A stretch of DNA of 64,000 bases, taken from assembly GCF_000832985.1 (NCBI RefSeq), contig NZ_CP009921.1, positions 124,001-188,000 of the forward strand. Reading direction: 5' to 3'. Origin of the DNA: Priestia megaterium NBRC 15308 = ATCC 14581. Lineage in GTDB: Bacteria; Bacillota; Bacilli; Bacillales; Bacillaceae_H. Of the stretch, positions 1-64,000 are shown piece after piece (position 1 is the stretch's first letter; every line of letters begins with the position of its first letter). Made by a program: the position numbers and the translations under genes. The notes below the pieces were generated by a model. It did no database searches, was not told the origin of the DNA, and worked only from the letters and a program-made list of their open reading frames with translations.

Positions 1-163
1 TGAATATTAAGAATAAAGACCTGCGGTAGTATGTCAACTGAAAAATGAAAGAACGTAAAGTTATCAAAGGGCAATTTACTTAAAAAAAGCATCACGAAAC
101 TAGACCAGTAACGAATGTTATTTACTGGAAATTATTTGAAAGGTAGCGATGACAAGTTTTATG

Positions 164-1393
164 TCATATTTTCACGCCCCTTTCTGGCGTAAAGAGTTGG
201 TGACTGCGTAGTAGCGCATCCACCAATCGCACGAGTTTTCTTGCGGTTAGAACGAGTGCACGTTTGTGTTGATGTTTTGGTACTTCACTGTACTTTTTCA
301 CGTAGTAATCCCGGTAATCTGGAACTTGCTTTCGTACGGAGTTGGCGGCTTCAACTAAGTAATATCGCAAGTAGTGGTTACCGTTACGTGATAGGGACGT
401 GTCTTCGGCAGTAAAGCGCCCAGACTGATGCTTTCGCCAGTATAGACCTGCGTATTTTGCTACTTTAGCTTCATCATCAAACCGGTCTATTTGGCCAATT
501 TCAGCTATGATACCCGCAGCGAATACGGGACCAATGCCAGGGATGGATTCAAGCGTGTGTGTCAATCCAGCCATCAGTTTTTTGATCGCTTTGTCAATTT
601 CTTTTATCTGCTTTTGGAAGGTGCGAATGACCTCGATCGAGGTCCCAAGTATCACATCCATGGAATCTTCCACTACCTTGTCCAAGCGATACGAAGATCG
701 CACGGCTTTCTGAATGGAGGTTGCCACACATTTCGGGTCACCAAATCGGTTTTTCCCTTTCTCTTGAAGGAATGCTGCTAGTTCCTCCAGTGGTAGGTGG
801 GCTAGTTCTTCCAAGCTGTATTTCTCTAAGAAAAGCTCCATCATTGCGTTACCGAAGACCGAGGAGTCTACTTCTTGAGAGAAAGTATTACACTTATAGC
901 TTAGGTGTTGAAGAAAATGCTGCTTTTCTTTTGTCATCATACGAATGAGTTGGTAACGGGACCGAGTCAGTTGTTGTAAGGCCACGTATTGGCTTTCTTT
1001 GACCACTGACATCTGGTTACGTCCAAAACGTAAGTAATCCGCAATGATAAAGGCATCGATTTCATCTGTTTTGTTCATGTCCGAATAGCTTTTCTTAAAA
1101 TTAGCTATTTGTTTAGGGTTCATGACAAACACCTTGGCACCGAAGACTTTTAAGTCTTCATCATGATGGAGAAACATCGACGGGTGAAAACTATAGACCG
1201 ATGTAGATTCTAAGCCAATCTTTAAGACGTCAACTTCTTGATCGCCTATGCAGTCCAATAAAAGCTCTTTAAGCAACGTCGCGCCTGGTAAGTCATTGGT
1301 GACGGTAAAGGCATTCAGCTTTTCTCCTTCACCATTTAAAATGCATACTTTCATATCAAACGAACTTACATCTAAACCAACAAATAATCTCAC
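164..1393 (-). CDS. IS110-family DEDD transposase
   Basis: A 409-residue recombinase that would move its IS guided by a bridge RNA. The N-terminus has the RuvC-like signature (GLDVSSFDMKV with Asp 8) and the acidic stretch NKTDEIDAFIIADYL; the C-terminal Transposase_20 half contains SIPGIGPVFAAGIIAEIG, KYAGLYWRKHQSG and LSRNGNHYLRYYLVEAA. I chose the GTG at 1393-1391 because AAAGGAGG lies 8 bases upstream (complement of 1401-1410) and the protein then begins at the conserved MRLFVGLDVS; a longer reading from 1477 adds 28 residues unlike the family. This copy is intact, unlike the one at 18.2-19.5 kb. Confidence 0.93.
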   Translation of the reverse strand: MRLFVGLDVSSFDMKVCILNGEGEKLNAFTVTNDLPGATLLKELLLDCIGDQEVDVLKIGLESTSVYSFHPSMFLHHDEDLKVFGAKVFVMNPKQIANFKKSYSDMNKTDEIDAFIIADYLRFGRNQMSVVKESQYVALQQLTRSRYQLIRMMTKEKQHFLQHLSYKCNTFSQEVDSSVFGNAMMELFLEKYSLEELAHLPLEELAAFLQEKGKNRFGDPKCVATSIQKAVRSSYRLDKVVEDSMDVILGTSIEVIRTFQKQIKEIDKAIKKLMAGLTHTLESIPGIGPVFAAGIIAEIGQIDRFDDEAKVAKYAGLYWRKHQSGRFTAEDTSLSRNGNHYLRYYLVEAANSVRKQVPDYRDYYVKKYSEVPKHQHKRALVLTARKLVRLVDALLRSHQLFTPERGVKI

Positions 1394-1479
1394 GGGAGAG
1401 ACCTCCTTTCGATTTAGAATCACTTGGCATTTCCTTGGACGTCTCGAGATATCTCTAGTGTGTACGCCGACCAACAACC

Positions 1480-1625
1480 TCGTGTATCAGAGCTTCCCCT
1501 GCATTCGAAAGCCGCCATAGAGCTACTACCCTCTAGGTTCGAATGACAGGCTGCTCAGCCTGCGAGTAGGGAGTCCCGCGCGTTCACTGAGAAACAGTCT
1601 TACATTGTGGTTAATCCACAGGAGA
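1480..1625 (-). ncRNA. candidate IS110 bridge RNA region
   Basis: This noncoding stretch lies upstream of the transposase, where IS110-group elements encode the bridge RNA. It contains a perfect 6-bp hairpin with a 4-base loop (CAGGCT/AGCCTG, 1547-1562) and a 7-bp pair ATTCGAA (1503-1509) with TTCGAAT (1538-1544). Position and structure are seen; the function and limits are inference from the family. Confidence 0.35.
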
Positions 1626-1771
1626 AAGAAGAATTGTCCCAAATGATCCTATGATCATTATCTAGAAATATCTTGAGACATCCAAGTAATATGTTATTTA
1701 GTTTATTAATTAATATGGAAACAGATCTTAGCTCCTAAATAGGGCTTAAATATAATATACGAGGAGAATGA

Positions 1772-2239
1772 ATGATGAATCGTAAACAAAAAATTGTGGC
1801 AGCAGCCGCAGGGATTATCGTTGCATTAGGAATAGGCACGGCAGCTATCTCTTCTCAGAATTCAAGTCCAGTACAAGGAAATGGTCAACTAGAAGCATTA
1901 AGTCCTCTTGAAATGAAAAAGTTTATGAAAGAAGATGGTACAGGATTTGTCATGTGTTCGTTTGACGAAGAAAAACGTGTAGTCTATATGAATGATGTCA
2001 AAAAAGCCTTAAAGGAAAATGATGTAGATGCTAAAGAATTAAATATTGATGACCCCAAATTTGAATTAGATAAAACTCAATCTGATTATGGCGTGAAGCA
2101 ACATATTAATACTTTGGCTGTTTACAAAAAAGGGAAAATAGAAAAACAAATTGAGTTTGATGAATACGAGCCATCTGAGTTAGAAAGTGAACTATCTCAT
2201 TTCATTAAAACATCAAAAGAACTGTACTTTGAAGAATAA
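1772..2239 (+). CDS. membrane-anchored thioredoxin-fold protein of the conjugation operon
   Basis: A 155-residue protein with one N-terminal signal/anchor helix (about residues 9-28), so the rest is probably extracytoplasmic. Residues about 55-150 read like a thioredoxin-like fold (strand TGFVMCSF, helix, strand AKELNIDD, then the INTLAVYKKGKIE hairpin), but only one Cys is present and there is no CxxC, so redox activity is unlikely. The ATG doublet at 1772/1775 follows GAGGAG (1761-1766), a ribosome site contributed by the IS110 end. It opens the mating-channel operon. The fold is a by-eye judgement. Confidence 0.6.
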   Translation: MMNRKQKIVAAAAGIIVALGIGTAAISSQNSSPVQGNGQLEALSPLEMKKFMKEDGTGFVMCSFDEEKRVVYMNDVKKALKENDVDAKELNIDDPKFELDKTQSDYGVKQHINTLAVYKKGKIEKQIEFDEYEPSELESELSHFIKTSKELYFEE

Positions 2240-2267
2240 GCGTTTTCCCTTGAAAGGTGGTGATAAG

Positions 2268-2516
2268 ATGACCGTTTCGCAAAAGGACGTAAAGAAGTCA
2301 AAAGATCTTGTAGAAAAGTTATTAAAAGTGAATGACCAAAAGTACAACGATTGGCTTCATCAACAACACCAACAATTCATTGAAGAGAATCAAGAGTTAA
2401 TTCTTCAAGCATTGAGTGCTTTTACAGGCCAAGAGGAAGAGGAGGAGAAAAAAGAACCAAAAGTAAATGAACAAGTTTCTGTAAAGCCAACAAGTATTCC
2501 AGTAATGCAAAATTAA
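2268..2516 (+). CDS. small charged hypothetical protein
   Basis: An 82-residue soluble protein, helical and Gln/Glu rich with a run of acidic residues (EEEEE) near residue 50. The ATG at 2268 follows AAAGGTGGTGAT (from about 2253); an earlier in-frame start would overlap the preceding gene and add unlikely sequence. It sits between the thioredoxin-like and pilin-like genes, so a role in the secretion channel is possible, but I do not recognise a family. Confidence 0.7.
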   Translation: MTVSQKDVKKSKDLVEKLLKVNDQKYNDWLHQQHQQFIEENQELILQALSAFTGQEEEEEKKEPKVNEQVSVKPTSIPVMQN

Positions 2517-2537
2517 CAAATAAGAGGAGTGAAAGAC

Positions 2538-2843
2538 ATGTTAGATTTATTGAATAGCGTAGATGTGACGCAGTTAACCTCTCATTTAACACTGGGAGCT
2601 GCGGACGGGATGACAGGGCTCATCGAAAGTGGAAAATCAATTATCAAATGGTTGCAACGAATCGCTATGGTAGCCGCAGCACTTGCGTTTTGTGTAGGAG
2701 GCTATCATTTAATTTTGGGAGGCGAACGAGGTCGTCATAAATGTATCGCGTGGTTTGTAGGAGGAGCAATTGGTTTGATTGTTGTTATGGGTGCGTATCA
2801 GTTAGCCGAAGGGGTTAACACAAATGTTCATTTTGGTGGTTAA
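2538..2843 (+). CDS. VirB2/TrbC-like two-helix membrane protein
   Basis: A 101-residue protein with two hydrophobic helices (about residues 43-62 and 71-90) joined by a short basic loop (GGERGRHKC), the size and topology of VirB2/TrbC pilin-like subunits and of the small membrane proteins of Gram-positive type IV secretion systems. No cleavable signal peptide is obvious. Start ATG 2538 is preceded by AAGAGGAGTG; an upstream in-frame GTG (2529) overlaps that ribosome site and is less likely. A hairpin terminator follows immediately, so this protein may be made in excess over downstream products. Confidence 0.6.
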   Translation: MLDLLNSVDVTQLTSHLTLGAADGMTGLIESGKSIIKWLQRIAMVAAALAFCVGGYHLILGGERGRHKCIAWFVGGAIGLIVVMGAYQLAEGVNTNVHFGG

Positions 2844-2844
2844 G

Positions 2845-2877
2845 AAAAGCTATACACAAGGGTTGTATAGCTTTTTT
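2845..2877 (+). terminator. intra-operon hairpin terminator
   Basis: A 12-bp perfect stem AAAAGCTATACA (2845-2856) / TGTATAGCTTTT (2864-2875) followed by T residues. It lies between the pilin-like gene and the next transfer gene, so partial termination could set a high ratio of the first genes. Confidence 0.8.
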
Positions 2878-2902
2878 CTATGCCCATTTTTAGGAGAAAG
2901 GA

Positions 2903-4018
2903 ATGGAAAATATGCTATCTGTCCTATTTATGCAAAATCAAATTGACCAATTGAAGGCGTTTCATAAGATGCCGATTGGAGAAGCATGCGAGGTCACATC
3001 GCAGATTGAAAAAGAGTACCAAGAGAAACAGAAAAAAGCTAAGGTTGATTTTGTTGTCCTCGACAACGATGGCATCGAGTTTTATCGTGGAGCCTTATCT
3101 TTTGGATCAGGTACTGCTTCTCATGTGGTGGATCATATTTGTAAGACATTAACGAGTGTAAAAATGAACGACCAACAAGAAGCGCGAAAGCGAATCTTTC
3201 TGGAACGATTGAACGAACAGATACCGGACCATCTGAGACAATCAGATGGTCTTTCTATTTCCAGAAATCATATCCTAACGAACATTCCATCATCTGCGCA
3301 TCACCGAAAATGGATGGTTGGAGGAGGCATTCTAGCTCTTCTCATCCTTTCAGCTACTTCATTCTCAACCGTGGCTACTTCCCAAAATCGAGCTGAAACG
3401 ATTCAAGATTTACAAAAACAGGTTAAATTGGAACAACGACTAACCAATATTTATGAGGATGCTCTTTTAGGAGAGCGAGAAGGTGCTTTGCAGAAGCTTT
3501 CATCTATTCCAAAGAAAAACCTAACGGAAGAACAAAAAGACGTCTATACGAGCCTTCTCGTTAGTCAAAAAAATTATAAGGAGGCCGTACAGCTTCAAGG
3601 AAATAATCCTCAGGTTGTGGAAAACATGATTGCTCAAAAAGAAGATGTTGGCGCTTTAAAAGAATTCCAACAGTCTTTTCCTTCCCCAAATGGTGCGTTT
3701 GATCTTGCCTATCACGAACAACGTTGGGAGGACATGATGCGTCAATCAGGTGTTGAAATGACAGAAAAACGATACGAAATGAAAGCTTATAGCTATTTAA
3801 AACTAGATAAGGTGGAGGAGGCGAAAAAAGAAGCAGCTCATATTAAGAATCAAGAATTAAATCAAAAAATAGAAACCTATGAACAAACCAAAAAAGAGTT
3901 AGAGGAAACGAAAAAACAAGTGGAAGAGGAAAACAAGAAAGACCAAAAAGACGAGAAGAAAATCAAATCCTTAGCCGATCAACAAAAGAAACAAGAAGAA
4001 GTCATGAAAAATATATAA
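2903..4018 (+). CDS. bitopic transfer protein with coiled-coil C-terminus
   Basis: A 371-residue protein with a cytoplasmic N-terminal domain (1-135), a single membrane helix (about 139-160, VGGGILALLILSATSF), then a helical extracytoplasmic region with TPR-like character and a lysine/glutamate coiled coil over the last 70 residues. ATG 2903 follows AGGAG (2892-2896). The overall plan (soluble domain, one helix, helical repeats) resembles EssB/YukC of type VII secretion, but I see no decisive motif and do not assign it. In this operon it is probably a structural channel component. Confidence 0.65.
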   Translation: MENMLSVLFMQNQIDQLKAFHKMPIGEACEVTSQIEKEYQEKQKKAKVDFVVLDNDGIEFYRGALSFGSGTASHVVDHICKTLTSVKMNDQQEARKRIFLERLNEQIPDHLRQSDGLSISRNHILTNIPSSAHHRKWMVGGGILALLILSATSFSTVATSQNRAETIQDLQKQVKLEQRLTNIYEDALLGEREGALQKLSSIPKKNLTEEQKDVYTSLLVSQKNYKEAVQLQGNNPQVVENMIAQKEDVGALKEFQQSFPSPNGAFDLAYHEQRWEDMMRQSGVEMTEKRYEMKAYSYLKLDKVEEAKKEAAHIKNQELNQKIETYEQTKKELEETKKQVEEENKKDQKDEKKIKSLADQQKKQEEVMKNI

Positions 4019-4039
4019 GGGAGAAAGGAAGAGAATAGG

Positions 4040-4156
4040 GTGATAAAATGCTTCAGTTGGATGGTGTATGTTGCGTTGGGAGTGATCTTATATATAGGGA
4101 TTAAGCATCCAGACATTGTACGAGGAATTGCCACTCCTTTATGGCCTGGATTATAA
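4040..4156 (+). CDS. 38-residue small membrane protein
   Basis: A GTG-initiated reading frame preceded by GAGAAAGGAAGAG (4021-4033). The peptide has one hydrophobic helix (WMVYVALGVILYIGI) and a short polar tail ending in LWPGL. It fills the space between two transfer genes exactly, which supports its reality. Function unknown. Confidence 0.55.
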   Translation: MIKCFSWMVYVALGVILYIGIKHPDIVRGIATPLWPGL

Positions 4157-4184
4157 AAAACAATAATTATAGGAGGGAGAAATC

Positions 4185-5057
4185 ATGGCGTTTTATCATA
4201 AAAATAGCTCTAAAAATTCTATTATCCTAGGAAAAATGGGAAAAGGAAGAGCCTTCTATTTAAAAAAGAAACTATTCAACAAATATTTTTATGAAGGAAA
4301 CCTGATGCTAGGTATGAGTGAAGAAGGAATCGCCTCGTTGAAGGAAAGTGGAAATCAGAATGTTCTTGTAGTAGGAAAGACAGGTATCGGTAAAACGTCA
4401 ACCTACAGTGTTCCAAATATCTTAGTAGAACAAGAGAGAAGTTTGATCGTAATTGATCCAGCAAGAGAATTATATCAACAGACCTATGTTGAAAAAGGGA
4501 ATCAAGGTTATAACATTGAGACCAAATCTCTAAGTGAATGCCATGATGGAGTACTAAAGCACTTAGTTCAACAGCTTTTTGAAAAGAAGACGATCTTATA
4601 TCTTCATGTACATGCATTTTATCATAACGCTTCTGAAGAAGAGCGAGTAAGGAAACTTTTTAAACTATTATATGAATTCATAACAAATACAAAAAAGAGA
4701 TATCATGGTGTTCATGTCTTATTTGAAGAAGCCCGTGGTTATAAAATACCTGATTTACTGCGCCTTTTAGAAACGTGCAACTCCTATCAAATTCAATTTT
4801 CTCTTGTCATTCAAACAGTAGATTGCTTAAATCGCTTATACGGAAAAGAGGCTGCTAAATCAATTTTAAATAGCTGTCTAATGAAATTATTAATGGGAAC
4901 TGAGAGCATGGAGGACGCTGAATATTTTAGCGACCTTATAGGTAGGGAAATGTCACCAAAAGAAATTTTATATATGCCTTATGAGAAATCGCTGCTGACT
5001 TACGCTTCTGGTTCACAAATAATTGATAAGTTGCCTGTGATGTCTCGTTTTGAATGA
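4185..5057 (+). CDS. compact VirD4/TraG-like ATPase
   Basis: A 290-residue P-loop protein. Walker A is GKTGIGKT (residues 64-71), followed by the coupling-protein style IDPARELYQQ; Walker B-like VHVLFEEA is near residue 178, and the C-terminal third (CNSYQIQFSLVIQT, LMGTESMEDAEYFSDLIG) matches the TraG/VirD4 nucleotide-binding core. No membrane helices and no all-alpha domain are visible, and it is about half the size of a usual coupling protein. The catalytic Asp-Glu is FEEA rather than DE, so hydrolysis could be altered. Strong ribosome site AGGAGGG. It lies just ahead of the full coupling protein and may act with it. Confidence 0.75.
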   Translation: MAFYHKNSSKNSIILGKMGKGRAFYLKKKLFNKYFYEGNLMLGMSEEGIASLKESGNQNVLVVGKTGIGKTSTYSVPNILVEQERSLIVIDPARELYQQTYVEKGNQGYNIETKSLSECHDGVLKHLVQQLFEKKTILYLHVHAFYHNASEEERVRKLFKLLYEFITNTKKRYHGVHVLFEEARGYKIPDLLRLLETCNSYQIQFSLVIQTVDCLNRLYGKEAAKSILNSCLMKLLMGTESMEDAEYFSDLIGREMSPKEILYMPYEKSLLTYASGSQIIDKLPVMSRFE

Positions 5058-5116
5058 AGAGCATAAAAAATGGTACTTCCTACTACTAAAAAAGTTTAAG
5101 AGAAAGGATGACTGGC

Positions 5117-5623
5117 ATGTATACCAGTAGCAAAGCCAAGAATCAGCGACAATCCTTTGTCGTTGGTGTGGAGTATGGACATGAGGATCTTTTCCTAGAA
5201 CTAGAACTAGGAACATTCCGTACCACTCCTCTTCATGCTCAACGAATTGCGAATAGTATAAACAGTGTGATTCTCCTAGAAGATCACATGGTGGTAATTT
5301 TCAAAAATGCTGAGTCCATTACGATTAATGATGATTTTCTCAAATACGCATATAAGTTCAGAGTGTGTACCAAGCCTAAGTTACCGCCTCTTGAATTATC
5401 AGCCCTTACTCATCAAGAACGAGAGGAGTTTATCCAAAATCAAGCGTATATCATAACCGAAGAGGATATGAAAGAGGTCAACTGGGACATCAAAACGGCT
5501 TTTCAGTACCTTCAACAACAATATGATGCACGAGATCAATCCTACTTTTCGTTTTCATCTAGTTCATCATATGTGATCCCACTATCAACACACGTACAAC
5601 AGGAGGTACAACATGCACCCTAA
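5117..5623 (+). CDS. hypothetical protein of the transfer operon
   Basis: A 168-residue soluble protein not recognised. The N-terminal 90 residues look like a compact alpha/beta domain; the tail has a serine run (SFSSSSS) before SYVIPLSTH. I chose ATG 5117 because AGAGAAAGG lies 9 bases upstream, whereas the in-frame ATG at 5108 is too close. Its last codons overlap the start of the coupling-protein gene by 11 bases, suggesting translational coupling and perhaps a physical partnership. Confidence 0.65.
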   Translation: MYTSSKAKNQRQSFVVGVEYGHEDLFLELELGTFRTTPLHAQRIANSINSVILLEDHMVVIFKNAESITINDDFLKYAYKFRVCTKPKLPPLELSALTHQEREEFIQNQAYIITEEDMKEVNWDIKTAFQYLQQQYDARDQSYFSFSSSSSYVIPLSTHVQQEVQHAP

Positions 5624-7319
5624 TAAGTCCATGAGATATATCGTAGCCGAGAAACAAGTGCTTATTCCTTTAAGTGCTTGTTTTTTTGTGCTTATTTTTC
5701 TGATTTTAAACTTTTTATTCAATACGCTGCGAAGTCTTATTCAAACCACATTTAGTGATGTGTTTGATCCGCAGCCGTTTCATTTGTCTCTCTCGTTTTT
5801 CTGGCAAATGAACACCCATCAGTATGCAGCCATTTACTGCATGATGTTACTCATCGCCTGCTTATTGACGGCCAAATTAACGTATGATGTACGTTCTAAT
5901 TTTAAAGATTTAAATCAAAATCAAAAAGGATCGGGACGCTTTACAACACGTCGAGAGCTTCAAAAACAATATCGAAAAGTACCCGAGAAAACGGAGCATT
6001 ATCCAGGCGGAGGTGGTGTACCAATCTCTCGCATCAAAACGCGCAATCTTATTCATAACTGGCACGACTATCAAAAGTTAAAGGGGATGGATAAATTGGT
6101 CAAAGCACATCAACTATTTACAACTCGTAATCACTTATTAATTGACGATACGCCCGTAAATAATCTCATTATCGGGATTACACGATCAGGGAAAGGAGAA
6201 ACCTTTGTCATTCCAGCCATTGATGTGTATTCAAGGGCTGAAAAACAGCCGTCACTAATCCTCAATGATCCAAAAGCTGAATTGCTTGCAGCGTCCAAAG
6301 AAACGCTTGAAAAAAGAGGCTATCACATCGAAGTATTGAATTTGTTAAATCCCTTAGAATCCATGAGCTATAACTTGTTAGAAATGATTAAAGAAACGTA
6401 TAAAGACGGAGATTATTCAACTGCCCAAGCACTTTGTAACACACTATCCTACACGCTTTACTACAATCCAAATGCGAAAGATCCCTTTTGGCAACAATGT
6501 GCGATGAGTCTATGTAATGCCATGATTTTAGCCGTAACAGATAAGTGCATTAAGGAAAAAACAGAAGAAAAGATTACGATGTACACCGTAGCAAACATGT
6601 TGTCAGAGCTAGGATCGAAAGAAGTCGTGATAGATAAAAAAGGAAATACACAAAATGCTTTAGATATGTACTTTGATGAGTTACCAACAAATAGTGTTGC
6701 GAAAATGCAGTATGCGACATCAAACTTCTCGAAAGGCACAACACGGGGCGGGATCTTTACCCAAACAATGAATGGATTATCTATTTTCACGTTTGACGAA
6801 ATTGCGAAAATGACGGCTAAAAATAGTGTGGATTTAAAGCGCGTAGGCTTTGGGAAGACCCTGAAAGGAAAAGCCATGCCTCTTACGCGTTTAGAGGTTA
6901 CCTTTCCCGATGGGAAAGTGGAAAGTATTAAGACGGATGCCAAAGGCTTATTTGAACTTAATTTTACAAGTGAGATTAAGCCAAAAGAAAATGAGATCCG
7001 TATTGCTGAAAAAGTGAACGACCAGATTGTCACCGATCATAAAAATGAAACGGTTGTGTCGGTCTATAACATCGATCGAAAAAAGGGAACGACCTCTTTT
7101 CGTGTGGAGAAGCAACATCCAGACATCCACGTAAGCGAAGTGACGTATTTTACAAAGCCAATTGCGATCTTTATGGTGACACCTGACTATGATTCTAGTA
7201 ATCATGTGATTGCCTCTATTTTTGTGCGTCAACTGTATTATGTATTAGCCAAAAATGCCTCACTGGCTAAAGGAAACAAATGTCATCGTGAAGTGGTGTT
7301 TTTACTGGATGAATTTGGA
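5613..7319 (+). CDS. VirD4-type coupling protein, exon 1 (residues 1-569)
   Basis: First part of a conjugative coupling protein interrupted by a group II intron. Joining 5613-7319 to 9848-10759 gives one 872-residue reading frame. Two N-terminal membrane helices (about 15-36 and 65-90) anchor it; Walker A is ITRSGKGET near residues 187-196, followed by LILNDPKAELLAASK. Residues about 418-512 form an extra beta-rich, Ig-like segment (VTFPDGKVESIKTDAKGLF) between the alpha domain and KPIAIFMVTPDYD. Walker B (VVFLLDEFG) ends exactly at the intron boundary. It should link the relaxosome to the channel. Unspliced message would end translation 19 codons into the intron. Confidence 0.9.
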
Positions 7320-7919
7320 GTGCGCCCATACGGGCATATAGAGAATCTCCTTAGACAAGAGATGGGAGTCTGCGCTTAACCCATTTACCGCCTTGCTTAC
7401 CCACAAGGGGAAACCCGGAGGGGACCAGAGCATGCAAGGAAAGCCCTAAGTTACCAAAGTGACCTAGGTACGACTGAGGGGCAAGGTAAAAAATGTTATG
7501 AATAAGGATGAATGCTAAACTGCGTGAACCATAGTCCAAAGTGGAGTATCGTCGCCCGAAGTGAAGGGTCATTGAAACGCTTCGCAGTCAAGAATGGAAA
7601 TATTGCCAAAGTTTCCATTGAACATACGTGATACGTATGGCAGACCAAAGACTGGCTAACTTGGATAACAAGTAACGGACGAAAGTGGCATCCGACATCA
7701 TAATTAGTCTAGTTTCTATATGTACTAAATGGGGATTACCTAACTTGGAACGCCTCGTAAGGAGGCTATTGAGGATGATACCAAGTGTAAAAAGCAAGGT
7801 ATGTGGCTCATGAAAATCCAATATGGTAACGGAGTTCTCGTAGTAGTCAGAGCGAGGGAAAGCCTCGTACAAGGCAAAGGAGAACAGTCTTTTCGACTAA
7901 TATTAAATTGGGAAGGGGC

Positions 7920-9743
7920 GTGAGGCTCTTGCGAAGCCCAAAAATCGTATTAGGAAATCTAGCATCTCACAGTAACAAAGCAGGATATAAATACAAAAAA
8001 TTATATCGAAATCTGTATAACCCATTATTTTTTCTTGATGCCTATCAAAATATATACGCCAGCGAAGGAAACATGACTGCTGGAACAGATGGAAAGACCA
8101 TTGACGGAATGTCTACAGAAAGAATCTCAGCACTAATTGATAAGTTACGAGATTATTCTTACCAACCAAAACCAGTAAGAAGAGTTTATATTCCAAAGAA
8201 AAATGGAAAAAAGCGTCCGTTGGGCATACCTTCCGTAGAAGATAAGTTAGTTCAAGAAGTCATCAAAAACCTATTACAATCCATCTATGAACCAACCTTT
8301 AGTAAGTTCTCTCATGGCTTTCGCCCTGAAAAAAGTTGCCATACAGCACTAATTCAGGTCAAAGGAACCTTTACTGGGAGTAGATGGTTCATTGAAGGTG
8401 ATATCGAAGGTTTTTTCGACAATATTAATCATCATATCCTTATCCATACCCTAAGGAAGAGGATAGATGATGAACAATTTATTTCGCTTATATGGAAGTT
8501 CCTTAGAGCCGGATATTTAGAGGAATGGAAGTTTCATAAAACGTTTAGTGGTGCACCACAAGGTGGTATTCTTAGCCCTTTACTAGCAAATATTTATCTA
8601 AATGAGTTAGATAATTTTATAAATCGGTATAAGTCAACTTTTGATGTAGGAAAAGTTAGAAGGATAAACCCAGCTTATTCTAAAATACAACATCAAATAA
8701 ACAGGGTTAAGAAAGAACTGAGGGAATCCAAGGAAATAGATGAAGTACGGGAAAAAGAATTAACCAATAAGGTACATGAGTTGTTAGCTGAAAGAGAACG
8801 TATTCCTCAACGATATCCGATGGATGAGAATTATAAACGAATCCAATATGTTAGATATGCAGATGACTTTCTCATTGGAGTTATTGGAAGCAAGGAAGAT
8901 GCGTACAAGGTAAAAAAAGACATTGCTAATTTCTTGAAATCAGAACTTAAGCTAACATTATCCGAGGAGAAAACACTTATAACAAATACGAGGCATAAGG
9001 CTCGATTTTTAGGATATGACGTTAAAGTTTTGCGAGATTTTCACTCTAAACGACGAAGCGATGGAATAAAAACAAGAGCATTCTCGTTAAAATGTGAACT
9101 ATATATGCCTACTGATCTTGTTTATAGTCGCCTGTTTAAAAAAGGGGTAATAAAGGTCAACCAAAAGACAGGTCAATGGAAACCAATGCACCGTCCAGAG
9201 TTAATTAAATTGGTTCCTCTTGAGATTTTAAGAAACTATAACGCCCAGATACGTGGAACCTATCAATATTACCAACTGGCAGTTAATGTGTGCCATCTAA
9301 ACAGTTATAAGTATCTTCTTGAATATTCTATGTACAAAACCTTAGCAAATAAGTACCGTACTACCTTAGGTAAAGCTAAACAAAAATTTATGGTGAACGG
9401 AATATTCCAAGTCAGTTATATGACAAAGTCCGGTAAGAAAACGGAAGTGCTTTATGATAAGGGATTTCGTAGGAATAAAGCTCCTATAACTAAAAAGGAT
9501 ATAGAAAAACTTCCTTCGGAAGTATCATACCAATCCCGAACATCGCTTATCCAAAGGTTGATGGCTAATCAATGTGAATGGTGTAAGGCTGAAGAAGGCT
9601 CAATGGAAGTTCATCATGTTCGAAAGTTAAAGAACCTTAAAGGGAAAAAGAAATGGGAAAGACAGATGATAGCAAGAAGTCGTAAAACGATGGTACTTTG
9701 TCGAAAGTGTCATCATGACCTGCATAATGGGAAGCTAGACTGA
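7920..9743 (+). CDS. group II intron reverse transcriptase/maturase with HNH endonuclease
   Basis: About 607 residues. Reverse transcriptase blocks are clear: RPLGIPSVEDKLVQEVIK, FSHGFRPEKSCHTAL, GAPQGGILSPLLANIYLNEL and the catalytic YVRYADDFLIG. A maturase X region follows, then a C-terminal HNH zinc module with CEWC, EVHHVRKL and CRKCHHDLHNG. It should assist splicing and drive retrohoming. There is no ATG near the N-terminus; GTG 7920 gives MRLLRSPKIVLGNL after GGAAGGGG, while TTG 7908 adds four residues, so the start is uncertain. Confidence 0.93.
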   Translation: MRLLRSPKIVLGNLASHSNKAGYKYKKLYRNLYNPLFFLDAYQNIYASEGNMTAGTDGKTIDGMSTERISALIDKLRDYSYQPKPVRRVYIPKKNGKKRPLGIPSVEDKLVQEVIKNLLQSIYEPTFSKFSHGFRPEKSCHTALIQVKGTFTGSRWFIEGDIEGFFDNINHHILIHTLRKRIDDEQFISLIWKFLRAGYLEEWKFHKTFSGAPQGGILSPLLANIYLNELDNFINRYKSTFDVGKVRRINPAYSKIQHQINRVKKELRESKEIDEVREKELTNKVHELLAERERIPQRYPMDENYKRIQYVRYADDFLIGVIGSKEDAYKVKKDIANFLKSELKLTLSEEKTLITNTRHKARFLGYDVKVLRDFHSKRRSDGIKTRAFSLKCELYMPTDLVYSRLFKKGVIKVNQKTGQWKPMHRPELIKLVPLEILRNYNAQIRGTYQYYQLAVNVCHLNSYKYLLEYSMYKTLANKYRTTLGKAKQKFMVNGIFQVSYMTKSGKKTEVLYDKGFRRNKAPITKKDIEKLPSEVSYQSRTSLIQRLMANQCEWCKAEEGSMEVHHVRKLKNLKGKKKWERQMIARSRKTMVLCRKCHHDLHNGKLD

Positions 9744-9752
9744 AAAGATGGA

Positions 9753-9786
9753 GAGCCGTATACCTTGAGAGGGGTACGTACGGTTC
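9753..9786 (+). ncRNA. group II intron domain V
   Basis: A 34-base hairpin beginning GAGCCGTA and closing TACGGTTC, with the AGC catalytic triad at its base and a TTGA loop region. Length and sequence fit bacterial domain V. It lies 10 bases after the maturase stop. Confidence 0.9.
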
Positions 9787-9847
9787 GGGGGGGAGTTCTC
9801 GGAAACCTAAGACCGAGAGGTCTTAAGGCGCCGGGTTCTTACCCTAC

Positions 9848-10759
9848 AATATGCCAGCGATTGAAGGAATGGCAAACATTATCACGGTTTGTCTAGGACG
9901 AAATATACGCTTTAATTTAGTGATTCAAGCCTATCCGCAGCTCAAAAATAAATATGGTGAAGACGCAGCTACGATTGAAGGGAACTGCGGAAATACTATT
10001 TATATTTTAACGAATAACTATGAAACAGCACAAGAAATTTCAAAGAAGTTAGGAGACGGGACCATCAATTCTACGTCTCGAAGTGGAAAGACCTTATCAA
10101 CGGATAAAAATAAGACGGAGGGTGTGGATGCCAAGCCATTATTAACACCCAATGAGCTGATGGAACTGAAAGAAGGGGAAAGCGTCGTGGTGCGTGTCGT
10201 CAAACGTCAAGACCAATCACGCCGGCGTATCAAAGCTCATCCCATTCATAATACAGGGAAAACCGCACTTAAATACCGATGGGAATATCTTGGAGATGAT
10301 TTTAACACGGATCGTTCACTGTTAGACATTGATATTGAATCCTTGCATAAGGAAGTGAATCCAAGAGAGTTAGCCATTGAAAACTTCTTCTCCTTCCAAA
10401 AACAAGCCAAACAAGAGCCAGAACCAGTGAAAGGGGAAGAGTTACAAGAAAAAGCATCTGTAGAAGAGAAGGATCAACCTTTTGCGGATGTGAATCGCGA
10501 AAACTGGAAAAGCCAAACGGTTGAAGCATTCTTTTCATTGGATGAAGGAGTATGGACATACATGCAAACCACAGTCGCTCCTTCCTTAGCTATCCCAGTG
10601 GAGGTATTTAAACAACAATCTATGGGTGCCTTTTACGATGAGTTTATGGGATCATCTTATACAGATCAGTTGGATGAACAAGATTATCAGCTAATTGAAG
10701 AAACGATCAATAAGATCTTAATAACGTGTGAACAAGATAAAGAACATGCCAAAAACTAA
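9848..10759 (+). CDS. VirD4-type coupling protein, exon 2 (residues 570-872)
   Basis: Second exon, 303 residues plus stop, in frame with exon 1 after splicing. It supplies NMPAIEGMANIITVCLGRN and the sensor-like FNLVIQAYPQLKNKYGE and CGNTIYILTNNYETAQEISKKLG, the conserved C-terminal half of the TraG/VirD4 ATPase fold. The last 120 residues are an acidic, helical tail that probably contacts relaxase or cargo. An ATG at 9851 is only an internal methionine; without intron removal this part would not be fused to the Walker A domain. Confidence 0.9.
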   Translation, partial: NMPAIEGMANIITVCLGRNIRFNLVIQAYPQLKNKYGEDAATIEGNCGNTIYILTNNYETAQEISKKLGDGTINSTSRSGKTLSTDKNKTEGVDAKPLLTPNELMELKEGESVVVRVVKRQDQSRRRIKAHPIHNTGKTALKYRWEYLGDDFNTDRSLLDIDIESLHKEVNPRELAIENFFSFQKQAKQEPEPVKGEELQEKASVEEKDQPFADVNRENWKSQTVEAFFSLDEGVWTYMQTTVAPSLAIPVEVFKQQSMGAFYDEFMGSSYTDQLDEQDYQLIEETINKILITCEQDKEHAKN

Positions 10760-10784
10760 CGTATATTAAAGGAGGAGAAACGGA

Positions 10785-10991
10785 ATGAGAGCTATTTCAA
10801 AGGAATTAGAACAGATGTTAGAGGCGTATTCGCCTCTTGTACAGGAAGGAAGACAGATCGCCATTGGGTTGTTAGATGGAACGGTCCATCTTGAAAAAGG
10901 AAGAAAGGGAGAAGCACCAATTCAAATTCGTGTTTCTCTTCTCGATCAGCGATTAAACATGACAGTAGATGCCTTATTTCAAGGGTTGTGA
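10785..10991 (+). CDS. small hypothetical transfer protein
   Basis: A 68-residue soluble protein with good ribosome site (AAAGGAGGAG, ending about 8 bases before the ATG). It has a helical N-terminus (AISKELEQMLEAY) and a beta-like second half (IAIGLLDGTVHLEKG). No family recognised. It lies between the coupling protein and the VirB6-like gene in the operon. Confidence 0.65.
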   Translation: MRAISKELEQMLEAYSPLVQEGRQIAIGLLDGTVHLEKGRKGEAPIQIRVSLLDQRLNMTVDALFQGL

Positions 10992-11014
10992 GAGTGTAGA
11001 AAGGAGGCAAGAGA

Positions 11015-13876
11015 ATGAAAAATGAAGAGATTCTGAAAAAGCTACATGAATTTGCCGATTACCTTGATAAAGGAAACATTGCTTCGTATTTATTGAGAAA
11101 AATAGGGTGGGGCATTATACAAGTACTATCTTTTCTCGTGGATAGTTTAGAAGGGATTACAGACAAGGTATTAGGCATTAAGCTCTTTTTTAATTCACCT
11201 GCGATTCAAGATTTCATTAAAGAGATCCAGCCGTTTCTCTATATCTTGTGGGCATTTTCCTTCCTGTATATCGGTTATATGTTAATCATCCATAAAAAAG
11301 TTAATCGAGAACAAATCATGATTAACATTTTTATTTCAATGGCTGTGTTGCTTTTATTAAACACAGGTATGGTAAAAGCTGATAGATTTACCGATCAAGC
11401 CATTGATGCGGTTGATTTAGATGGAGATAGTACTGTTAGTGAAAAGATTATTAAACAAAATATAACCGATGTCGCTCAATTTGATGTGAATGGGTGGAAG
11501 ACACCTAAACTGAAAGAACCCAATAAAGTACCACAAAATCGTATTCAGATGATTGATATTACTGAGAAAATAGATGATAAGTTTAAAATAGGAGAAGATA
11601 AAGAGATAAGTAAAGAAGGGCGGGAAATTTTAACTCATAAAGCTGCCATTACCCCTGATGGAAAAGAAGGGTTAGTAGAGCTTGAAAATGGATGGTTTGA
11701 TTTCTTTCCAGAGCTTTACTATCGCTGGCACTGGAACTTTTGGACGATTGCTATTTCTCTTTTTGTCACAGGCATGACGATGCTGTTTATATCTATTAAA
11801 CTAGCAAAGTTATGCTATGAGCTAGGGTTTAATGCAATTTTGGCTCAGTTAGTAGCCCCTGCGGATGTAGGAGATGGACAAAAGTTAAAAACTGTTCTAC
11901 AAAACATATTGAATACGTTCCTAGTGATTATTATGATTTTCATTTCGATGAAAGTCTATCTGATAGGCATGACTTATATAGCTGAACACACGGAAGGTGT
12001 CACAACGCTTATTCTTCAGATTGCCTTTAGTATTGCAGTTGTAGATGGACCGGTCATGTGTGAGCGTCTTTTCGGAATTGATGCGGGACTCAAAAGTGGT
12101 TGGGGGGCTGTCGCAGGCGGTCTTGCGATGATGAAAGGAATAGAAAGCACTATGAATGGTGCGAAAGGGACATTCAAAAATGCAACAGATCTTGCAAAAG
12201 GGATTGGAGGTCTTGGAAAAGGTGCAGCTGGCAGTGCTCTTCAAGCTGCCGCAGGTCTTGGAGGGCTTGGTAAAGGATTAGTAGGAAGTAAAGGGAATAA
12301 CGGCCAACAATCCAGTCTACATGAAGAAATGAAAAAAGCCGGAGTCGGAGGAGGAAATGGAAAAGATGCTTCTAAAGGACAACAGGGAGGAGATATGAAG
12401 CAAGGAGCCGCAACCGGCAGAGAATCCGGTCAACAAGAAGGTGGACAAAAAGGGAATGTTAACTACGCCCAAGGAAAAGGGGAGCAACAAGGAAATACAG
12501 CCATCGCAGGAAATGGAGGGGCTTCCCTTCATGAAGAAATGAAGGCCTCTGGTTATGATGATAACAGCTCAAGTGAAGGAACATCTTCTAGTGTAGAAAA
12601 CGGAGGAGCTTCTCTTCACGGGGAAATGGCGGCTTCTGGTTATGATGACAACAGCTCAAGTGAAGGAACATCTTCTAGTGTAGAAAACGGAGGAGCTTCT
12701 CTTCACGAGGAAATGGTGGCTTCTGGTTATGATGACAACAGCTCAAGTGAAGGAACATCTTCTAGTGTAGAAAACGGGGGAGCTTCTCTTCAAGAGGAAA
12801 TGGCGGCTTCTGGTTACGATGATAACAGCTCAAGTGAGGGAACATTTTCTAGTGTAGAAAATGGAGGAGTTTCTCTTCAAGAGGAAATGGCGGCTTCTGG
12901 TTACGATGATAACAGCTCAAGTGAGGGAACATCTTCTACAGTAGAAAGTGGAGGAGCTTCCCTTCAAGAGGAAATGGCGGCTTCTGGAAATAGTGGAAGC
13001 CGAAGTGAAAGCAGCTCCTCTATAGGAAGCGTAAGTACACCTATTCAAGAGGAGATTCAAACTTCCGGTTATAGTGGCAGCCCAAGTGAAGGCGGTTCTT
13101 CTATAGGAAGTGTAAGTACACCCGTTCAAGAGGAGATCCAAACTTCCGGTTATGGTGGAAGCCGAAGTGAAAGCAGCTCCTCTATAGGAAGCGTAAGTAC
13201 ACCTATTCAAGAGGAGATTCAAACTTCCGGTTATAGTGGCAGCCCAAGTGAAGGCGGTTCTTCTATAGGAAGTGTAAGTACACCTGTTCAAGAGGAGATC
13301 CAAACTTCCGGTTATGGTGGAAGCCGAAGTGAAAGCAGCTCCTCTATAGGAAGCGTAAGTACACCTATTCAAGAGGAGATTCAAACTTCCGGTTATAGTG
13401 AAAGTCCAAGTGAAAGCAGTTCTTCTATAGGAAGCGTAAGTACGCCTGTTCAAGAGGAGATCCAAACTTCCGGTTATAGTGGCAGCCCAAGTGAAAGCAG
13501 CTCTTCTATAGGAAGTACAAAGGTTCCTTCATCAATAAATGAACCTTCTATTACGATGCCGAGAGACATGGATCAGGCACAAAGACAAGTGGCAACTACC
13601 CAAGAACCTCGTCAGGTAAAAGAAACCATCAAGCAAGATCAGGTTCCTGCTTCCACAAGTGATATTCCAATGCCACATCAACATCGGACAGAAACGCGGA
13701 ATATCGCCCATGTCGTGCGTGATAATGTTAAAGGGAAAATAGGAAACGTTAAGAACCGAATTGAAAGCTCACCAACGCTTCATAAGACAAAGCGCTCGTA
13801 TCAAATCGGGCGTAATACGGGGCAAGATTTACGTAAACTTGTGTCTAAGAAACAAAAGAAATTAGATGAGAAGTAA
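11015..13876 (+). CDS. VirB6/TrbL-like polytopic channel protein with repeat-rich tail
   Basis: A 953-residue protein. The first 370 residues hold about six membrane helices (near 72-92, 100-118, 243-264, 290-312, 316-350), matching the VirB6/TrbL inner-membrane channel component. Residues 385-425 are Gly/Ala rich, then residues 501-835 are tandem repeats of 29 and 27 residues with the shared core (L/I)QEE(M/I)..SGY, followed by a basic tail (KGKIGNVKNRIESS). ATG 11015 has AAAGGAGG upstream. The long Ser/Gly repeat tail is unusual for the family and probably lies outside the membrane. Repeat number may vary between strains. Confidence 0.8.
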   Translation: MKNEEILKKLHEFADYLDKGNIASYLLRKIGWGIIQVLSFLVDSLEGITDKVLGIKLFFNSPAIQDFIKEIQPFLYILWAFSFLYIGYMLIIHKKVNREQIMINIFISMAVLLLLNTGMVKADRFTDQAIDAVDLDGDSTVSEKIIKQNITDVAQFDVNGWKTPKLKEPNKVPQNRIQMIDITEKIDDKFKIGEDKEISKEGREILTHKAAITPDGKEGLVELENGWFDFFPELYYRWHWNFWTIAISLFVTGMTMLFISIKLAKLCYELGFNAILAQLVAPADVGDGQKLKTVLQNILNTFLVIIMIFISMKVYLIGMTYIAEHTEGVTTLILQIAFSIAVVDGPVMCERLFGIDAGLKSGWGAVAGGLAMMKGIESTMNGAKGTFKNATDLAKGIGGLGKGAAGSALQAAAGLGGLGKGLVGSKGNNGQQSSLHEEMKKAGVGGGNGKDASKGQQGGDMKQGAATGRESGQQEGGQKGNVNYAQGKGEQQGNTAIAGNGGASLHEEMKASGYDDNSSSEGTSSSVENGGASLHGEMAASGYDDNSSSEGTSSSVENGGASLHEEMVASGYDDNSSSEGTSSSVENGGASLQEEMAASGYDDNSSSEGTFSSVENGGVSLQEEMAASGYDDNSSSEGTSSTVESGGASLQEEMAASGNSGSRSESSSSIGSVSTPIQEEIQTSGYSGSPSEGGSSIGSVSTPVQEEIQTSGYGGSRSESSSSIGSVSTPIQEEIQTSGYSGSPSEGGSSIGSVSTPVQEEIQTSGYGGSRSESSSSIGSVSTPIQEEIQTSGYSESPSESSSSIGSVSTPVQEEIQTSGYSGSPSESSSSIGSTKVPSSINEPSITMPRDMDQAQRQVATTQEPRQVKETIKQDQVPASTSDIPMPHQHRTETRNIAHVVRDNVKGKIGNVKNRIESSPTLHKTKRSYQIGRNTGQDLRKLVSKKQKKLDEK
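12515..13518 (+). repeat. in-frame tandem repeats, 87-bp and 81-bp units
   Basis: Two families lie side by side within one gene. Family A has six units of about 87 bp (GGASLHEEM..SGYDDN), the sixth a hybrid. Family B has six units of 81 bp (STP(I/V)QEEIQTSGY) arranged as alternating I and V forms, so a 162-bp dimer is repeated. Near-identity at DNA level suggests recent unequal recombination. Confidence 0.95.
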
Positions 13877-13897
13877 CGGGCGTTACTTCTCTTTTTT
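13868..13897 (+). terminator. hairpin terminator overlapping a stop codon
   Basis: GAGAAGTAAC (13868-13877) pairs perfectly with GTTACTTCTC (13882-13891), followed by six Ts. The stem includes the stop codon of the VirB6-like gene, so translating ribosomes would melt it; it is a second intra-operon attenuation point. Confidence 0.75.
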
Positions 13898-13916
13898 ATG
13901 GAAAGGAGATTCCTAG

Positions 13917-14207
13917 ATGGCAAACTATACAATTCCCAAAGAGATTTCAACGGAATTGAAGATTAATAAATCGCTTTATTTATTTGATTTGTTGTTTATC
14001 ATCGGCTTATTACTTTTCACGATGATGTTACGCTATTTTATTCATCCGATGCTCCATATTCCGTTTTACGTGTTTATGGGCATATTTGGTCTGATTATGA
14101 TTCTTCGACCCTTAACCAATCCTCAAAAACGGATGTATGAAATCTTATTACTCACGATGGTACGCAAGAAAAGCACCTATTGCGCCATTGATCGGGATTA
14201 TGAATAA
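13917..14207 (+). CDS. VirB3/PrgI-like small membrane protein (DUF5592-like)
   Basis: A 96-residue protein with two adjacent membrane helices (about 22-42 and 48-66) near the N-terminus and a basic C-terminal part ending IDRDYE. Size, topology and position directly before TrsD- and VirB4-like genes fit the VirB3/PrgI/TrsC position in Gram-positive systems; the DUF5592 label is from memory. The ribosome site AAAGGAGATT lies 7 bases upstream. Confidence 0.7.
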   Translation: MANYTIPKEISTELKINKSLYLFDLLFIIGLLLFTMMLRYFIHPMLHIPFYVFMGIFGLIMILRPLTNPQKRMYEILLLTMVRKKSTYCAIDRDYE

Positions 14208-14221
14208 AGGAGGGTTACCAC

Positions 14222-14866
14222 ATGGCGATATTTGATGAAAAGGAGATCCAAAAACAAGCAGCACGTTCCTCAAAAAAACTTTTTCCTTTTAGTCGTGAAG
14301 GGTCAAAAGGAGAAATAAAAAAGAAAAAGGAAAAACCGCCAGAAATTAAAAAGAGTGTAACGGATATTATTCCAATTATCGATCAAACCAAGAATGGCCT
14401 GTTTGAACTGAAAGAAGAAGGAGGCTATTTTGATATCTGGCAAATTCAAAGTACCGATGTAAACTCATTAAATGAGGAAGATGCGAATCGTCACATTTAT
14501 ATGCTAGCCAAAGGCTATCAAGGGGATGAGAAGTCGCTCAAAGTGGTGTCCTTGAATTTACCTGTATCCACTCAAAAACAACAACAGTTTTTACAGAAGA
14601 AAATCCAACAATCAGAGGATGCCTTATTCCTACGGTTCCTACAGAAAAAATTAAAGGAACTGCAATACTTAGAGTGGGGGCGCACCAATCGTGAATACTT
14701 CCTCTTTCTCTATGGGGACAAGGAAACGGATGTCATCGCCCGTCATGCTCAATTCATGCGTGATGTTCAATCCATTCTGCCTTTATCAACGGTGTCACAA
14801 GAAAAGAAAATTGATTTACTTTATAAACTTTATAATCAAAATGCCAAGCTCGGCAATAAACAATAG
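14222..14866 (+). CDS. TrsD/TraD-family conjugative transfer protein
   Basis: A 214-residue soluble protein resembling TrsD/TraD of pGO1/pSK41-type systems: a basic N-terminal 50 residues, then IIPIIDQTKNGLFELKEEGG, YFDIWQI and a helical C-terminal half (TNREYFLFLYG). These proteins precede the VirB4 ATPase and may form its N-terminal partner. AAAGGAGGGTTACC precedes the ATG. Confidence 0.75.
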   Translation: MAIFDEKEIQKQAARSSKKLFPFSREGSKGEIKKKKEKPPEIKKSVTDIIPIIDQTKNGLFELKEEGGYFDIWQIQSTDVNSLNEEDANRHIYMLAKGYQGDEKSLKVVSLNLPVSTQKQQQFLQKKIQQSEDALFLRFLQKKLKELQYLEWGRTNREYFLFLYGDKETDVIARHAQFMRDVQSILPLSTVSQEKKIDLLYKLYNQNAKLGNKQ

Positions 14867-14882
14867 AGAAGGAGAATGCTTA

Positions 14883-15011
14883 ATGAATAAAAAAATAGAG
14901 GGCTTCACTCATATGCTGCAGCAAGTAGGAGGAACGAAATTAGTGATAGAGGTCGAAAAGGGAAACGTGAATCCTTTTCACCTTGTTCATGAACCTATAG
15001 AGAAACGATAA
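14883..15011 (+). CDS. 42-residue hypothetical protein
   Basis: A short reading frame with AGAAGGAGAATG upstream, starting at ATG 14883 and wedged between the TrsD-like and VirB4 genes. The peptide (MNKKIEGFTHMLQQVGG...) has a helical N-terminus and a beta-like middle (TKLVIEVEKG). No family recognised. Confidence 0.55.
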   Translation: MNKKIEGFTHMLQQVGGTKLVIEVEKGNVNPFHLVHEPIEKR

Positions 15012-15037
15012 AATCAAGAAGAGAGGATGAAACCAAT

Positions 15038-16972
15038 ATGATGTCTATTCCATTTCGTAAAAAAGAGAAAACGCCTGAACAAGAAAAACAAAAGAAAGGC
15101 TATAACCCACGCTTAATTGCCCAAATTCAGCCGCAAGGAGGCGTGAGCTTCAAAGAAAATCTGACGCGCAATGGTGACGGGTATACCACATGCGTTCATG
15201 TATACGGCTACCCAACCAACGTGAATAACTTCTGGTTAGCCCCGATTATGAATATGCCGAATGCGATTACGACCCTTGATGTGATCAGTGACAACCGTAA
15301 AGAAGTCGTGGCAGCCATTAGTAAAAATATGAGTGAGCAAAACGCTCGTCATATTAATGCAAAAGAAAACATTGATCGAATGGATGCCCAGGAACAATAT
15401 TTAGACATGAAAGACTTGTACCGGCATGTGGTGAATGGCGAAGTCATTAAACGTGTTCACCTTCGTATTTACCTTGCAGCTAAAACGATTCCTGACTTAG
15501 AACAACACGTGAAAGAAGTCATTCATCACCTTGAAACCCATAACTTCCGAGGATCCATTTTCTTAAATGAACAAGAGTATGAATGGGAGTCGATGGTCAC
15601 GCCTTTTCATATTCAAAAGAAATACCCTAATAAGCGAAAAGGAAAGGAAATCCCCGCACTTGCGTTAGCCGGAGGGTTTCCTTTTCATTTTATGAAACTA
15701 GATGACCCTTATGGAACATACCAAGGGACAACAGGAACAGGCGGCAGCGTCATTTTTGATTTGTTTCATAAAGACGAACAGCGAAAAAGTTACAACGCGG
15801 TAATGATTGGACGCATGGGGGCTGGAAAATCGACCTTCCTCAAAAAAGTCACGATGGATAACGCGATCAAAGGCTATAAGATCCGTGGACTAGACATCGT
15901 TGGAGAGTTTAAAGACCTTGTGCAGCAACTGGGAGGAAAGCAGGTTTCTCTTGATGGATCGGAAGGGCAAATTAATCCCCTACAAGTCTATAAAACGGAT
16001 GAAAAAGAGACGCTAAGCTTTACGCATCACTTGTCTAAATTGACCATTTTCTACCGTTTTATTGCGCCCGAAGCAACAGATGCAGAACTCAAAGAATATG
16101 AAAACCTTCTGCGGAAGTTTTATATTGAACGGGAATTATGGGATGAAGAAAAAGGCGATGTCAACAATATTACAAGTCTTCGTCCCGAAGATTATCCCAC
16201 ATTTAGTGATTTTTTAGCATATATTCGCGAAGAACTTTATGCTGACCTTGAAGAAAAGATCCATCATGCTCACTTGGGAGATGGGCGCAGAGATCGATTA
16301 GAGCTCATGGAGCTAAACATTATTAATCTCGTGGAAACCTACGCGAATTTATTTGATGGCATTTCAACGATTGATAATTTCGCAGAGGAACAAATCGTGT
16401 TCTTTTCGCTTCGACACTTATCAAGTTTGAAAAGTGAAATCTTTCAAGCGCAGCTGTTTAATGTGATGAACATGTTGTGGGATAACATGCTCCAACAAGG
16501 AGCTCCTCAAATGGAAGCTTACGGGCGAGGCGAACTTGCCTTTGAAGATGCCATTCGTTACCTTATTGTCATTGACGAGTCTCATCACATCATCAACACA
16601 AGAAAAGGAAATGAACATGCCCTACAGTTTCTAGGTAAATTTAGCCGAGAAGCACGTAAATACTTTGGCGGATTAATCTTTGCGAGTCACTCCATCCGTG
16701 ACTTTGTGCCAGAGGGTTCGGATCAAACAGCCATCGAGGAAATCAAAAAACTATTTGAATTTACGCAGTATAAATTTATCATGCAACAAGACCGAAACAG
16801 CATTGAAACGATTCAACGCGTTTTTGGAACGGGGATCACATCCAGTGAACTTGAGGAGATTCCGAAGCTTGCCACAGGGGATGTGATCTTATCCATTGAT
16901 GCCGTCAAAAACATTCCTTTCCATATCGAAGTGGATGAAGAAGAGAAAGCTCTATACGGAGGAGGTGCGTAA
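15038..16972 (+). CDS. VirB4/TraE-type secretion ATPase
   Basis: A 644-residue conjugation ATPase. Walker A GRMGAGKST lies near residues 257-265, Walker B YLIVIDESHH near 507-516, and the C-terminal part has SREARKYFGGLIFASHSI and FIMQQD as in the TraE/TrsE/VirB4 family. It should energise assembly of the mating channel at the inner face of the membrane. The first 220 residues are the usual N-terminal VirB4 domain. AGAGAGGATG lies upstream of the ATG doublet. No sign of damage; length is normal. Confidence 0.93.
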   Translation: MMSIPFRKKEKTPEQEKQKKGYNPRLIAQIQPQGGVSFKENLTRNGDGYTTCVHVYGYPTNVNNFWLAPIMNMPNAITTLDVISDNRKEVVAAISKNMSEQNARHINAKENIDRMDAQEQYLDMKDLYRHVVNGEVIKRVHLRIYLAAKTIPDLEQHVKEVIHHLETHNFRGSIFLNEQEYEWESMVTPFHIQKKYPNKRKGKEIPALALAGGFPFHFMKLDDPYGTYQGTTGTGGSVIFDLFHKDEQRKSYNAVMIGRMGAGKSTFLKKVTMDNAIKGYKIRGLDIVGEFKDLVQQLGGKQVSLDGSEGQINPLQVYKTDEKETLSFTHHLSKLTIFYRFIAPEATDAELKEYENLLRKFYIERELWDEEKGDVNNITSLRPEDYPTFSDFLAYIREELYADLEEKIHHAHLGDGRRDRLELMELNIINLVETYANLFDGISTIDNFAEEQIVFFSLRHLSSLKSEIFQAQLFNVMNMLWDNMLQQGAPQMEAYGRGELAFEDAIRYLIVIDESHHIINTRKGNEHALQFLGKFSREARKYFGGLIFASHSIRDFVPEGSDQTAIEEIKKLFEFTQYKFIMQQDRNSIETIQRVFGTGITSSELEEIPKLATGDVILSIDAVKNIPFHIEVDEEEKALYGGGA

Positions 16973-16975
16973 GTC

Positions 16976-18091
16976 TTGCATGTCGTTTTGCATCTCATTC
17001 CTAAAAAATATTTGATTGGGGGCGCGTTGATCCTGTTAGGATTATCGGGCCTCTTACTCATGGGAACCTTTGTCGCCATAACAGGCGGATTTGAAAGCGA
17101 GAATGAACAAGGAGAGGTAACAGAAATTGAAGGTGGAGGCATTGGAGTTGGAACGGCGAATGTGTCACCAGAAGTCATGAGGTATCAACCTTTACTTGAA
17201 AAATATGCGCAAAAGCATGGTTTAGATAAATCGTATGTGCCGATTATGATGGCACTGATGATGCAAGAAAGTGGCGGAAGAGGAAGCGATCCGATGCAAA
17301 GCTCAGAGTCCTATTGTGACGGTACGGTTGGCTGTATTAAGAGCCCAGAATTATCAATTGATAAAGGGGTTTTGCACTTCAAAAGTGTACTAGAAAAAGC
17401 GAAATATGATTTGAAATTATGTCTACAGAGTTATAATTTTGGCGGTGGTTTTATCAATTTTGCTATGAAACATGGTGGAAAATACACGCCAGAGTTAGCG
17501 ATTGAATTTTCTAAAATCCAATATCAAAAGTTAAAACATACAGGGAATTATCACTGTGTGCGTCCTGAAATGATACCCTACGGGGCATGTTACGGCGACG
17601 CATTGTACGTGTCTGCGGTATTGAAATATTACACAGGAACGATTGCGGCTGATGGAAAACCTACGACTCCTTCAGGTGGTGGAAGTGGAAATAAATCCGG
17701 TGTGAAAGTCATTGAAGCAGGTGAAACCCTCATAGGAAAAACACGTTATGTTTTCGGTGGAGGACGCTCTCAATCTGATATTAACGCAGGACGTTTTGAT
17801 TGTTCAAGTTTTGTGAGATGGGCGTTTGAACAGGTAGGTGTGAATGTCGGTCCATTGTCTGGTGTCACAACAGATACCCTTAAAACGCAAGGGCAAGCGA
17901 TCAATCCAAAAGACATGAAGCCCGGTGATGTGGTGTTCTTTGATACGTATAAGATAGACGGCCATGTGGGCATTTACGTGGGTGACAATAAGTTCTTAGG
18001 TTGCCAAGGAAAAACGGGCGTAGCTATTGCGAGTATGGAAAAAGGCACCTACTTTGGTGACAAATTTAACGGACGTGTAAAACGATTTTAA
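16976..18091 (+). CDS. lysozyme-like plus NlpC/P60 wall hydrolase of the transfer system
   Basis: A 371-residue bifunctional peptidoglycan hydrolase of the CwlT/TraG(pSK41) type. A membrane helix (about 14-36) is followed by a lysozyme-like domain (about 60-215, with MALMMQESGGRGSDPMQ) and an NlpC/P60 domain (about 245-371) with catalytic Cys in FDCSSFVRWAF and His in DGHVGIYVG. It should open the wall for the mating channel. The start is TTG 16976 after GGAGG. The stop TAA (18089-18091) begins at the inserted IS110; without the IS the frame would run two codons further and end in an ATGA overlap with the gene now at 19849. Confidence 0.88.
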   Translation: MHVVLHLIPKKYLIGGALILLGLSGLLLMGTFVAITGGFESENEQGEVTEIEGGGIGVGTANVSPEVMRYQPLLEKYAQKHGLDKSYVPIMMALMMQESGGRGSDPMQSSESYCDGTVGCIKSPELSIDKGVLHFKSVLEKAKYDLKLCLQSYNFGGGFINFAMKHGGKYTPELAIEFSKIQYQKLKHTGNYHCVRPEMIPYGACYGDALYVSAVLKYYTGTIAADGKPTTPSGGGSGNKSGVKVIEAGETLIGKTRYVFGGGRSQSDINAGRFDCSSFVRWAFEQVGVNVGPLSGVTTDTLKTQGQAINPKDMKPGDVVFFDTYKIDGHVGIYVGDNKFLGCQGKTGVAIASMEKGTYFGDKFNGRVKRF

Positions 18092-18238
18092 AGACCTGCG
18101 GTAGTATGTCAACTGAAAAATGAAAGAACGTAAAGTTATCAAAGGGCAATTTACTTAAAAAAAGCATCACGAAACTAGACCAGTAACGAATGTTATTTAC
18201 TGGAAATTATTTGAAAGGTAGCGATGACAAGTTTTATG

Positions 18239-19467
18239 TCATATTTTCACGCCCCTTTCTGGCGTAAAGAGTTGGTGACTGCGTAGTAGCGCATCCACCA
18301 ATCGCACGAGTTTTCTTGCGGTTAGAACGAGTGCACGTTTGTGTTGATGTTTTGGTACTTCACTGTACTTTTTCACGTAGTAATCCCGGTAATCTGGAAC
18401 TTGCTTTCGTACGGAGTTGGCGGCTTCAACTAAGTAATATCGCAAGTAGTGGTTACCGTTACGTGATAGGGACGTGTCTTCGGCAGTAAAGCGCCCAGAC
18501 TGATGCTTTCGCCAGTATAGACCTGCGTATTTTGCTACTTTAGCTTCATCATCAAACCGGTCTATTTGGCCAATTTCAGCTATGATACCCGCAGCGAATA
18601 CGGGACCAATGCCAGGGATGGATTCAAGCGTGTGTGTCAATCCAGCCATCAGTTTTTTGATCGCTTTGTCAATTTCTTTTATCTGCTTTTGGAAGGTGCG
18701 AATGACCTCGATCGAGGTCCCAAGTATCACATCCATGGAATCTTCCACTACCTTGTCCAAGCGATACGAAGATCGCACGGCTTTCTGAATGGAGGTTGCC
18801 ACACATTTCGGGTCACCAAATCGGTTTTTCCCTTTCTCTTGAAGGAATGCTGCTAGTTCCTCCAGTGGTAGGTGGGCTAGTTCTTCCAAGCTGTATTTCT
18901 CTAAGAAAAGCTCCATCATTGCGTTACCGAAGACCGAGGAGTCTACTTCTTGAGAGAAAGTATTACACTTATAGCTTAGGTGTTGAAGAAAATGCTGCTT
19001 TTCTTTGTCATCATACGAATGAGTTGGTAACGGGACCGAGTCAGTTGTTGTAAGGCCACGTATTGGCTTTCTTTGACCACTGACATCTGGTTACGTCCAA
19101 AACGTAAGTAATCCGCAATGATAAAGGCATCGATTTCATCTGTTTTGTTCATGTCCGAATAGCTTTTCTTAAAATTAGCTATTTGTTTAGGGTTCATGAC
19201 AAACACCTTGGCACCGAAGACTTTTAAGTCTTCATCATGATGGAGAAACATCGACGGGTGAAAACTATAGACCGATGTAGATTCTAAGCCAATCTTTAAG
19301 ACGTCAACTTCTTGATCGCCTATGCAGTCCAATAAAAGCTCTTTAAGCAACGTCGCGCCTGGTAAGTCATTGGTGACGGTAAAGGCATTCAGCTTTTCTC
19401 CTTCACCATTTAAAATGCATACTTTCATATCAAACGAACTTACATCTAAACCAACAAATAATCTCAC
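18239..19467 (-). pseudogene. IS110 transposase, frameshifted
   Basis: The same gene as 164-1393, but a run of four Ts in copy 1 (around 928-933) is three here, shifting the frame after MMTK and ending translation in SSIFFNT. The N-terminal RuvC half and the C-terminal half are therefore in different frames. Since the two copies are otherwise identical, the change is either very recent or a sequencing error in a short homopolymer; copy 1 could still supply transposase for this element. Confidence 0.85.
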
Positions 19468-19553
19468 GGGAGAGACCTCCTTTCGATTTAGAATCACTTG
19501 GCATTTCCTTGGACGTCTCGAGATATCTCTAGTGTGTACGCCGACCAACAACC

Positions 19554-19699
19554 TCGTGTATCAGAGCTTCCCCTGCATTCGAAAGCCGCCATAGAGCTAC
19601 TACCCTCTAGGTTCGAATGACAGGCTGCTCAGCCTGCGAGTAGGGAGTCCCGCGCGTTCACTGAGAAACAGTCTTACATTGTGGTTAATCCACAGGAGA
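19554..19699 (-). ncRNA. candidate IS110 bridge RNA region, copy 2
   Basis: The same sequence and hairpins as 1480-1625. Identical guide regions would give both copies the same target preference. The function is inferred from the IS110 family. Confidence 0.33.
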
Positions 19700-19848
19700 A
19701 AGAAGAATTGTCCCAAATGATCCTATGATCATTATCTAGAAATATCTTGAGACATCCAAGTAATATGTTATTTAGTTTATTAATTAATATGGAAACAGAT
19801 CTTAGCTCCTAAATAGGGCTTAAATATAATATACGAGGAGAATCCACA

Positions 19849-20433
19849 ATGAAAAATAAAGCTGGTGTCATATTATTTGGAGCGCTTGCCGTTGCGATTG
19901 CAGGCGTGACCATTTGGAATATCTACCTCAATCAGAATATCTCTCAAGCGACAGCTTCGAAACAACTTCAAGTCACTAATGACACATTAAAACAGGAAAA
20001 TAATGAATTGAAAAAGCAATTGAATGAGGTGCTTCCTTCTGCGCAAGAACAACAAAAGCGAGCGTACCTAGATACCGTCAAACAGTTTATTGATGTGTCC
20101 TACCATCGTGAAAAAGAAGGATTTGAGGAACGAAAAAAGATTGCAAAAGCGATTATGGACAAAGAACTTTATGCGCAATTTTATCCAACAGAAACCTTTG
20201 ATTATGGCAATACGTATAGCTCCAACCCAAGTGACCTTCATCTTTATGTTCAACAGTTTGATGGGGGGCAAGATGAGGTAAAAGTGATCGCAGAGTTTAC
20301 CAATCATCTGGTTATCAAAGAGGAAAATGTAGACGATCAAACGCATGACATCATTCAGGTTTTATTACGAAAAGAAGAAAAGAAATGGGTTGTTTATAGT
20401 GTCGAAGAATTAAAAACAGAGATCTTGAAATGA
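19849..20433 (+). CDS. VirB8/TcpC-like channel protein
   Basis: A 194-residue bitopic protein: short cytoplasmic tail, membrane helix (about 7-25), a coiled-coil stalk (30-65, TLKQENNELKKQLNE) and an extracytoplasmic domain (about 70-194) with the helix-then-sheet pattern of the NTF2-like fold of VirB8/TcpC (LDTVKQFIDVSY, VKVIAEFTNHL, KWVVYSVEELK). Its ATG follows GAGGAG from the IS110 end. Before that insertion its ATG would have overlapped the preceding stop as ATGA. Confidence 0.72.
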   Translation: MKNKAGVILFGALAVAIAGVTIWNIYLNQNISQATASKQLQVTNDTLKQENNELKKQLNEVLPSAQEQQKRAYLDTVKQFIDVSYHREKEGFEERKKIAKAIMDKELYAQFYPTETFDYGNTYSSNPSDLHLYVQQFDGGQDEVKVIAEFTNHLVIKEENVDDQTHDIIQVLLRKEEKKWVVYSVEELKTEILK

Positions 20434-20443
20434 GGTTAACACA

Positions 20444-21331
20444 TTGACAATTAAAAAGAAACTAGACGATTACCGGTTTAATTTACGGAGAAAACAGTCA
20501 TGGAAATACACAGTCATTTTAGCCTTTTTCTTTCTTGGTTTTTTGTCTCTCTTAACGTCAAAATTTTATATTCATACGGACGACAGGCTCTATCATACGA
20601 AACCGTTTGAGCCGATTTCGACGGCAGGAACGGGAAATATTACGCTTGAAGAACGTGTGTATTATCCAACAGCCCATGCATTGGATATGGTGGTGAAAAT
20701 CGATCAAGGAGAGGATGAAAACCTCTCCTTTTCTGCGATGGAAAAAGCAAACCCAAACGTGAAATTACCTGTGAAAGTCGTTTATGAAGATGAAGGATAT
20801 TACGTAGTAAGAGTAAATAATTTATCGCCTCACTGGGAAGCACTTGCCTTTGATTTGTATCAAGAAGAGGAAGAGAATGAAACGGTGAACGTGGAGGATA
20901 TGACGAGCCACTATTCAACAGATACAGCTGAAAAAGAAGACAGTCAATCATTCCTTACAACCCTTTATTCCGATCAAAAGAAGACGAAACAAGGGAAAGG
21001 AAAGAGCCTTCAACAGAAGCAAGACTATTCCCTTTTAGTAAATGCATTGGAGAAAAAAACAGTGAAAAAGAAAATACAAAACTATGAAAAGGCCATGGCT
21101 ATAGAAGCGAAACAAAAACGTCAAATCCAACAAGAAATGAACGAGTTACAACGTGATATGAAGTACCAAGTTGATGAGGAGAAAGCCGATACAGAATCAA
21201 AAATTGCGATGAAAAAAGATGCAATTCAATCTAGTGATGAAAGCATTCAGCTCTATGAAGATGAGCAAAAAAGTTTGCAAGAAAAGCTGAAAATGTTGAA
21301 CGAAAAAGAACAGGATTTGGTCATGAAGTGA
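20444..21331 (+). CDS. bitopic transfer protein, unknown family
   Basis: A 295-residue protein starting at TTG 20444 (GAGG about 10 bases upstream), with a membrane helix at about 24-43, an extracytoplasmic beta-rich part (NITLEERVYYPTAHALDMVV, KVVYEDEGYYVVRVNN) and a long charged coiled coil over the last 100 residues. It follows the VirB8-like gene by 10 bases and is the last gene of the channel operon, ending at a terminator that overlaps the candidate oriT. I do not recognise a named family. Confidence 0.65.
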   Translation: MTIKKKLDDYRFNLRRKQSWKYTVILAFFFLGFLSLLTSKFYIHTDDRLYHTKPFEPISTAGTGNITLEERVYYPTAHALDMVVKIDQGEDENLSFSAMEKANPNVKLPVKVVYEDEGYYVVRVNNLSPHWEALAFDLYQEEEENETVNVEDMTSHYSTDTAEKEDSQSFLTTLYSDQKKTKQGKGKSLQQKQDYSLLVNALEKKTVKKKIQNYEKAMAIEAKQKRQIQQEMNELQRDMKYQVDEEKADTESKIAMKKDAIQSSDESIQLYEDEQKSLQEKLKMLNEKEQDLVMK

Positions 21332-21335
21332 AAAA

Positions 21336-21372
21336 AGGCATGTTAACAGTAGGTTCACATGCCTGATTTTTT
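21336..21372 (+). terminator. terminator of the channel operon
   Basis: AGGCATGT (21336-21343) pairs with ACATGCCT (21357-21364), followed by GATTTTTTAT. One AGGTTCACA nonamer (21351-21359) lies in its loop and 3' arm, so protein bound to oriT could influence read-through. Confidence 0.7.
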
Positions 21373-21552
21373 ATCTAAATTTTGTATTTTTTGAGGTTCG
21401 CAGCAGGTTCACATAAGTGGTTTCAGGTTCACAGTAGGTTCACAGGAAGACGGTTTTCTTGACCCCATGGTTTTGCTAGGCTTTGCCTAGCCCCACACAG
21501 TCTGTGGGGGCAAAAACCCCTTATGCTCTTCTCTTTTTTTGAGGGGAGAGCA
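21351..21552 (+). other. candidate origin of transfer (oriT)
   Basis: This 200-base gap lies between the channel operon and the relaxase genes. It has five nonamers AGGTTC(A/G)CA starting at 21351, 21394, 21405, 21425 and 21436, spaced 43, 11, 20 and 11 bases, close to whole helical turns. Next come hairpins GCTAGGC/GCCTAGC (21475-21491), CCCCACA/TGTGGGG (21491-21509) and GCTCT/AGAGC (21525-21551). Clustered direct repeats next to inverted repeats and ahead of a small DNA-binding protein and a MobL relaxase are what an oriT shows in pLS20-type plasmids. The nick site is not identified. Confidence 0.6.
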
Positions 21553-21578
21553 CTACTAAAAAAGAGAGGGAAGATAAA

Positions 21579-21836
21579 ATGGAGATTAAAATACGAAATG
21601 TAGATCCAATTGCCGTTAAAAAGATAGATGAATTAGCCAAGAAAAAGAAGTTGTCTCGTCAAGAATTTTTAAAAGGTCAGCTTGAAACACTTACGTTATT
21701 TCAAGCACAAACAGACCGAGAAAAGGAGTTAGAGAATCTGGTCCATTTCAATATTCAAACTGTAGAAAAATGTACAGAAGTCATGGAAACGATGAATCAA
21801 TTTATCACAGAATTAATGGAGGGAGATGAAGAGTAA
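21579..21836 (+). CDS. ribbon-helix-helix-like relaxosome accessory protein
   Basis: An 85-residue protein whose first 45 residues (beta strand EIKIRNVDPIAVKKIDELA, then KKLSRQEFLKGQLE) fit a CopG/Arc-type ribbon-helix-helix fold; the rest is a helical dimerisation or partner-binding part. It is the first gene after the candidate oriT and is the counterpart of Aux1 in pLS20-type plasmids. The nonamers just upstream are its likely sites. AAGAGAGGGAAG precedes the ATG; its stop and the next ATG overlap (TAATG). Confidence 0.7.
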   Translation: MEIKIRNVDPIAVKKIDELAKKKKLSRQEFLKGQLETLTLFQAQTDREKELENLVHFNIQTVEKCTEVMETMNQFITELMEGDEE

Positions 21837-22213
21837 TGAAACAAAGAAGAATGGTTTCTTTCGATATAAAAACGGACGAATATCTTCAAGAATATATGAA
21901 AGAACAACAATTTCGTTTTCCTGGAGATGCGATTGCTCGTATCTGTTTAGAGCATCAAACACTACAAGAAGAAAAACAAGAAACACCAAGTCAGATTGTA
22001 CCTGTTCCATCTGTCGAGGAAATGGTAGGAGCCATCGCTGAAAAAATAAATCAACTCATGGAAACGGAGCGCCTCTTTCTACGAAATGAATGGTTTTGTA
22101 TGGAAGAAAGCATGAAGCGATCGATAATGGAAATCTTTCAAGAAGTAGAAGAAAAACAAGCTGCCAAACGAGGAGAATTGGTAGCAGCTATTTTAGAAAG
22201 GTATAACCGATGA
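21836..22213 (+). CDS. relaxosome accessory protein, Aux2-like
   Basis: A 125-residue protein starting RRMVSFDIKTDEYLQEYM, FRFPGDAIARICLEH, with a helical C-terminal half. The N-terminal 45 residues are clearly paralogous to the protein at 23406-23846 (RRTISLDTETDEYIQSYM, FRFPGEAIMDICQ), so two related proteins bracket the relaxase. A short ribbon-helix-helix-like N-terminus is plausible. It overlaps the accessory gene before it by one base and the relaxase by four (ATGA), indicating tight coupling. Confidence 0.65.
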   Translation: MKQRRMVSFDIKTDEYLQEYMKEQQFRFPGDAIARICLEHQTLQEEKQETPSQIVPVPSVEEMVGAIAEKINQLMETERLFLRNEWFCMEESMKRSIMEIFQEVEEKQAAKRGELVAAILERYNR

Positions 22214-23406
22214 GTGTAGCTTCTCTTACACCGGGTGTCGTACTGAAAACAAAATTCATTACAGCCAATCAAAAAGCCTTTCAAGATTATGTAGAGTATG
22301 TCGATCGTGAAGAAGCCCAAAAAGAAGAGAGTCCTGAGCTACATTTTTCACATTATCATGATTACATGGATAACCCTGAAAAGACCTCAGCGTTATTTAC
22401 AAAACACGCTGATCAGTTAAACAAAGAAGAGAAGCAACAATTAAAAATACTGTTTGAAACCGCACAAAAAAATCAGAGTATCATGTGGCAAGATGTTATC
22501 ACCTTCCATAATGCGTGGCTCGAAGAAAATGGGCTATATAATGCACGTACTCATACAGTTAATGAACAAAAGTTAATGCATGTGACTCGTCAATCAATGG
22601 AGGAAATGCTTAAAAGGGAAAAGTTAGATCAGTCGGCTGTTTGGTCGGCTGCTATTCATTATAATACCCAAAACATTCATATTCATATTGCCACCGTAGA
22701 ACCAGACCCTACACGCAAACGAGGAAAACGAAAACCTCAAACATTAGATGCAATGAAGTCTAAAGTAGTAAATCAAATCCTAGAGCGAGGCGATCATCAA
22801 AAAGAAATTAATGAGTTAATTCGCACTCACATGGTAGATAGAAAGAAACAAGATTCCTCGATAACATGGAAAAACCGCCACATGAAACCCTTGTTTCTAC
22901 AAATTTATAATCATCTACCGGTTGATAAAAGACAATGGCAGTATGGATATCAAACCATAAAGCCCCTTAAACCTTTAATCAATACGTTAAGTCAACACTA
23001 TATTGAAAAACATCATCAAAAAGAGTACCAACAGCTACTTAACAAACTAGATGAAGAGGTCAACGAATTAAAGAAAGCTTATGGAGAAGGAATAAGCGAT
23101 CAAAAACGATATAAAGATTATAAGCAGAATAAAATCGATGAGTTATATCAGCGAATGGGCAATGCTTTTTTACAAGAAATGAAGGCTTATGATAAAAAGC
23201 AGCAGCGTGCTCAACGTCTTATCGAGCATGTAAAAACATCCAAACGTCCAAAAGGATTTCAGCAGCATGTGTCGATGCATGCATCCTTAAAAAGAATAGA
23301 ACGAGCTTTTAAAAGTGAATATGAAAGTTGGAAAAACCAACAGCACTATGAACGATTACAAAAAGAAATCGAACATAAACATACAACGGAAAGAGGGTAT
23401 GAATAA
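22210..23406 (+). CDS. MobL/MobP2-family relaxase
   Basis: A 398-residue relaxase. The metal-binding triad is His150 with His157 and His159 in NIHIHIATVEPD; candidate nucleophiles are Tyr27/Tyr30 in FQDYVEYVDREEA. The length and these motifs fit the MobL relaxases founded by pLS20, not the classical MobA or Mob_Pre families. The C-terminal 170 residues are helical and basic. It should nick at oriT, remain on the 5' end and pilot the strand through the coupling protein. It overlaps genes on both sides, forming one unit with its accessory proteins. Confidence 0.85.
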   Translation: MSVASLTPGVVLKTKFITANQKAFQDYVEYVDREEAQKEESPELHFSHYHDYMDNPEKTSALFTKHADQLNKEEKQQLKILFETAQKNQSIMWQDVITFHNAWLEENGLYNARTHTVNEQKLMHVTRQSMEEMLKREKLDQSAVWSAAIHYNTQNIHIHIATVEPDPTRKRGKRKPQTLDAMKSKVVNQILERGDHQKEINELIRTHMVDRKKQDSSITWKNRHMKPLFLQIYNHLPVDKRQWQYGYQTIKPLKPLINTLSQHYIEKHHQKEYQQLLNKLDEEVNELKKAYGEGISDQKRYKDYKQNKIDELYQRMGNAFLQEMKAYDKKQQRAQRLIEHVKTSKRPKGFQQHVSMHASLKRIERAFKSEYESWKNQQHYERLQKEIEHKHTTERGYE

Positions 23407-23846
23407 TGGAAAAACAGAGACGTACCATTTCATTAGATACGGAAACAGACGAGTATATTCAATCTTATATGGAAGAGCATCATTTTCGTTTTCCTGGCGA
23501 AGCCATTATGGATATTTGCCAAAAGTATCGAAACGAACAAAGTAAAGAATGGTCATTGAAATATATTTCTGAAGTCGTCAGTCAAAACTTGCATGACGTA
23601 CTAAAAGAGGAACTTAAGAAGATCCGTCTTGGCACAAACGCTACGGATAAAAATACGCAGATTTTAATTGAGTATATGAATGGCTTATTTGCTTTCCAAG
23701 GTTTTAAAGGACTCATTACTACTCAAATGCGTGAAATGGATAGTACGAGAATTGCACGAGAATTAGTGGAGGAACGTATTGCTCATCAGCGACAAAAACG
23801 AATTGATTGGGAAGAATCAAGAGGGAAATCTACATCTACTCAATGA
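23406..23846 (+). CDS. relaxosome accessory protein, paralogue of the 21836 gene
   Basis: A 146-residue protein whose start (RRTISLDTETDEYIQSYM, then HHFRFPGEAIMDICQKY) parallels the Aux2-like gene upstream of the relaxase; the C-terminal part is unrelated and helical. It overlaps the relaxase stop by one base. Shared N-termini suggest a common DNA or relaxase binding site with different partners. Function inferred from position. Confidence 0.6.
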   Translation: MEKQRRTISLDTETDEYIQSYMEEHHFRFPGEAIMDICQKYRNEQSKEWSLKYISEVVSQNLHDVLKEELKKIRLGTNATDKNTQILIEYMNGLFAFQGFKGLITTQMREMDSTRIARELVEERIAHQRQKRIDWEESRGKSTSTQ

Positions 23847-23879
23847 ATAGATGTAACGAAATAGAAGGAGGAAATAAAT

Positions 23880-24155
23880 ATGTTTTTTCAAAAAGATGTG
23901 GTGTTGGTATCAATCAAAGCGATTGGTGAAAAGAGTGCGATTGTACAGTATCGCGATCAAGAAGAGGAAGTGTTTTTTACACCAGAAGAAGCGAAGGAGT
24001 TTCATCAATATATCAGTCATCTAGGTGATATGTTGATCCCGATGAATATCAAAACGAAGAAGCTCTTTGTCGAAGTAGATGAACCTTGGGATCAACAAGA
24101 ATTAGAGGAATTAAAAGAAATCTCTTATCAAAAGGAGAACGAGAACCATGAGTAA
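23880..24155 (+). CDS. hypothetical protein coupled to the ArdC-like gene
   Basis: A 91-residue acidic protein: a beta-rich first half (DVVLVSIKAIGEKSAIVQY) and a helical tail (QQELEELKEISYQKEN). AAGGAGG precedes the ATG. It overlaps the next gene by 8 bases. No family recognised; an anti-host-defence or regulatory role alongside ArdC would be speculation. Confidence 0.6.
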   Translation: MFFQKDVVLVSIKAIGEKSAIVQYRDQEEEVFFTPEEAKEFHQYISHLGDMLIPMNIKTKKLFVEVDEPWDQQELEELKEISYQKENENHE

Positions 24156-25491
24156 AGGATATGTAAAAAAATCAGCTGAAGAGAAGCGAAAAGAAATTGA
24201 AGCGCTCACTAAGGACATGGATAAACGCGTCGAACAGCATTTTCATTCACCAGAAGAATTGAAGGATTACTTATCTTTTATGGGTAAGTTTTATCAATAT
24301 TCCATGTCGAACACAGCTCTTATTCAAGAACAGTTTTTTGGTGCCCAAGCTGTTGGATCATTTAAGTTTTGGAAAGACAAAGGGTTCTCTGTCAATAAGG
24401 GAGAGAAGGGCATTAAAATTCTTGTACCAAACAAAACGGTACCTAAATTTAAAGATGAAAATGGAAAATGGAAGTCGATTAATAAAGCGAATGTTCAAGA
24501 GAAGAAGCTTATACAAGATGGAAAAAAAGAAGTGACTCAAGGCCGACTGTACTTTTCAGTCGGCCATGTGTTTGATGTCAGTCAAACGAACGTGAAAGCC
24601 AGTGATTTACCTAAGATTTTCCCGAATCGTTGGTTAGAAGGAAACGTGGAGGACTACAAGGTACTCTATAAAGGGATGGAAGCTATTGCTGAAAAGAATG
24701 GCATTTCCATTATTGCACCAAAAGAAGAACTAGGCAGCGCAAAGGGTGTGAGCTATACCCTAACAAAAGAAGTAGCCCTCAACCCTCGAAACTCTGAAAA
24801 ACAAAATGTGAAGAGCCTGTTGCACGAATTGACACATGCCAAGCTTCATACAAAAGAAACACATATGAACTATACGGCGGCAGAAAAAGAGTTTCAAGCT
24901 GAAATGACAGCTTATACCGTTTCGTCTTACTTTGGAATCGACACGAGCTCGTACTCCCTCGATTACCTGTCGAACTGGACGAAGGGGAAAACCTTTGAAG
25001 ATAAAACTAACCTGTTAAAAGAAGTACATGAAACATCAGCTGAGTTTATTGGAACAATTGAAGATACCTTAGTGAAAGAAAGAGAAAAAAATCGGTCTCT
25101 TGAAAGAGAGGCAGATGACCAAGAACCTCTTTCTCCTCAAAATGTGCATAAAAAATTGAAGGAAGGATATGAGGCTTATAGAGAAAAACAGCAGAAGGAA
25201 TCCTCGGACGATGTAAAGAGTGTGTTCGAACGTGTGAGAGCTGAGGAAACCTATTATTCAACCCAAGTCAAAGTCATTAAAAATGGTTGGATGACGAAAG
25301 AAGAAGTGGTGAAACTTGAGCATCAAATGGATTCCGTGACGAAGAAAGATGAACAGGGAGTTATACATGGTCAAATTCAAAAAGAGCCTCTTACTTTCAA
25401 AACACATCATGAAAAGGTGCATCAGCCGTATTTTCAAAAACGAACAGGTACCGTTAAAAACAAAAAAGATGAACAGGAAATGGAAAGATAA
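24148..25491 (+). CDS. ArdC-like antirestriction protein with zinc metallopeptidase domain
   Basis: A 447-residue protein. The N-terminal 120 residues match the ArdC N-terminal ssDNA-binding domain (YQYSMSNTALIQEQ, FWKDKGFSVNKGEKGIKIL). A metallopeptidase-like domain follows with HELTHAKLH near residue 226 and downstream glutamates (EKEFQAEMTAY). ArdC proteins protect incoming single-stranded DNA from restriction. The last 80 residues contain a module also found in the next gene (ERVRAEETYYS, NGWMTKEEVVKLE). A perfect 9-bp hairpin GGCCGACTG/CAGTCGGCC (24541-24565) lies within the coding region. Confidence 0.82.
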   Translation: MSKGYVKKSAEEKRKEIEALTKDMDKRVEQHFHSPEELKDYLSFMGKFYQYSMSNTALIQEQFFGAQAVGSFKFWKDKGFSVNKGEKGIKILVPNKTVPKFKDENGKWKSINKANVQEKKLIQDGKKEVTQGRLYFSVGHVFDVSQTNVKASDLPKIFPNRWLEGNVEDYKVLYKGMEAIAEKNGISIIAPKEELGSAKGVSYTLTKEVALNPRNSEKQNVKSLLHELTHAKLHTKETHMNYTAAEKEFQAEMTAYTVSSYFGIDTSSYSLDYLSNWTKGKTFEDKTNLLKEVHETSAEFIGTIEDTLVKEREKNRSLEREADDQEPLSPQNVHKKLKEGYEAYREKQQKESSDDVKSVFERVRAEETYYSTQVKVIKNGWMTKEEVVKLEHQMDSVTKKDEQGVIHGQIQKEPLTFKTHHEKVHQPYFQKRTGTVKNKKDEQEMER

Positions 25492-25493
25492 GC

Positions 25494-25514
25494 GAGCGTA
25501 CACGCTCTTTTTTT
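25494..25514 (+). terminator. hairpin terminator
   Basis: GAGCGT-ACA-CGCTC followed by seven Ts, three bases after the ArdC-like stop codon. Confidence 0.8.
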
Positions 25515-25547
25515 ATGCCTAAATAAAACTTAAATGGAGGAATAACG

Positions 25548-26582
25548 ATGAAAAAAGTGACATCTCTTTCAAATGACCAATTTAATACCCTTATTGTGGA
25601 TAAACGAGCGTTAAAAACGTTTATGAAACACCCACAGAATGAAAAAATTGAGGCAGGATGGGTGAATGTCAGTGGTGAACAGCTGCAAGACATTCCTTCT
25701 GGTGCGATCTACTTAACACAATCAGCATTAGGAGAAGAAAAACCGCAGGTTTTACTTGTGTCGACAGATGAGAAAGGACAAAAACAAGCGTATGAAAGTG
25801 ACACAACCATTGAGTTTTTAAAGAGTCATGATGTCAGCCCTGTGCTGCCACAAGATCGGGACCAACAGTTACAGGTGAGTTATCGAAAGTTGTTAGAGGC
25901 GCATGAGCAAGAACAGCCCCAACATGTCGAAAGTATGTTGGAGCGTGTGAATGCCGAAAAAGACTATGTACAGTTAAAAGGTCTCACGTTAAAAGAGGGC
26001 ATGTTTACAAGAGAACAAGTGGATGCGATGGAGTCTCGTGTATCCGTTCATTACTACGACCAAAAACAAGTGAAGGAACAAGGAAACTACCAAGATGATT
26101 ACAAACAAGAGATCCTTCAAGAGTTGGAAAAGCCACCTGAGGAGGCACAGTATCAAGCAGCCTATAAACAACAGATGCTTTCACAGTTAGGAATCATGCG
26201 AGAAAAACCAAATAGTAAAGAGTCATCCAAGCAAGAAGAGCAGGAAAAACAAGTAGCTGTTCAACTAAAGGCGAAAGAAGAGACACCACAAGAGAAAGAG
26301 CACCGTTTGGCCAAAATGAGAGAATTTGAACAAAAGCATTCGTTTGATAAGGTTTATAAGTTGAAAAAAGAAGTGCTGAAGGAATTAAAAGGGTTAGATT
26401 TGACGGATTCGCAACGTGAAACGCTAACCAAATTGGAAAAAGCCCTAGATACGGAGAAAAAGGATCATGACCAACAGAAAAAAGAAGAGAAATCACAAAA
26501 TGGCTTTGTGAAATTTTTCGCACGGAAAAATGGTGCACATTCTAAGACAAAACAACAAGATTCACATAAAGTAGAACGTTAA
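25548..26582 (+). CDS. hypothetical helical protein sharing a module with the ArdC-like protein
   Basis: A 344-residue, highly charged soluble protein. An N-terminal alpha/beta part (1-105) precedes a module at about 118-165 (HVESMLERVNAEKDYVQL, GMFTREQVDAMESRV) that parallels the ArdC-like protein C-terminus, then a long Gln/Glu/Lys-rich helical region ending KFFARKNG. TGGAGG precedes the ATG, and it lies between terminators, so it may have its own promoter. No named family recognised. Confidence 0.6.
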   Translation: MKKVTSLSNDQFNTLIVDKRALKTFMKHPQNEKIEAGWVNVSGEQLQDIPSGAIYLTQSALGEEKPQVLLVSTDEKGQKQAYESDTTIEFLKSHDVSPVLPQDRDQQLQVSYRKLLEAHEQEQPQHVESMLERVNAEKDYVQLKGLTLKEGMFTREQVDAMESRVSVHYYDQKQVKEQGNYQDDYKQEILQELEKPPEEAQYQAAYKQQMLSQLGIMREKPNSKESSKQEEQEKQVAVQLKAKEETPQEKEHRLAKMREFEQKHSFDKVYKLKKEVLKELKGLDLTDSQRETLTKLEKALDTEKKDHDQQKKEEKSQNGFVKFFARKNGAHSKTKQQDSHKVER

Positions 26583-26605
26583 AAAAAGCAAAAGATGGAA
26601 TAACT

Positions 26606-26633
26606 AGAGAGGGATGAACCCCTCTCTTTTTTC
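26606..26633 (+). terminator. hairpin terminator
   Basis: GAGAGGG-ATGAA-CCCCTCTC followed by six Ts, shortly after the preceding stop. Confidence 0.8.
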
Positions 26634-26697
26634 ATAGGGTGAAAAGGAGGGGGGGAGTGAGATGGAAAAACGCCTTTATGTCCGAAAGGAGGAGTCT

Positions 26698-27657
26698 ATG
26701 AAAGCCAGAGACGTCGATTTGTTGTCGTATTTGGAAGCCAAAGGCGAAACGTTTGTCAAAGAAGGACAGTATTACCGCCATACCAAGCATGATAGTCTGC
26801 TGATTAAAGGGAACATGTACGCATGGAATAGCCGAAATGAGACAGGGTATGGAGCCATCAGTTTCGCGCAAATGTATTACGGGATGTCATTCCCACAAGC
26901 TGTCTTAGATATTAATAAAGGCGACTATAAAGAAGTTGCTCATTCTCATGAGCAACCATCAGTTTCAACATCAAAAGAGCCTTTTCGATATCCAAAGGAA
27001 TTAGAGGTACAGGATCAAACGAAAGCAAAAGAGTATCTCATTAAGGAACGGCACATTGATCCTCGGCTCGTTCATTGGCTCTTTCAAAAGGATTTAATTG
27101 CCCAAGACAAACGCAATAATGTGGTATTTAAATGGCGAGAACAGGGAGGCAAGGGGAAAGTCATTGGGACGGATCGACAAGGAACAGTGCCGATGAAAAA
27201 TAAGCGTGGTTCCTTTAAACAAGTTCTGCCCAATGATAACCCTCATACGGGCTTTTCTGTTGATGTAGGAAAGCCGACGAGCATTCATTTTTTTGAAAGT
27301 CCGATTGATCTACTTTCCTATTGGAGTATACAAGGAAAGGGATTGCAGAATACACGCCTTATTAGTATGAATGGGTTAAAACCGAAAACCGTTGCGCAGT
27401 CGTATCTTACAGCTCGGCGTGAAGGACTTCCCATTAAGGAATTGATTTTAGCTGTGGATCATGACCAAGGAGGAAAGGAATTTATCAAGAAAATGAAACA
27501 AATCGTCAATGCCGATCTCATTAAAAAGAAACTACCGTCTACAGGCAAGGATTGGAACGATGAGCTGAAAAAAGGAGCGAAAGAAAAGCCATTTTCCAAA
27601 TACTTTTCTTCTTCGCGAACCAAACCCAACGAACAGGAGCGTTCCATGAATGGATAA
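26698..27657 (+). CDS. Toprim-domain primase-like protein
   Basis: A 319-residue protein of the DUF3991/Toprim type. The N-terminal 75 residues resemble the primase zinc-binding domain in layout (YYRHTKHDSLLIKGNMYAW) but lack the cysteines, so the zinc site is lost. The Toprim part has the catalytic Glu in HFFESPIDLLSYW and the acidic pair in ILAVDHDQGGKEF. Such proteins on mobile elements may prime or process incoming single strands. ATG 26698 has AAAGGAGG six bases upstream; an in-frame ATG at 26662 is possible but less well placed. Overlaps the next gene by 8 bases. Confidence 0.78.
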   Translation: MKARDVDLLSYLEAKGETFVKEGQYYRHTKHDSLLIKGNMYAWNSRNETGYGAISFAQMYYGMSFPQAVLDINKGDYKEVAHSHEQPSVSTSKEPFRYPKELEVQDQTKAKEYLIKERHIDPRLVHWLFQKDLIAQDKRNNVVFKWREQGGKGKVIGTDRQGTVPMKNKRGSFKQVLPNDNPHTGFSVDVGKPTSIHFFESPIDLLSYWSIQGKGLQNTRLISMNGLKPKTVAQSYLTARREGLPIKELILAVDHDQGGKEFIKKMKQIVNADLIKKKLPSTGKDWNDELKKGAKEKPFSKYFSSSRTKPNEQERSMNG

Positions 27658-28288
27658 TTTTATTATCAGCATCGGATGTTTTCTTGTTTTTGTTCTTGTA
27701 TTTAAAAGCTTGCTTTTTCTTTATCAGGTTCTTCGAACGCGTAAACAGCAGAAGGCCTTATTAAAAGCTGATATGCCGTATATTGATAAAATGGATGGGC
27801 GGCAATTTGAAATTTATCTACAAGTTCTTTTTCGACATTTAGGCTATCATCCAGAAGTAACAAAGCAGTCTGGTGACTTTGGCGCTGATTTAATTATGGA
27901 GAGAGATGAAAAAATTGTGGTTCAAGCGAAACGATACGGCTACAAAAATCGAGTCAGTTTATCAGCTGTGCAAGAGGTATACGGGGCGAAAGCCTATTAT
28001 CGAGCTAACCAAGCATGGGTGGTGACGAATAGTTATTTCACCAAACAAGCCAAAGAGTTGGCAGCTGCATGTGGTGTAAAGTTGGTTGAACGTGAGGATC
28101 TGCAAGAGCTCATTTGTGCTATTAACCCCACGTTCGAGGCAAAAGAAATCTATGAAAATGTCACACCGGAAGCGCGTAAGTGCCCAACGTGTGGTAAGCA
28201 ATTAGTAGTGCACCAAGAAAAAGAAGGTCGCTTTTTTGGCTGTTCGTCTTTTCCTTCTTGTCGTCATACCGAAAAAATAAATAAGTAA
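27650..28288 (+). CDS. Mrr-like restriction endonuclease with C-terminal zinc ribbon
   Basis: A 212-residue protein: an N-terminal membrane helix (about 3-23), an Mrr_cat/PD-(D/E)XK domain (about 45-155; QSGDFGADLIM with the catalytic Asp, then KIVVQAKRYG as the QxK motif) and a topoisomerase-type zinc ribbon (CPTCGK, then FFGCSSFPSC). This architecture occurs in membrane-associated nucleases that may act on foreign or transferred DNA. It is translationally coupled to the Toprim gene. Whether it defends the host or processes plasmid DNA is open. Confidence 0.8.
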   Translation: MDNFIISIGCFLVFVLVFKSLLFLYQVLRTRKQQKALLKADMPYIDKMDGRQFEIYLQVLFRHLGYHPEVTKQSGDFGADLIMERDEKIVVQAKRYGYKNRVSLSAVQEVYGAKAYYRANQAWVVTNSYFTKQAKELAAACGVKLVEREDLQELICAINPTFEAKEIYENVTPEARKCPTCGKQLVVHQEKEGRFFGCSSFPSCRHTEKINK

Positions 28289-28312
28289 CGGTAGTAGCAA
28301 AGAAATAGACGG

Positions 28313-28412
28313 TTTTTAGAACGCTGAAATTTGCATCGAATGGGCAATTATACGAGAAATAAAAGTTAATTTCGTCAGAGAGCATTTCTCTGCATGTCAA
28401 AATCGATAATTT
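28313..28412. repeat. MITE-like palindromic repeat, partial copy
   Basis: Resembles the complete palindrome at 50534-50677: the left arm (CGCTGAAATTTGCAT, AAATAAAAGTTAATTT, GTCAGAGAGC) is present, while the right arm is reduced to TCTCTGCATG and ATCGATAA. It lies just after the Mrr-like gene and before its apparent terminator. Confidence 0.65.
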
Positions 28413-28446
28413 AATAGGTTTTTATTCATAAATGATTGTTACGAGA

Positions 28447-28480
28447 AAGCATCTTTCCATTGTACGGAAGGTGCTTTTTT
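28447..28480 (+). terminator. hairpin terminator
   Basis: AAGCATCTTTCC pairs with GGAAGGTGCTT, followed by Ts. Probably the original end of the operon containing the Mrr-like gene, with the repeat inserted ahead of it. Confidence 0.7.
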
Positions 28481-28519
28481 CGTTTCTTATAAAAATATAA
28501 AAAAGGGAGAGCTACTTTT

Positions 28520-28666
28520 ATGAAGAACATCTTTATCAAATCAATGACCGTTCTTACGTTACTAATGGCCGCATTGTGTGGAGTTAATGGAGGAAAAGCA
28601 GAAGCAGCAAACAAACCAGCCAATCAAGATTTAATTATCATTAACAAATACTATAACTTAAATTAA
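28520..28666 (+). pseudogene. L,D-transpeptidase, 5' part cut by a Tn554-like element
   Basis: The reading frame gives a signal peptide (MKNIFIKSMTVLTLLMAAL, cleavage near AEAA) and then DLIIINKYYNLN before a stop that lies in the inserted element. The genuine gene part is 28520-28656. Joined to 32731-33154 it gives a continuous 186-residue protein, with INKYYN leading into KLAYFHDGKLEMVDP, exactly the start expected for a YkuD-type L,D-transpeptidase. AAAAGGGAGA lies upstream of the ATG. The truncated peptide could be secreted but would have no catalytic part. Confidence 0.85.
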
Positions 28667-28680
28667 GGTAATAATTCATA

Positions 28681-28719
28681 GGATAGTTAGTCTGCTATGT
28701 GGTCTAACTATCCTTTTTT
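28681..28719 (+). terminator. hairpin at the transposon left end
   Basis: GGATAGTTAG (28681-28690) pairs perfectly with CTAACTATCC (28704-28713), followed by T-rich sequence. It would stop transcription entering from the interrupted host gene. Confidence 0.65.
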
Positions 28720-28806
28720 ATTTACATAATAGATTAGAAAAATGAATATTGAAATAATAGTTTAATATGTATAAAATGTGATTGTAGATAAGAGTGTTAG
28801 TTTGGT

Positions 28807-28876
28807 TTTAAGTGGAGGACAAAGCCTCGGTGCGAGGACAGCACTCCGCAGAACCGTTAGGTTCGAGGATCTTAAA
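28807..28876 (+). ncRNA. structured leader RNA candidate upstream of tnpA
   Basis: About 70 bases fold into an apparent three-way junction: outer stem TTTAAG/CTTAAA (28807-28812, 28871-28876), hairpin CCTCG-GTG-CGAGG (28825-28837) and hairpin GAACC-GTTA-GGTTC (28851-28864). GAGG stretches at about 28815 and 28865 could compete for CCTC. It ends about 30 bases before the tnpA ribosome site. It may control recombinase expression, be a small RNA, or be a recombination site; no known class recognised. Confidence 0.4.
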
Positions 28877-28918
28877 GAAATAACGATAACTAGATAACAT
28901 TATGTGGGAGGCGTTTTC

Positions 28919-30088
28919 ATGAGAGTAGAAGAAATATCTGTTGGTAATAGAAAGGCATATCTTCTAATTGGTACAAGTGGATTACCTGTTGAACCTGTTG
29001 CAAAGTATATGAAATACCTATACAACAGTGAGAGGAGCAGTAATACTTTACAGACGTACTGTACGGCTTTGAAATTTTACTTTACATACTTGGAGCAAAC
29101 AGGAATTGATTATCAACAGGTGAGCTTTGAAAAGTTATCTAACTTCGTTGTTTGGCTTAGAAATCCCTATGAAAACAATAACGTTGTACTCCATAAAACA
29201 GTAAAAGCTAAACGCAGGGAAAGCACAGTAAACAATTACCTTACGGTCGTGGCATCATTTTATGATTACTTATACAGAAATGATTTAGTGGACTCAGACA
29301 TGGTTGAAAAGCTTATGAAGAAGATGTTCATTGGTGCTGGTGGGAATGGGTACAAGGGTTTCTTACACCATGTAAATGGAGGGAAACCTATCTCTAAAAA
29401 TATTCTAAAGCTGAAGGAACCCAGGAAACGCGTCCAAGTATTTACGAAAGAACAAGTCGAAGAAATCTATTATTCTACTACAAATATAAGAGATAAATTT
29501 CTTGTGCGGTTGCTTTTTGAAAGTGGATTGCGTATCGGAGAGGTTCTCTCCCTGTTTCTTGAAGATCTTCAATTCGATGCTAAACAAAGAAAGCACAAAA
29601 TCCAACTGACCAATAGAGGTGAATTGCCAAACGGAGGTAAATTGAAGACTGGAGAGCGAAAATTAGACATCTCTCAGGGTTTCATGAACCTATACGACGA
29701 TTATTTGTACGAAGTGGTTGATGAATATAACCCGGACCATAATTTTGTGTTTGTGAAGATTTGGGGAAAGAATGCTGGAGACCCCCTCACCTACTCCGAT
29801 GTCTATGCGACCTTTAAAGAGCTTGAAAGAAAAACAGGTATACATATTACCCCGCATATGTTTCGACACACTCATGCTACAATTTATTATCTTCAAACCA
29901 AAAATATCAAGCTGGTACAAGAACGTTTAGGTCACGCCCAAATTCAAACCACGATGAACCTATACATTCACCCCTCTGAGGATGAAATCCGAAAGGATTG
30001 GGAGAAAGCCGCCCATGCATTTGAGATTGGGCAAGAAAACATGGAAGACTTTCAATCAAATATCCCTGACGAAGCAGTTCCTTTTTAG
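28919..30088 (+). CDS. tnpA: Tn554-family tyrosine recombinase TnpA
   Basis: A 389-residue site-specific recombinase. The N-terminal SAM-like DNA-binding region is followed by the catalytic domain with Arg in ESGLRIGEVLSLF, the HMFRHTHATIYYL box, LGHAQIQTT and the nucleophile in MNLYIH. Chosen start ATG 28919 has GGGAGG seven bases upstream; a GTG at 28904 overlaps that site. It works with TnpB; both are needed in Tn554. Confidence 0.92.
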   Translation: MRVEEISVGNRKAYLLIGTSGLPVEPVAKYMKYLYNSERSSNTLQTYCTALKFYFTYLEQTGIDYQQVSFEKLSNFVVWLRNPYENNNVVLHKTVKAKRRESTVNNYLTVVASFYDYLYRNDLVDSDMVEKLMKKMFIGAGGNGYKGFLHHVNGGKPISKNILKLKEPRKRVQVFTKEQVEEIYYSTTNIRDKFLVRLLFESGLRIGEVLSLFLEDLQFDAKQRKHKIQLTNRGELPNGGKLKTGERKLDISQGFMNLYDDYLYEVVDEYNPDHNFVFVKIWGKNAGDPLTYSDVYATFKELERKTGIHITPHMFRHTHATIYYLQTKNIKLVQERLGHAQIQTTMNLYIHPSEDEIRKDWEKAAHAFEIGQENMEDFQSNIPDEAVPF

Positions 30089-30118
30089 AAGCTAGTTAGA
30101 ATTTTAGGAGGCAATTTA

Positions 30119-32254
30119 TTGGATAAAATCATAGCAAACAATGCAATTACAAAAAATGAATATTGGAACTTAATCACATCTACTCTCTCCTCTTACGAGG
30201 TTAAGGATATATCTCCTGATGGAAAAGTAACAAGGAGAGTCGTGAATAATGATTACTTTTTAGTCAATGATATTTGGAATGTAAATGATATTGGTAACAT
30301 CCCTAACTTTGAGGAAAGCTTCAACAGATACAAAGTTCCTAGTAGGAATCAAAAGTTTCCAACCGAAAACAAAACTATTGGCTTAGAACTTAAATTTGTT
30401 TATTATTGTAAGTTGTTTAACGATGAATGGAGTTTAAACAGCTTTTTTCATACTTACAAAACATTCCTAAACAAATTAGTTTTATTTCTTAACGAAAAAC
30501 ATTCTCACCTCTATTCTCTCCTTGATTTGGACGTTGAGAAAACTGAGAAAGAGTGGATTTGGTGGTTGAACAACAAAGGTGTAAAAACAACCCTAGCAAG
30601 AAAAAGTGTGCAGTATGGTGAATTTGAGACTAAAACACCAATAGCGACTTTCTTCCGTTCCATATATGAGAAATTATTTAATCTAACCGATACCCGTGAG
30701 GAATGGGGAAAAGATAGATGGGATGTTAGGGTGTTAAATGCCAATTATGGAGTAGATTACAACGCCTCACTACCACTTTATTATATTGATTTCACAAAAA
30801 TTGAAAATGTTACTTTTAGACAATATTTAAAAAAATATATTAAAACTAGATTACTAGGTGGCAGGAAATTTTCTTGGTCAACTGCTCAAAATTATGTGAG
30901 ATGGGTTCCCAAGTTCTTTAATTTTATTAATGAATTAGAACCTGAATGGGATGATTTAAAAGATCTTACAAGACAGCATATAGAAAAGTATGTAGAGTTT
31001 CTTCATCATTATGCCCAAAATAACTTAAAGAATAGAAATGCCAACCCGGATAAATTTATATATATAAACGTGGAGTGCACTTATTCATTTTTAAGAGATA
31101 CCCAGCGTTACGATTACAGTATTGCACCTAAGAAATCAACTACAAAGTTACTTTACTCTGAGGATTATCCTTCTCTTGATAAGAAATCAGATGATACTAT
31201 TGATTACATTCCTGACTATGTATTAGAGCAATTATTTGACAATATAAACGACCTTCATTCAGATGTACAACCTGTCGTGTGGATTGCTTTTAAAACTGGA
31301 TTGCGTATCAGCGATACATTAGGATTAACACAGGAGTGTTTGGTTCGGTTAAATGGCAAATATTCTATTCAAACCGATATTGAAAAAATATATGTGAATG
31401 GTCATAAAATCCCGATTGACGACCAATTAGCAAATATGATTGCCGTTTTAATCCATAAATCCAAGGAACTCAGTAACGATGATAACAACCCTAATAAATA
31501 CATCTTCGTTCGGTACAAAGGTTCCCGTAAGGGAAAACCATTTTCCCAGTTTTGGGTACGAGATCAACTTGGAAAACTAGCTTTCGAAAAGAACATTACT
31601 GACGAAGTGGGCAATGTATTCCATTTCAAATCACACCAATTTCGACATACATATGCGGTCAAGATGTTGAATGGTGGCGCTGACATTTTAACCGTCCAGG
31701 AATTACTAGCTCATGCCTCGCCTGAAATGACCCTGCGATACGCCCGTTTATTGGACGATACAAAACGGAAAGCGTTTGAAAAGGTGGTTAAGCAAGGTGT
31801 ATTTTCCTTTAACCTAAATGGGGAAATTCATCAAGTATCTGAAACAGAAGATATCCCTGAAGACATTCTAGATATGATGTGGAAAGATGAAAAGCTAAAC
31901 GCTTTGGACAACCCCTACGGAACTTGTCGTGCTAGAGTGAAAGGAAACTGCCCATTAGCAGCAGAACCTCCTTGTCTCACAGCCAACGATGGAAAGCCTT
32001 GTTTTGATTTAGCTGTAGGTATGACGAGTTTTGACGTTAAAAAGTATGAACTTCTAATAGAAACCACTACAAAGTGGATTGAAGCCTCCAAAAAATATGG
32101 TCGCGAAGATATGGTCAAAGCTAATGAAAAAAACTTGGAGAGATACCAGAGCATTTATGAAACAATCAAGGGTGGGAATGTAATTTTTGGAAAATTTGAA
32201 CGTGTGAAGAAACAGTTAGAAAGAAAACAGAAGAAAGGTGTTAAACATGGCTAA
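30119..32254 (+). CDS. tnpB: Tn554-family tyrosine recombinase TnpB
   Basis: A 711-residue recombinase starting at TTG 30119 after AGGAGG. Catalytic residues are in KTGLRISDTLGLT, HQFRHTYAVKMLN, LAHASPEMTLRYARL. After the catalytic domain a cysteine-rich stretch (GTCRARVKGNCPLAAEPPC, then KPCFDLA) may bind metal, as in long phage-integrase-like TnpB proteins. Somewhat longer than Tn554 TnpB (about 630). Ends overlapping tnpC by 8 bases. Confidence 0.92.
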   Translation: MDKIIANNAITKNEYWNLITSTLSSYEVKDISPDGKVTRRVVNNDYFLVNDIWNVNDIGNIPNFEESFNRYKVPSRNQKFPTENKTIGLELKFVYYCKLFNDEWSLNSFFHTYKTFLNKLVLFLNEKHSHLYSLLDLDVEKTEKEWIWWLNNKGVKTTLARKSVQYGEFETKTPIATFFRSIYEKLFNLTDTREEWGKDRWDVRVLNANYGVDYNASLPLYYIDFTKIENVTFRQYLKKYIKTRLLGGRKFSWSTAQNYVRWVPKFFNFINELEPEWDDLKDLTRQHIEKYVEFLHHYAQNNLKNRNANPDKFIYINVECTYSFLRDTQRYDYSIAPKKSTTKLLYSEDYPSLDKKSDDTIDYIPDYVLEQLFDNINDLHSDVQPVVWIAFKTGLRISDTLGLTQECLVRLNGKYSIQTDIEKIYVNGHKIPIDDQLANMIAVLIHKSKELSNDDNNPNKYIFVRYKGSRKGKPFSQFWVRDQLGKLAFEKNITDEVGNVFHFKSHQFRHTYAVKMLNGGADILTVQELLAHASPEMTLRYARLLDDTKRKAFEKVVKQGVFSFNLNGEIHQVSETEDIPEDILDMMWKDEKLNALDNPYGTCRARVKGNCPLAAEPPCLTANDGKPCFDLAVGMTSFDVKKYELLIETTTKWIEASKKYGREDMVKANEKNLERYQSIYETIKGGNVIFGKFERVKKQLERKQKKGVKHG

Positions 32255-32642
32255 TTTTGAACGTGAGGAGCAACTACGGCAACTACATAAACAGCGAAAA
32301 CAAGCAACTAAAGATAAAGTTGAGGAGGCTATTAAACGTCTTATAAAGAGTTCTAAAGCAATAAACTTTAATAGTGTGGCAAAAGAAGCAGGTGTAGCGA
32401 AAGCTACCCTATACAATCATATAGAACTCAAAGAGCGCATTGATTTCTTGCGAAATCAACAAGAAAAAGCATTTGTGGATGATAGAATTAAACGGGATGA
32501 AAATAATCAGAACGCGGTCATCTCTTCCCTCAAAAGAAGAATTGAAAAGTTAGAGAAAAAAAATCAACAATTAGAAAAAGAAAATAGAGAGTTGCGCCAA
32601 AAAGAAAATGAAAAGCTCACCGATTACTTTACAAAGTTATAA
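32247..32642 (+). CDS. tnpC: Tn554-family TnpC
   Basis: A 131-residue protein with a helix-turn-helix-like middle (INFNSVAKEAGVAKATLYNH) and a C-terminal coiled coil (KRRIEKLEKKNQQLEKEN). In Tn554 TnpC affects frequency and orientation of transposition but is not essential. ATG 32247 follows AAGAAAGGTG; it overlaps the end of tnpB. Confidence 0.88.
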   Translation: MANFEREEQLRQLHKQRKQATKDKVEEAIKRLIKSSKAINFNSVAKEAGVAKATLYNHIELKERIDFLRNQQEKAFVDDRIKRDENNQNAVISSLKRRIEKLEKKNQQLEKENRELRQKENEKLTDYFTKL

Positions 32643-32647
32643 AGTTA

Positions 32648-32693
32648 AGCCCTCACATATTAGACATATCTAAAATGTGAGGGCTTTTTATTT
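32648..32693 (+). terminator. terminator of the tnpABC operon
   Basis: AGCCCTCACAT (32648-32658) pairs with ATGTGAGGGCT (32675-32685), followed by TTTTTATTTT; just after the tnpC stop and inside the element. Confidence 0.85.
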
Positions 32694-32730
32694 TCAACAG
32701 TTTTACTTGTCTAACCTAAATATAATATAA

Positions 32731-33154
32731 TAAGCTTGCTTATTTTCACGATGGAAAGTTAGAAATGGTGGATCCCATTGCTACAGGTAAGACATGGGAG
32801 AAAACACCGGTTGGGTTCTTTAAAATCGTCAATAAAATTAAAAATCGTCCTTATTATACAGGACATATTCCTGGCGGAGATCCCCGAAACCCATTAGGGA
32901 AACGTTGGTTAGGGTTGAATGCCAATAACACATATGGCGATACGTATGGCATTCATGGCAATAGTAATGAAAACAGCATTGGAAAATATGTGAGCCAAGG
33001 TTGTGTGAGAATGCATAATGCTTCTGTTGAAAAGTTGTATGATAAGGTTCAAGTAGGTACACCGGTTGCGATTACCTATTCGTATAAGAGTTTTGTAGAG
33101 TTGACGAGCGTGTACGGTTATGAGTTCAAAGGTTATGATTTAAAAGAAAAATAA
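32731..33154 (+). pseudogene. L,D-transpeptidase (YkuD), 3' part beyond the Tn554-like element
   Basis: Encodes KLAYFHDGKLEMVDPIATGKT and the catalytic YkuD region GIHGNSN...SQGCVRMHN with the conserved His, Ser, Cys and Arg, then VGTPVAI. The signal peptide lies 4 kb upstream in 28520-28656. An internal ATG (32765) could start a 129-residue cytoplasmic fragment, but it has no clear ribosome site and would not be exported. The intact protein would cross-link peptidoglycan outside the membrane. Confidence 0.88.
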
Positions 33155-33156
33155 TC

Positions 33157-33203
33157 AAAAAGCAGTATTCTCATGCGCAAATAGCATGGGAATACTGCTT
33201 TTT
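33157..33203 (+). terminator. terminator after the L,D-transpeptidase gene
   Basis: A long stem, AAAAAGCAGTATTCTCATGC with GCATGGGAATACTGCTTTTT, one mismatch, ending in Ts. It starts at the stop codon. Confidence 0.88.
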
Positions 33204-33273
33204 ATTTTGTCTCTTTACCATATACCCCTTATGATAGAAATAGATGAAAAATATGGTGAGAGGAGAGTATAAT

Positions 33274-33495
33274 ATGCGCGCAAAGATTGAAAAGGCTAAA
33301 CATGTATGGATGTTTGAAGCTACGGGAGAGTTCTATGCTCATGAGGTGAGTCAAGACAGAGCAAAAAGAGGTTTTTTTCTCTGTCCCTCTTGTGAAGTAA
33401 AAGTACATTATAAGCATGATCATTTCTTTTCTCGTGAGCATAAACGAAATTGTACCTATGTGAAAGAACAATTCAAGAAAAATGTTACTAGGTAA
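33274..33495 (+). CDS. small putative zinc-finger protein
   Basis: A 73-residue basic protein with FFLCPSCEVKVHY and HDHFFSREHKRNCTY, so CPSC plus HxxxxC could bind one zinc. GAGAGGAGAG precedes ATG 33274. No named family. Confidence 0.6.
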   Translation: MRAKIEKAKHVWMFEATGEFYAHEVSQDRAKRGFFLCPSCEVKVHYKHDHFFSREHKRNCTYVKEQFKKNVTR

Positions 33496-33547
33496 AGGAA
33501 GATTCAGTGATTTTATAGGAGAATCGGGAGAAAAGGGGAAAATCTAT

Positions 33548-33871
33548 ATGAAGAACCATACTTATCAAAATGGTCGTCTCATTCAAACCAATAAAAAATT
33601 TTCAGCATTAAAGCAAAAGCAGAAAGAATGGATTACAAATGAACTAAGAGACCGATATATTAAAATGATCAAGTATCCAAATGTCAAACTGCGTCCAAAT
33701 AAACGAGATCAAATTCTAGATGAAGTATATGATCTCATCATGAAAAAAGAAATATGGATACCTTATGATGAAGTGGAAAAACATTACTACAGTAAAATTT
33801 CTTCTTTTGTTCGGGTTCACCGAAAACAGTTTGAAAATCAGATTGAAGATGGATCGGCTCAAACAGAATAA
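33548..33871 (+). CDS. hypothetical basic protein
   Basis: A 107-residue lysine-rich, mainly helical protein (KQKQKEWITNELRDRYIKM, VYDLIMKKEIWIPYDE). ATG 33548 follows AAAAGGGGAAAAT; the frame opens earlier but without a good start. It is followed by a terminator and probably shares a transcript with the zinc-finger gene. Not recognised. Confidence 0.6.
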   Translation: MKNHTYQNGRLIQTNKKFSALKQKQKEWITNELRDRYIKMIKYPNVKLRPNKRDQILDEVYDLIMKKEIWIPYDEVEKHYYSKISSFVRVHRKQFENQIEDGSAQTE

Positions 33872-33886
33872 GGTCATTAAATCATG

Positions 33887-33914
33887 AAAAAGGTGTACGT
33901 TTGTACACCTTTTG
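33887..33914 (+). terminator. hairpin terminator
   Basis: AAAAAGGTGTAC / GTACACCTTTT with a short loop, 15 bases after the preceding stop. Confidence 0.8.
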
Positions 33915-33981
33915 ATCTTTTATAAATTAAATAACCTAAAATTTTTAGAAGTGTTTTCTGGATACTTATGGTAAACACTCT

Positions 33982-34254
33982 TTATTTAACAGCTTCTTTT
34001 AATTCTTTTCCTACTTTAAAACCTGGAACCTTAGTTGCTGGAATCGTTATTTCTTCTCCTGTTTGAGGGTTACGACCTGTACGCTCTGCACGTTCACGTA
34101 CTTCAAATGTGCCAAATCCTACTAGTTGAACTTTTTCACCTTTGGCAAGGGTCGTAGTAATGGTTTCAAATAACGCTTCTACAGCTTTTTTTGCCTCTTG
34201 TTTTGTTAATTCTGACTTTGAAGCAACTGCCTCAATCAATTCAGCTTTTTTCAT
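33982..34254 (-). CDS. HU-family DNA-binding protein
   Basis: A 90-residue HU/HBsu-type nucleoid protein: the N-terminal helices [20 protein letters not shown], the core [20 protein letters not shown] and the DNA-contacting arm with [12 protein letters not shown], ending [12 protein letters not shown]. The length is exactly the family norm. On a plasmid it would be an extra copy beside the chromosomal one and could compact or assist recombination of plasmid DNA. GAGGT lies about 9 bases before the ATG. Confidence 0.95.
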
Positions 34255-34371
34255 AGATAATACCTCATCTTTTCGTATATAGAATATGTAGATTAAAAAT
34301 ATAGCATATGTTTTGTGAAAAGGCCAAACATAAGTTCTTTTCTAAGTGTAGAAAAATGTTTTACAACAAGA

Positions 34372-34401
34372 AAAGGAGAAATGGGAACCCATTTCTCCTT
34401 T
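34372..34401 (-). terminator. bidirectional hairpin terminator
   Basis: AAAGGAGAAATGGG (34372-34385) pairs with CCCATTTCTCCTTT (34388-34401). Lies 28 bases beyond the spore-protein stop codon on the minus strand. Confidence 0.8.
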
Positions 34402-34428
34402 AGTATACGTTCAGTTAGAAGGATCTTA

Positions 34429-34641
34429 TTATCGGATGTTTTTGCCACCAAGTTGTTGTTCCGCCATTTGCACAAGACGTTTTGTAATCTCTCCACCTAC
34501 AGATCCATTTGCACGGGCCGTTGTATCAGGACCAAGATTGACACCAAACTCACTAGCGATTTCATATTTCATTTGGTCAATTGCTTGTTGAGCACCATAT
34601 ACTAATAGTTCATTTGTATTGCTATTTTTATTGTTTGCCAT
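34429..34641 (-). CDS. alpha/beta-type small acid-soluble spore protein
   Basis: A 70-residue SASP. Both signature blocks are present: the germination-protease site and first helix region ([18 protein letters not shown]) and the second helix motif ([20 protein letters not shown]). These coat and protect spore DNA and feed the outgrowing spore. ATG 34641 follows AAAGGAG by about 8 bases. A sigma-G-like promoter lies at 34672-34702. Confidence 0.96.
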
Positions 34642-34671
34642 TGTATGCAACTCCTTTACATTTTATAAAGT

Positions 34672-34702
34672 TAAAATGTGTAAAAGAAGGATAGTTTATT
34701 TA
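34672..34702 (-). promoter_or_regulatory. sigma-G-like promoter of the spore protein gene
   Basis: Read on the minus strand: TAAATA (34702-34697), 18 bases, CATTTTA (34678-34672), close to the sigma-G pattern TGAATA-N18-CATACTA and about 30 bases ahead of the start codon. Confidence 0.6.
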
Positions 34703-35124
34703 TAAGATGAGAAATTAATTTTAAAAAGCAGTTCAGTTCATAAAAATCATGAATTTTATCCTTTGTGCTTGTTGATGACAAATGATTATTTTTCCTTTTC
34801 TATTTCCTTACTATTTAAATCATAAATCGTTTTAATGATAAAATCATCTTCGAACATTTAAATGCTCCCAATCCTTTTATAAATACTACAGAAGTTTATT
34901 AAAGAAAGTTATTCTTAATGAAAAATGTTGATGATTATTCTTAATATTAAATGATAAAATTCAAAATGTTATCATTCCATATGAGTAAAAATCCTAGCAT
35001 TTCCCAAAACTATAGGCTGAGCTTTTTACCTCTGTGTTTAGTACATGGTTACTGTCCATCTGAATTAAAGGTTTTTTTCTTTCAAGTGTCGAACGTAGCA
35101 AGTTATCGGGAAGGGGCTGTAAAT
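34703..35124. other. AT-rich gap
   Basis: About 420 bases between the divergent spore-protein gene and the small coiled-coil gene. A reading frame opens at 34951 but its first 58 codons lack a ribosome site and look noncoding. Nothing else supported. Confidence 0.5.
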
Positions 35125-35322
35125 ATGAATCTAAAAGATCAATTTTATGAAAATGAAAAAAGAATAGCAATTACTAGAAAATTAATGGAGAATGCTAGGG
35201 AAAGGATTAAGTTATCTTCGGAATTAGAGAAAGAATTGGAGAATTTAGAACTTCAAAGAAGAATGAGACAATTAGAAATGGAAAGTAAGTTACTAAAACA
35301 GCAAGAAAAAGAATTAGGGTAA
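35125..35322 (+). CDS. small coiled-coil protein
   Basis: A 65-residue, highly charged helical protein (ELEKELENLELQRRMRQLEM). GGGAAGGGG precedes ATG 35125. It resembles in length, charge and heptads the protein at 41738-41944, so the two may be distant paralogues. Function unknown. Confidence 0.6.
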   Translation: MNLKDQFYENEKRIAITRKLMENARERIKLSSELEKELENLELQRRMRQLEMESKLLKQQEKELG

Positions 35323-35328
35323 TGACTA

Positions 35329-35352
35329 TAGAGTATCCAATGGGGTACTTTT
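35329..35352 (+). terminator. short hairpin terminator
   Basis: AGTATCC-AAT-GGGGTACT followed by seven Ts, just after the coiled-coil gene. Confidence 0.6.
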
Positions 35353-35449
35353 TTTATTGATATATCTGCTGGAAATCGAGGCAAAACACCCATTCATTGC
35401 AAGTTTGGACGCTTCTAATAGCTCTATAAAAATCAAGGAGGTATTTTTT

Positions 35450-35881
35450 ATGGATAGTGCTTTTTGGTTCTTTATGATAGGTATTTTAGCAGCTTTTTTG
35501 CTTTTTGGTTATCAACTTGTAATCTCTAAAAAAATTGATTTACCTAAAGGATGGCCAGCTTTTAGTACAGTTTTTGGTGGGATGGCTTTGATGCTTCTGT
35601 TTTACCATAAACAGGGGGTAACGGAATTTAATTCTATGTTCGGTGACAATAGTCAAGCAAATCTTGTTATAGCAGTACTTTGGTTTTTTGTTTTTTATCC
35701 AATACTTTCACTTTTTGTATATTTTCTTTCTTATTCGATCATACGATTTTTCTTATTCGTGTTTGCTAATGGAAAAACTATAGGGGAATCAAAAATATTA
35801 GATTATATTGTAGGACCAATTATTTTTATTGTTGTGGATGGTATTTTTTATCTAGATTACTTTATCAGGAGCACACCTTAA
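35450..35881 (+). CDS. four-helix membrane protein, unknown
   Basis: A 143-residue protein with four likely membrane helices (about 5-25, 42-57, 73-98, 122-140). AAGGAGG lies 8 bases before ATG 35450. First of three consecutive genes leading to an RsbR-like gene. No family recognised. Confidence 0.65.
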   Translation: MDSAFWFFMIGILAAFLLFGYQLVISKKIDLPKGWPAFSTVFGGMALMLLFYHKQGVTEFNSMFGDNSQANLVIAVLWFFVFYPILSLFVYFLSYSIIRFFLFVFANGKTIGESKILDYIVGPIIFIVVDGIFYLDYFIRSTP

Positions 35882-35907
35882 TGAAAAAAGAACAGAAGGA
35901 TGTTTAA

Positions 35908-36303
35908 ATGCCAAATTACGTTATTATATCTCTTATCGTAGCCTTAATAATTATTATTGTGTTTCAAGGAATTAGTAGGATGAATAAAAAACTAGAAAGG
36001 GACTATATTGCGAAGAGTCCAGAAAAAATTAAAGAGTATATAAAGAGAAATGAAAATCTTTTAGAAAGAACAAATAAATTAAATAAGCAAATGCTTAATT
36101 TTTTAACCTTCACTATTATTGCAGTAATTGCTGTATTTATTTTTGTTCCTGTTTTTACGCCTATATTTTTCATCGCATCTTTACTCACATTTACCCTATT
36201 AATATTAAATATTATTTTAAGAAGTAGCTTAGAGGACAGGTTAAAAACTTTTAAAAATTTATCTTTCAAAATTAAAAACAAAAATAGCAATCTAAACGGC
36301 TAA
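35908..36303 (+). CDS. membrane protein, unknown
   Basis: A 131-residue protein: an N-terminal helix (IISLIVALIIIIVFQG), a basic helical linker (EKIKEYIKRNENLLERTNKL), two more membrane helices (about 66-105) and a basic tail. An AGAAGGATG ribosome site is present. Lies 26 bases after the previous gene, likely co-transcribed. Confidence 0.6.
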   Translation: MPNYVIISLIVALIIIIVFQGISRMNKKLERDYIAKSPEKIKEYIKRNENLLERTNKLNKQMLNFLTFTIIAVIAVFIFVPVFTPIFFIASLLTFTLLILNIILRSSLEDRLKTFKNLSFKIKNKNSNLNG

Positions 36304-36323
36304 AGAATAGAGGTTAATTAGAA

Positions 36324-37169
36324 ATGGATAATTTGCACTTTCTAGGAGAAAAAATCTTAGAAAAAAGATATGAAATTGCACAAATGGTACACACGAATAG
36401 AATGAATGACCTTAAAGAGGTAAAAGACGTCAATATTACAAAAGAAGAAATTATTGAATTAAGAGCAAACTTCATCAGTTATTTTGGGCAGGCTCTCATG
36501 GAAAAAACGGATCAAAAAATAATTGTTAATCAAATAGTGAAATGGGCAAAAGAGTCAGGAGAATTTGCATCAAATCTAGGTATTTCTCTGAGTGAGGCTT
36601 TAGAAGATACGACCTATTACCGAAAATTCATATGGGAAGTCCTTAAAGAAGAAATAAAAAATCATAATATACCTACAGACACAATATTTGAATTAATCAC
36701 TATCATTGACCCTTTATTAGATAAAGCTGTTTATGTTTTTAGTTTGACGTATGTAAATATTCATCAAGAAACACTAAAAAAAGCAAAGAGTGCTTTCCTT
36801 GAATTATCTGTACCGGTGGTTCCAATCACCAAAGGTATTGCTATACTCCCTCTCATTGGAGAGGTAGATCCAGAAAGAGCAACACTTTTACTAGAGGAAA
36901 CATTAAAGAAAGCAAATGAACTAAAATTATCACATTTGCTATTTGACCTCTCCGGAGTGATGATTGTAGATACCATGGTTGCCCATCAAATTTTTAAAAT
37001 TGTAGACGCATTAGGTCTTCTTGGGGTAAAAACAATATTAATTGGTATCCGGCCTGAAGTTGCCCAGACGATGATTCAACTAGGAATTGATTTTAGCGAA
37101 ATAACGATAAAAGCAAATCTAGAGCAAGCACTTCTTGGTTTAAATTTAACTATAGATACTTTAGAATAA
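36324..37169 (+). CDS. RsbR-family stressosome protein
   Basis: A 281-residue protein with an N-terminal non-haem globin-like sensor domain (1-150) and a C-terminal STAS domain (about 165-275). The STAS core HLLFDLSGVMIVDTMVAHQI carries the Thr/Ser positions phosphorylated by RsbT in this family, then GIRPEVAQTMIQLGID. RsbR paralogues assemble with RsbS into stressosomes controlling sigma-B. No rsbS or rsbT lies nearby, so it would join host complexes. The ribosome site is weak (GAGGTTAATT). Confidence 0.85.
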   Translation: MDNLHFLGEKILEKRYEIAQMVHTNRMNDLKEVKDVNITKEEIIELRANFISYFGQALMEKTDQKIIVNQIVKWAKESGEFASNLGISLSEALEDTTYYRKFIWEVLKEEIKNHNIPTDTIFELITIIDPLLDKAVYVFSLTYVNIHQETLKKAKSAFLELSVPVVPITKGIAILPLIGEVDPERATLLLEETLKKANELKLSHLLFDLSGVMIVDTMVAHQIFKIVDALGLLGVKTILIGIRPEVAQTMIQLGIDFSEITIKANLEQALLGLNLTIDTLE

Positions 37170-37460
37170 ATGTTCTTATCCAATTTGGATGAATAAAATG
37201 CAAACGAATTTCATATACATCTTTAGTTGGTGCAATCACCGTTATCGGTAGCCATATATTCATTCTTTCATTATTTCTATAATAATTAGTTACTTTTTTG
37301 TGTTTATTTTTCAACTCAAAGGGTAAAGTATTAAATTAGATTAGAATTTTAAAAGAAACATGTCTTTATTTTTTAAAGATTTGTTTTCTTCTTTCATCAG
37401 AAAAAAATAACCTAATAACCATAGTTAGGATATACATGGATATTATAGGAGAATCCTTAA
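37170..37460. other. AT-rich gap without a gene
   Basis: About 290 bases between the RsbR-like gene and the next one; no structured element or credible reading frame seen. Confidence 0.5.
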
Positions 37461-37931
37461 ATGATACTTATTAAAAATCAGGAAGAAGTAATCCGAGAAG
37501 CAAAACATCAACTTCATACCACTATGGATGACTATCAAACAAAAATTATCTCTATTTTTGATAAGCAGCATATTCCTATGAGTAAACGAATTGGTTTAAT
37601 GATTCTTCTGTCAGACATAAAAGAGCAGGCTGTATTGATTGGAAAACAGGCTGCAATTAAAGGGAAATCAGAATACGAAGGACAGAATCAATTAATTACA
37701 GAAGTTGTAGATGAAGTTCCCTTCCAATACAGTGAAAAAACGGTAACTGATTTAGAAAATAATATACAAATAATCAAAAAGAAGATTGAAGATATGGCAA
37801 GAGATTGCGAATTAGATTCTGAACTAGTTAACCTAAAAGCCCTTTTGCTTAATCTAAAGGTAACTAGTTATATAAATGGACATTATGAAATATATGTAAA
37901 AGATAATGCTTTATCTAGCAAAAGATCCTAG
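37461..37931 (+). CDS. hypothetical helical protein
   Basis: A 156-residue soluble, mostly helical protein (MSKRIGLMILLSDIKEQAVL; LENNIQIIKKKIEDMARDCE). ATAGGAGAAT precedes the ATG. No family recognised; flanked by AT-rich gaps and probably monocistronic. Confidence 0.6.
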   Translation: MILIKNQEEVIREAKHQLHTTMDDYQTKIISIFDKQHIPMSKRIGLMILLSDIKEQAVLIGKQAAIKGKSEYEGQNQLITEVVDEVPFQYSEKTVTDLENNIQIIKKKIEDMARDCELDSELVNLKALLLNLKVTSYINGHYEIYVKDNALSSKRS

Positions 37932-38037
37932 TATGCTGAGCTCTTTTTACTTAATAAAATGTTTAAAATTTTATATTTGGAGCAAACTATCTGAGATGCA
38001 ATAGAGCGTCACCTAACGACTACCATTCAACGAATAG

Positions 38038-38078
38038 AAAAATACTGCCTCTTTTAACTGGGAAGAGGCAGTATTTTT
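38038..38078 (+). terminator. hairpin terminator
   Basis: AAAAATACTGCCTCTT pairs perfectly with AAGAGGCAGTATTTTT around a 9-base loop; about 105 bases after the preceding gene. Confidence 0.8.
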
Positions 38079-38311
38079 CTGCTTTTACACCATATATTAT
38101 ATGTATTTTCCTTATCATACTACCTCTTATCGGGAGTAATAAAGCTCGTAAAAGTGAAAAAATATAAGTATCAAAATAGAGGTGAGCTCTATGGGAATGA
38201 GGTAATTAGAACTGCCAAAATTACGGTGAAAAATGTAAATAAAATATATGTTTAAAGGGTAAAGATAAAAAGTGCCTTATTAAAATTATATTTTTGAGGA
38301 GGTATTTACAA

Positions 38312-38623
38312 TTGAGTAGTACATCTAGATTCAAAATGCAGATTTACAGTCCTCAATGGGAGGATAAGGACCTTTATCAGTTTAAAAAAACAAAAAGAGG
38401 ATGGGAATTTGAAAATTATAGATGTAAAGGTGAAGTAGATAAAGGGGGTAATCCATTATTTTATAAAGCCCTTGTTACTGAATCTCTTTCATATCCTAAT
38501 CACTTAGAGGAATATCTCTCCATCGTTTGGGAAAAAGTTGAAGTTTTAAATAAAGAACAAGTTCAGAATATTTTTGATGAAATATCTGAATGGATATCGG
38601 CTAGTAAAAATGGTTTCAATTAA
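38312..38623 (+). CDS. hypothetical protein with TTG start
   Basis: A 103-residue soluble protein rich in aromatic and charged residues (MQIYSPQWEDKDLYQF, KRGWEFENYRCKG). The TTG at 38312 lies 8 bases after GAGGAGGT, clearly better than an in-frame start at 38294 that overlaps the ribosome site. The next gene lies 78 bases on. Not recognised. Confidence 0.6.
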   Translation: MSSTSRFKMQIYSPQWEDKDLYQFKKTKRGWEFENYRCKGEVDKGGNPLFYKALVTESLSYPNHLEEYLSIVWEKVEVLNKEQVQNIFDEISEWISASKNGFN

Positions 38624-38701
38624 CATGGCTTGCAAAAAGAAAAATTATAAAGGGAATCCTTTCTATAAAATAGAAGGTTATTAATAAAGAGGGTGTTTAT
38701 A

Positions 38702-40504
38702 ATGGGTTTTGTTACTTCGATGCAATATGCCATAAGAGAGAACGGAAGTAGATGGGAAAGAGAAACGGCTGAACGCGTCCTAAGGATTAGAGAAAAATAT
38801 GGGTACAATAGCCAAGAATATGAAGATATTAAAGATTCCTTTTATTGCTATGGTTGTTATTTAAAATGGAAAGAGGTACATGGAAATGATCCTAACAAAG
38901 GCGAAATTCCCTTATTAACTCATGTTGATAATACTAAGGTAGGAGGGACGTATTTTCGACTTCGACATCTAAATGAGAAAAACGAAGAAAATAAACATAA
39001 TGTAGGCTGCTGCTTCAATGATCCCACAGGCTATTTGAAAAATATTTCTAATGGTTTTGATTGCATAGATGTCGATCCAAAAGGGGTACCTCATCTTACT
39101 ATTTTAAAAAAGACCCAATCAAAAAGAACTAAGAATAATAGATTTTCAACAGATAAGAGAGATAGTACAGAACGTAAACAATATCAATCATTTGGAGCTT
39201 TGCAGGGGATTTATAACCGTTATAACAATGCATGGACTGAATTAATAGTTAAGACAGAGGACGATAACAATGTGAAAATTAAAGATATATTATTTTCTTC
39301 ATCTGAAGCAAAAAAGATAGTTCAAAATCATCAAGAGACTATTTTAATTGTTACCGGAGTTATAAAAAAAGTAGAAAATCGAAATAACGGTGGTTATATA
39401 AATATTATTTTTAAAGAAAAAGAAAACACACCTCTTCCTTCATTCAGACTCTCCGTGTCTCCTGATCATATCTATCATGAAGGGGATTTAAAGTGTTTAG
39501 AAAATCGTAATATTGGATGTTACGGTAGAACTCGGAATAATAAAACTTTCTCACAGATGGAGTTATTTTCTTTACTAAATCAGATTGTGTTTTTTGACTT
39601 GGAAGAAAATGGGCCATGTCCTTTTACGCTCCCTGTCATTGACTTAAAGCGAGTCGAACCTATAATTACGGATACTTTATCAGCCCACAAGGCAGTGAAG
39701 ACTACTGCTAATGGTGAAGACTTCTCCTACTATTTAAAGAATCAGGAAAATATCCCTTTATTAGAAAAACAGATAGAACAAACTATTATGAAAAGAGAAG
39801 AGCTCCTACAGGAAAAAGAGCACAGAATAAAAGTTAGAGATAGAAATGTAAATGAAAAAGAAAGATTAATTGTACAACTCAATAATAAAAAAGATGAACT
39901 GGTAACGGTTAAAAACATGTTGGAAAAGAAAAGTTCATTTATAGAACGTGTCTTTAATATATTTAAGATGAATGAATTAAAAAAAATAAATTCTTTACTT
40001 TCTCAAAAAGAAATAATAGAAGAAGAAATTAACGATTTAAAGCAAGAATTTTATGTTAAATCTAATGATATTGTAGATACAGAAAATTTCATAAAACATA
40101 TAGAATTCAATGTTGTAGATACGCAGACCCGTATTTCTACAACACTGCAAGTAATGGACGATTTAAAACAAGGTTTAAAGATTGAAAAAATATGGAAAGA
40201 AGTTTTAGAAAAAGAGAACTGTTATATGTATCATATATCAACAGCTAATCTTTGGATTGCGATACAAATAAGTGAGGCTGTTTATAATTCATCTATACTG
40301 GAAATCAAATGTCTCTTTCAATCCTGCTACGAAGATAATGAGATGAGGTTTTATCCTCAAAAAATACAAAGTATAGTATTTAATATTTCTTCTAATGACT
40401 TAATGGTTTACCAAAAGATTAAAAATGAACTCACTAACAGACTTCGATATTTACCTTTTTTAAAGAAATTAAAAATCACGAAAAAGAAGACAGTAAATGG
40501 TTAA
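38702..40504 (+). CDS. 600-residue protein of unknown function with cysteine sites and coiled coil
   Basis: Start ATG 38702 follows AAAGAGGGTG. The N-terminal 110 residues contain CYGCYLKW and later NVGCCFNDP, possibly a metal site in a divergent zinc domain. Residues about 195-330 look like a beta-rich OB-like region (ETILIVTGVIKKV, GYINIIFKEKE, CYGRTRNNKT). A long coiled coil occupies about 350-480 and an alpha/beta domain ends the protein. The layout suggests a nucleic-acid or scaffolding role, but no family or catalytic motif is recognised. Codon use is AT-rich like its neighbours. Confidence 0.65.
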   Translation: MGFVTSMQYAIRENGSRWERETAERVLRIREKYGYNSQEYEDIKDSFYCYGCYLKWKEVHGNDPNKGEIPLLTHVDNTKVGGTYFRLRHLNEKNEENKHNVGCCFNDPTGYLKNISNGFDCIDVDPKGVPHLTILKKTQSKRTKNNRFSTDKRDSTERKQYQSFGALQGIYNRYNNAWTELIVKTEDDNNVKIKDILFSSSEAKKIVQNHQETILIVTGVIKKVENRNNGGYINIIFKEKENTPLPSFRLSVSPDHIYHEGDLKCLENRNIGCYGRTRNNKTFSQMELFSLLNQIVFFDLEENGPCPFTLPVIDLKRVEPIITDTLSAHKAVKTTANGEDFSYYLKNQENIPLLEKQIEQTIMKREELLQEKEHRIKVRDRNVNEKERLIVQLNNKKDELVTVKNMLEKKSSFIERVFNIFKMNELKKINSLLSQKEIIEEEINDLKQEFYVKSNDIVDTENFIKHIEFNVVDTQTRISTTLQVMDDLKQGLKIEKIWKEVLEKENCYMYHISTANLWIAIQISEAVYNSSILEIKCLFQSCYEDNEMRFYPQKIQSIVFNISSNDLMVYQKIKNELTNRLRYLPFLKKLKITKKKTVNG

Positions 40505-40621
40505 AATGTTGTTGCTGAGAAGCCGAAAGAGGAAATTACCCTTTATTTCGTGGATAATTGTTTATTTATTGCAATTCTGAGTGCTTCTCATAACACCGTT
40601 TTTAATAAGGGAGTTTTAGGA

Positions 40622-40795
40622 TTGAAAAGAATCATATACTGGATTATTTTTATTTTGTTGATTATAGCTTATGTGACTGACGTAGAAAACATTAACTTAA
40701 AAGATTTATTCTCTTCACCAGAAGAAAGTATCAAATCCTATGATGAAGTGGTCTACTTTCCAGCTGATAAATATTCCAAAACGGCAGCGTTGTGA
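40622..40795 (+). CDS. 57-residue single-helix membrane protein
   Basis: Starts at TTG 40622 after AAGGGAG; an N-terminal membrane helix (IIYWIIFILLIIAYV) and an acidic outside or cytoplasmic tail. The frame opens at 40550 but without a good start. One of several tiny membrane proteins here. Confidence 0.5.
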   Translation: MKRIIYWIIFILLIIAYVTDVENINLKDLFSSPEESIKSYDEVVYFPADKYSKTAAL

Positions 40796-40797
40796 AC

Positions 40798-40875
40798 ATG
40801 CGATTGATAAAGGGTAGTCAGATATTTGTATCATTGATTGTAATAGGGCAGATTCTTGGATTTCTTATTAAGTAG
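40798..40875 (+). CDS. 25-residue hydrophobic peptide
   Basis: ATG 40798 begins two bases after the previous stop; the peptide is one membrane helix (IFVSLIVIGQILGFLI). No independent ribosome site, so it would rely on coupling. Tentative. Confidence 0.25.
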   Translation: MRLIKGSQIFVSLIVIGQILGFLIK

Positions 40876-40930
40876 ATAAATTTGCGGGTGGGCCTAAAAT
40901 TTTAATTGAGATTAAATAAGGAGAAATAAA

Positions 40931-41098
40931 TTGCCTCAGGCTATTGTTATAGTATTAGCACTGTTTTTATTTATATCTCTTATAAGAAACAGGTTATTTA
41001 ACGCTATTTTGCTTACAGGGGTTCCCCTGACAATCATTACAGTAGCTCATGAGAGTTTTGAACTATTGAGTATGCTTGATGTTTCAATTGATGGATAG
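40931..41098 (+). CDS. 55-residue two-helix membrane protein
   Basis: TTG 40931 preceded by AAGGAGAAATAAA. Two hydrophobic stretches (AIVIVLALFLFISLI and NAILLTGVPLTIITVA). Too short for standard gene finding but with a convincing ribosome site. Confidence 0.45.
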   Translation: MPQAIVIVLALFLFISLIRNRLFNAILLTGVPLTIITVAHESFELLSMLDVSIDG

Positions 41099-41136
41099 GA
41101 TAAATCTAAAGCATAAAAAGTAGGGTGAGTAAACTA

Positions 41137-41292
41137 ATGAAAACAACTGATATTGTTTCAAAAGTAGATGAATTAGGGTGTATAGTTATTCACCCTGGAC
41201 TACACAAGATATTGTTGAATCAAACAATAGAGAAAAAAACATTGAATAAGTGTTTATTAGGAAGGGATAATATTGAAATTTGGATATTATAA
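41137..41292 (+). pseudogene. AbrB-like N-terminal fragment
   Basis: A 51-residue reading frame starting MKTTDIVSKVDELGCIVIHP, which aligns by eye with the start of AbrB-family transition-state regulators (KSTGIVRKVDELGRVVIP). The usual Arg of the DELGR motif is Cys here, and the sequence degenerates after residue 20. It is either a decayed abrB relative or a short derivative. TAGGGTGAG precedes the ATG. It overlaps the next frame. Confidence 0.5.
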
Positions 41293-41522
41293 GGATTAGT
41301 CTTTTAGTGATGTTATTATTTGTTTTTGCACTCGTTGTTTTTTTGAAAAATCTAAAGGTGCTTGCCCAAATCTATATTAACAATACTCAAGCTTATCATA
41401 ATGCATCCTATAGAAAAGAAGTAAGAAACAAACTTTTAATTAGATTTACATTAATTAATGGAGGTACTATACTAACTTTAGTTATTGCGTATTTTATAAT
41501 TACGATTTACGTCTTTCAGTGA
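41280..41522 (+). CDS. 80-residue two-helix membrane protein
   Basis: TTG 41280 start; helices at about 5-24 and 57-78 with a basic loop (YRKEVRNKLLIRF) between. AGGAAGGG lies about 13 bases upstream, rather far, so the exact start is uncertain. Not recognised. Confidence 0.5.
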   Translation: MDIIRISLLVMLLFVFALVVFLKNLKVLAQIYINNTQAYHNASYRKEVRNKLLIRFTLINGGTILTLVIAYFIITIYVFQ

Positions 41523-41737
41523 GAATGTTTTTTAAAGAACTTATATATAAGATTTAAAGATTGAAACAATTAAGAGAAACTTTAATAAATCAACGATATA
41601 TAAAATGCTGTATAAATCATCAAGGCGAAAAGTAAACGAGCCCTTGGTTCGAAGTGCCCCCAATGGACTTTATTTTAAAGGGATTTGTTTTCTGATGTTG
41701 AAAGTAAAAATCATAGACTATAAAGGGGGGGAATACA

Positions 41738-41944
41738 ATGAATCCATATGAACAATTACAATTAAATAAAGAAGTAGAAGAGATGGCTAAACAACGAATT
41801 GAAATCCATAAAAAGCGAATGGAATTATCTGAAGAGCTAGAAAATAACTGGGATAATAAAGAACTCCAAGATAGAATCATTGAATTAGAGGAAGAAAGCC
41901 AAAAACTCAAGAAAAAAATTGAAGTTTTACAGGCTAACTATTAA
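41738..41944 (+). CDS. small coiled-coil protein
   Basis: A 68-residue charged helical protein (QLNKEVEEMAKQRIEIHKKR; IIELEEESQKLKKKIEVL) with AAAGGGGGGG before the ATG. Similar in style to the protein at 35125-35322. Followed at once by a terminator, so a complete short transcription unit. Confidence 0.65.
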   Translation: MNPYEQLQLNKEVEEMAKQRIEIHKKRMELSEELENNWDNKELQDRIIELEEESQKLKKKIEVLQANY

Positions 41945-41967
41945 GCATCCTTTCAGGGTGCTTTTTT
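41944..41967 (+). terminator. hairpin terminator
   Basis: AGCATCC-TTTCA-GGGTGCT followed by six Ts. Confidence 0.8.
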
Positions 41968-42014
41968 GGATTAGAGTGTTTTTACCAGAGCTATTGTGAC
42001 TGCTAAAATAGCAT

Positions 42015-43697
42015 GGCTCTTTCTCACTTTTGGTGAAGGTAAACGTCGCTATATGTCAAAGACATGCATTATTTTTTCAGAAAAACAACTCTACCTATAA
42101 TAATGGTATGAGCACTCGTTTTTTCAACAGCTCATCACTTGCCCGACCATACATCATACGTTTTAACATCTTCACACGATGTATATGTCCTTCAGATAGC
42201 CCATTACTTAAAGGATCAACACAAGCAGCCATTACCCCTTGTAAATCTTTTTCTATATAGGTTATAAAGGTATCGAGAGCTGGAAACGAATACATTTTAC
42301 ATGTTTCAATCCAACCAGGTATGCCTTGATTACTACGTTTACTCACGATGTTTCTAAATTTACGTGTCACTTCAAATAATTGTGGTATTAATGGAAACTC
42401 TTTTAAACATGCCGAAGGTAATGAATCTAACCAGTTTCTATTCTTTTCACTCCATATTTTCCACAGTAGGGAAGCTCTAGACAAAGAATGCGTTGTGGCA
42501 CTGGCTCTATATTCATGACGAATTCTCGAAACGGCTTCATTTAAAGTAGAGCGACATCCTGTATAGCCTATCTTTTTAAGTTCTGCCTCCATACGACTCG
42601 TCGTCCACCCAGATAGGTTCCATTGACGTAATTGATTTAGGAATGGATCTAATAGTCTTACACGACTAATAGGCTCTTTTTTCTTGCGTCTTAAATCTTT
42701 ATAGACTGTATTACGTGAAATATGCATTTGACGCGAAATCCAAGCAATGGATTTCCCTTTTTCTTTCCACTCTTTCACTTCTAAGGCGCGTTGCCAAACT
42801 TGCTCAGCATACTGATGGCGTTGAACATCTGTCTTGCGGATAATAAGTGGTTCTGTTGTAGGATTTTTATATTCTGTTTTTCTCCATATAGATGGAAAAG
42901 ATTGTTGTAAGGTCTCTCGAATTGCTGTAAATAAACCTTTCAGAATATGCCAACGGTCCGTAATCTGATAAGCATGAGGCAGCGCTTGAGAGATAGCCTT
43001 AGCGTATGTGAAAGAACCATCACGAGTCACCGTTTGAATCGTTGGATGCTGTTCGAGCCATTTTACGACTGTTTCTTTATCTCTCCCATTTAAAATAGCG
43101 ATGGGTCTTCGGGTTTCTTGATTGATAATAATCGTACCGTAACGACAACGCTTCTTAAATGCAAAGTCATCAATCCCAATATGAACCGGCGGTTCATAAG
43201 AAGGCAGCTTCAATTTATGAAGCAGGCGTAAAAGCGTATGATGACTGGTTACAATACCTAGATGCTTAGACAGCCGAGATGCTACTTTGCAGCTCGTAGA
43301 TAGTGCGATTGACTTTAACATCTCTTGTAAACGTTTGGTTTTGCGTTGATAGGTCCCTAACCACGTAAATCTTTCTGTAAAAATAGCTTGTGGGCAACTA
43401 CAGTCATCGCAAAAAAACTTACGTGTTTGTATCTTTATATATGTTGTTTTACCATACGCCGGTACATCCTGAAGGGATCGAACATATTGGCTATGAATAC
43501 GGTGAGATAGAGTATGACAAGACGGACATATACAAGAGGAATGTTTAGATTTTACTAGATACATATAAGATTGATCTTCTTGTATAACTCGTAAGCATTC
43601 TATATTAGTGAAAGAAGAAAAAGGCATGTTGAGATTCGCTCCTTTTTATTTCACTATATCATCTATAAAGCACCTTCACCAAAAGTGAGAAAGAGCC
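42015..43697 (-). mobile_element. ISL3-family insertion sequence
   Basis: Perfect 26-bp inverted repeats beginning GGCTCTTTCTCAC bound the element (42015-42040, 43672-43697) around one transposase. Outside them lies another inverted pair GTGACTGCTAAA (41996-42007) / TTTAGCAGTCAC (43705-43716), separated by 7 bases of unmatched sequence, so the true ends may be further out. I see no 8-bp target duplication at either boundary. Confidence 0.88.
42095..43627 (-). CDS. ISL3-family transposase
   Basis: A 510-residue DDE transposase. The N-terminal zinc-binding part has CICPSCHTLSHRIHSQYVR and FFCDDCSCPQ; the DDE core has HIGIDDFAFKKR, the VTRDGS-type second Asp region and a C-terminal Glu region near NGLSEGHIHRVKMLKRMMYG. 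Full length for ISL3. AAAGGAGCG precedes the ATG. Confidence 0.95.
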   Translation of the reverse strand: MPFSSFTNIECLRVIQEDQSYMYLVKSKHSSCICPSCHTLSHRIHSQYVRSLQDVPAYGKTTYIKIQTRKFFCDDCSCPQAIFTERFTWLGTYQRKTKRLQEMLKSIALSTSCKVASRLSKHLGIVTSHHTLLRLLHKLKLPSYEPPVHIGIDDFAFKKRCRYGTIIINQETRRPIAILNGRDKETVVKWLEQHPTIQTVTRDGSFTYAKAISQALPHAYQITDRWHILKGLFTAIRETLQQSFPSIWRKTEYKNPTTEPLIIRKTDVQRHQYAEQVWQRALEVKEWKEKGKSIAWISRQMHISRNTVYKDLRRKKKEPISRVRLLDPFLNQLRQWNLSGWTTSRMEAELKKIGYTGCRSTLNEAVSRIRHEYRASATTHSLSRASLLWKIWSEKNRNWLDSLPSACLKEFPLIPQLFEVTRKFRNIVSKRSNQGIPGWIETCKMYSFPALDTFITYIEKDLQGVMAACVDPLSNGLSEGHIHRVKMLKRMMYGRASDELLKKRVLIPLL

Positions 43698-43750
43698 ACT
43701 TTTATTTAGCAGTCACAAATGTTTAAAAAACGCTTTAATTTAATAAAAAG

Positions 43751-43770
43751 AGGAGCCACTTTTGGCTCCT
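43751..43770 (-). terminator. terminator of the Hsp20 gene
   Basis: AGGAGCCA / TGGCTCCT with a 4-base loop, followed on the minus strand by CTTTTTATT. Confidence 0.75.
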
Positions 43771-43779
43771 TTTACTTTT

Positions 43780-44217
43780 TTAATGAAAGTCCACATCAAT
43801 TTTTTTTGTTTCATCTTTTGCTAATTTAGGCATTCTAACTTCTAGAACTCCATTTTTATAAGATGCTTTTGTCCCTTCGTTAGAGACAGAACTTGGAAGA
43901 TGCACAGAACGATGAAAACGGCCTAAAAAACGTTCTTTTCGATGCATATTTTCCTCTTTGACTTCATTTGTTCGAGTGGTAGATCCACTAATACTTAGTG
44001 TATTGTTTTCCACTGTAACATTGACATCTTCTTTACTTTGCAGCCCTGGAATATCACAAGTAACCACAACTTCATTCTCTGTTTCATGGACATCTACTCG
44101 AATTTCTCCAAAATTTGTTTCTGTCCCCAGAGTGGAAGGGAAATCAGAAAAGAAGCGTTCAAAATCTTTTCTCATATTAGATAGTTGTCTAAATGGATCA
44201 TATGGTACAAGTGCCAT
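43780..44217 (-). CDS. Hsp20/alpha-crystallin small heat shock protein
   Basis: A 145-residue holdase. The alpha-crystallin domain spans about 45-140 (VRVDVHETENEVVVTCDIPG is approximated by IRVDVHETENEVVV; then FHRSVHLPSSV and YKNGVLEVRMPK with the NGVLEV hallmark). The N-terminal ALVPYDPFRQLSNM is typical of Bacillus Hsp20. I chose ATG 44217 because AAGGAGG lies 9 bases upstream; the earlier frame adds nine unlikely residues. Confidence 0.95.
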   Translation of the reverse strand: MALVPYDPFRQLSNMRKDFERFFSDFPSTLGTETNFGEIRVDVHETENEVVVTCDIPGLQSKEDVNVTVENNTLSISGSTTRTNEVKEENMHRKERFLGRFHRSVHLPSSVSNEGTKASYKNGVLEVRMPKLAKDETKKIDVDFH

Positions 44218-44433
44218 TGATACATCCTCCTTCTTTCTTAGCATGAGATTAGTATGGCTCCTGTTTAGAGAAGTTATTCAAGTTCATGTAGGGGTACCGC
44301 CAGCAAAACGCATATTTACAACGTTAAGAAAACTATTGAAAAGTTCAATTTCTCAGCATAAAATTAAGAAATTAGATTTTTTTGTTACTCTATAAACACG
44401 CTCCATTCTTAAATAAGGGCTAATTTCCCCATG

Positions 44434-44475
44434 ATAAAAAAAGCTAATCGAACATTGTCGATTAGCTCTATTTTT
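44434..44475 (-). terminator. terminator downstream of the DoxX gene
   Basis: AGCTAATCGA (44442-44451) / TCGATTAGCT (44458-44467) with runs of A and T on both sides, so it can act in both directions. Confidence 0.75.
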
Positions 44476-44558
44476 TAGTATTGATTCGCTTTTTTAACCA
44501 TTTTGCAACTGTAACTATACGTTTAATTACAACAATAAATATGTCTGTTTCATATTTA

Positions 44559-44912
44559 TTATTCAACTTTCCTTATTCTAATCAAAACAAAGAGACTTAG
44601 GGCAAAGAAGATTAAGGCAGGCATCATTACATTTATACCTTGACCAGCTTTAAAATGTGAAAATACAGCGCCAGCCATCAGTAAAGTAAGTCCCCCAGAA
44701 GCTAATAAAGCAATTCTTGACTTCCAGAAACCAACCAAAAGTCCAATAGCCCCTACAATTTCACAAATACCTACAAAATACATCAATCCTAATGGATAAC
44801 CAAAACCTTCAAATGTGTGAACTTGCATAGGATTTCCTGTAAGTTTCATTGTACCAAAAGCGAAAAAGCCAACTACAAGTAATCCTTGAATAATACGTAA
44901 AACCCATTTCAT
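44559..44912 (-). CDS. DoxX-family membrane protein
   Basis: A 117-residue four-helix protein with the DoxX start (RIIQGLLVVGFFAFGTMKLTG) and the GICEIVGAIGLLVGFWKSR second-helix motif. DoxX proteins are linked to thiol/oxidative stress and often sit beside MarR regulators, as here. It lies 29 bases after the MarR-like gene, so probably one transcript with it and pirin. Confidence 0.88.
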   Translation of the reverse strand: MKWVLRIIQGLLVVGFFAFGTMKLTGNPMQVHTFEGFGYPLGLMYFVGICEIVGAIGLLVGFWKSRIALLASGGLTLLMAGAVFSHFKAGQGINVMMPALIFFALSLFVLIRIRKVE

Positions 44913-44941
44913 TTATCATTTCTCCTCTTAATCTTTGTCTT

Positions 44942-45394
44942 TTATTTTTGTAAACTTTGTGCACCAATTCCTATTTTCTTTAATAAACCTACCAGTTGTT
45001 CTTTCTCTTCATTGCTTACAAATGAAAAATTTTCTGAGATTGTTGTAACGTGCTGGGCAAACATTTCACTAAACAAAACTTCTCCGTTTTCAGTCAAAGT
45101 GACATTAAACGCCCTCTTATCGTTTGGATTTGGTTTTCTTTCTACAAGTCCCTGCTTTTCAAGCTTATTCACGACGTAAGTAATGCTTCCACTTGGAATA
45201 GATAGCGTTTCACTGATTTTTTGAATAGGATGAGCACCTTTGTTATAAAGCAATTCAAGTACCATAAAATTTTCAGGGCTGATACTATAACTTTCTATAT
45301 CCTTCCGAATATTTTCAAATACAGCCTTATTTGCTTTCATCCAGATTCGAAATAGCCTTAAATCTAATTGGCTCTTCTCTTGTTTATAATCCAT
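44942..45394 (-). CDS. MarR-family transcriptional regulator
   Basis: A 150-residue winged-helix regulator. Recognition helix region ISETLSIPSGSITYVVNKLE and wing VERKPNPNDKRAFNVTLTENG are typical of MarR. It probably represses the pirin-marR-doxX group. A palindrome CCTAACATTAGG upstream of pirin (46311-46322) is a candidate operator. It lacks an obvious redox cysteine. Confidence 0.9.
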   Translation of the reverse strand: MDYKQEKSQLDLRLFRIWMKANKAVFENIRKDIESYSISPENFMVLELLYNKGAHPIQKISETLSIPSGSITYVVNKLEKQGLVERKPNPNDKRAFNVTLTENGEVLFSEMFAQHVTTISENFSFVSNEEKEQLVGLLKKIGIGAQSLQK

Positions 45395-45434
45395 GCAATT
45401 TACACCTCTTTGAAGTTGGAATCAAAAACAGAAA

Positions 45435-46196
45435 CTATCTATCTTTTGGATACAATGGATACTCGACTTGAGTTGGAATTTCTATAAACACAATGCGAAG
45501 ACTATCTCCCTTAGGCTTGATTGTAATGGTTTCAGTTTTCTCAGATTGAATAATAATAAAATCTTTTTTATCAAAAGAGAGCTCTTGCTGCACAATCTTG
45601 CCTCCATCACCTCTTATAGCTAGTCCTGCAATGGTTCGATTTGGAGTAAGTGTAAGCTGATAACTTGAGCTATTAGAAATTTCTATATCGTACATAAAGG
45701 CATCTGTTATCAGATTAATTGGCGAATCAGTTCCAAGTATAGTTTTAATGGTTACACCCTCTCCTTGAATGACAGGAAATTCCTCGTTTTTATATTTTGA
45801 ATAGTTTGGTGTACGCTTGATTGCATCATTTAAATATGGTTCAAGCCATATTTGAAACATTTCTGCAGGGCCATCTGATCCTTCAGCATGCCACATGCCT
45901 GACCCTGTTTGCATAAGTTGTACACCTCCAGCGTCAACCTCGCTTTGGTTTCCTAGTGAATCTTTATGAAAACCTTTACCTGACAGGATATAGGTTAAAA
46001 TTTCAAACCCTTGATGAGGGTGTTCGCCAATTCCACCTGCTCCTTTTGCTTGCCCCCATGCCCAGTAGAATAAAGGACCAAGTCGACTGATAACAGATCC
46101 TTCACCAGAAAACCCAATGGGTTTTTGTTCTATAATCTTGCCACCATCAAATTCACCTTTTGCCTGTTCACTTGTATGAATGATTTTGACTTCCAT
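45435..46196 (-). CDS. pirin-family bicupin protein
   Basis: A 253-residue cupin protein. The metal-site segment GEHPHQGFEILTYILSG and the downstream SGMWHAEGS are characteristic of pirin/YhhW-type quercetinases and redox-responsive proteins. GGAGGAACA lies before the ATG. It is first of three genes with a MarR regulator and DoxX, an arrangement suggesting response to phenolic or electrophilic stress. Confidence 0.92.
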   Translation of the reverse strand: MEVKIIHTSEQAKGEFDGGKIIEQKPIGFSGEGSVISRLGPLFYWAWGQAKGAGGIGEHPHQGFEILTYILSGKGFHKDSLGNQSEVDAGGVQLMQTGSGMWHAEGSDGPAEMFQIWLEPYLNDAIKRTPNYSKYKNEEFPVIQGEGVTIKTILGTDSPINLITDAFMYDIEISNSSSYQLTLTPNRTIAGLAIRGDGGKIVQQELSFDKKDFIIIQSEKTETITIKPKGDSLRIVFIEIPTQVEYPLYPKDR

Positions 46197-46310
46197 TATT
46201 GTTCCTCCTATAAGTTAAATGAATGAATTAAAATTGAAACCTAACATTTCAAAAATATTAACAAATATAATGGTATGATTATTAGCTGTTTTTGAAATTA
46301 TCGCATTTAC

Positions 46311-46322
46311 CCTAACATTAGG
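46311..46322. promoter_or_regulatory. candidate MarR operator
   Basis: The palindrome CCTAACATTAGG lies about 115 bases ahead of the pirin start, and a half-site CCTAACATT recurs at about 46240, closer to the gene. Assignment to the adjacent MarR protein is inference. Confidence 0.35.
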
Positions 46323-46633
46323 ATAAATCCGTGTCAACAAAAATATTCCCTATTTTTGATGGAGTGTCTACTGTCAAAAAGCACACCTTTTTATACGGTA
46401 AAAAAACGAATGATAAAACCTCTATTTAATCTAAAAAACAAGCCTTGTTAGACTTATTAAAAATACAAGGCCTTATTGTACGCTTGGTTTACGTCTCTTC
46501 CTAGCTGATAACTCTCAGCATTATTTTTGGAGTTAGAAATAGTTGTTTAATTCAGAAAATAATTATAGGAATACTCATTTCGGCATACTTCGACATCCAT
46601 TATGTAGTAATATTTTATATAAATATACACATT
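46323..46633. other. gap before the riboswitch
   Basis: About 310 AT-rich bases separating the divergent pirin operon and the riboswitch-controlled gene. It should carry the riboswitch transcript promoter (TATTTT near 46610 with a poor -35). No gene seen. Confidence 0.4.
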
Positions 46634-46730
46634 CAGATAAAGGCAAACTAGTTGAAAAGCTAGGACGCAAAGCTACAGGTCTAAAGTCAATTGACTATGA
46701 CAGCTGAGCCTCCTGAAAATCTGGAGGAAT
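46634..46730 (+). promoter_or_regulatory. cyclic-di-GMP-I (GEMM-I) riboswitch
   Basis: Conserved features are in order: AAAGGCAAAC (46639-46648), a P2 hairpin with GAAA tetraloop (46654-46657), the hallmark GACGCAAAGC (46664-46673), ACAGGTCTAA and the closing AGCTGAGCC. The end of the aptamer, CCTCC (46709-46713), can pair with the ribosome site GGAGG (46723-46727). GCC of the same segment can instead pair with GGC (46642-46644) in the aptamer base stem. Ligand binding would thus free the ribosome site: a predicted translational ON switch. Confidence 0.9.
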
Positions 46731-46732
46731 TT

Positions 46733-46867
46733 ATGTTTATGGACAGTAAAAAAGAAGTAATAACGTCACATTTAGACCAAGAATGGATTAGACTTATCCA
46801 AGAGGCTAAGGAAGTAGGGTTATCGGTTAAAGAAGTAAAAGCATTCTTAGATAATAAACAAACCTAG
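46733..46867 (+). CDS. SinI-like anti-repressor under riboswitch control
   Basis: A 44-residue protein, SKKEVITSHLDQEWIRLIQE followed by AKEVGLSVKEVKAFL, matching the SinI domain (in B. subtilis SinI: DQEWVELMVEAKEANISPEE). SinI binds SinR and relieves repression of biofilm matrix operons. No SinR-type HTH gene is in the window, so it would act on a host SinR. GGAGG lies 5 bases before ATG 46733. Confidence 0.85.
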   Translation: MFMDSKKEVITSHLDQEWIRLIQEAKEVGLSVKEVKAFLDNKQT

Positions 46868-46874
46868 TGATAAT

Positions 46875-46911
46875 AAAAAACATTAGATAGGCACGCTATC
46901 TAATGTTTTTT
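46875..46911. terminator. bidirectional terminator between convergent SinI-like genes
   Basis: AAAAAACATTAGATAG / CTATCTAATGTTTTTT with a 5-base loop; serves both the plus-strand gene ending at 46867 and the minus-strand gene ending at 46926. Confidence 0.88.
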
Positions 46912-46925
46912 ATTACCGTGTTATC

Positions 46926-47042
46926 TTAAGATTTTGCTTCTAGAAACTGTTTAAATTCTTCTTTACTCACATTTGAATTCATTGCATCTTTTACTAGTTT
47001 CATCCACTCTTCTGGCAGAACTGCTATAGACTTTTTCATCAT
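46926..47042 (-). CDS. second SinI-like small protein
   Basis: A 37-38-residue protein (ATG doublet 47042/47039, AAGGAGG upstream) containing LPEEWMKLVKDAMNSNVSKE followed by EFKQFLEAK, again the SinI pattern of a W-containing helix, turn and second helix. It lacks a riboswitch and converges with the riboswitch-controlled SinI-like gene. Too short for common gene finders. Confidence 0.72.
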   Translation of the reverse strand: MMKKSIAVLPEEWMKLVKDAMNSNVSKEEFKQFLEAKS

Positions 47043-47250
47043 AGTACCTCCTTACATAAATACTTTTTATCATTTACCGTTTGTTTTAAGCTTAATACTC
47101 TATTTTATAGTGACCATCCACTATATTACAACTAAATAGTTAATCCTCTTTACTTTAATCGACTATAGATAGCTGTTTATGTAGTGAAAAATAAAATTCT
47201 TTCTACTATTCTCCCGTAGACACCGCATTTTTTAGTTTCTGATATTCTTT

Positions 47251-47796
47251 TCACCGGCGATAAAAAGTAGCTTCACTTATATTTGTGATTTTACAGATTT
47301 CCTTTACAGGCTTATTAGTGGTTTCATGTAGTTCGATAGCATGCCTTACTCCATCATGCTTTAACGTAAATTTCTGTTTCTTTCCTTTATATATACCTTT
47401 TCTTTTTGCAATGGCAATTCCAGCTTGTTGCTTTTCTTTAATCATTGTCCGATCAAGCTCACTAAATGCTGACATAACTGTTAAGATGAATTTTCCTGAA
47501 GGTGTTCGTGTATCGATACCTAAATTTAAAATCACTAAATGAATACCTCGTGCCTCTAATTCTTCAATAAGTTCCAATAATTGTTTCGTATTTCTTCCTA
47601 GACGATCCATTCTTGTCACCATCAACGTGTCACCTTTTACTAATTGATCAAGCAATTGTGTTAATTCTTCTTTTTGATGGTGAATACCAGATACTTTTTC
47701 TTGTACAATTCGATCGACGTTTGCCTCTCTCAATTGTTCAATCTGCGAATCTAAAAGTTGATCAAAGGCTGAAACACGTGCATACCCAAAAATCAT
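47251..47796 (-). CDS. serine recombinase (resolvase/invertase)
   Basis: A 181-residue small serine recombinase. Catalytic Ser in IFGYARVSAFDQ, RMDRLGRNTKQLLELIEELE, and a C-terminal helix-turn-helix (VKEICKITNISEATFYRR). Could resolve plasmid multimers or invert a segment. ATG 47796 follows GAGGAGG; the frame opens 7 codons earlier. No adjacent transposase, so its partner site is unknown. Confidence 0.92.
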   Translation of the reverse strand: MIFGYARVSAFDQLLDSQIEQLREANVDRIVQEKVSGIHHQKEELTQLLDQLVKGDTLMVTRMDRLGRNTKQLLELIEELEARGIHLVILNLGIDTRTPSGKFILTVMSAFSELDRTMIKEKQQAGIAIAKRKGIYKGKKQKFTLKHDGVRHAIELHETTNKPVKEICKITNISEATFYRR

Positions 47797-47817
47797 AAAA
47801 AACCTCCTCAAAATCAA

Positions 47818-48000
47818 TAATTAAAAGACAAGTCTATATGATAGTTAAATTATACAGTAAAATCAACCCTCTCCTCAACTATCATTTAGGCATACTCTAT
47901 TGATTGATTAATTAATAACTAATTATCTCTTTATATTGAGGAATATTCGTATTAACACAAAATTATTGATGTTCCCGAGTACAATAAAATAAATGACTTC
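47818..48000. other. AT-rich intergenic segment
   Basis: Upstream region of the serine recombinase; candidate location of its res-type sites, though no clear repeats are visible here. Confidence 0.35.
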
Positions 48001-48115
48001 AAGTTTTACTTTAAAGCGTTAAATTGTTACCATGTTATTAGACAATCTTTTCTTATTGTTATTCCTTAGCCAAAAAAGCACAAACCATATATAGTGGTTT
48101 GTGCTTTTTTAACTT
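48001..48115 (-). repeat. dispersed repeat R1, inverted relative to 62315-62425
   Basis: The reverse complement contains GCACAAACCACTATATATGG, TTTGTGCTTTTTTGGCTAAG and ACAATTTAACGCTTTAAAGT, matching in order the segment at 62329-62425. It includes a hairpin terminator GCACAAACCA/TGGTTTGTGC (48076-48108). Confidence 0.7.
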
Positions 48116-48180
48116 TATAGGCCATTTTATAAACTTTATATTTAAATTCGTTGTCCATCTAATTTATTCGTATGCAAAAA

Positions 48181-48257
48181 AGAACCCTTAAAGTAGAACG
48201 GGGACTGACCGGTTCTACTAAGGATTCTTTTTCCGGAGTATGCAGCTTTTTATACAT
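48181..48257 (+). repeat. dispersed repeat R2, hairpin plus conserved tail, copy 1
   Basis: An imperfect hairpin (AGAACCCTTA, AGTAGAAC / GTTCTACT, AAGGATTCT) followed by CTTTTTCCGGAGTATGC and AGCTTTTTATACAT. The 31-base tail (48227-48257) is identical at 51725-51755, while the hairpin arms differ but keep pairing. Confidence 0.65.
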
Positions 48258-48420
48258 CTTTATTATGCTAACGGCTTCTTCATAGGTGTATGAAAGATCC
48301 ATGTATAAGAAGGGCACCATTTATCATATGTTTGTATGGTGAAAAATAGTCTTTACGAGTAAAACATGTTACGATTTACTTGCGGTTATATTTTGGTACT
48401 TTATAATTGTCAATCCTGAT

Positions 48421-48466
48421 AAAAACTACCTCGCTTGTTGGAGCATTCTGTATCGAGGTAGTTTTT
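48421..48466. terminator. hairpin terminator
   Basis: AAAAACTACCTCG / CGAGGTAGTTTTT around a 20-base loop, 15 bases past the stop of the minus-strand small gene. Confidence 0.75.
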
Positions 48467-48481
48467 ATTGTATTATCCATT

Positions 48482-48601
48482 TCAATTATCTCTATATTTT
48501 TTAGTCTTCAAGATGTTCGTAGTGGCCCAACTTATAACTCCACCTACTAGCACGCCTCCACTAAGAGCTAAAAGATGATAGATATAGTCCCCAAAATACA
48601 T
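48482..48601 (-). CDS. 39-residue small membrane protein
   Basis: ATG 48601 with GTAGAGGTGAAG upstream; the peptide has one glycine-rich membrane helix (LLALSGGVLVGGVISWA) and a basic tail (LKTKKYRDN). Ends just before a strong terminator, forming a complete small transcription unit. A holin-, toxin- or regulator-like role is possible but not shown. Confidence 0.5.
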   Translation of the reverse strand: MYFGDYIYHLLALSGGVLVGGVISWATTNILKTKKYRDN

Positions 48602-48774
48602 ACAAACTTCACCTCTACATTTTCAGTGAACTTAATTATATCTATCCTACTACTTTTTCAGTGAAATAATTGTAGTAATTTGGATAACAACGAATAGTTA
48701 GTCATTTTTTCCTAAGGGTATATATAAAATATATTGTATTGTTATAAACTGCTTGTGAGAAAAGAGGGCTGTTT

Positions 48775-48948
48775 ATGCTAGATAAATATGAAGTGCTATT
48801 ATTTACGAGGGATCTTTCAAATTTAACTAAAGATTATCCTACCTGTACAGATCCTTTAACGAAAGAAAGAATGTATCAGCAAATAGAACTGCTACGTGAG
48901 GTTCTTCGCTTACACGATCATAGTGAATTCAAATCATCTTTACAGTGA
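48775..48948 (+). CDS. 57-residue hypothetical protein
   Basis: ATG 48775 preceded by AGAGGGC. Soluble, helical C-terminal half (LTKERMYQQIELLREVLRL). Followed by a bidirectional terminator. Not recognised. Confidence 0.5.
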   Translation: MLDKYEVLLFTRDLSNLTKDYPTCTDPLTKERMYQQIELLREVLRLHDHSEFKSSLQ

Positions 48949-49002
48949 TTTTTTATTTAATAAAAGGTGCCTGCCAACTAGCACTCTTTACTAGTTTAGT
49001 CT

Positions 49003-49035
49003 AAAAGACCCTCTAATAAGGTAGAGGGTCTTTTT
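49003..49035. terminator. bidirectional terminator
   Basis: AAAAGACCCTCTA / TAGAGGGTCTTTTT, between convergent genes ending at 48948 and 49066. Confidence 0.85.
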
Positions 49036-49065
49036 AATCATCAATAGTTGTATCCATAAGATGTA

Positions 49066-49425
49066 TTACTGTTCTTTAAGATAAGTAAAATAATCTTCTA
49101 AAGCTTGCAATGAAAGGGATTCTTTGTAATCGAACTTGTTATCTTCATCTGCTATTTCATAATGAGACCAAGGAATGGCTTGATATACTTCATTTATGAA
49201 ATCTTTAGATCCTGCTAGTACAATCTTAGCTGTACCAGGCTGGGTAACAGCGAGATAAGCTAGGCCACTTTTTTGACTAAGAGTTTGGAAAACTGTGTAT
49301 CTTTCTTCAGTTGCTAAGTCAGCCAACTTAGCAGGATAGTAGACAACATCATTACACGGCGTAGGTAAAGCAACAAATTCTTTTGCGAGCGTAGATTGAG
49401 TTACATCTTTTGTTATGATTTTCAT
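49066..49425 (-). CDS. hypothetical protein
   Basis: A 119-residue soluble alpha/beta protein (MKIITKDVTQSTLAKEF, LAYLAVTQPGTAKIVLAG, a helical C-terminus LQALEDYFTYLKEQ). GAAGAGGTG immediately precedes the ATG. No family recognised. Confidence 0.6.
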   Translation of the reverse strand: MKIITKDVTQSTLAKEFVALPTPCNDVVYYPAKLADLATEERYTVFQTLSQKSGLAYLAVTQPGTAKIVLAGSKDFINEVYQAIPWSHYEIADEDNKFDYKESLSLQALEDYFTYLKEQ

Positions 49426-49608
49426 CACCTCTTCTATATTAGATTTAGCTTATGATTCTTTATACTATCATCTATTTAGTATTTGTAAAAATAGTATAGA
49501 TACCATTCAATGCAATTATTACTCGTATAGTAGTGACTTCTACAGCCCCAGGCACCCGTCACAAAAACAATCATGTTTGTGATATTACATGGTAAAAACT
49601 TATTTAAC

Positions 49609-49645
49609 AAGAAGAGCCTTTACCATCAAGGTGAAGGCTCTTCTT
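49609..49645 (-). terminator. terminator of the secreted-protein gene
   Basis: AAGAAGAGCCTTTACC / GGTGAAGGCTCTTCTT, one G-T pair, 5-base loop; about 50 bases beyond the stop at 49694. Confidence 0.8.
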
Positions 49646-49693
49646 ATTATTTGCTCTAATAGATTCTTTTACTATCTTCATCTTTATATTAAA

Positions 49694-50167
49694 TTAAGGT
49701 CTATGAAAATTGACGGTTTTCTCGTCATCTCCTGTGCGTTCAAACCATCCTCTAAAGGCCCAGTTATCATAGCCTCCATCACCTTCATTAATAAATGTTC
49801 CTTCTTCAAATATCCAGACTCCATACGTAATACCATCGTAATCTACGGTATCAAAGTATTGTACACCTTGTAATTGATCTGAATTATAACCTTGACTCAA
49901 ATTCATCACCATTACATTATATTGCTGACCCGATTCAAAGAATGCTTTTTCCATCGCTCCCTTGACGAATCCACTTCGGTTATCAGCTGATTTTTTTGCG
50001 TCATCAATAGCCTGTCCAATCGCTACAGGATCAACGGTGACTTCTCCTCCAACCTCTGCTGCTTGTGCAGAACCAGTATCATCTCCTAAAGACGGTAGAG
50101 TTAGGGGTGTCGCTAACACAGCTAACCCTAATGCAGAAGCCACAGCAGCTTGTTTCGCTTTTTTCAT
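49694..50167 (-). CDS. secreted small protein, unknown function
   Basis: A 157-residue protein with a clear signal peptide (KKAKQAAVASALGLAVLATP, cleavage likely after AQAA near residue 36). The mature part contains NVMVMNLSQGYNSDQL, FDTVDYDGITYGVWIFEEG and GDGGYDNWAFRGWFER, an aromatic-rich compact domain without cysteines. It resembles small secreted Bacillus proteins I cannot name with confidence. GGAGATAGA precedes the ATG. Confidence 0.7.
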   Translation of the reverse strand: MKKAKQAAVASALGLAVLATPLTLPSLGDDTGSAQAAEVGGEVTVDPVAIGQAIDDAKKSADNRSGFVKGAMEKAFFESGQQYNVMVMNLSQGYNSDQLQGVQYFDTVDYDGITYGVWIFEEGTFINEGDGGYDNWAFRGWFERTGDDEKTVNFHRP

Positions 50168-50224
50168 TCTATCTCCGCCTCATTTTTAGATGATCATTAG
50201 AAAATTTACTCTATTCATCCAATG

Positions 50225-50467
50225 TTAAACAAAAATAAGGAAATGATAAGATAGTTTAATTTCATTTATTGTACAATATTGATTTTTCCCACATTCAATA
50301 AGGCTATGTGAATTCGTTACCTGAGATGTTTTATCGAAAATCTCCAATATAACATTTAACTTTTCATCATCAGACAAATTCATAAATTTCTTATTTACTG
50401 TGCCATTAATGTCGTAGCTATATAATTTAACACCATTTATGGAGACAGAAAAATAATAAATTCCTAA
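50225..50467 (-). pseudogene. gene remnant without start codon
   Basis: About 80 codons stay open on the minus strand with coding-like composition (SVSINGVKLYSYDINGTVNK, NLSDDEKLNVILEIFDKTSQ, ending HFLIFV and stop), but the frame begins right after a stop and has no start. The 5' part is missing, and the MITE-like palindrome lies just upstream, so insertion or deletion there may have truncated it. Confidence 0.35.
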
Positions 50468-50533
50468 TTAGTAATTAGAGATATGATGACGATAATAAGA
50501 ATATGTTTTGGGAATATTGCAAGAAAATAAAAG

Positions 50534-50677
50534 TTTCTAAAGCACTGAAATTTGTATTGATTGATCCGTTATATGTAAAATAAAAGTTCATTTCCTCAGA
50601 GAAACGCTCTCTGAGGAAATGAACTTTTGTTTTATCGATAACTTGGTTACTCAATGCGAATTTCAGCACTCTAGAAA
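50534..50677. repeat. MITE-like palindromic repeat, complete copy
   Basis: A 144-base near-perfect palindrome. The ends TTTCTAAAGCACTGAAATT and the complement of AATTTCAGCACTCTAGAAA match with two differences, and the centre is a perfect 21-bp stem whose arms meet at CTCAGAGA/TCTCTGAG around a 5-base loop. It encodes no protein. A partial relative lies at 28313-28412. Confidence 0.8.
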
Positions 50678-50812
50678 TCTTATTGTTCTATAAAGAAGTA
50701 AACTTCTTCTATGTCGAATATATTTTTACATGTTCCTTTTACTCCTAGCTCTTGCGAAAGTTGTGGAAGGTTCAATAAACCATATTGAAAGAATGAAAGG
50801 AGGATGTAGAGA

Positions 50813-51409
50813 ATGAAAAGAAGAAAAGTTGAAATAATTGTAAGTGTCCTCTTCAATATTATTTTACTCTATTTAATCTATACTGTTTTAAAAACGCATA
50901 TGACAAGTATTATTGCACTATCTTTAGCAGCTTGTGTACCATTAGTGGATACACTTTATCATCTCATAAAGGATAAAAAGTTGGATATGTTCTCTTCTTT
51001 TATTTTTTTAGGAATTGTTCTTAGCATAGTGGCAGCGTGGATTGGAGGAGATGAACGTTTTATTCTGTTAAGAGAATCGTATGTGACAGGTATAATGGGA
51101 CTTGTCTTCTTATTTTCTTTATTAGCACCAAAACCAATGATCTATTATTTCGCGATGAGGTTTACTTCAAAAAAATCTGTGATTACAAAACGGTGGGAGG
51201 AAGAGGTATCATTCCGTCACTTTATACGAATAATGGCAGCTGTTTGGGGTATCGGACTGATAATAGAAGCGTTGGTGAAAGTTGTCATTGTGTATGAGTT
51301 CCCTATCTCTAAAGCTTTAGTCATTTCTCCTATTGTACAGTATATCATTATTGCGATTTTAATTTACTGGAATATTCATTTTGTCAAACAACGTAAACAA
51401 AAAGCGTAA
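50813..51409 (+). CDS. VC0807-like multispanning membrane protein
   Basis: A 198-residue protein with about six membrane helices and the pattern seen in VC0807-family proteins (ACVPLVDTLYHLIKDKKLDM, LFSLLAPKPMIYYFAMRF, HFIRIMAAVWGIGLIIEA). Function of the family is unknown; some members are linked to septation-like proteins. GAAAGGAGG precedes the ATG. Confidence 0.7.
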   Translation: MKRRKVEIIVSVLFNIILLYLIYTVLKTHMTSIIALSLAACVPLVDTLYHLIKDKKLDMFSSFIFLGIVLSIVAAWIGGDERFILLRESYVTGIMGLVFLFSLLAPKPMIYYFAMRFTSKKSVITKRWEEEVSFRHFIRIMAAVWGIGLIIEALVKVVIVYEFPISKALVISPIVQYIIIAILIYWNIHFVKQRKQKA

Positions 51410-51452
51410 ATAAAGGAGGTCACTGAATGGCCCTCTGTGACCTCCTTTATTT
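51408..51452 (+). terminator. hairpin terminator
   Basis: AAATAAAGGAGGTCAC / GTGACCTCCTTTATTT, perfect 16-bp stem starting at the stop codon. Confidence 0.88.
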
Positions 51453-51696
51453 ATGTAACCCGACATTATGTAAGTTCAGTATATAGTATACATTCTCCTT
51501 AATTCTCTCTATAATTATAACTAATTTTATGCTTTTATTGTTAGAGCTAAGTAAAGAGTCATTCATTGCAAACTGGTGGAATAACTGCAAAAGAAGAACC
51601 ATTAAATAGGCCAAGTGGTCTTTCTTTTTATATTGTAGATGATATAAAGTGTTCTGTTACATAAACACGCTTCTGAAACACACCAAAAAGAGCACT
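51453..51696. other. gap with a possible gene remnant
   Basis: Mostly AT-rich. Between about 51567 and 51663 one plus-strand frame reads LQTGGITAKEEPLNRPSGLS before a stop, coding-like but with no start, so possibly a decayed gene end. Confidence 0.3.
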
Positions 51697-51755
51697 TGTT
51701 GCAGAAACGGTTCTGCCAAGGACCCTTTTTCCGGAGTATGCAGCTTTTTATACAT
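51697..51755 (+). repeat. dispersed repeat R2, copy 2
   Basis: TTGCAGAA..TTCTGCCAAGG hairpin followed by the 31-base tail identical to 48227-48257 (CCGGAGTATGCAGCTTTTTA core). Confidence 0.65.
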
Positions 51756-51904
51756 ATGCTCGTCTTTATAAAAAAAGATTTGTATTATTTGTGATAATGT
51801 ACACTATCACAAATAATACATTTAAAAAAGCCAACTTAATAAAATGTTCATTCTACTTTATAAAGATGGATACATAGTGCCAATTATCAATAGCAAAAAG
51901 TACA

Positions 51905-52547
51905 TTATAATCGGGTAGATAACTTATCATTCTCGGCCCCATTCTGGGCTATACTGAGCAGCTTAAATCCTCTAAGGCAAACTATTACCCCAGTTCCCCA
52001 TAATATTAAAGCTGAGCCAAAACCTACAGATACCCACCAGGTCATAATGTGATGATTGCTTATTATTGTTTTTACAGGAAAAGTTAACATGACAAGCGTT
52101 GCTAGTAAGCACAGGAGTATCCCTGTAATATAATAAATTGGTACTTGAAATAGCGATGCCAGAGGAAAAAAATGAGCACCGACAATAAGGGCCATAATAG
52201 GCACAAACAAATCTAAGTGATTAGTAGATGCACAAATATAAGAAGCCATAGCAATCAAAAGACCTTCTAAACTAAAAATAATACCGAACCATATACTCTT
52301 TTTTCTCCACTGCTCCCTATTCTTTTTGATTACTTCGTTAGATAATTGACTAGACTTCTTTATAATGCAATTGCACCGATAAATAATAGGGCTCCAATCA
52401 GAGAGACAGGATAATAAGTACAAGAAATTCCCACCCCTGCATGCCTCTAATTCCAATTCCTGCCCAAAGGGTCCCGAAAAATGCCATAAAGATAGCTCCA
52501 ACTGCTGTACCACGCACAGCAGCTCTGGGAATAGTAGTTTGGGTCAT
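51905..52547 (-). pseudogene. multispanning membrane protein gene with two frameshifts
   Basis: Reading starts well at ATG 52547 (GAGGTTATAATAG upstream) with TQTTIPRAAVRGTAVGAIFM and GMQGWEFLVLIILSL, then stops near 52402. A neighbouring frame continues IGALLFIGAIAL, and a third continues SSQLSNEVIKKNREQWRKKS to the end, with four further membrane helices. Two single-base shifts (near 52404 and 52362) therefore break a protein of about 210 residues. Possibly DUF7010-like; not certain. Confidence 0.75.
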
Positions 52548-52687
52548 CTATTATAACCTCCTTTTTTTCACTCGAAAAGCCTTCCTATATTTATAATTTA
52601 TAAATCAATTGTACAACTTATTCTACTAAAGCTATCTATAGTAAATAAAAAATCATAATATGTATCTTCAAGTATTAATTTCTCTAA

Positions 52688-52733
52688 AACAAAGCACCTC
52701 TTCTTTTGATGGCTAAAGAAGAGGTGCTTTGTT
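52688..52733. terminator. hairpin terminator
   Basis: AACAAAGCACCTCTTCTTT / AAAGAAGAGGTGCTTTGTT with a short loop; a strong bidirectional structure in a gap without an adjacent intact gene. Confidence 0.75.
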
Positions 52734-53150
52734 CCTTTATACATTAGGACACATAAGACTAGCATGTAATGCGTTGGAAGTTAAGGATGGCATTATTATA
52801 ATTTATTATAAAGAATTTTCAGAAAATATATTTTGAACATCACATAATATGTTTAAATGTAAAGAGGGCATTACTATATAATAGCAATGCCTTCTTTACA
52901 AAGTGATGATTTTTTTAAACTCGATTAAATGATTAGGTTGATATATAGAATAACATGATATGTAAGCATTTAACAACCTTAAATATTTGTATAGAAAATA
53001 GGAATAAATGATGAATTGTTATTAGGGGGTGATAGAGTGAATTTTATAGAAATTCATTAGGAACTTTTAAGAAAATACTAAAACCTCCTATATAAATAAG
53101 TTTAAATCATTACATGAAAGCTTGATTTGGCAGATAAACTTGTACATTTT
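52734..53150. other. intergenic gap beyond the germinant receptor operon
   Basis: About 415 bases, AT-rich. A weak hairpin GAGGGCATTACTATATAATA / GCAATGCCTTC lies near 52864-52895. No gene supported. Confidence 0.45.
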
Positions 53151-54266
53151 TCATTCTACTAGAGTGGACTCAGATTTCTTAATCCTGGCTCTATTTCTAA
53201 AGAAAGCCACAATAAGAAGCAATAGAGGCACTATGACTTGAAGTGGGATATCTAGATAAAACGGTAGTGTTTTAATCCCCTCTTGTACAAGTTCCTCATA
53301 ATTATTGGCTAGCGACAGGGAATAGAGGAGAATAACAAACCCTAAGGGGTAGCATAAGCTAGATGAAGATTTAATCTTAAATAAATTTGTTGTACCTATC
53401 ACAACAGCATAAAAAAACACGCTTATCCTAATAAATCCTCCAATAACGGCTGCAAGCATAAAAAACACGTCAAGACGCTCTAAAAAATCAGCTACTTGAA
53501 TACTCTGAACCGTACTTAAAAGAGGAAATTGTGAACGTGCGGTAAGACTTACACCTAATACACTCACATTTATTAGCATAGTAATCATTAAATTGATCCC
53601 TGTTAATCCAATAGCGCTTAAACCAATTCCTTTATTCATATTTTTTACATAAGGTAAAATTATCAAAAACACAACCATTTCACCAAATGGAAAATATATA
53701 TTTTGAGTCAAAGCAATTTTTAAAGGTAAACCAATTCCTTCTTCTAATACAGGTTGTAAATTATCCAAGTCAATTAAACCAGAACATACAATAAGAATGA
53801 ATCCAGAAATGGCAAACAGATAGATTAACATAAACAGAAGCTGACTAGACCTTGCCAAGACTTCGATTCCTTTGCTAACGGTATAGATAACAACAAACAT
53901 TAATAAGGCATTGACAATAAATAAGGGAGTATCGGGATAGGCAAATGTCAATAACATGTCTCCAAAATCCCGAATGACTCTGGCAGCAAGGTTTGCGAAA
54001 TAGAAAATATAAAGAAATGAAAAGAAACGACCAATCCATTTCCCCATAATTTTTGGGATGAATTCTACAAGTAATAGGTCAGGATAGTAACGATACAGCT
54101 GATAGTAGATTAAAAATAGGAGACCTCCCCCTATCATTCCGAACATAATGGATAGCCAAGCATCTTGCTTCGCTTCTATAGCAACAGGGAGAAGAAAAGC
54201 ACTTCCAAATTCAAACAGCATCATTAAGGTAAATAGTTGACTTCCACTAATTTTTGCTTTTTCCAC
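53151..54266 (-). CDS. gerVB: GerB-type germinant receptor subunit (second B)
   Basis: A 371-residue, about ten-helix protein of the GerAB/APC family (QLFTLMMLFEFGSAFLLPVA; TARSQFPLLSTVQSIQVADF). B subunits bind germinants in the spore inner membrane. GTG start after AAGGAGG. It is clearly paralogous to the B subunit at 54550-55644 and lies 283 bases beyond it, so it may be a separate cistron. In P. megaterium QM B1551 a lone gerVB follows plasmid gerUA-gerUC-gerUB; the symbol rests on this arrangement, not on a search. Confidence 0.88.
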   Translation of the reverse strand: MEKAKISGSQLFTLMMLFEFGSAFLLPVAIEAKQDAWLSIMFGMIGGGLLFLIYYQLYRYYPDLLLVEFIPKIMGKWIGRFFSFLYIFYFANLAARVIRDFGDMLLTFAYPDTPLFIVNALLMFVVIYTVSKGIEVLARSSQLLFMLIYLFAISGFILIVCSGLIDLDNLQPVLEEGIGLPLKIALTQNIYFPFGEMVVFLIILPYVKNMNKGIGLSAIGLTGINLMITMLINVSVLGVSLTARSQFPLLSTVQSIQVADFLERLDVFFMLAAVIGGFIRISVFFYAVVIGTTNLFKIKSSSSLCYPLGFVILLYSLSLANNYEELVQEGIKTLPFYLDIPLQVIVPLLLLIVAFFRNRARIKKSESTLVE

Positions 54267-54309
54267 TAGACAATTACCTCCTTATGAAGGCTATCTTATT
54301 AACTAGAAG

Positions 54310-54435
54310 TTATTGGTTATTTGCTTTTCTTAACTTAAAGTACGCATATATACTTAATAGAATGGCTATCGTCATTATACAAGTAAGAGGAAATAGAATT
54401 GTGTTAATAAAATGATCATAAACCCAACTATAAAT
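54310..54435 (-). CDS. possible 41-residue membrane peptide with ATT start
   Basis: Between the two B-subunit genes the minus strand has GAGGTGAT followed by ATT and an open frame with one membrane helix (INTILFPLTCIMTIAILLSI) and a basic tail (YFKLRKANNQ). The initiation codon is rare, so this is tentative; it may be a shortened D-type receptor subunit. Confidence 0.35.
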   Translation of the reverse strand: MYSWVYDHFINTILFPLTCIMTIAILLSIYAYFKLRKANNQ

Positions 54436-54549
54436 AAAAATCACCTCAAATATTTTAAATCTTTATTAATAAATACTTACCTCTAGTAATTCAACAGATC
54501 TTAATAATTGCTTCATCCTCAAGCACTACTATACATAAAATATTTCTTT

Positions 54550-55644
54550 TTACGGCTTACTCCTATTTTTGAAGAAAGCAATAAGGAGAAGCAAAAGAGG
54601 GATAATTGTGAAGAGAGGCATTTGCAGAACTAATGGTACTATTCGAATTCCTTCATGGAGATGTTCTTGGAAATTTCTCGCAATCGTGATAGACATAAAT
54701 AGAACGACTAGCCCCAACGGATACGAAAGTCTTGAAGGTGATTTAATCTTAAATAAGTTAGCTGTTCCTATGACAGCTGCATAAAATAACACACTAATTT
54801 TAAAGAAAATACCAATTACTAAAGCAAGCATAAAAAATACATCAAGTCGTTCTAAGAAATCAGCGACTTGAATAGCTTGTACCGTACTAAGAAGAGGAAA
54901 CTGTGAACGTGCTGTCAAATCTACGCCTAGCACACTCACATTAATCATCATGGTAAGAGCCAAATTGATGCCACTTAATCCGATTACAGACAGTATGGTT
55001 ACCTTAGCTCTTTTGGGATTTTTCAAATAGGGAAAAATCATTGTAAACGCAATTGCTTCAGTAAAAGGGAAATACAGGGTTTGAGTCACTGCCACTTTTA
55101 GGACTGGTAACAAGCCTTCTTCAAGCACAGGCTTTAAGCGTGTAACGTCGATTAAACCTGAAGAAACAATCAGAGTAAATCCAACAATCGCCAGGGCATA
55201 CATAAAAATAAACAGGAGCTCTCCTGATCGAGCAATAACCTCAATTCCTTGTCGAATGGTATAAATAATGACCAGCATTAATAAGGCATTCGCTATAAAT
55301 AAAGGCGTATCGGTATAGGCAAAGGTTAACAACATTTCACCAAAATCACGTAGAACCCTTGAAGCATCATACATAAAGTAAAGAATATAGATAACGGCAA
55401 GGATCGTTCCAAGACCTTTGCCTAAGAGCTTTTGCATGTACTCTGTAGGTAAGAGGTCGGGATAATAGGTGTACAGTTTATGATAGACTAAAAATAGAAC
55501 CAGGCTACCTAGCATACCAAGCAAAATCGCCAACCAAGCATCCTGTTTTGCGTCTATGGCAAGAGGTACCAATAAAGCACTGCCCAATTCAAATAGTTCC
55601 ATTAAAATAAATAATTGACTAGCACTAATTTTGGCTTTCTCCAT
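54550..55644 (-). CDS. gerUB: GerB-type germinant receptor subunit
   Basis: A 364-residue ten-helix protein (QLFILMELFELGSALLVPLA, DASRVLRDFGEMLLTFAY, TARSQFPLLSTVQAIQVADF). It lies 26 bases after the C subunit with GAGGAGGT before the ATG, so it is the third cistron of the operon. The region around residues 190-215 differs most from the second B subunit, consistent with different germinant preference. Confidence 0.92.
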   Translation of the reverse strand: MEKAKISASQLFILMELFELGSALLVPLAIDAKQDAWLAILLGMLGSLVLFLVYHKLYTYYPDLLPTEYMQKLLGKGLGTILAVIYILYFMYDASRVLRDFGEMLLTFAYTDTPLFIANALLMLVIIYTIRQGIEVIARSGELLFIFMYALAIVGFTLIVSSGLIDVTRLKPVLEEGLLPVLKVAVTQTLYFPFTEAIAFTMIFPYLKNPKRAKVTILSVIGLSGINLALTMMINVSVLGVDLTARSQFPLLSTVQAIQVADFLERLDVFFMLALVIGIFFKISVLFYAAVIGTANLFKIKSPSRLSYPLGLVVLFMSITIARNFQEHLHEGIRIVPLVLQMPLFTIIPLLLLLIAFFKNRSKP

Positions 55645-55670
55645 TTAATTGGTACCTCCTCTTTTCATTA

Positions 55671-56891
55671 TTAATTCTCTTTCACTCCTGAAAGGAACGA
55701 CTTATTTCGTAAACCTGCGCGGCGGACATAAGCTTCGACAGTAATATCGACTTTTGATTTTGGAAAGTACACATCATTCCATTCTGGTTTTATTTTTTTC
55801 CATTCATTTGGCCTCGACTGATGGATGACTTCGCCGAATCCAAAGATATCTGTTTTATCTTTTTGCGCACGTTCAATAGCCTTCTTCAGCTCTTTTTTTA
55901 TTTCTTGCCTCACTGATTGTTCAATTTTTGTAATGACATTTGGATTGGTGATATCTACAGGTACCTCCATTTCACCAATGTCTCCCTCAACACGGGTATG
56001 AACTGAAATATGAGGTTTTCCATTCTTGATTTGAGCAGACAAACTTGTTTTTTGACGGACAGTTTGGTAAGCAATGGCTTCTTTCTTCCCTCCCCAGTCA
56101 ATATTAATATCGGTACCTTGGATTTTATCTAGAATCCATACCGTTCCTCTTGCTGTTTTTCCATACAACCAATCCACTAACTTTCCTCGTTTTAAAACAG
56201 CAATTCCAGAAGCTCGAAGCGTTGCTTCAGGCGCACTTTCTTGAAGATTCTCTAACCTTCGCGCTTGCTTATAATCTCCAATCATACGAAATCCTCCTAC
56301 AACGGCTTTCCCTCCAGGAGACTCGAGTCCCATCATGACGTCTTGGAGTGATACTTTTACGTTCTCTCCCCATTTTCTTTCTGTGAATTCTAACGTTTTC
56401 AGCACTTTATTCGCTGGAATTTTATCAACGGGCGTTAATGTTTTGACGAGATCTGCTGCACTTGTGTGATTTGCAATCACCATAGTTGCATTAGCTCGAA
56501 AGTCCGGGTCTCGATCAAAAGCATCTATCAAAACGTTTATCCCATCTTCTCTTGCTAATTTCTCTCCAATAACTAATAGGTTGGTATGTGCATAATACAC
56601 TCGTCGTGCAATCCTACTGGAAGCTCGTCTACTTGCTTCGACTAAATTATCGCCGGAATCCCAATAGATAGTAACAGGTGGACTTTGCGTACCACCTCCG
56701 CCTACCAGTCCTCCAGCCACGTTTCCCGGATTAATAATTTGAAGCGTGACAGTATATCTTCCATCTTTTGTTTTATCAACACCCATGGCTGATACAATGG
56801 CCAGATCGGTTAACTCTTTTTTACTCCAACAACTAGAGAGCAAGAGTGTCATCGTCGTCATCAATAAAAGAAGAATTCCTTTACGCTTCAT
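55671..56891 (-). CDS. gerUC: GerC-type germinant receptor lipoprotein
   Basis: A 406-residue Ger(x)C lipoprotein. The signal peptide ends in the lipobox LLSSC (Cys21), followed by WSKKELTDLAIVSAMGVDKT; domains DNLVEASRRASSRIARRVYY and VIGEKLAREDGINVLIDAFD are typical. It anchors to the outer face of the spore inner membrane. ATG 56891 has GAAGGTG upstream; it overlaps the A gene by 11 bases. Confidence 0.95.
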   Translation of the reverse strand: MKRKGILLLLMTTMTLLLSSCWSKKELTDLAIVSAMGVDKTKDGRYTVTLQIINPGNVAGGLVGGGGTQSPPVTIYWDSGDNLVEASRRASSRIARRVYYAHTNLLVIGEKLAREDGINVLIDAFDRDPDFRANATMVIANHTSAADLVKTLTPVDKIPANKVLKTLEFTERKWGENVKVSLQDVMMGLESPGGKAVVGGFRMIGDYKQARRLENLQESAPEATLRASGIAVLKRGKLVDWLYGKTARGTVWILDKIQGTDINIDWGGKKEAIAYQTVRQKTSLSAQIKNGKPHISVHTRVEGDIGEMEVPVDITNPNVITKIEQSVRQEIKKELKKAIERAQKDKTDIFGFGEVIHQSRPNEWKKIKPEWNDVYFPKSKVDITVEAYVRRAGLRNKSFLSGVKEN

Positions 56892-58500
56892 TGTTGTCAC
56901 CTTCTTCAAGAGCTCGGTTCACCATACCACGAGATGCAGGAGGATGAGGGCGTTGATTTTTCCCTTCTCGAATCGTATTTACACTAATTAATCTCGGTCG
57001 TTGTCTTAATGTCCACCAGGGTAGTCGTACCACTGTATCTCCATTATTGACGGGTATAAATGGTGCGAATGGCGCCATATAGGGCACACCGAATGAGCGT
57101 AAACTGCATAAATGAACGACCATCATGAGAATACAGAGGATAATGCCATAAAAACCAAATGAAGCTGCACCTAACATAAATAAAAAACGAATTAAACGAG
57201 CCGAAATGGCCATATCAAAGGAAGGTGTAGCAAAGCTCGCAATTGCCGTTATAGAGACGATAATAACCATCGCTGGGGATACAATACTCGCCTGAACAGC
57301 TGCTTGTCCAATGACAAGAGCTCCAACAATGGAGACGGCCGAACCAATGGCTTTTGGCAATCGAATCCCTGCTTCGCGTAAAATTTCAAAGGTGATCTCC
57401 ATGAGTAGAGCTTCCACGAATGCTGGAAAGGGGACGGATTCTCTCTGTGCAGCAATGGCTACAATAAGTGTTGTGGGTACCATCTCTTGATGGAAGGTCG
57501 TGACAGCAACATAGGTAGCAGGTGCAATAAGAGAAATCAGAAACATAGCAATTCGTAACAGACGAATCGATGTGGCAATGTCAAAACGGGCATAATAATC
57601 CTCAGCCGACTGGAAAAATTGGATGAATAAAGCCGGGGCAACCAGTACAAAAGGAGTTCCATCAACGAAAATAGCAATGCGCCCTTCTAACAAATTTCCA
57701 GCCACTACATCAGGCCTTTCGGTATTATAAATAGTGGGAAAAGGCGTTGCTGTTTGATCTTCAATCAGTTGTTCAATATAACCTGACTCCAAAATGCTAT
57801 CAATATCAATTTTGTTTAAGCGCTGACGGATTTCTTGAATGACTTGATCATTGGCAATCCCATGGATGTACATAAGCGTCACATCCGTATTGGTTGCACG
57901 ACCTATCTTGAATGATTCTGTCCATAAATCAGGGGTCTTTATGATTCGGCGTACCATGGCTGTATTGGTCCCAATTGACTCTGTAAACGCTCCTTTTGGG
58001 CCTCGAACTACCATTTGAGTGTCCGATTCTGAAATTGTACGTGTTTCTCCACCTTTGGTACTGGCGCTCAGTACCTGATTTATTCCATCTACTAGAACGA
58101 GCGTATCACCTGCCATTAGGGTTGAAAATAAATCATCCCAGTTATGGATGGGTGATACGTTACCAATGGTCATCATATCTTCAGAAATCAGTTCTAACGC
58201 ATTTTGCTTATTCACTTTTGTTTTCTTATCATCTTTCATCATGGATTCCAGTAAAAATTCTTGAATCGATTGATTGTCTACAATACCCTCTATATAGATA
58301 ATCGCTGTTTCTATATCGGAATTGCTTCCCATTTTTATCTGACGGATAACAACGTCTGGACTATTTCCCGTTTTCTGATGAATCTTATCGAGATTGGCCG
58401 ATAAGGAATCTTGTATATATTTTCCTGTATTAATAGGGTTATTTTTACTCTCTTGCTGGCGAGTCTTTTTTAGTTTTCCATTTTTAAACAATGAAGACAT
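56881..58500 (-). CDS. gerUA: GerA-type germinant receptor subunit
   Basis: A 539-residue GerA-family protein: hydrophilic N-terminal domain (1-300) with DVVIRQIKMGSNSDIETAI, and a C-terminal part with five or six membrane helices (PFPAFVEALLMEITFEILRE, FATPSFDMAISARLIRFLF). First gene of the operon, GAAGGAG before the ATG. Recent work shows GerA subunits form ion channels with B and C partners. Confidence 0.95.
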   Translation of the reverse strand: MSSLFKNGKLKKTRQQESKNNPINTGKYIQDSLSANLDKIHQKTGNSPDVVIRQIKMGSNSDIETAIIYIEGIVDNQSIQEFLLESMMKDDKKTKVNKQNALELISEDMMTIGNVSPIHNWDDLFSTLMAGDTLVLVDGINQVLSASTKGGETRTISESDTQMVVRGPKGAFTESIGTNTAMVRRIIKTPDLWTESFKIGRATNTDVTLMYIHGIANDQVIQEIRQRLNKIDIDSILESGYIEQLIEDQTATPFPTIYNTERPDVVAGNLLEGRIAIFVDGTPFVLVAPALFIQFFQSAEDYYARFDIATSIRLLRIAMFLISLIAPATYVAVTTFHQEMVPTTLIVAIAAQRESVPFPAFVEALLMEITFEILREAGIRLPKAIGSAVSIVGALVIGQAAVQASIVSPAMVIIVSITAIASFATPSFDMAISARLIRFLFMLGAASFGFYGIILCILMMVVHLCSLRSFGVPYMAPFAPFIPVNNGDTVVRLPWWTLRQRPRLISVNTIREGKNQRPHPPASRGMVNRALEEGDNNEA

Positions 58501-58583
58501 TGGTTTAAGTCTCCTTCTTTATTTTTAGTTATTTTAACCACATATAGTTTTTTTATGTAATATTTAACAAATATTTTTTGTAT

Positions 58584-58590
58584 CATACTA
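58584..58590 (+). promoter_or_regulatory. sigma-G-like -10 box
   Basis: CATACTA, an exact match to the sigma-G -10 consensus, 39 bases before the start of the two-helix gene on the plus strand. The -35 region (TATTTA, 17 bases upstream) is weak. Confidence 0.35.
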
Positions 58591-58629
58591 TATGAAAAAG
58601 AAGAAGCTACTAAATGGAGCGTGATAAGT

Positions 58630-58857
58630 ATGAAAATCATAGGTATTGCCCTTTTAATGATGGGATGTTTAATGACTTTTTCTTTAGGCATCGATATTTT
58701 TCAAGGATTTGATGTTTCTCAAGCATTATACAATGCGGTAAGTCCGTTTCGAGTAATGGAAGTTACCGAATTATTTGTGCTTTTTTTTCTTCTTTTTCTT
58801 TTTTTTGCTGAATCTGCCTATCTTTTTATAAAAAAAAGAAAGGGAAATGAGAGCTAA
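58630..58857 (+). CDS. candidate germinant receptor D subunit
   Basis: A 75-residue protein with two membrane helices (about 2-22 and 46-69). GerA-type receptor loci often contain a D subunit of about 75 residues and two helices, sometimes divergently transcribed; size, topology and location beside the A gene fit. ATG 58630 after TGGAGC; a GTG at 58621 is less likely. A CATACTA box upstream would give forespore expression. Confidence 0.55.
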   Translation: MKIIGIALLMMGCLMTFSLGIDIFQGFDVSQALYNAVSPFRVMEVTELFVLFFLLFLFFAESAYLFIKKRKGNES

Positions 58858-58878
58858 TACGGACACTTGTCTCCATTT

Positions 58879-59631
58879 TTAGTTGACTTTCTGCATTTCT
58901 TGACGTTTTATCCATTTTTTTACATTACTCATTTGGCCATCGAAGGCCATCTGAAAGAGACCTGTGAGCTGACAATCATTGAAGTGTTGACTTTTTATGT
59001 TGAGAAACGCCTCTTCATAGGATAGAAAATGGAGTTGGTTAAATAAGAAGTCATCCATTGCCTCTTGAATAGAGGCTTCGTTTTTCCAACAATTCATAGG
59101 AACATTAGCAAATTGCCAGGGTTTAAAGGAACCTGGATAAACAGCTTCAATCACTTGAAAAGGGGATTGTCTAAAGAGGGAAAAGACACCTCCTAGACCA
59201 TATTGGTTGAAAAAGTGAAAATTAACCCGATGAGGAATCTCATTAAAAGGAATTTTTAGTTCTTCCTCTAGTACATATTTTACTGCCTCAATAGCACGAT
59301 TTTTCCCTTCTTCTCCTTTCCAATATTTACGGGGTACTTGTCGAAATTCCCACGGCTGGAATTCTCCAGGATAGGCATTATCAATGACTTCGTAGTAATT
59401 CCATCCATATAACATAGCAGGTGGTCTAAGGCGATGAGACCATAATGTATCTGCTCCTACTTTAAGAGGGATTTCATGAATAGGGATTGATAACCGTTGT
59501 TCAAGTAGATAGCGTGTTATATAGTTCATATATGTTTTTCCTTCGTTACCTACAAAAAAACCGTTAGGAAATCGTTTTCTTTTCCCATCTAGAACTTGCT
59601 GATAAATTTCAATAACTTGATCTCTATCCAC
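58879..59631 (-). CDS. DUF4046-like protein with internal repeats
   Basis: A 250-residue soluble protein built of about three similar modules: each has a helical stretch, IP(I/F).E(I/P)P..V, then (V)I(D/E).(A)YPG.F.PW.F..VP..(Y/C)WK, as in NAYPGEFQPWEFRQVPRKYW and AVYPGSFKPWQFANVPMNCW. The family label comes from memory of the YP/W motif. Such proteins are frequent in Bacillus and may be DNA-associated, but function is unknown. Convergent with the D-subunit gene. Confidence 0.6.
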   Translation of the reverse strand: MDRDQVIEIYQQVLDGKRKRFPNGFFVGNEGKTYMNYITRYLLEQRLSIPIHEIPLKVGADTLWSHRLRPPAMLYGWNYYEVIDNAYPGEFQPWEFRQVPRKYWKGEEGKNRAIEAVKYVLEEELKIPFNEIPHRVNFHFFNQYGLGGVFSLFRQSPFQVIEAVYPGSFKPWQFANVPMNCWKNEASIQEAMDDFLFNQLHFLSYEEAFLNIKSQHFNDCQLTGLFQMAFDGQMSNVKKWIKRQEMQKVN

Positions 59632-59892
59632 TACTTCAACTTCCTTTTAAAAATTATTTTAAAAATATTATGTATAGTTACGAGATTTATATAAAATGGA
59701 ACGGACTGTTAGCCTGATAAAAGGAGCGTTTAGTCTATAATAAATAATCTTACAGCTTTTAAATCTTAACTATTATAAGAGCATTCCTTATCACTTGATA
59801 TTTCTAATAAATGTAATTTTTGTTTTTGTGTAAATATAAATTATAGATCATCCCCAAGTTTGGAATACATCAGGATTCCGATTGAAGGATGT
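59632..59892. other. intergenic gap
   Basis: About 260 AT-rich bases between two minus-strand genes; no structure or frame of note. Confidence 0.4.
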
Positions 59893-60642
59893 TTATTCGT
59901 TCCTTATTTTCTTAATATTCCATATTAGCGAATCCACACCTATGGAGAAATGAGCGATCGGTTCTACTTCAGAAAGGTTAAAATGAAAAGGTATAAAAAG
60001 GTTATTCCTAAATATTTCTATCTCTGCTTTTTGTAACGGCCAAGGCTGGTGGTGTATTTCACCAGAATAGATGTTGGCTCCGTTACTCGAACTATAGAGA
60101 CAATATCGCTCAGTTAACCAATGATCAAGAGTTCCTTCTTTTGAAAAATAAACTTCAGATACGGGAGCATATTTACCATTGAAGGATATAGAAGTATTCG
60201 TGTTTCCTTTGCGAATACTCTGGCAATGAAAGGTGTGGCCTTCTTTTCGAAAAGAAATTTGCGCTGAATGATAAGGCAAACGATACCACCTCTTTGCAAT
60301 GTTTAAGGAAGCCCAGTTCCCAACGTCAATAGACATAAAATAAATACCGGGCTTACCATTGCGTTTAACATATGTCCTTACATTGATTTCTGGGAATTTA
60401 GGGGTTAGGGAAACAGATGATATTCCACGGGGATAGATTCCCTCTAAAACGAATAAAATGACACCTATCCATGCGGATCCATTAAAGGTGTCAATTTGTA
60501 GAGAAGAAGGCACATACGGTCGAAGTTTTTTTAGTGGAATAGGCCAATGTAAAAACAATAGATTTCTCCAAGTTTGTCGCATAATCCAATATTTTGAAGC
60601 CAATGGCCAAGACCGATGAATAACATCATTCATTATGTTCAT
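59893..60642 (-). CDS. yqjF: YqjF-like DUF2071 protein
   Basis: A 249-residue protein of the DUF2071 acetoacetate-decarboxylase-like fold: MRQTWRNLLFLHWPIPLKKL, RPYVPSSLQIDTFNGSAWIG, VRTYVKRNGKPGIYFMSID. The family length is about 240. ATG 60642 has AAGGGGTGATTT upstream; the frame stays open for another 150 codons but without a good start and with noncoding-like sequence. Role unknown; B. subtilis yqjF has been reported to respond to aromatic compounds. Confidence 0.85.
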   Translation of the reverse strand: MNIMNDVIHRSWPLASKYWIMRQTWRNLLFLHWPIPLKKLRPYVPSSLQIDTFNGSAWIGVILFVLEGIYPRGISSVSLTPKFPEINVRTYVKRNGKPGIYFMSIDVGNWASLNIAKRWYRLPYHSAQISFRKEGHTFHCQSIRKGNTNTSISFNGKYAPVSEVYFSKEGTLDHWLTERYCLYSSSNGANIYSGEIHHQPWPLQKAEIEIFRNNLFIPFHFNLSEVEPIAHFSIGVDSLIWNIKKIRNE

Positions 60643-60819
60643 GAAATCACCCCTTATATATATCCATAGTTTGGTTGAAAGTAAAACTTTTATACAATTT
60701 GGAATGGAAAAAAGCTCAACTATTTTCAAATCCTCTTTTTTATATAATTTATCTTTTTTGGATAAAATAAGAAGTGTAAACTTACATATTGAAAATATGC
60801 TAAATATGGAGTCATAAAT

Positions 60820-62225
60820 ATGTCGAACATTTTTTATTATTTGACCTTTGCGATGATGGCAATTATACTTTTCTTTTTTTATTCGTTCTTTTTGGTTGGC
60901 GCTGGATAATAAAACGAACAGTGAAACAAATGGGGAAAATTGTTTTAACCGATAGTTATCAAGAAAATATAATGGAATTGATGCCGGGACTTCGGCATAT
61001 GGGTATTCAAAATATGCTAGAAAATAGCTTGCGTGCAGCGACGGGCGACGTCCTCCATCGTCCACTTGGATCTTCCAAAAAATGGCCGCATTTGGATCCA
61101 CTTACCTTTATCCCTGCGCAAACGTCACCATTTCCAATTGATGGCGAGGAAGATGTAGATGTTGCGGTTACCATTGGTCCAAAAGCAAAAAAACCAATGA
61201 AAATAAAAATTCCACTTATGATCAGTGGAATGGCATATGGTATTGCGCTTAGTGAAGAAGTAAGGCTTTCTTTGGCTGAAGCAGCGAATAATGTGGGAAC
61301 AGCGATTAATTCTGGGGAAGGTGGGGTCTTACCTGAAGAATTAAACCAAGCTGGAAAGTATATTTTACAGTTTTCAAAAACAGATTGGTCAAAAGAAGAA
61401 GAGCTATTTAAAAGGGCCGATATGATTGAAGTTAAATTTGGGCAAGGTGCTTTAGCAGGAACGGGTGGGAAGATTTCACCTAAAAATTTAACAGGACGTG
61501 CCCGTGAAGTGATGGGACTAAAGGAAAACGAGGATGCAGTAATTTACGATAATTTTTTTGAAGACCAAACTTTAGATGATTTGAAAGAACTTGTTGAAAC
61601 ACTTCGTGAGCTGTCTGGTGGGGTTCCCATTGGGGCCAAAATGGGAGCTGGTGGGAAAATTGAAGAGGACATCGATCATTTAATTGACATTGGTATTGAT
61701 TATATTGCGGTAGATGGGGGACAAGCAGCTACATTAGGTGCCCCACCTATTTTATCCGACGACTTTGGAATCCCAACCCTTCATGCGATTGTCAGGGCTG
61801 CCAATCATTTAGAAAAGAGAAACATGAAAGGGAAAATTAGTTTAATTGCCTCTGGCGGCCTCCTAGTCCCCGGGCATTTCTTAAAAGTAATCGCTCTCGG
61901 AGCCGATGCAGTATATGTAGGCTCTGCTATGTTATTTACCGTCTCCCATACTCAATCATTGAATCCCCTTCCATTTGAACCGCCTACACAAGTCGTTTGG
62001 AATCAAGGAAAATTCAAGGATCAATTTAAGATTGAAGAAGGAGTAAAAGCAGCAGAGAAATTCTTAACAGCAAGTACAGAAGAAATGAAAATGGCATTAA
62101 GAGCAATGGGCAAACGCTCATTAAAAGAATTGTCAAAAAAGGATCTCGTGTCCTATGATGAATTAACTGCAAAAATGGTTGGAATTCCATTTTCCTTCGA
62201 ACCATGGGAAGATAAAAGTCATTAA
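60820..62225 (+). pseudogene. FMN-dependent glutamate synthase-like (YerD-type) gene with N-terminal frameshift
   Basis: The catalytic GltB-like FMN domain is intact (MISGMAYGIALSEEV, INSGEGGVLPEE, AKMGAGGKIEEDIDHLI, YIAVDGGQAATLGAPP, GADAVYVGSAMLF). The natural start is ATG 60820 (TGGAG upstream) with a membrane helix SNIFYYLTFAMMAIILFFF, but a run of seven Ts (60874-60880) puts the rest out of frame; eight Ts would give FLFVLFGWRWIIKRTVKQ running into MGKIVL and a 468-residue protein. A shorter product could start at GTG 60921 (434 residues, no anchor). Confidence 0.8.
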
Positions 62226-62314
62226 ATCCTTAAAGTTGCTTATTAGCATAATAGTTCATAATCAACTCTCTTAAGGGATATTATGGTAATTAAATTCGGC
62301 GATATCTGTAAAAA

Positions 62315-62425
62315 TAGAAAAGCACAAACCCACTATATATGATTTGTGCTTTTTTGAATAAGGAATAGCACTAAAAGAAAAATTGTTTAATAACACGTTA
62401 ATAATTTAACGCTTTAAAGTAAAGA
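62315..62425 (+). repeat. dispersed repeat R1, copy 2
   Basis: AGCACAAACCCACTATATAT, GATTTGTGCTTTTTTGAATA and TTTAACGCTTTAAAGT match the reverse complement of 48001-48115 in order, about 80 percent by eye. Contains a terminator-like hairpin. Confidence 0.7.
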
Positions 62426-62507
62426 ACGTCTTTTGTTTCAGGATAATCTACATACGTTAAGTAAATGGTAAGGTATTTAATGTGAATTATTAATTTATCT
62501 ATTTACT

Positions 62508-62792
62508 CTTACTAACGAAAAAGACAACTTTTCACTTCTTATCATATACGAACATATCTTCTATTTACCGTTTAATAATTTATTATATTTTTGTTAAATC
62601 AACATAAAATTTATAATTATTTAGTATTAATAGGTTTTTAATAAGTTAAATTAATTTAAAGATATATAATTAATTTCTTTTATACAAAGAAGTAAATGAT
62701 AAAACTTACTTATATAAATTATAGTTTTATCATTTACTCTAGCTGACGACAAATACAACGTTTTTCTACAAGATAGGTAAATGATAAAACTG
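62508..62792. repeat. AT-rich region with short direct and inverted repeats
   Basis: GTAAATGATAAAACT occurs at about 62691 and 62777 and inverted at about 62722 (AGTTTTATCATTTAC). A longer imperfect pair TTACTCTTACTAACGAAAAA (62508) / TTACTCTAGCTGACGACAAA (62735), each followed by ACAAC, is also direct. No gene; could be a protein-binding locus such as a partition or replication site, or remnants of repeats. Confidence 0.5.
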
Positions 62793-62937
62793 TTTTTAAT
62801 AAAGTATGTTTGTTTTTACTTAATGATATAGTGGAAAGTTAAGATAAACATAATCACTGATCTCGGAACCAATGGATGTATAGACCTATCGCCAATATAC
62901 ACAAAGTGAAACAAAGTCGACTATTAGAAACTAAAAA

Positions 62938-62962
62938 CACCCACTAATCATTTTAGTGAGTG
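62938..62962 (-). terminator. hairpin terminator
   Basis: CACCCACTAA / TTAGTGAGTG, one mismatch, with T-rich flank on the minus strand; 15 bases after the stop at 62977. Confidence 0.7.
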
Positions 62963-62976
62963 CTTTCCATATGTTA

Positions 62977-63252
62977 TTATTCCTTATTATCATCAGCCAC
63001 GACAAAGTATTTAATTGTGTGAATTTCACCTGATTCATAAATACCTTCTTGTAATTCCATTACTCGCAATGCTGTAATTTCATCTTTTGAATCAATTACC
63101 TCAAATACATCCCCGATACCTAACGGAATATTCTTTCCATGCAAACTTCCTTCTTTGAAGAATTCAGATGCTGGACCTTCCATCAATATCTCATCATTGT
63201 AGTAAAACTCTACTTTTTCTTGTCCTGTAATTGTAGTTATAGTTTCCACCAC
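62977..63252 (-). CDS. hypothetical acidic protein
   Basis: A 91-residue beta-rich protein (VETITTITGQEKVEFYYNDE, GKNIPLGIGDVFEVID, HTIKYFVVADD). AAGGTGGTGG lies before the start, a GTG or ATG near 63252. Not recognised; monocistronic with its own terminator. Confidence 0.6.
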   Translation of the reverse strand: MVETITTITGQEKVEFYYNDEILMEGPASEFFKEGSLHGKNIPLGIGDVFEVIDSKDEITALRVMELQEGIYESGEIHTIKYFVVADDNKE

Positions 63253-63608
63253 CTTTTTCTATAAATTACTTACAAATAACATTTTATACTATTCTGAATA
63301 TTTCTGTTAGTTTTCACTCTTTCGCTCTAAAACGTATACAATATATGTTGATATTATATAAGAAACAATTAACTTATTTCATTATAAATAGCATTATATA
63401 ATATACATGTTGTAGAAAAACCCACAATTAAACTACAACGGTAATTAAGTTCTGTAAAAAAATTAAACCAGTATGCCTCAACAAAATGGAAAAACATACT
63501 GGTTATTTGGATTTTTTGTAAATGACTAGTTAATAAAAGCAAGATTAAAGTGAGTAACAACCTCAGTTACTTTTACGAGAACCCACTAGAATCAAATAGA
63601 TAAGGAAA
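63253..63608. other. intergenic gap with one hairpin
   Basis: About 355 bases. ACCAGTATG/CATACTGGT (about 63468-63500) forms a hairpin that may end the aldehyde dehydrogenase transcript. No gene supported. Confidence 0.45.
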
Positions 63609-64000
63609 CTAAAAAGAGTATTTAATAGCACAAGTTTTAACTTGTGAATAGAAATCTAAAGCTGCTTGTCCTTGTTCTCTAGTATGGGAACTTGACCATT
63701 TCATACCACCAAATGGCACTTGGTATTCAACGCCGGCCGTTTCTTGATTCACACGTACCATTCCAACTTCTGCTTCTTCTAGAAAGAGTAATGCTTTCTC
63801 CATATTATTAGTAAAAATGGAGGCGCTTAGACCGTATTCAGATTGATTGCAAAGCCTTATAGCCTCATCGAAATTTTCTGCTTGAATAATGACGGTAACT
63901 GGGCCAAATATTTCTTCTTTAAAAAGTTTATGCTGTGCTCCAACTCCACTTACCACTATAGGAGGGATATAATAACCTTCACTTATTGTATCGAGCCTTC
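63609..64000 (-). CDS. aldehyde dehydrogenase, C-terminal part (gene runs off the window)
   Basis: The frame stays open to the window edge (DTISEGYYIPPIVVSG...). Conserved C-terminal ALDH motifs are present: KEEIFGPVTVI, NQSEYGLSASIFT, then ETAGVEYQVPFGGMKWSS, REQGQAALDFYSQVKT. The TAGVE..VPFGG.K.SS form is typical of alpha-ketoglutaric semialdehyde dehydrogenases (YcbD/GucD-like). The catalytic Cys lies upstream, outside the window. Confidence 0.88.
   Translation of the reverse strand, partial: RLDTISEGYYIPPIVVSGVGAQHKLFKEEIFGPVTVIIQAENFDEAIRLCNQSEYGLSASIFTNNMEKALLFLEEAEVGMVRVNQETAGVEYQVPFGGMKWSSSHTREQGQAALDFYSQVKTCAIKYSF

Follow-up and report, generated by a model that had tools for sequence, protein, structure and literature searches.

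SinR and SinI form the model biofilm decision of Bacillus, in which SinI inactivates SinR, a biofilm repressor. In many other bacteria, the general messenger for biofilm formation is c-di-GMP. To our knowledge, the two have seldom been joined. The locus studied here raises the question of whether they are joined directly, as a preliminary description had placed a c-di-GMP riboswitch in front of one SinI-like gene and a second SinI-like gene opposite it. The window, i.e. the whole 64,000-nucleotide stretch that was analysed, covers positions 124001-188000 of a 301,264-bp contig in a Priestia megaterium genome of 7 contigs. The cassette sits on accessory (plasmid) DNA, and positions 45500-48000 of the window matched the 301,273-bp P. 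megaterium plasmid NZ_CP035095.1 at 100%. The observation proved to be real and larger than first noted.

The aptamer and the two facing genes

The features of the cassette and its surroundings are as follows (window coordinates).

43672-50250, no strand: 6.6-kb segment with the cassette; a 100% identical copy lies on the same plasmid (C7:23930-30505)
46579-46585 (TTCGGCA) and 46589-46595 (TTCGACA), plus strand: two Spo0A-box-like sites 3 nt apart upstream of the aptamer
46632-46716, plus strand: c-di-GMP-I (GEMM-I) riboswitch aptamer (RF01051, 80.6 bits against a cut-off of 35, E 3e-14, model positions 1-87 of 87)
46632-46636, plus strand: P1 5' strand UUCAG, pairing with 46713-46717
46709-46713, plus strand: anti-Shine-Dalgarno CCUCC, paired to GGAGG in the minimum-energy fold
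46713-46717, plus strand: P1 3' strand CUGAA, pairing with 46632-46636
46723-46727, plus strand: Shine-Dalgarno GGAGG of gene 1, with predicted accessibility of 0.05 unconstrained and 0.78 with P1 imposed
46733-46867, plus strand: gene 1, ATG to stop, predicted SinI-type anti-repressor of 44 aa (Pfam SinI 47.6 bits, cut-off 31.4)
46871-46915, no strand: inverted repeat, probable two-way terminator (self-match in inverse orientation, 89%)
46926-47042, minus strand: gene 2, predicted free-standing SinR C-terminal tail of 38 aa (Pfam SinI 47.9 bits; SinR-tail model 45.2 bits versus SinI model 21.8)

The covariance-model search recovered the GEMM-I aptamer of the preliminary description over its full length, with a gap of 16 nt to the start of gene 1. 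GCC, which had been put forward as the base stem, was rejected; P1 lies one step further out and consists of UUCAG/CUGAA. P1 pairings differ among relatives (UCAG/CUGA, CCAG/CUGG, CUAG/CUAG, AUUG/CAAU), and the plasmid copy L161 has a P1 of 8 bp, AUAUUAAG/CUUAAUAU. When P1 was sought freely as the longest helix, other pairings came out in many loci, and a fixed inner 3' position was used instead. In this fixed register (n=69), pair 1 was found 52 times (51.4 expected), pair 3 54 times (49.4 expected) and pair 5 23 times (29.8 expected); these counts are not clearly above independence, so the covariation is modest. At the place of P1, several other c-di-GMP-I aptamers (alignment A4) have UUCG/CGAA. 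The window sequence AAAGGCAAAC has G at the presumed ligand-selecting position, at which cGAMP-type variants differ. A chromosome-type aptamer of another Priestia genome (L020:1501-1575, 51 bits) has its P2 stem partly missing.

The listing of open reading frames starts gene 1 at an upstream TTG, giving 58 aa; the frame from the ATG corresponds to the 44-residue SinI-like frame first described. Subfamily models were made from 80 sinR loci, using 77 segments of SinI and 93 of the SinR tail. Gene 1 scored 57.5 bits as SinI versus 31.4 as a SinR tail; like 11 plasmid relatives, it fell on the SinI side, with margins of 4 to 34 bits. The smallest margin was that of L164, a relative in which the second half of SinI is replaced. 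Among solved structures in the PDB, SinI came first (E 1.6e-4, 2.1e-4) and SinR next (2.1e-3). The frame has a SinI domain and no DNA-binding domain, MerR matches being below the cut-off. By these sequence comparisons, gene 1 is a SinI-type anti-repressor, closer to SinI than to SinR tails.

Gene 2 is convergent with gene 1, as had been noted. SinR tails, too, are matched by the Pfam SinI model, so the earlier label "SinI-like" is valid at the family level, but gene 2 lies closer to SinR. All 12 gene-2 sequences scored higher with the SinR-tail model, gene 2 and its 11 relatives by 14 to 30 bits. Compared with solved structures, SinR(74-111) ranked first (E 2e-6) and SinI had an E of 0.025. 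When 10 genomes of the genus were searched with a gene-2 alignment, its own kind was followed by frames of 109-118 aa, which are SinR-sized (40.7-44.6 bits), and then by one SinI-sized frame (26.9 bits). On the subfamily models, the PDB ranking and the genus-genome search, a second SinI was rejected, and the 38-aa frame gave no HTH match. By these three comparisons, gene 2 is classified as a free-standing SinR C-terminal tail without the DNA-binding domain; as a headless tail it need not act like gene 1. In gene 2, all nine residues that PMC3163267 gives for the SinR core (W, L, V, A, M, V, F, F and L) are present by eye, and its C-terminus lies 4 residues past the last of them. The window copy is 10 residues shorter at its end than a 47-residue copy on contig C5. 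PMC3163267 assigns dimer and tetramer determinants to SinR(74-111), with tetramer contacts at the chain ends, and describes this fragment as SinI-binding and tetrameric; by analogy, a free copy should bind SinI, SinR or both.

The two genes had been said to share a terminator. The inverted repeat does lie between them, but it was not listed in a terminator scan of 46350-47250, and its reading as a terminator comes from the sequence alone. Both genes look constrained over nine plasmid comparisons and 29 codons (pN/pS 0.16-0.46 for gene 1, 0.18-0.35 for gene 2), with synonymous changes near saturation in several plasmid pairs. SinR-tail genes were also found beside no aptamer, at G000:C7:271622-271765, G000:C6:3925122-3925262 and L165:1551-1700.

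Five c-di-GMP-I aptamers were found in the genome: this plasmid has two, a 74.8-kb contig has one and a 5.3-Mb contig the other two. sinI lies directly behind four of the five, and the cassette is present in three plasmid copies. Copies of one transposase-like element (window 41994-43698) lie next to both 6.6-kb segments, and further near-identical copies occur in the genome. The fifth aptamer (L004; L074:4620-8509) is chromosomal and has a heparinase-like gene upstream, a family 2 glycosyltransferase gene downstream and GGDEF-EAL genes close by. Elsewhere in the window, 9751-9847 matched a group II intron (RF00029, 59.7 bits).

Distribution of the aptamer-sinI link

An alignment of four SinR proteins was used to collect named sinR loci, and the best 80 of a longer list were taken; an aptamer stood before sinI in 58 of these 80, a sample that is enriched because two of the four query SinRs are riboswitch-linked. 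A covariance model from 24 aptamers was used on the sinR loci. Across 83 sinR-locus sources there were 61 aptamer matches, each directly before a SinI domain (L069/L091 and L070/L075 are the same places). Two layouts occurred, aptamer-sinI-sinR and a sinR that faces aptamer-sinI; the genera with sampled loci include Metabacillus, Sutcliffiella, Fredinandcohnia, Peribacillus, Oceanobacillus, Mesobacillus, Cytobacillus and Evansella. Tandem aptamer-sinI units were seen at one sinR locus (L117:1445-1543 and 2149-2244), and two units were likewise present in each of the genomes G026 and G028.

A separate, even draw comprised 37 genomes of the host's order, this genome (G000) included. PF08671 was matched (E ≤ 0.01) in 23 of the 37 and above the cut-off in 22, counts in which SinR tails are included. 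At least 18 of the 23 genomes with a match had an aptamer 42-75 nt before the PF08671 domain on the same strand; G010, G015, G027, G032 and G036 had the domain and no link among the aptamers listed. Among the 150 aptamers listed, at least 23 had this placement before a PF08671 domain, four of them in G000. Other orientations within the same 42-75-nt distance were found five times among the aptamers listed; the domain belonged to gene 2 in its three copies, to a sinR and to a sinR-like tail. No c-di-GMP-I match was obtained in 14 control genomes, B. subtilis among them.

Within the genus Priestia, all 10 genomes had an aptamer and 7 had sinI directly after one (not G005, G006 and G008). Twelve other Priestia plasmid loci were scanned, and the aptamer was present in 10; L155 and L165 were without it. 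L155 (1270-1400) has kept both genes and a TTCGACA site, with no recognisable aptamer. What we observed directly is the aptamer, the two genes with the subfamily of each, and the repeated occurrence of the aptamer-sinI link in other genomes. The link had been described as carried on accessory DNA, which holds for the plasmid contig, but it is not special to such DNA, as it is also chromosomal, in this strain included.

Predicted switching direction and upstream inputs

Accessibility of the ribosome site was computed with and without P1, imposing P1 as a stand-in for the ligand. In the window, the predicted pairing of CCUCC with GGAGG agrees with the masking proposed from the letters CCTCC. The leader fold itself is only somewhat more stable than those of shuffled sequences (z -1.57; 16 of 200 shuffles equally good). 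The rise in accessibility on imposing P1 is likewise in line with the ON direction at translation that had been predicted. A transcriptional switch through a terminator between the aptamer and gene 1 was rejected: the scan of 46350-47250 gave one terminator site, 46504-46519, upstream of the aptamer.

For relatives, 69 aptamer-sinI instances were available, from which 5 without a 3-bp P1 were left out. The set includes near-duplicates (L069/L091 and L070/L075 are the same places; L001 and the window are near-identical). Of the two units of L117 it contains one, and many of its loci are related. Imposing P1 raised the predicted accessibility by more than 0.1 in 57 of the 64 and lowered it by more than 0.1 in none. 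The mean rose from 0.34 to 0.73, and part of this effect is generic, because the shuffled-linker control rose too (0.49 to 0.71). Two masking designs were apparent. In design A, a hairpin is formed from the P1 3' strand, typically CCUGRAAUAC/GUAUUUURGG; a masking helix of at least 8 bp taking in the ribosome site was found in 42 of 79 units, with a mean of 7.3 versus 4.2 in the control. In design B, the P1 5' strand pairs with the ribosome site over at least 6 bp (27 of 79; mean 4.2 versus 3.9, hardly above the control). As both designs compete with P1, they point to an ON switch at translation. The masking helix of the window is 5 bp, no longer than the control (5.8, in a control that kept both arms).

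The 13 Priestia plasmid-type copies gave mixed predictions, and in 8 of them just 1-2 bp of P1 could be imposed. Accessibility rose by more than 0.1 in seven (the window, L001, L006, L014, L161, L162 and L164) and by less than 0.1 in L160 and L163; it fell in four, L156 (0.45 to 0.39), L157 (0.42 to 0.38) and L158 and L159 (both 0.44 to 0.24, with 1 bp of P1 imposed). The plasmid-type copies are thus mixed as to the predicted ON direction, with 7 clear, 2 weak and 4 not following it. Overall, the leader folding favours a translational ON switch.

The two sites upstream of the aptamer resemble the Spo0A box (TTCGNCA/TGNCGAA). This box was present in 30 of 79 aptamer-sinI upstream regions, versus 2.2 expected from shuffles, and in 15 of 19 Priestia units. 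It was also present before 6 of 37 other aptamers, some of which may themselves precede a sinI, versus 1.0 expected, and the enrichment is not exclusive to aptamer-sinI units. A promoter scan of 46350-47250 gave nothing convincing before the aptamer (6 found versus 3.7 expected). The Spo0A-box-like sites suggest a double gate of Spo0A and c-di-GMP. For B. subtilis, PMC3163267 places the transcription of sinI under the control of Spo0A.

The host genome has 9 GGDEF and 7 EAL matches. On the chromosome of this strain, a row of sinR-like gene, aptamer and sinI is divergent from polysaccharide genes (acyltransferase, chain-length determinant, ATPase, sugar transferase, epimerase and polysaccharide exporter). 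The 313-bp gap of this unit has two GTTCTTT boxes, a pattern that occurs 45 times in the 64-kb window; beside the plasmid cassette, no SinR box (GTTCTYT) was found from 44998 to 48179. In L005, L013 and L016, the aptamer is immediately preceded by a sinR-like frame, and the pattern gave none in L011 and L020. The gene order of the chromosomal unit is consistent with a path from c-di-GMP to SinI, to a SinR protein and to exopolysaccharide. The chromosomal unit (L005:1358-1587) has A at a nearly invariant C of the aptamer, and its SinI has R for a W kept by the aligned relatives; both positions are unchanged in the window copy. In the same strain, the classical sinI-sinR operon (L071) lacks an aptamer, so that part of the host SinI would escape c-di-GMP control. 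This operon and the mixed plasmid copies slightly lower our confidence in the ON reading.

Genes of the Spo0E family were found near the plasmid gene pair in L006 and L159, together with Sda in L006, and EAL-domain genes in L157 and L160. Priestia plasmids may therefore hold several small sporulation and biofilm regulators.

Proposed regulation and known systems

Taking these parts together, we consider it probable that the plasmid c-di-GMP-I riboswitch is a translational ON switch for a SinI-type anti-repressor, with Spo0A input and gene 2 as a decoy. Without ligand, CCUCC would pair with the ribosome site GGAGG and gene 1 would be masked. With c-di-GMP bound, P1 (UUCAG/CUGAA) would form, the masking hairpin would be broken and SinI would be made; SinI would then bind a SinR protein, and matrix genes would be derepressed. 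Spo0A would probably raise transcription of the leader, so that SinI output would need both Spo0A and c-di-GMP. The headless SinR tail encoded by gene 2 would most likely be a decoy for SinI (or a SinR partner unable to bind DNA) and would set a threshold. In this explanation we infer the ligand response, the direction, the protein binding, the Spo0A control and the role of gene 2.

An OFF switch, in which the ligand leads to masking of the ribosome site, for example by the P1 5' strand and AUCUGGA, is unlikely. UUCAGAU of the window can pair with AUCUGGA across the ribosome site over 7 bp, but this pairing uses the 5' strand of P1 and therefore competes with the bound form. Imposing P1 gave no rise in L156 and L157 and a fall of 0.20 in L158/L159; the latter, however, had 1 bp of P1 to impose, and the set with a P1 of at least 3 bp predicts ON in 57 of 64 and OFF in none. 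It is also improbable that the cassette on the plasmid is a relic in decay that no longer functions. The aptamer of L155 is lost, the second half of SinI is replaced in L164 and gene 2 of the window stops 10 residues short of the contig C5 copy, but the aptamer is kept in 10 of 12 other plasmid loci, both genes look constrained and the genome has three plasmid copies.

For the decoy step only, it is possible, if somewhat doubtful, that gene 2 is itself an anti-repressor, which pairs with SinR via the hook and breaks the SinR tetramer. In this version, still in the doubtful range, both genes would push the same way, one dependent on c-di-GMP and one not. Gene 2 lacks the DNA-binding head, would also lack the C-terminal tetramer contacts and keeps the core residues of a segment said to have the dimer and tetramer determinants; as the same segment is called SinI-binding in PMC3163267, titration of SinI is at least as likely, and we retain the decoy as the preferred reading.

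An aptamer before sinI in at least 18 of 23 sampled genomes with a SinI-domain match would wire c-di-GMP directly to SinR-SinI, and with such a wire a single mutation would be enough to test what c-di-GMP does in these bacteria. For this circuit, a SinR tail that stands alone and is carried by plasmids would be a player of a new kind. We tentatively extend the reading, as a possibility we do not yet favour as a whole, to c-di-GMP switching on SinI translation in most SinI-bearing lineages of the order, with B. subtilis as the exception, and to Priestia plasmids pairing this switch with an opposing headless SinR, resetting the matrix decision of the host by c-di-GMP and Spo0A.

The preliminary description knew of no such case, yet a putative "(c-di-GMP)-sinI" was listed for Bacillus methanolicus MGA3 in 2015 (PMC4342826). 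As here, it is a putative c-di-GMP riboswitch directly before sinI; it is given there in one sentence and one table line, and these contain no mechanism, survey or facing SinR-tail gene. In the open-access literature searched, no further report of a riboswitch before sinI was found. The cbpA riboswitch of the Bacillus cereus group belongs to the same RNA family and is described as ON in PMC7423583; however, it is said there to switch on transcription, and its target is a collagen-binding surface protein rather than a regulator. In B. thuringiensis, sinI rises on overexpression of a c-di-GMP-making enzyme, according to unpublished array data mentioned in PMC7793685. The sinI-sinR pair of B. subtilis shares the SinI-type anti-repressor, its sinI being under Spo0A control as PMC3163267 outlines it, but the B. 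subtilis genome has no c-di-GMP-I match, whereas the plasmid cassette has a riboswitch before sinI and a facing headless SinR. The parts of the cassette are thus of known kinds; as far as our searches of the open-access literature show, what is new is how widely the link occurs, the switching design that most copies are predicted to share and the headless SinR opposite sinI.
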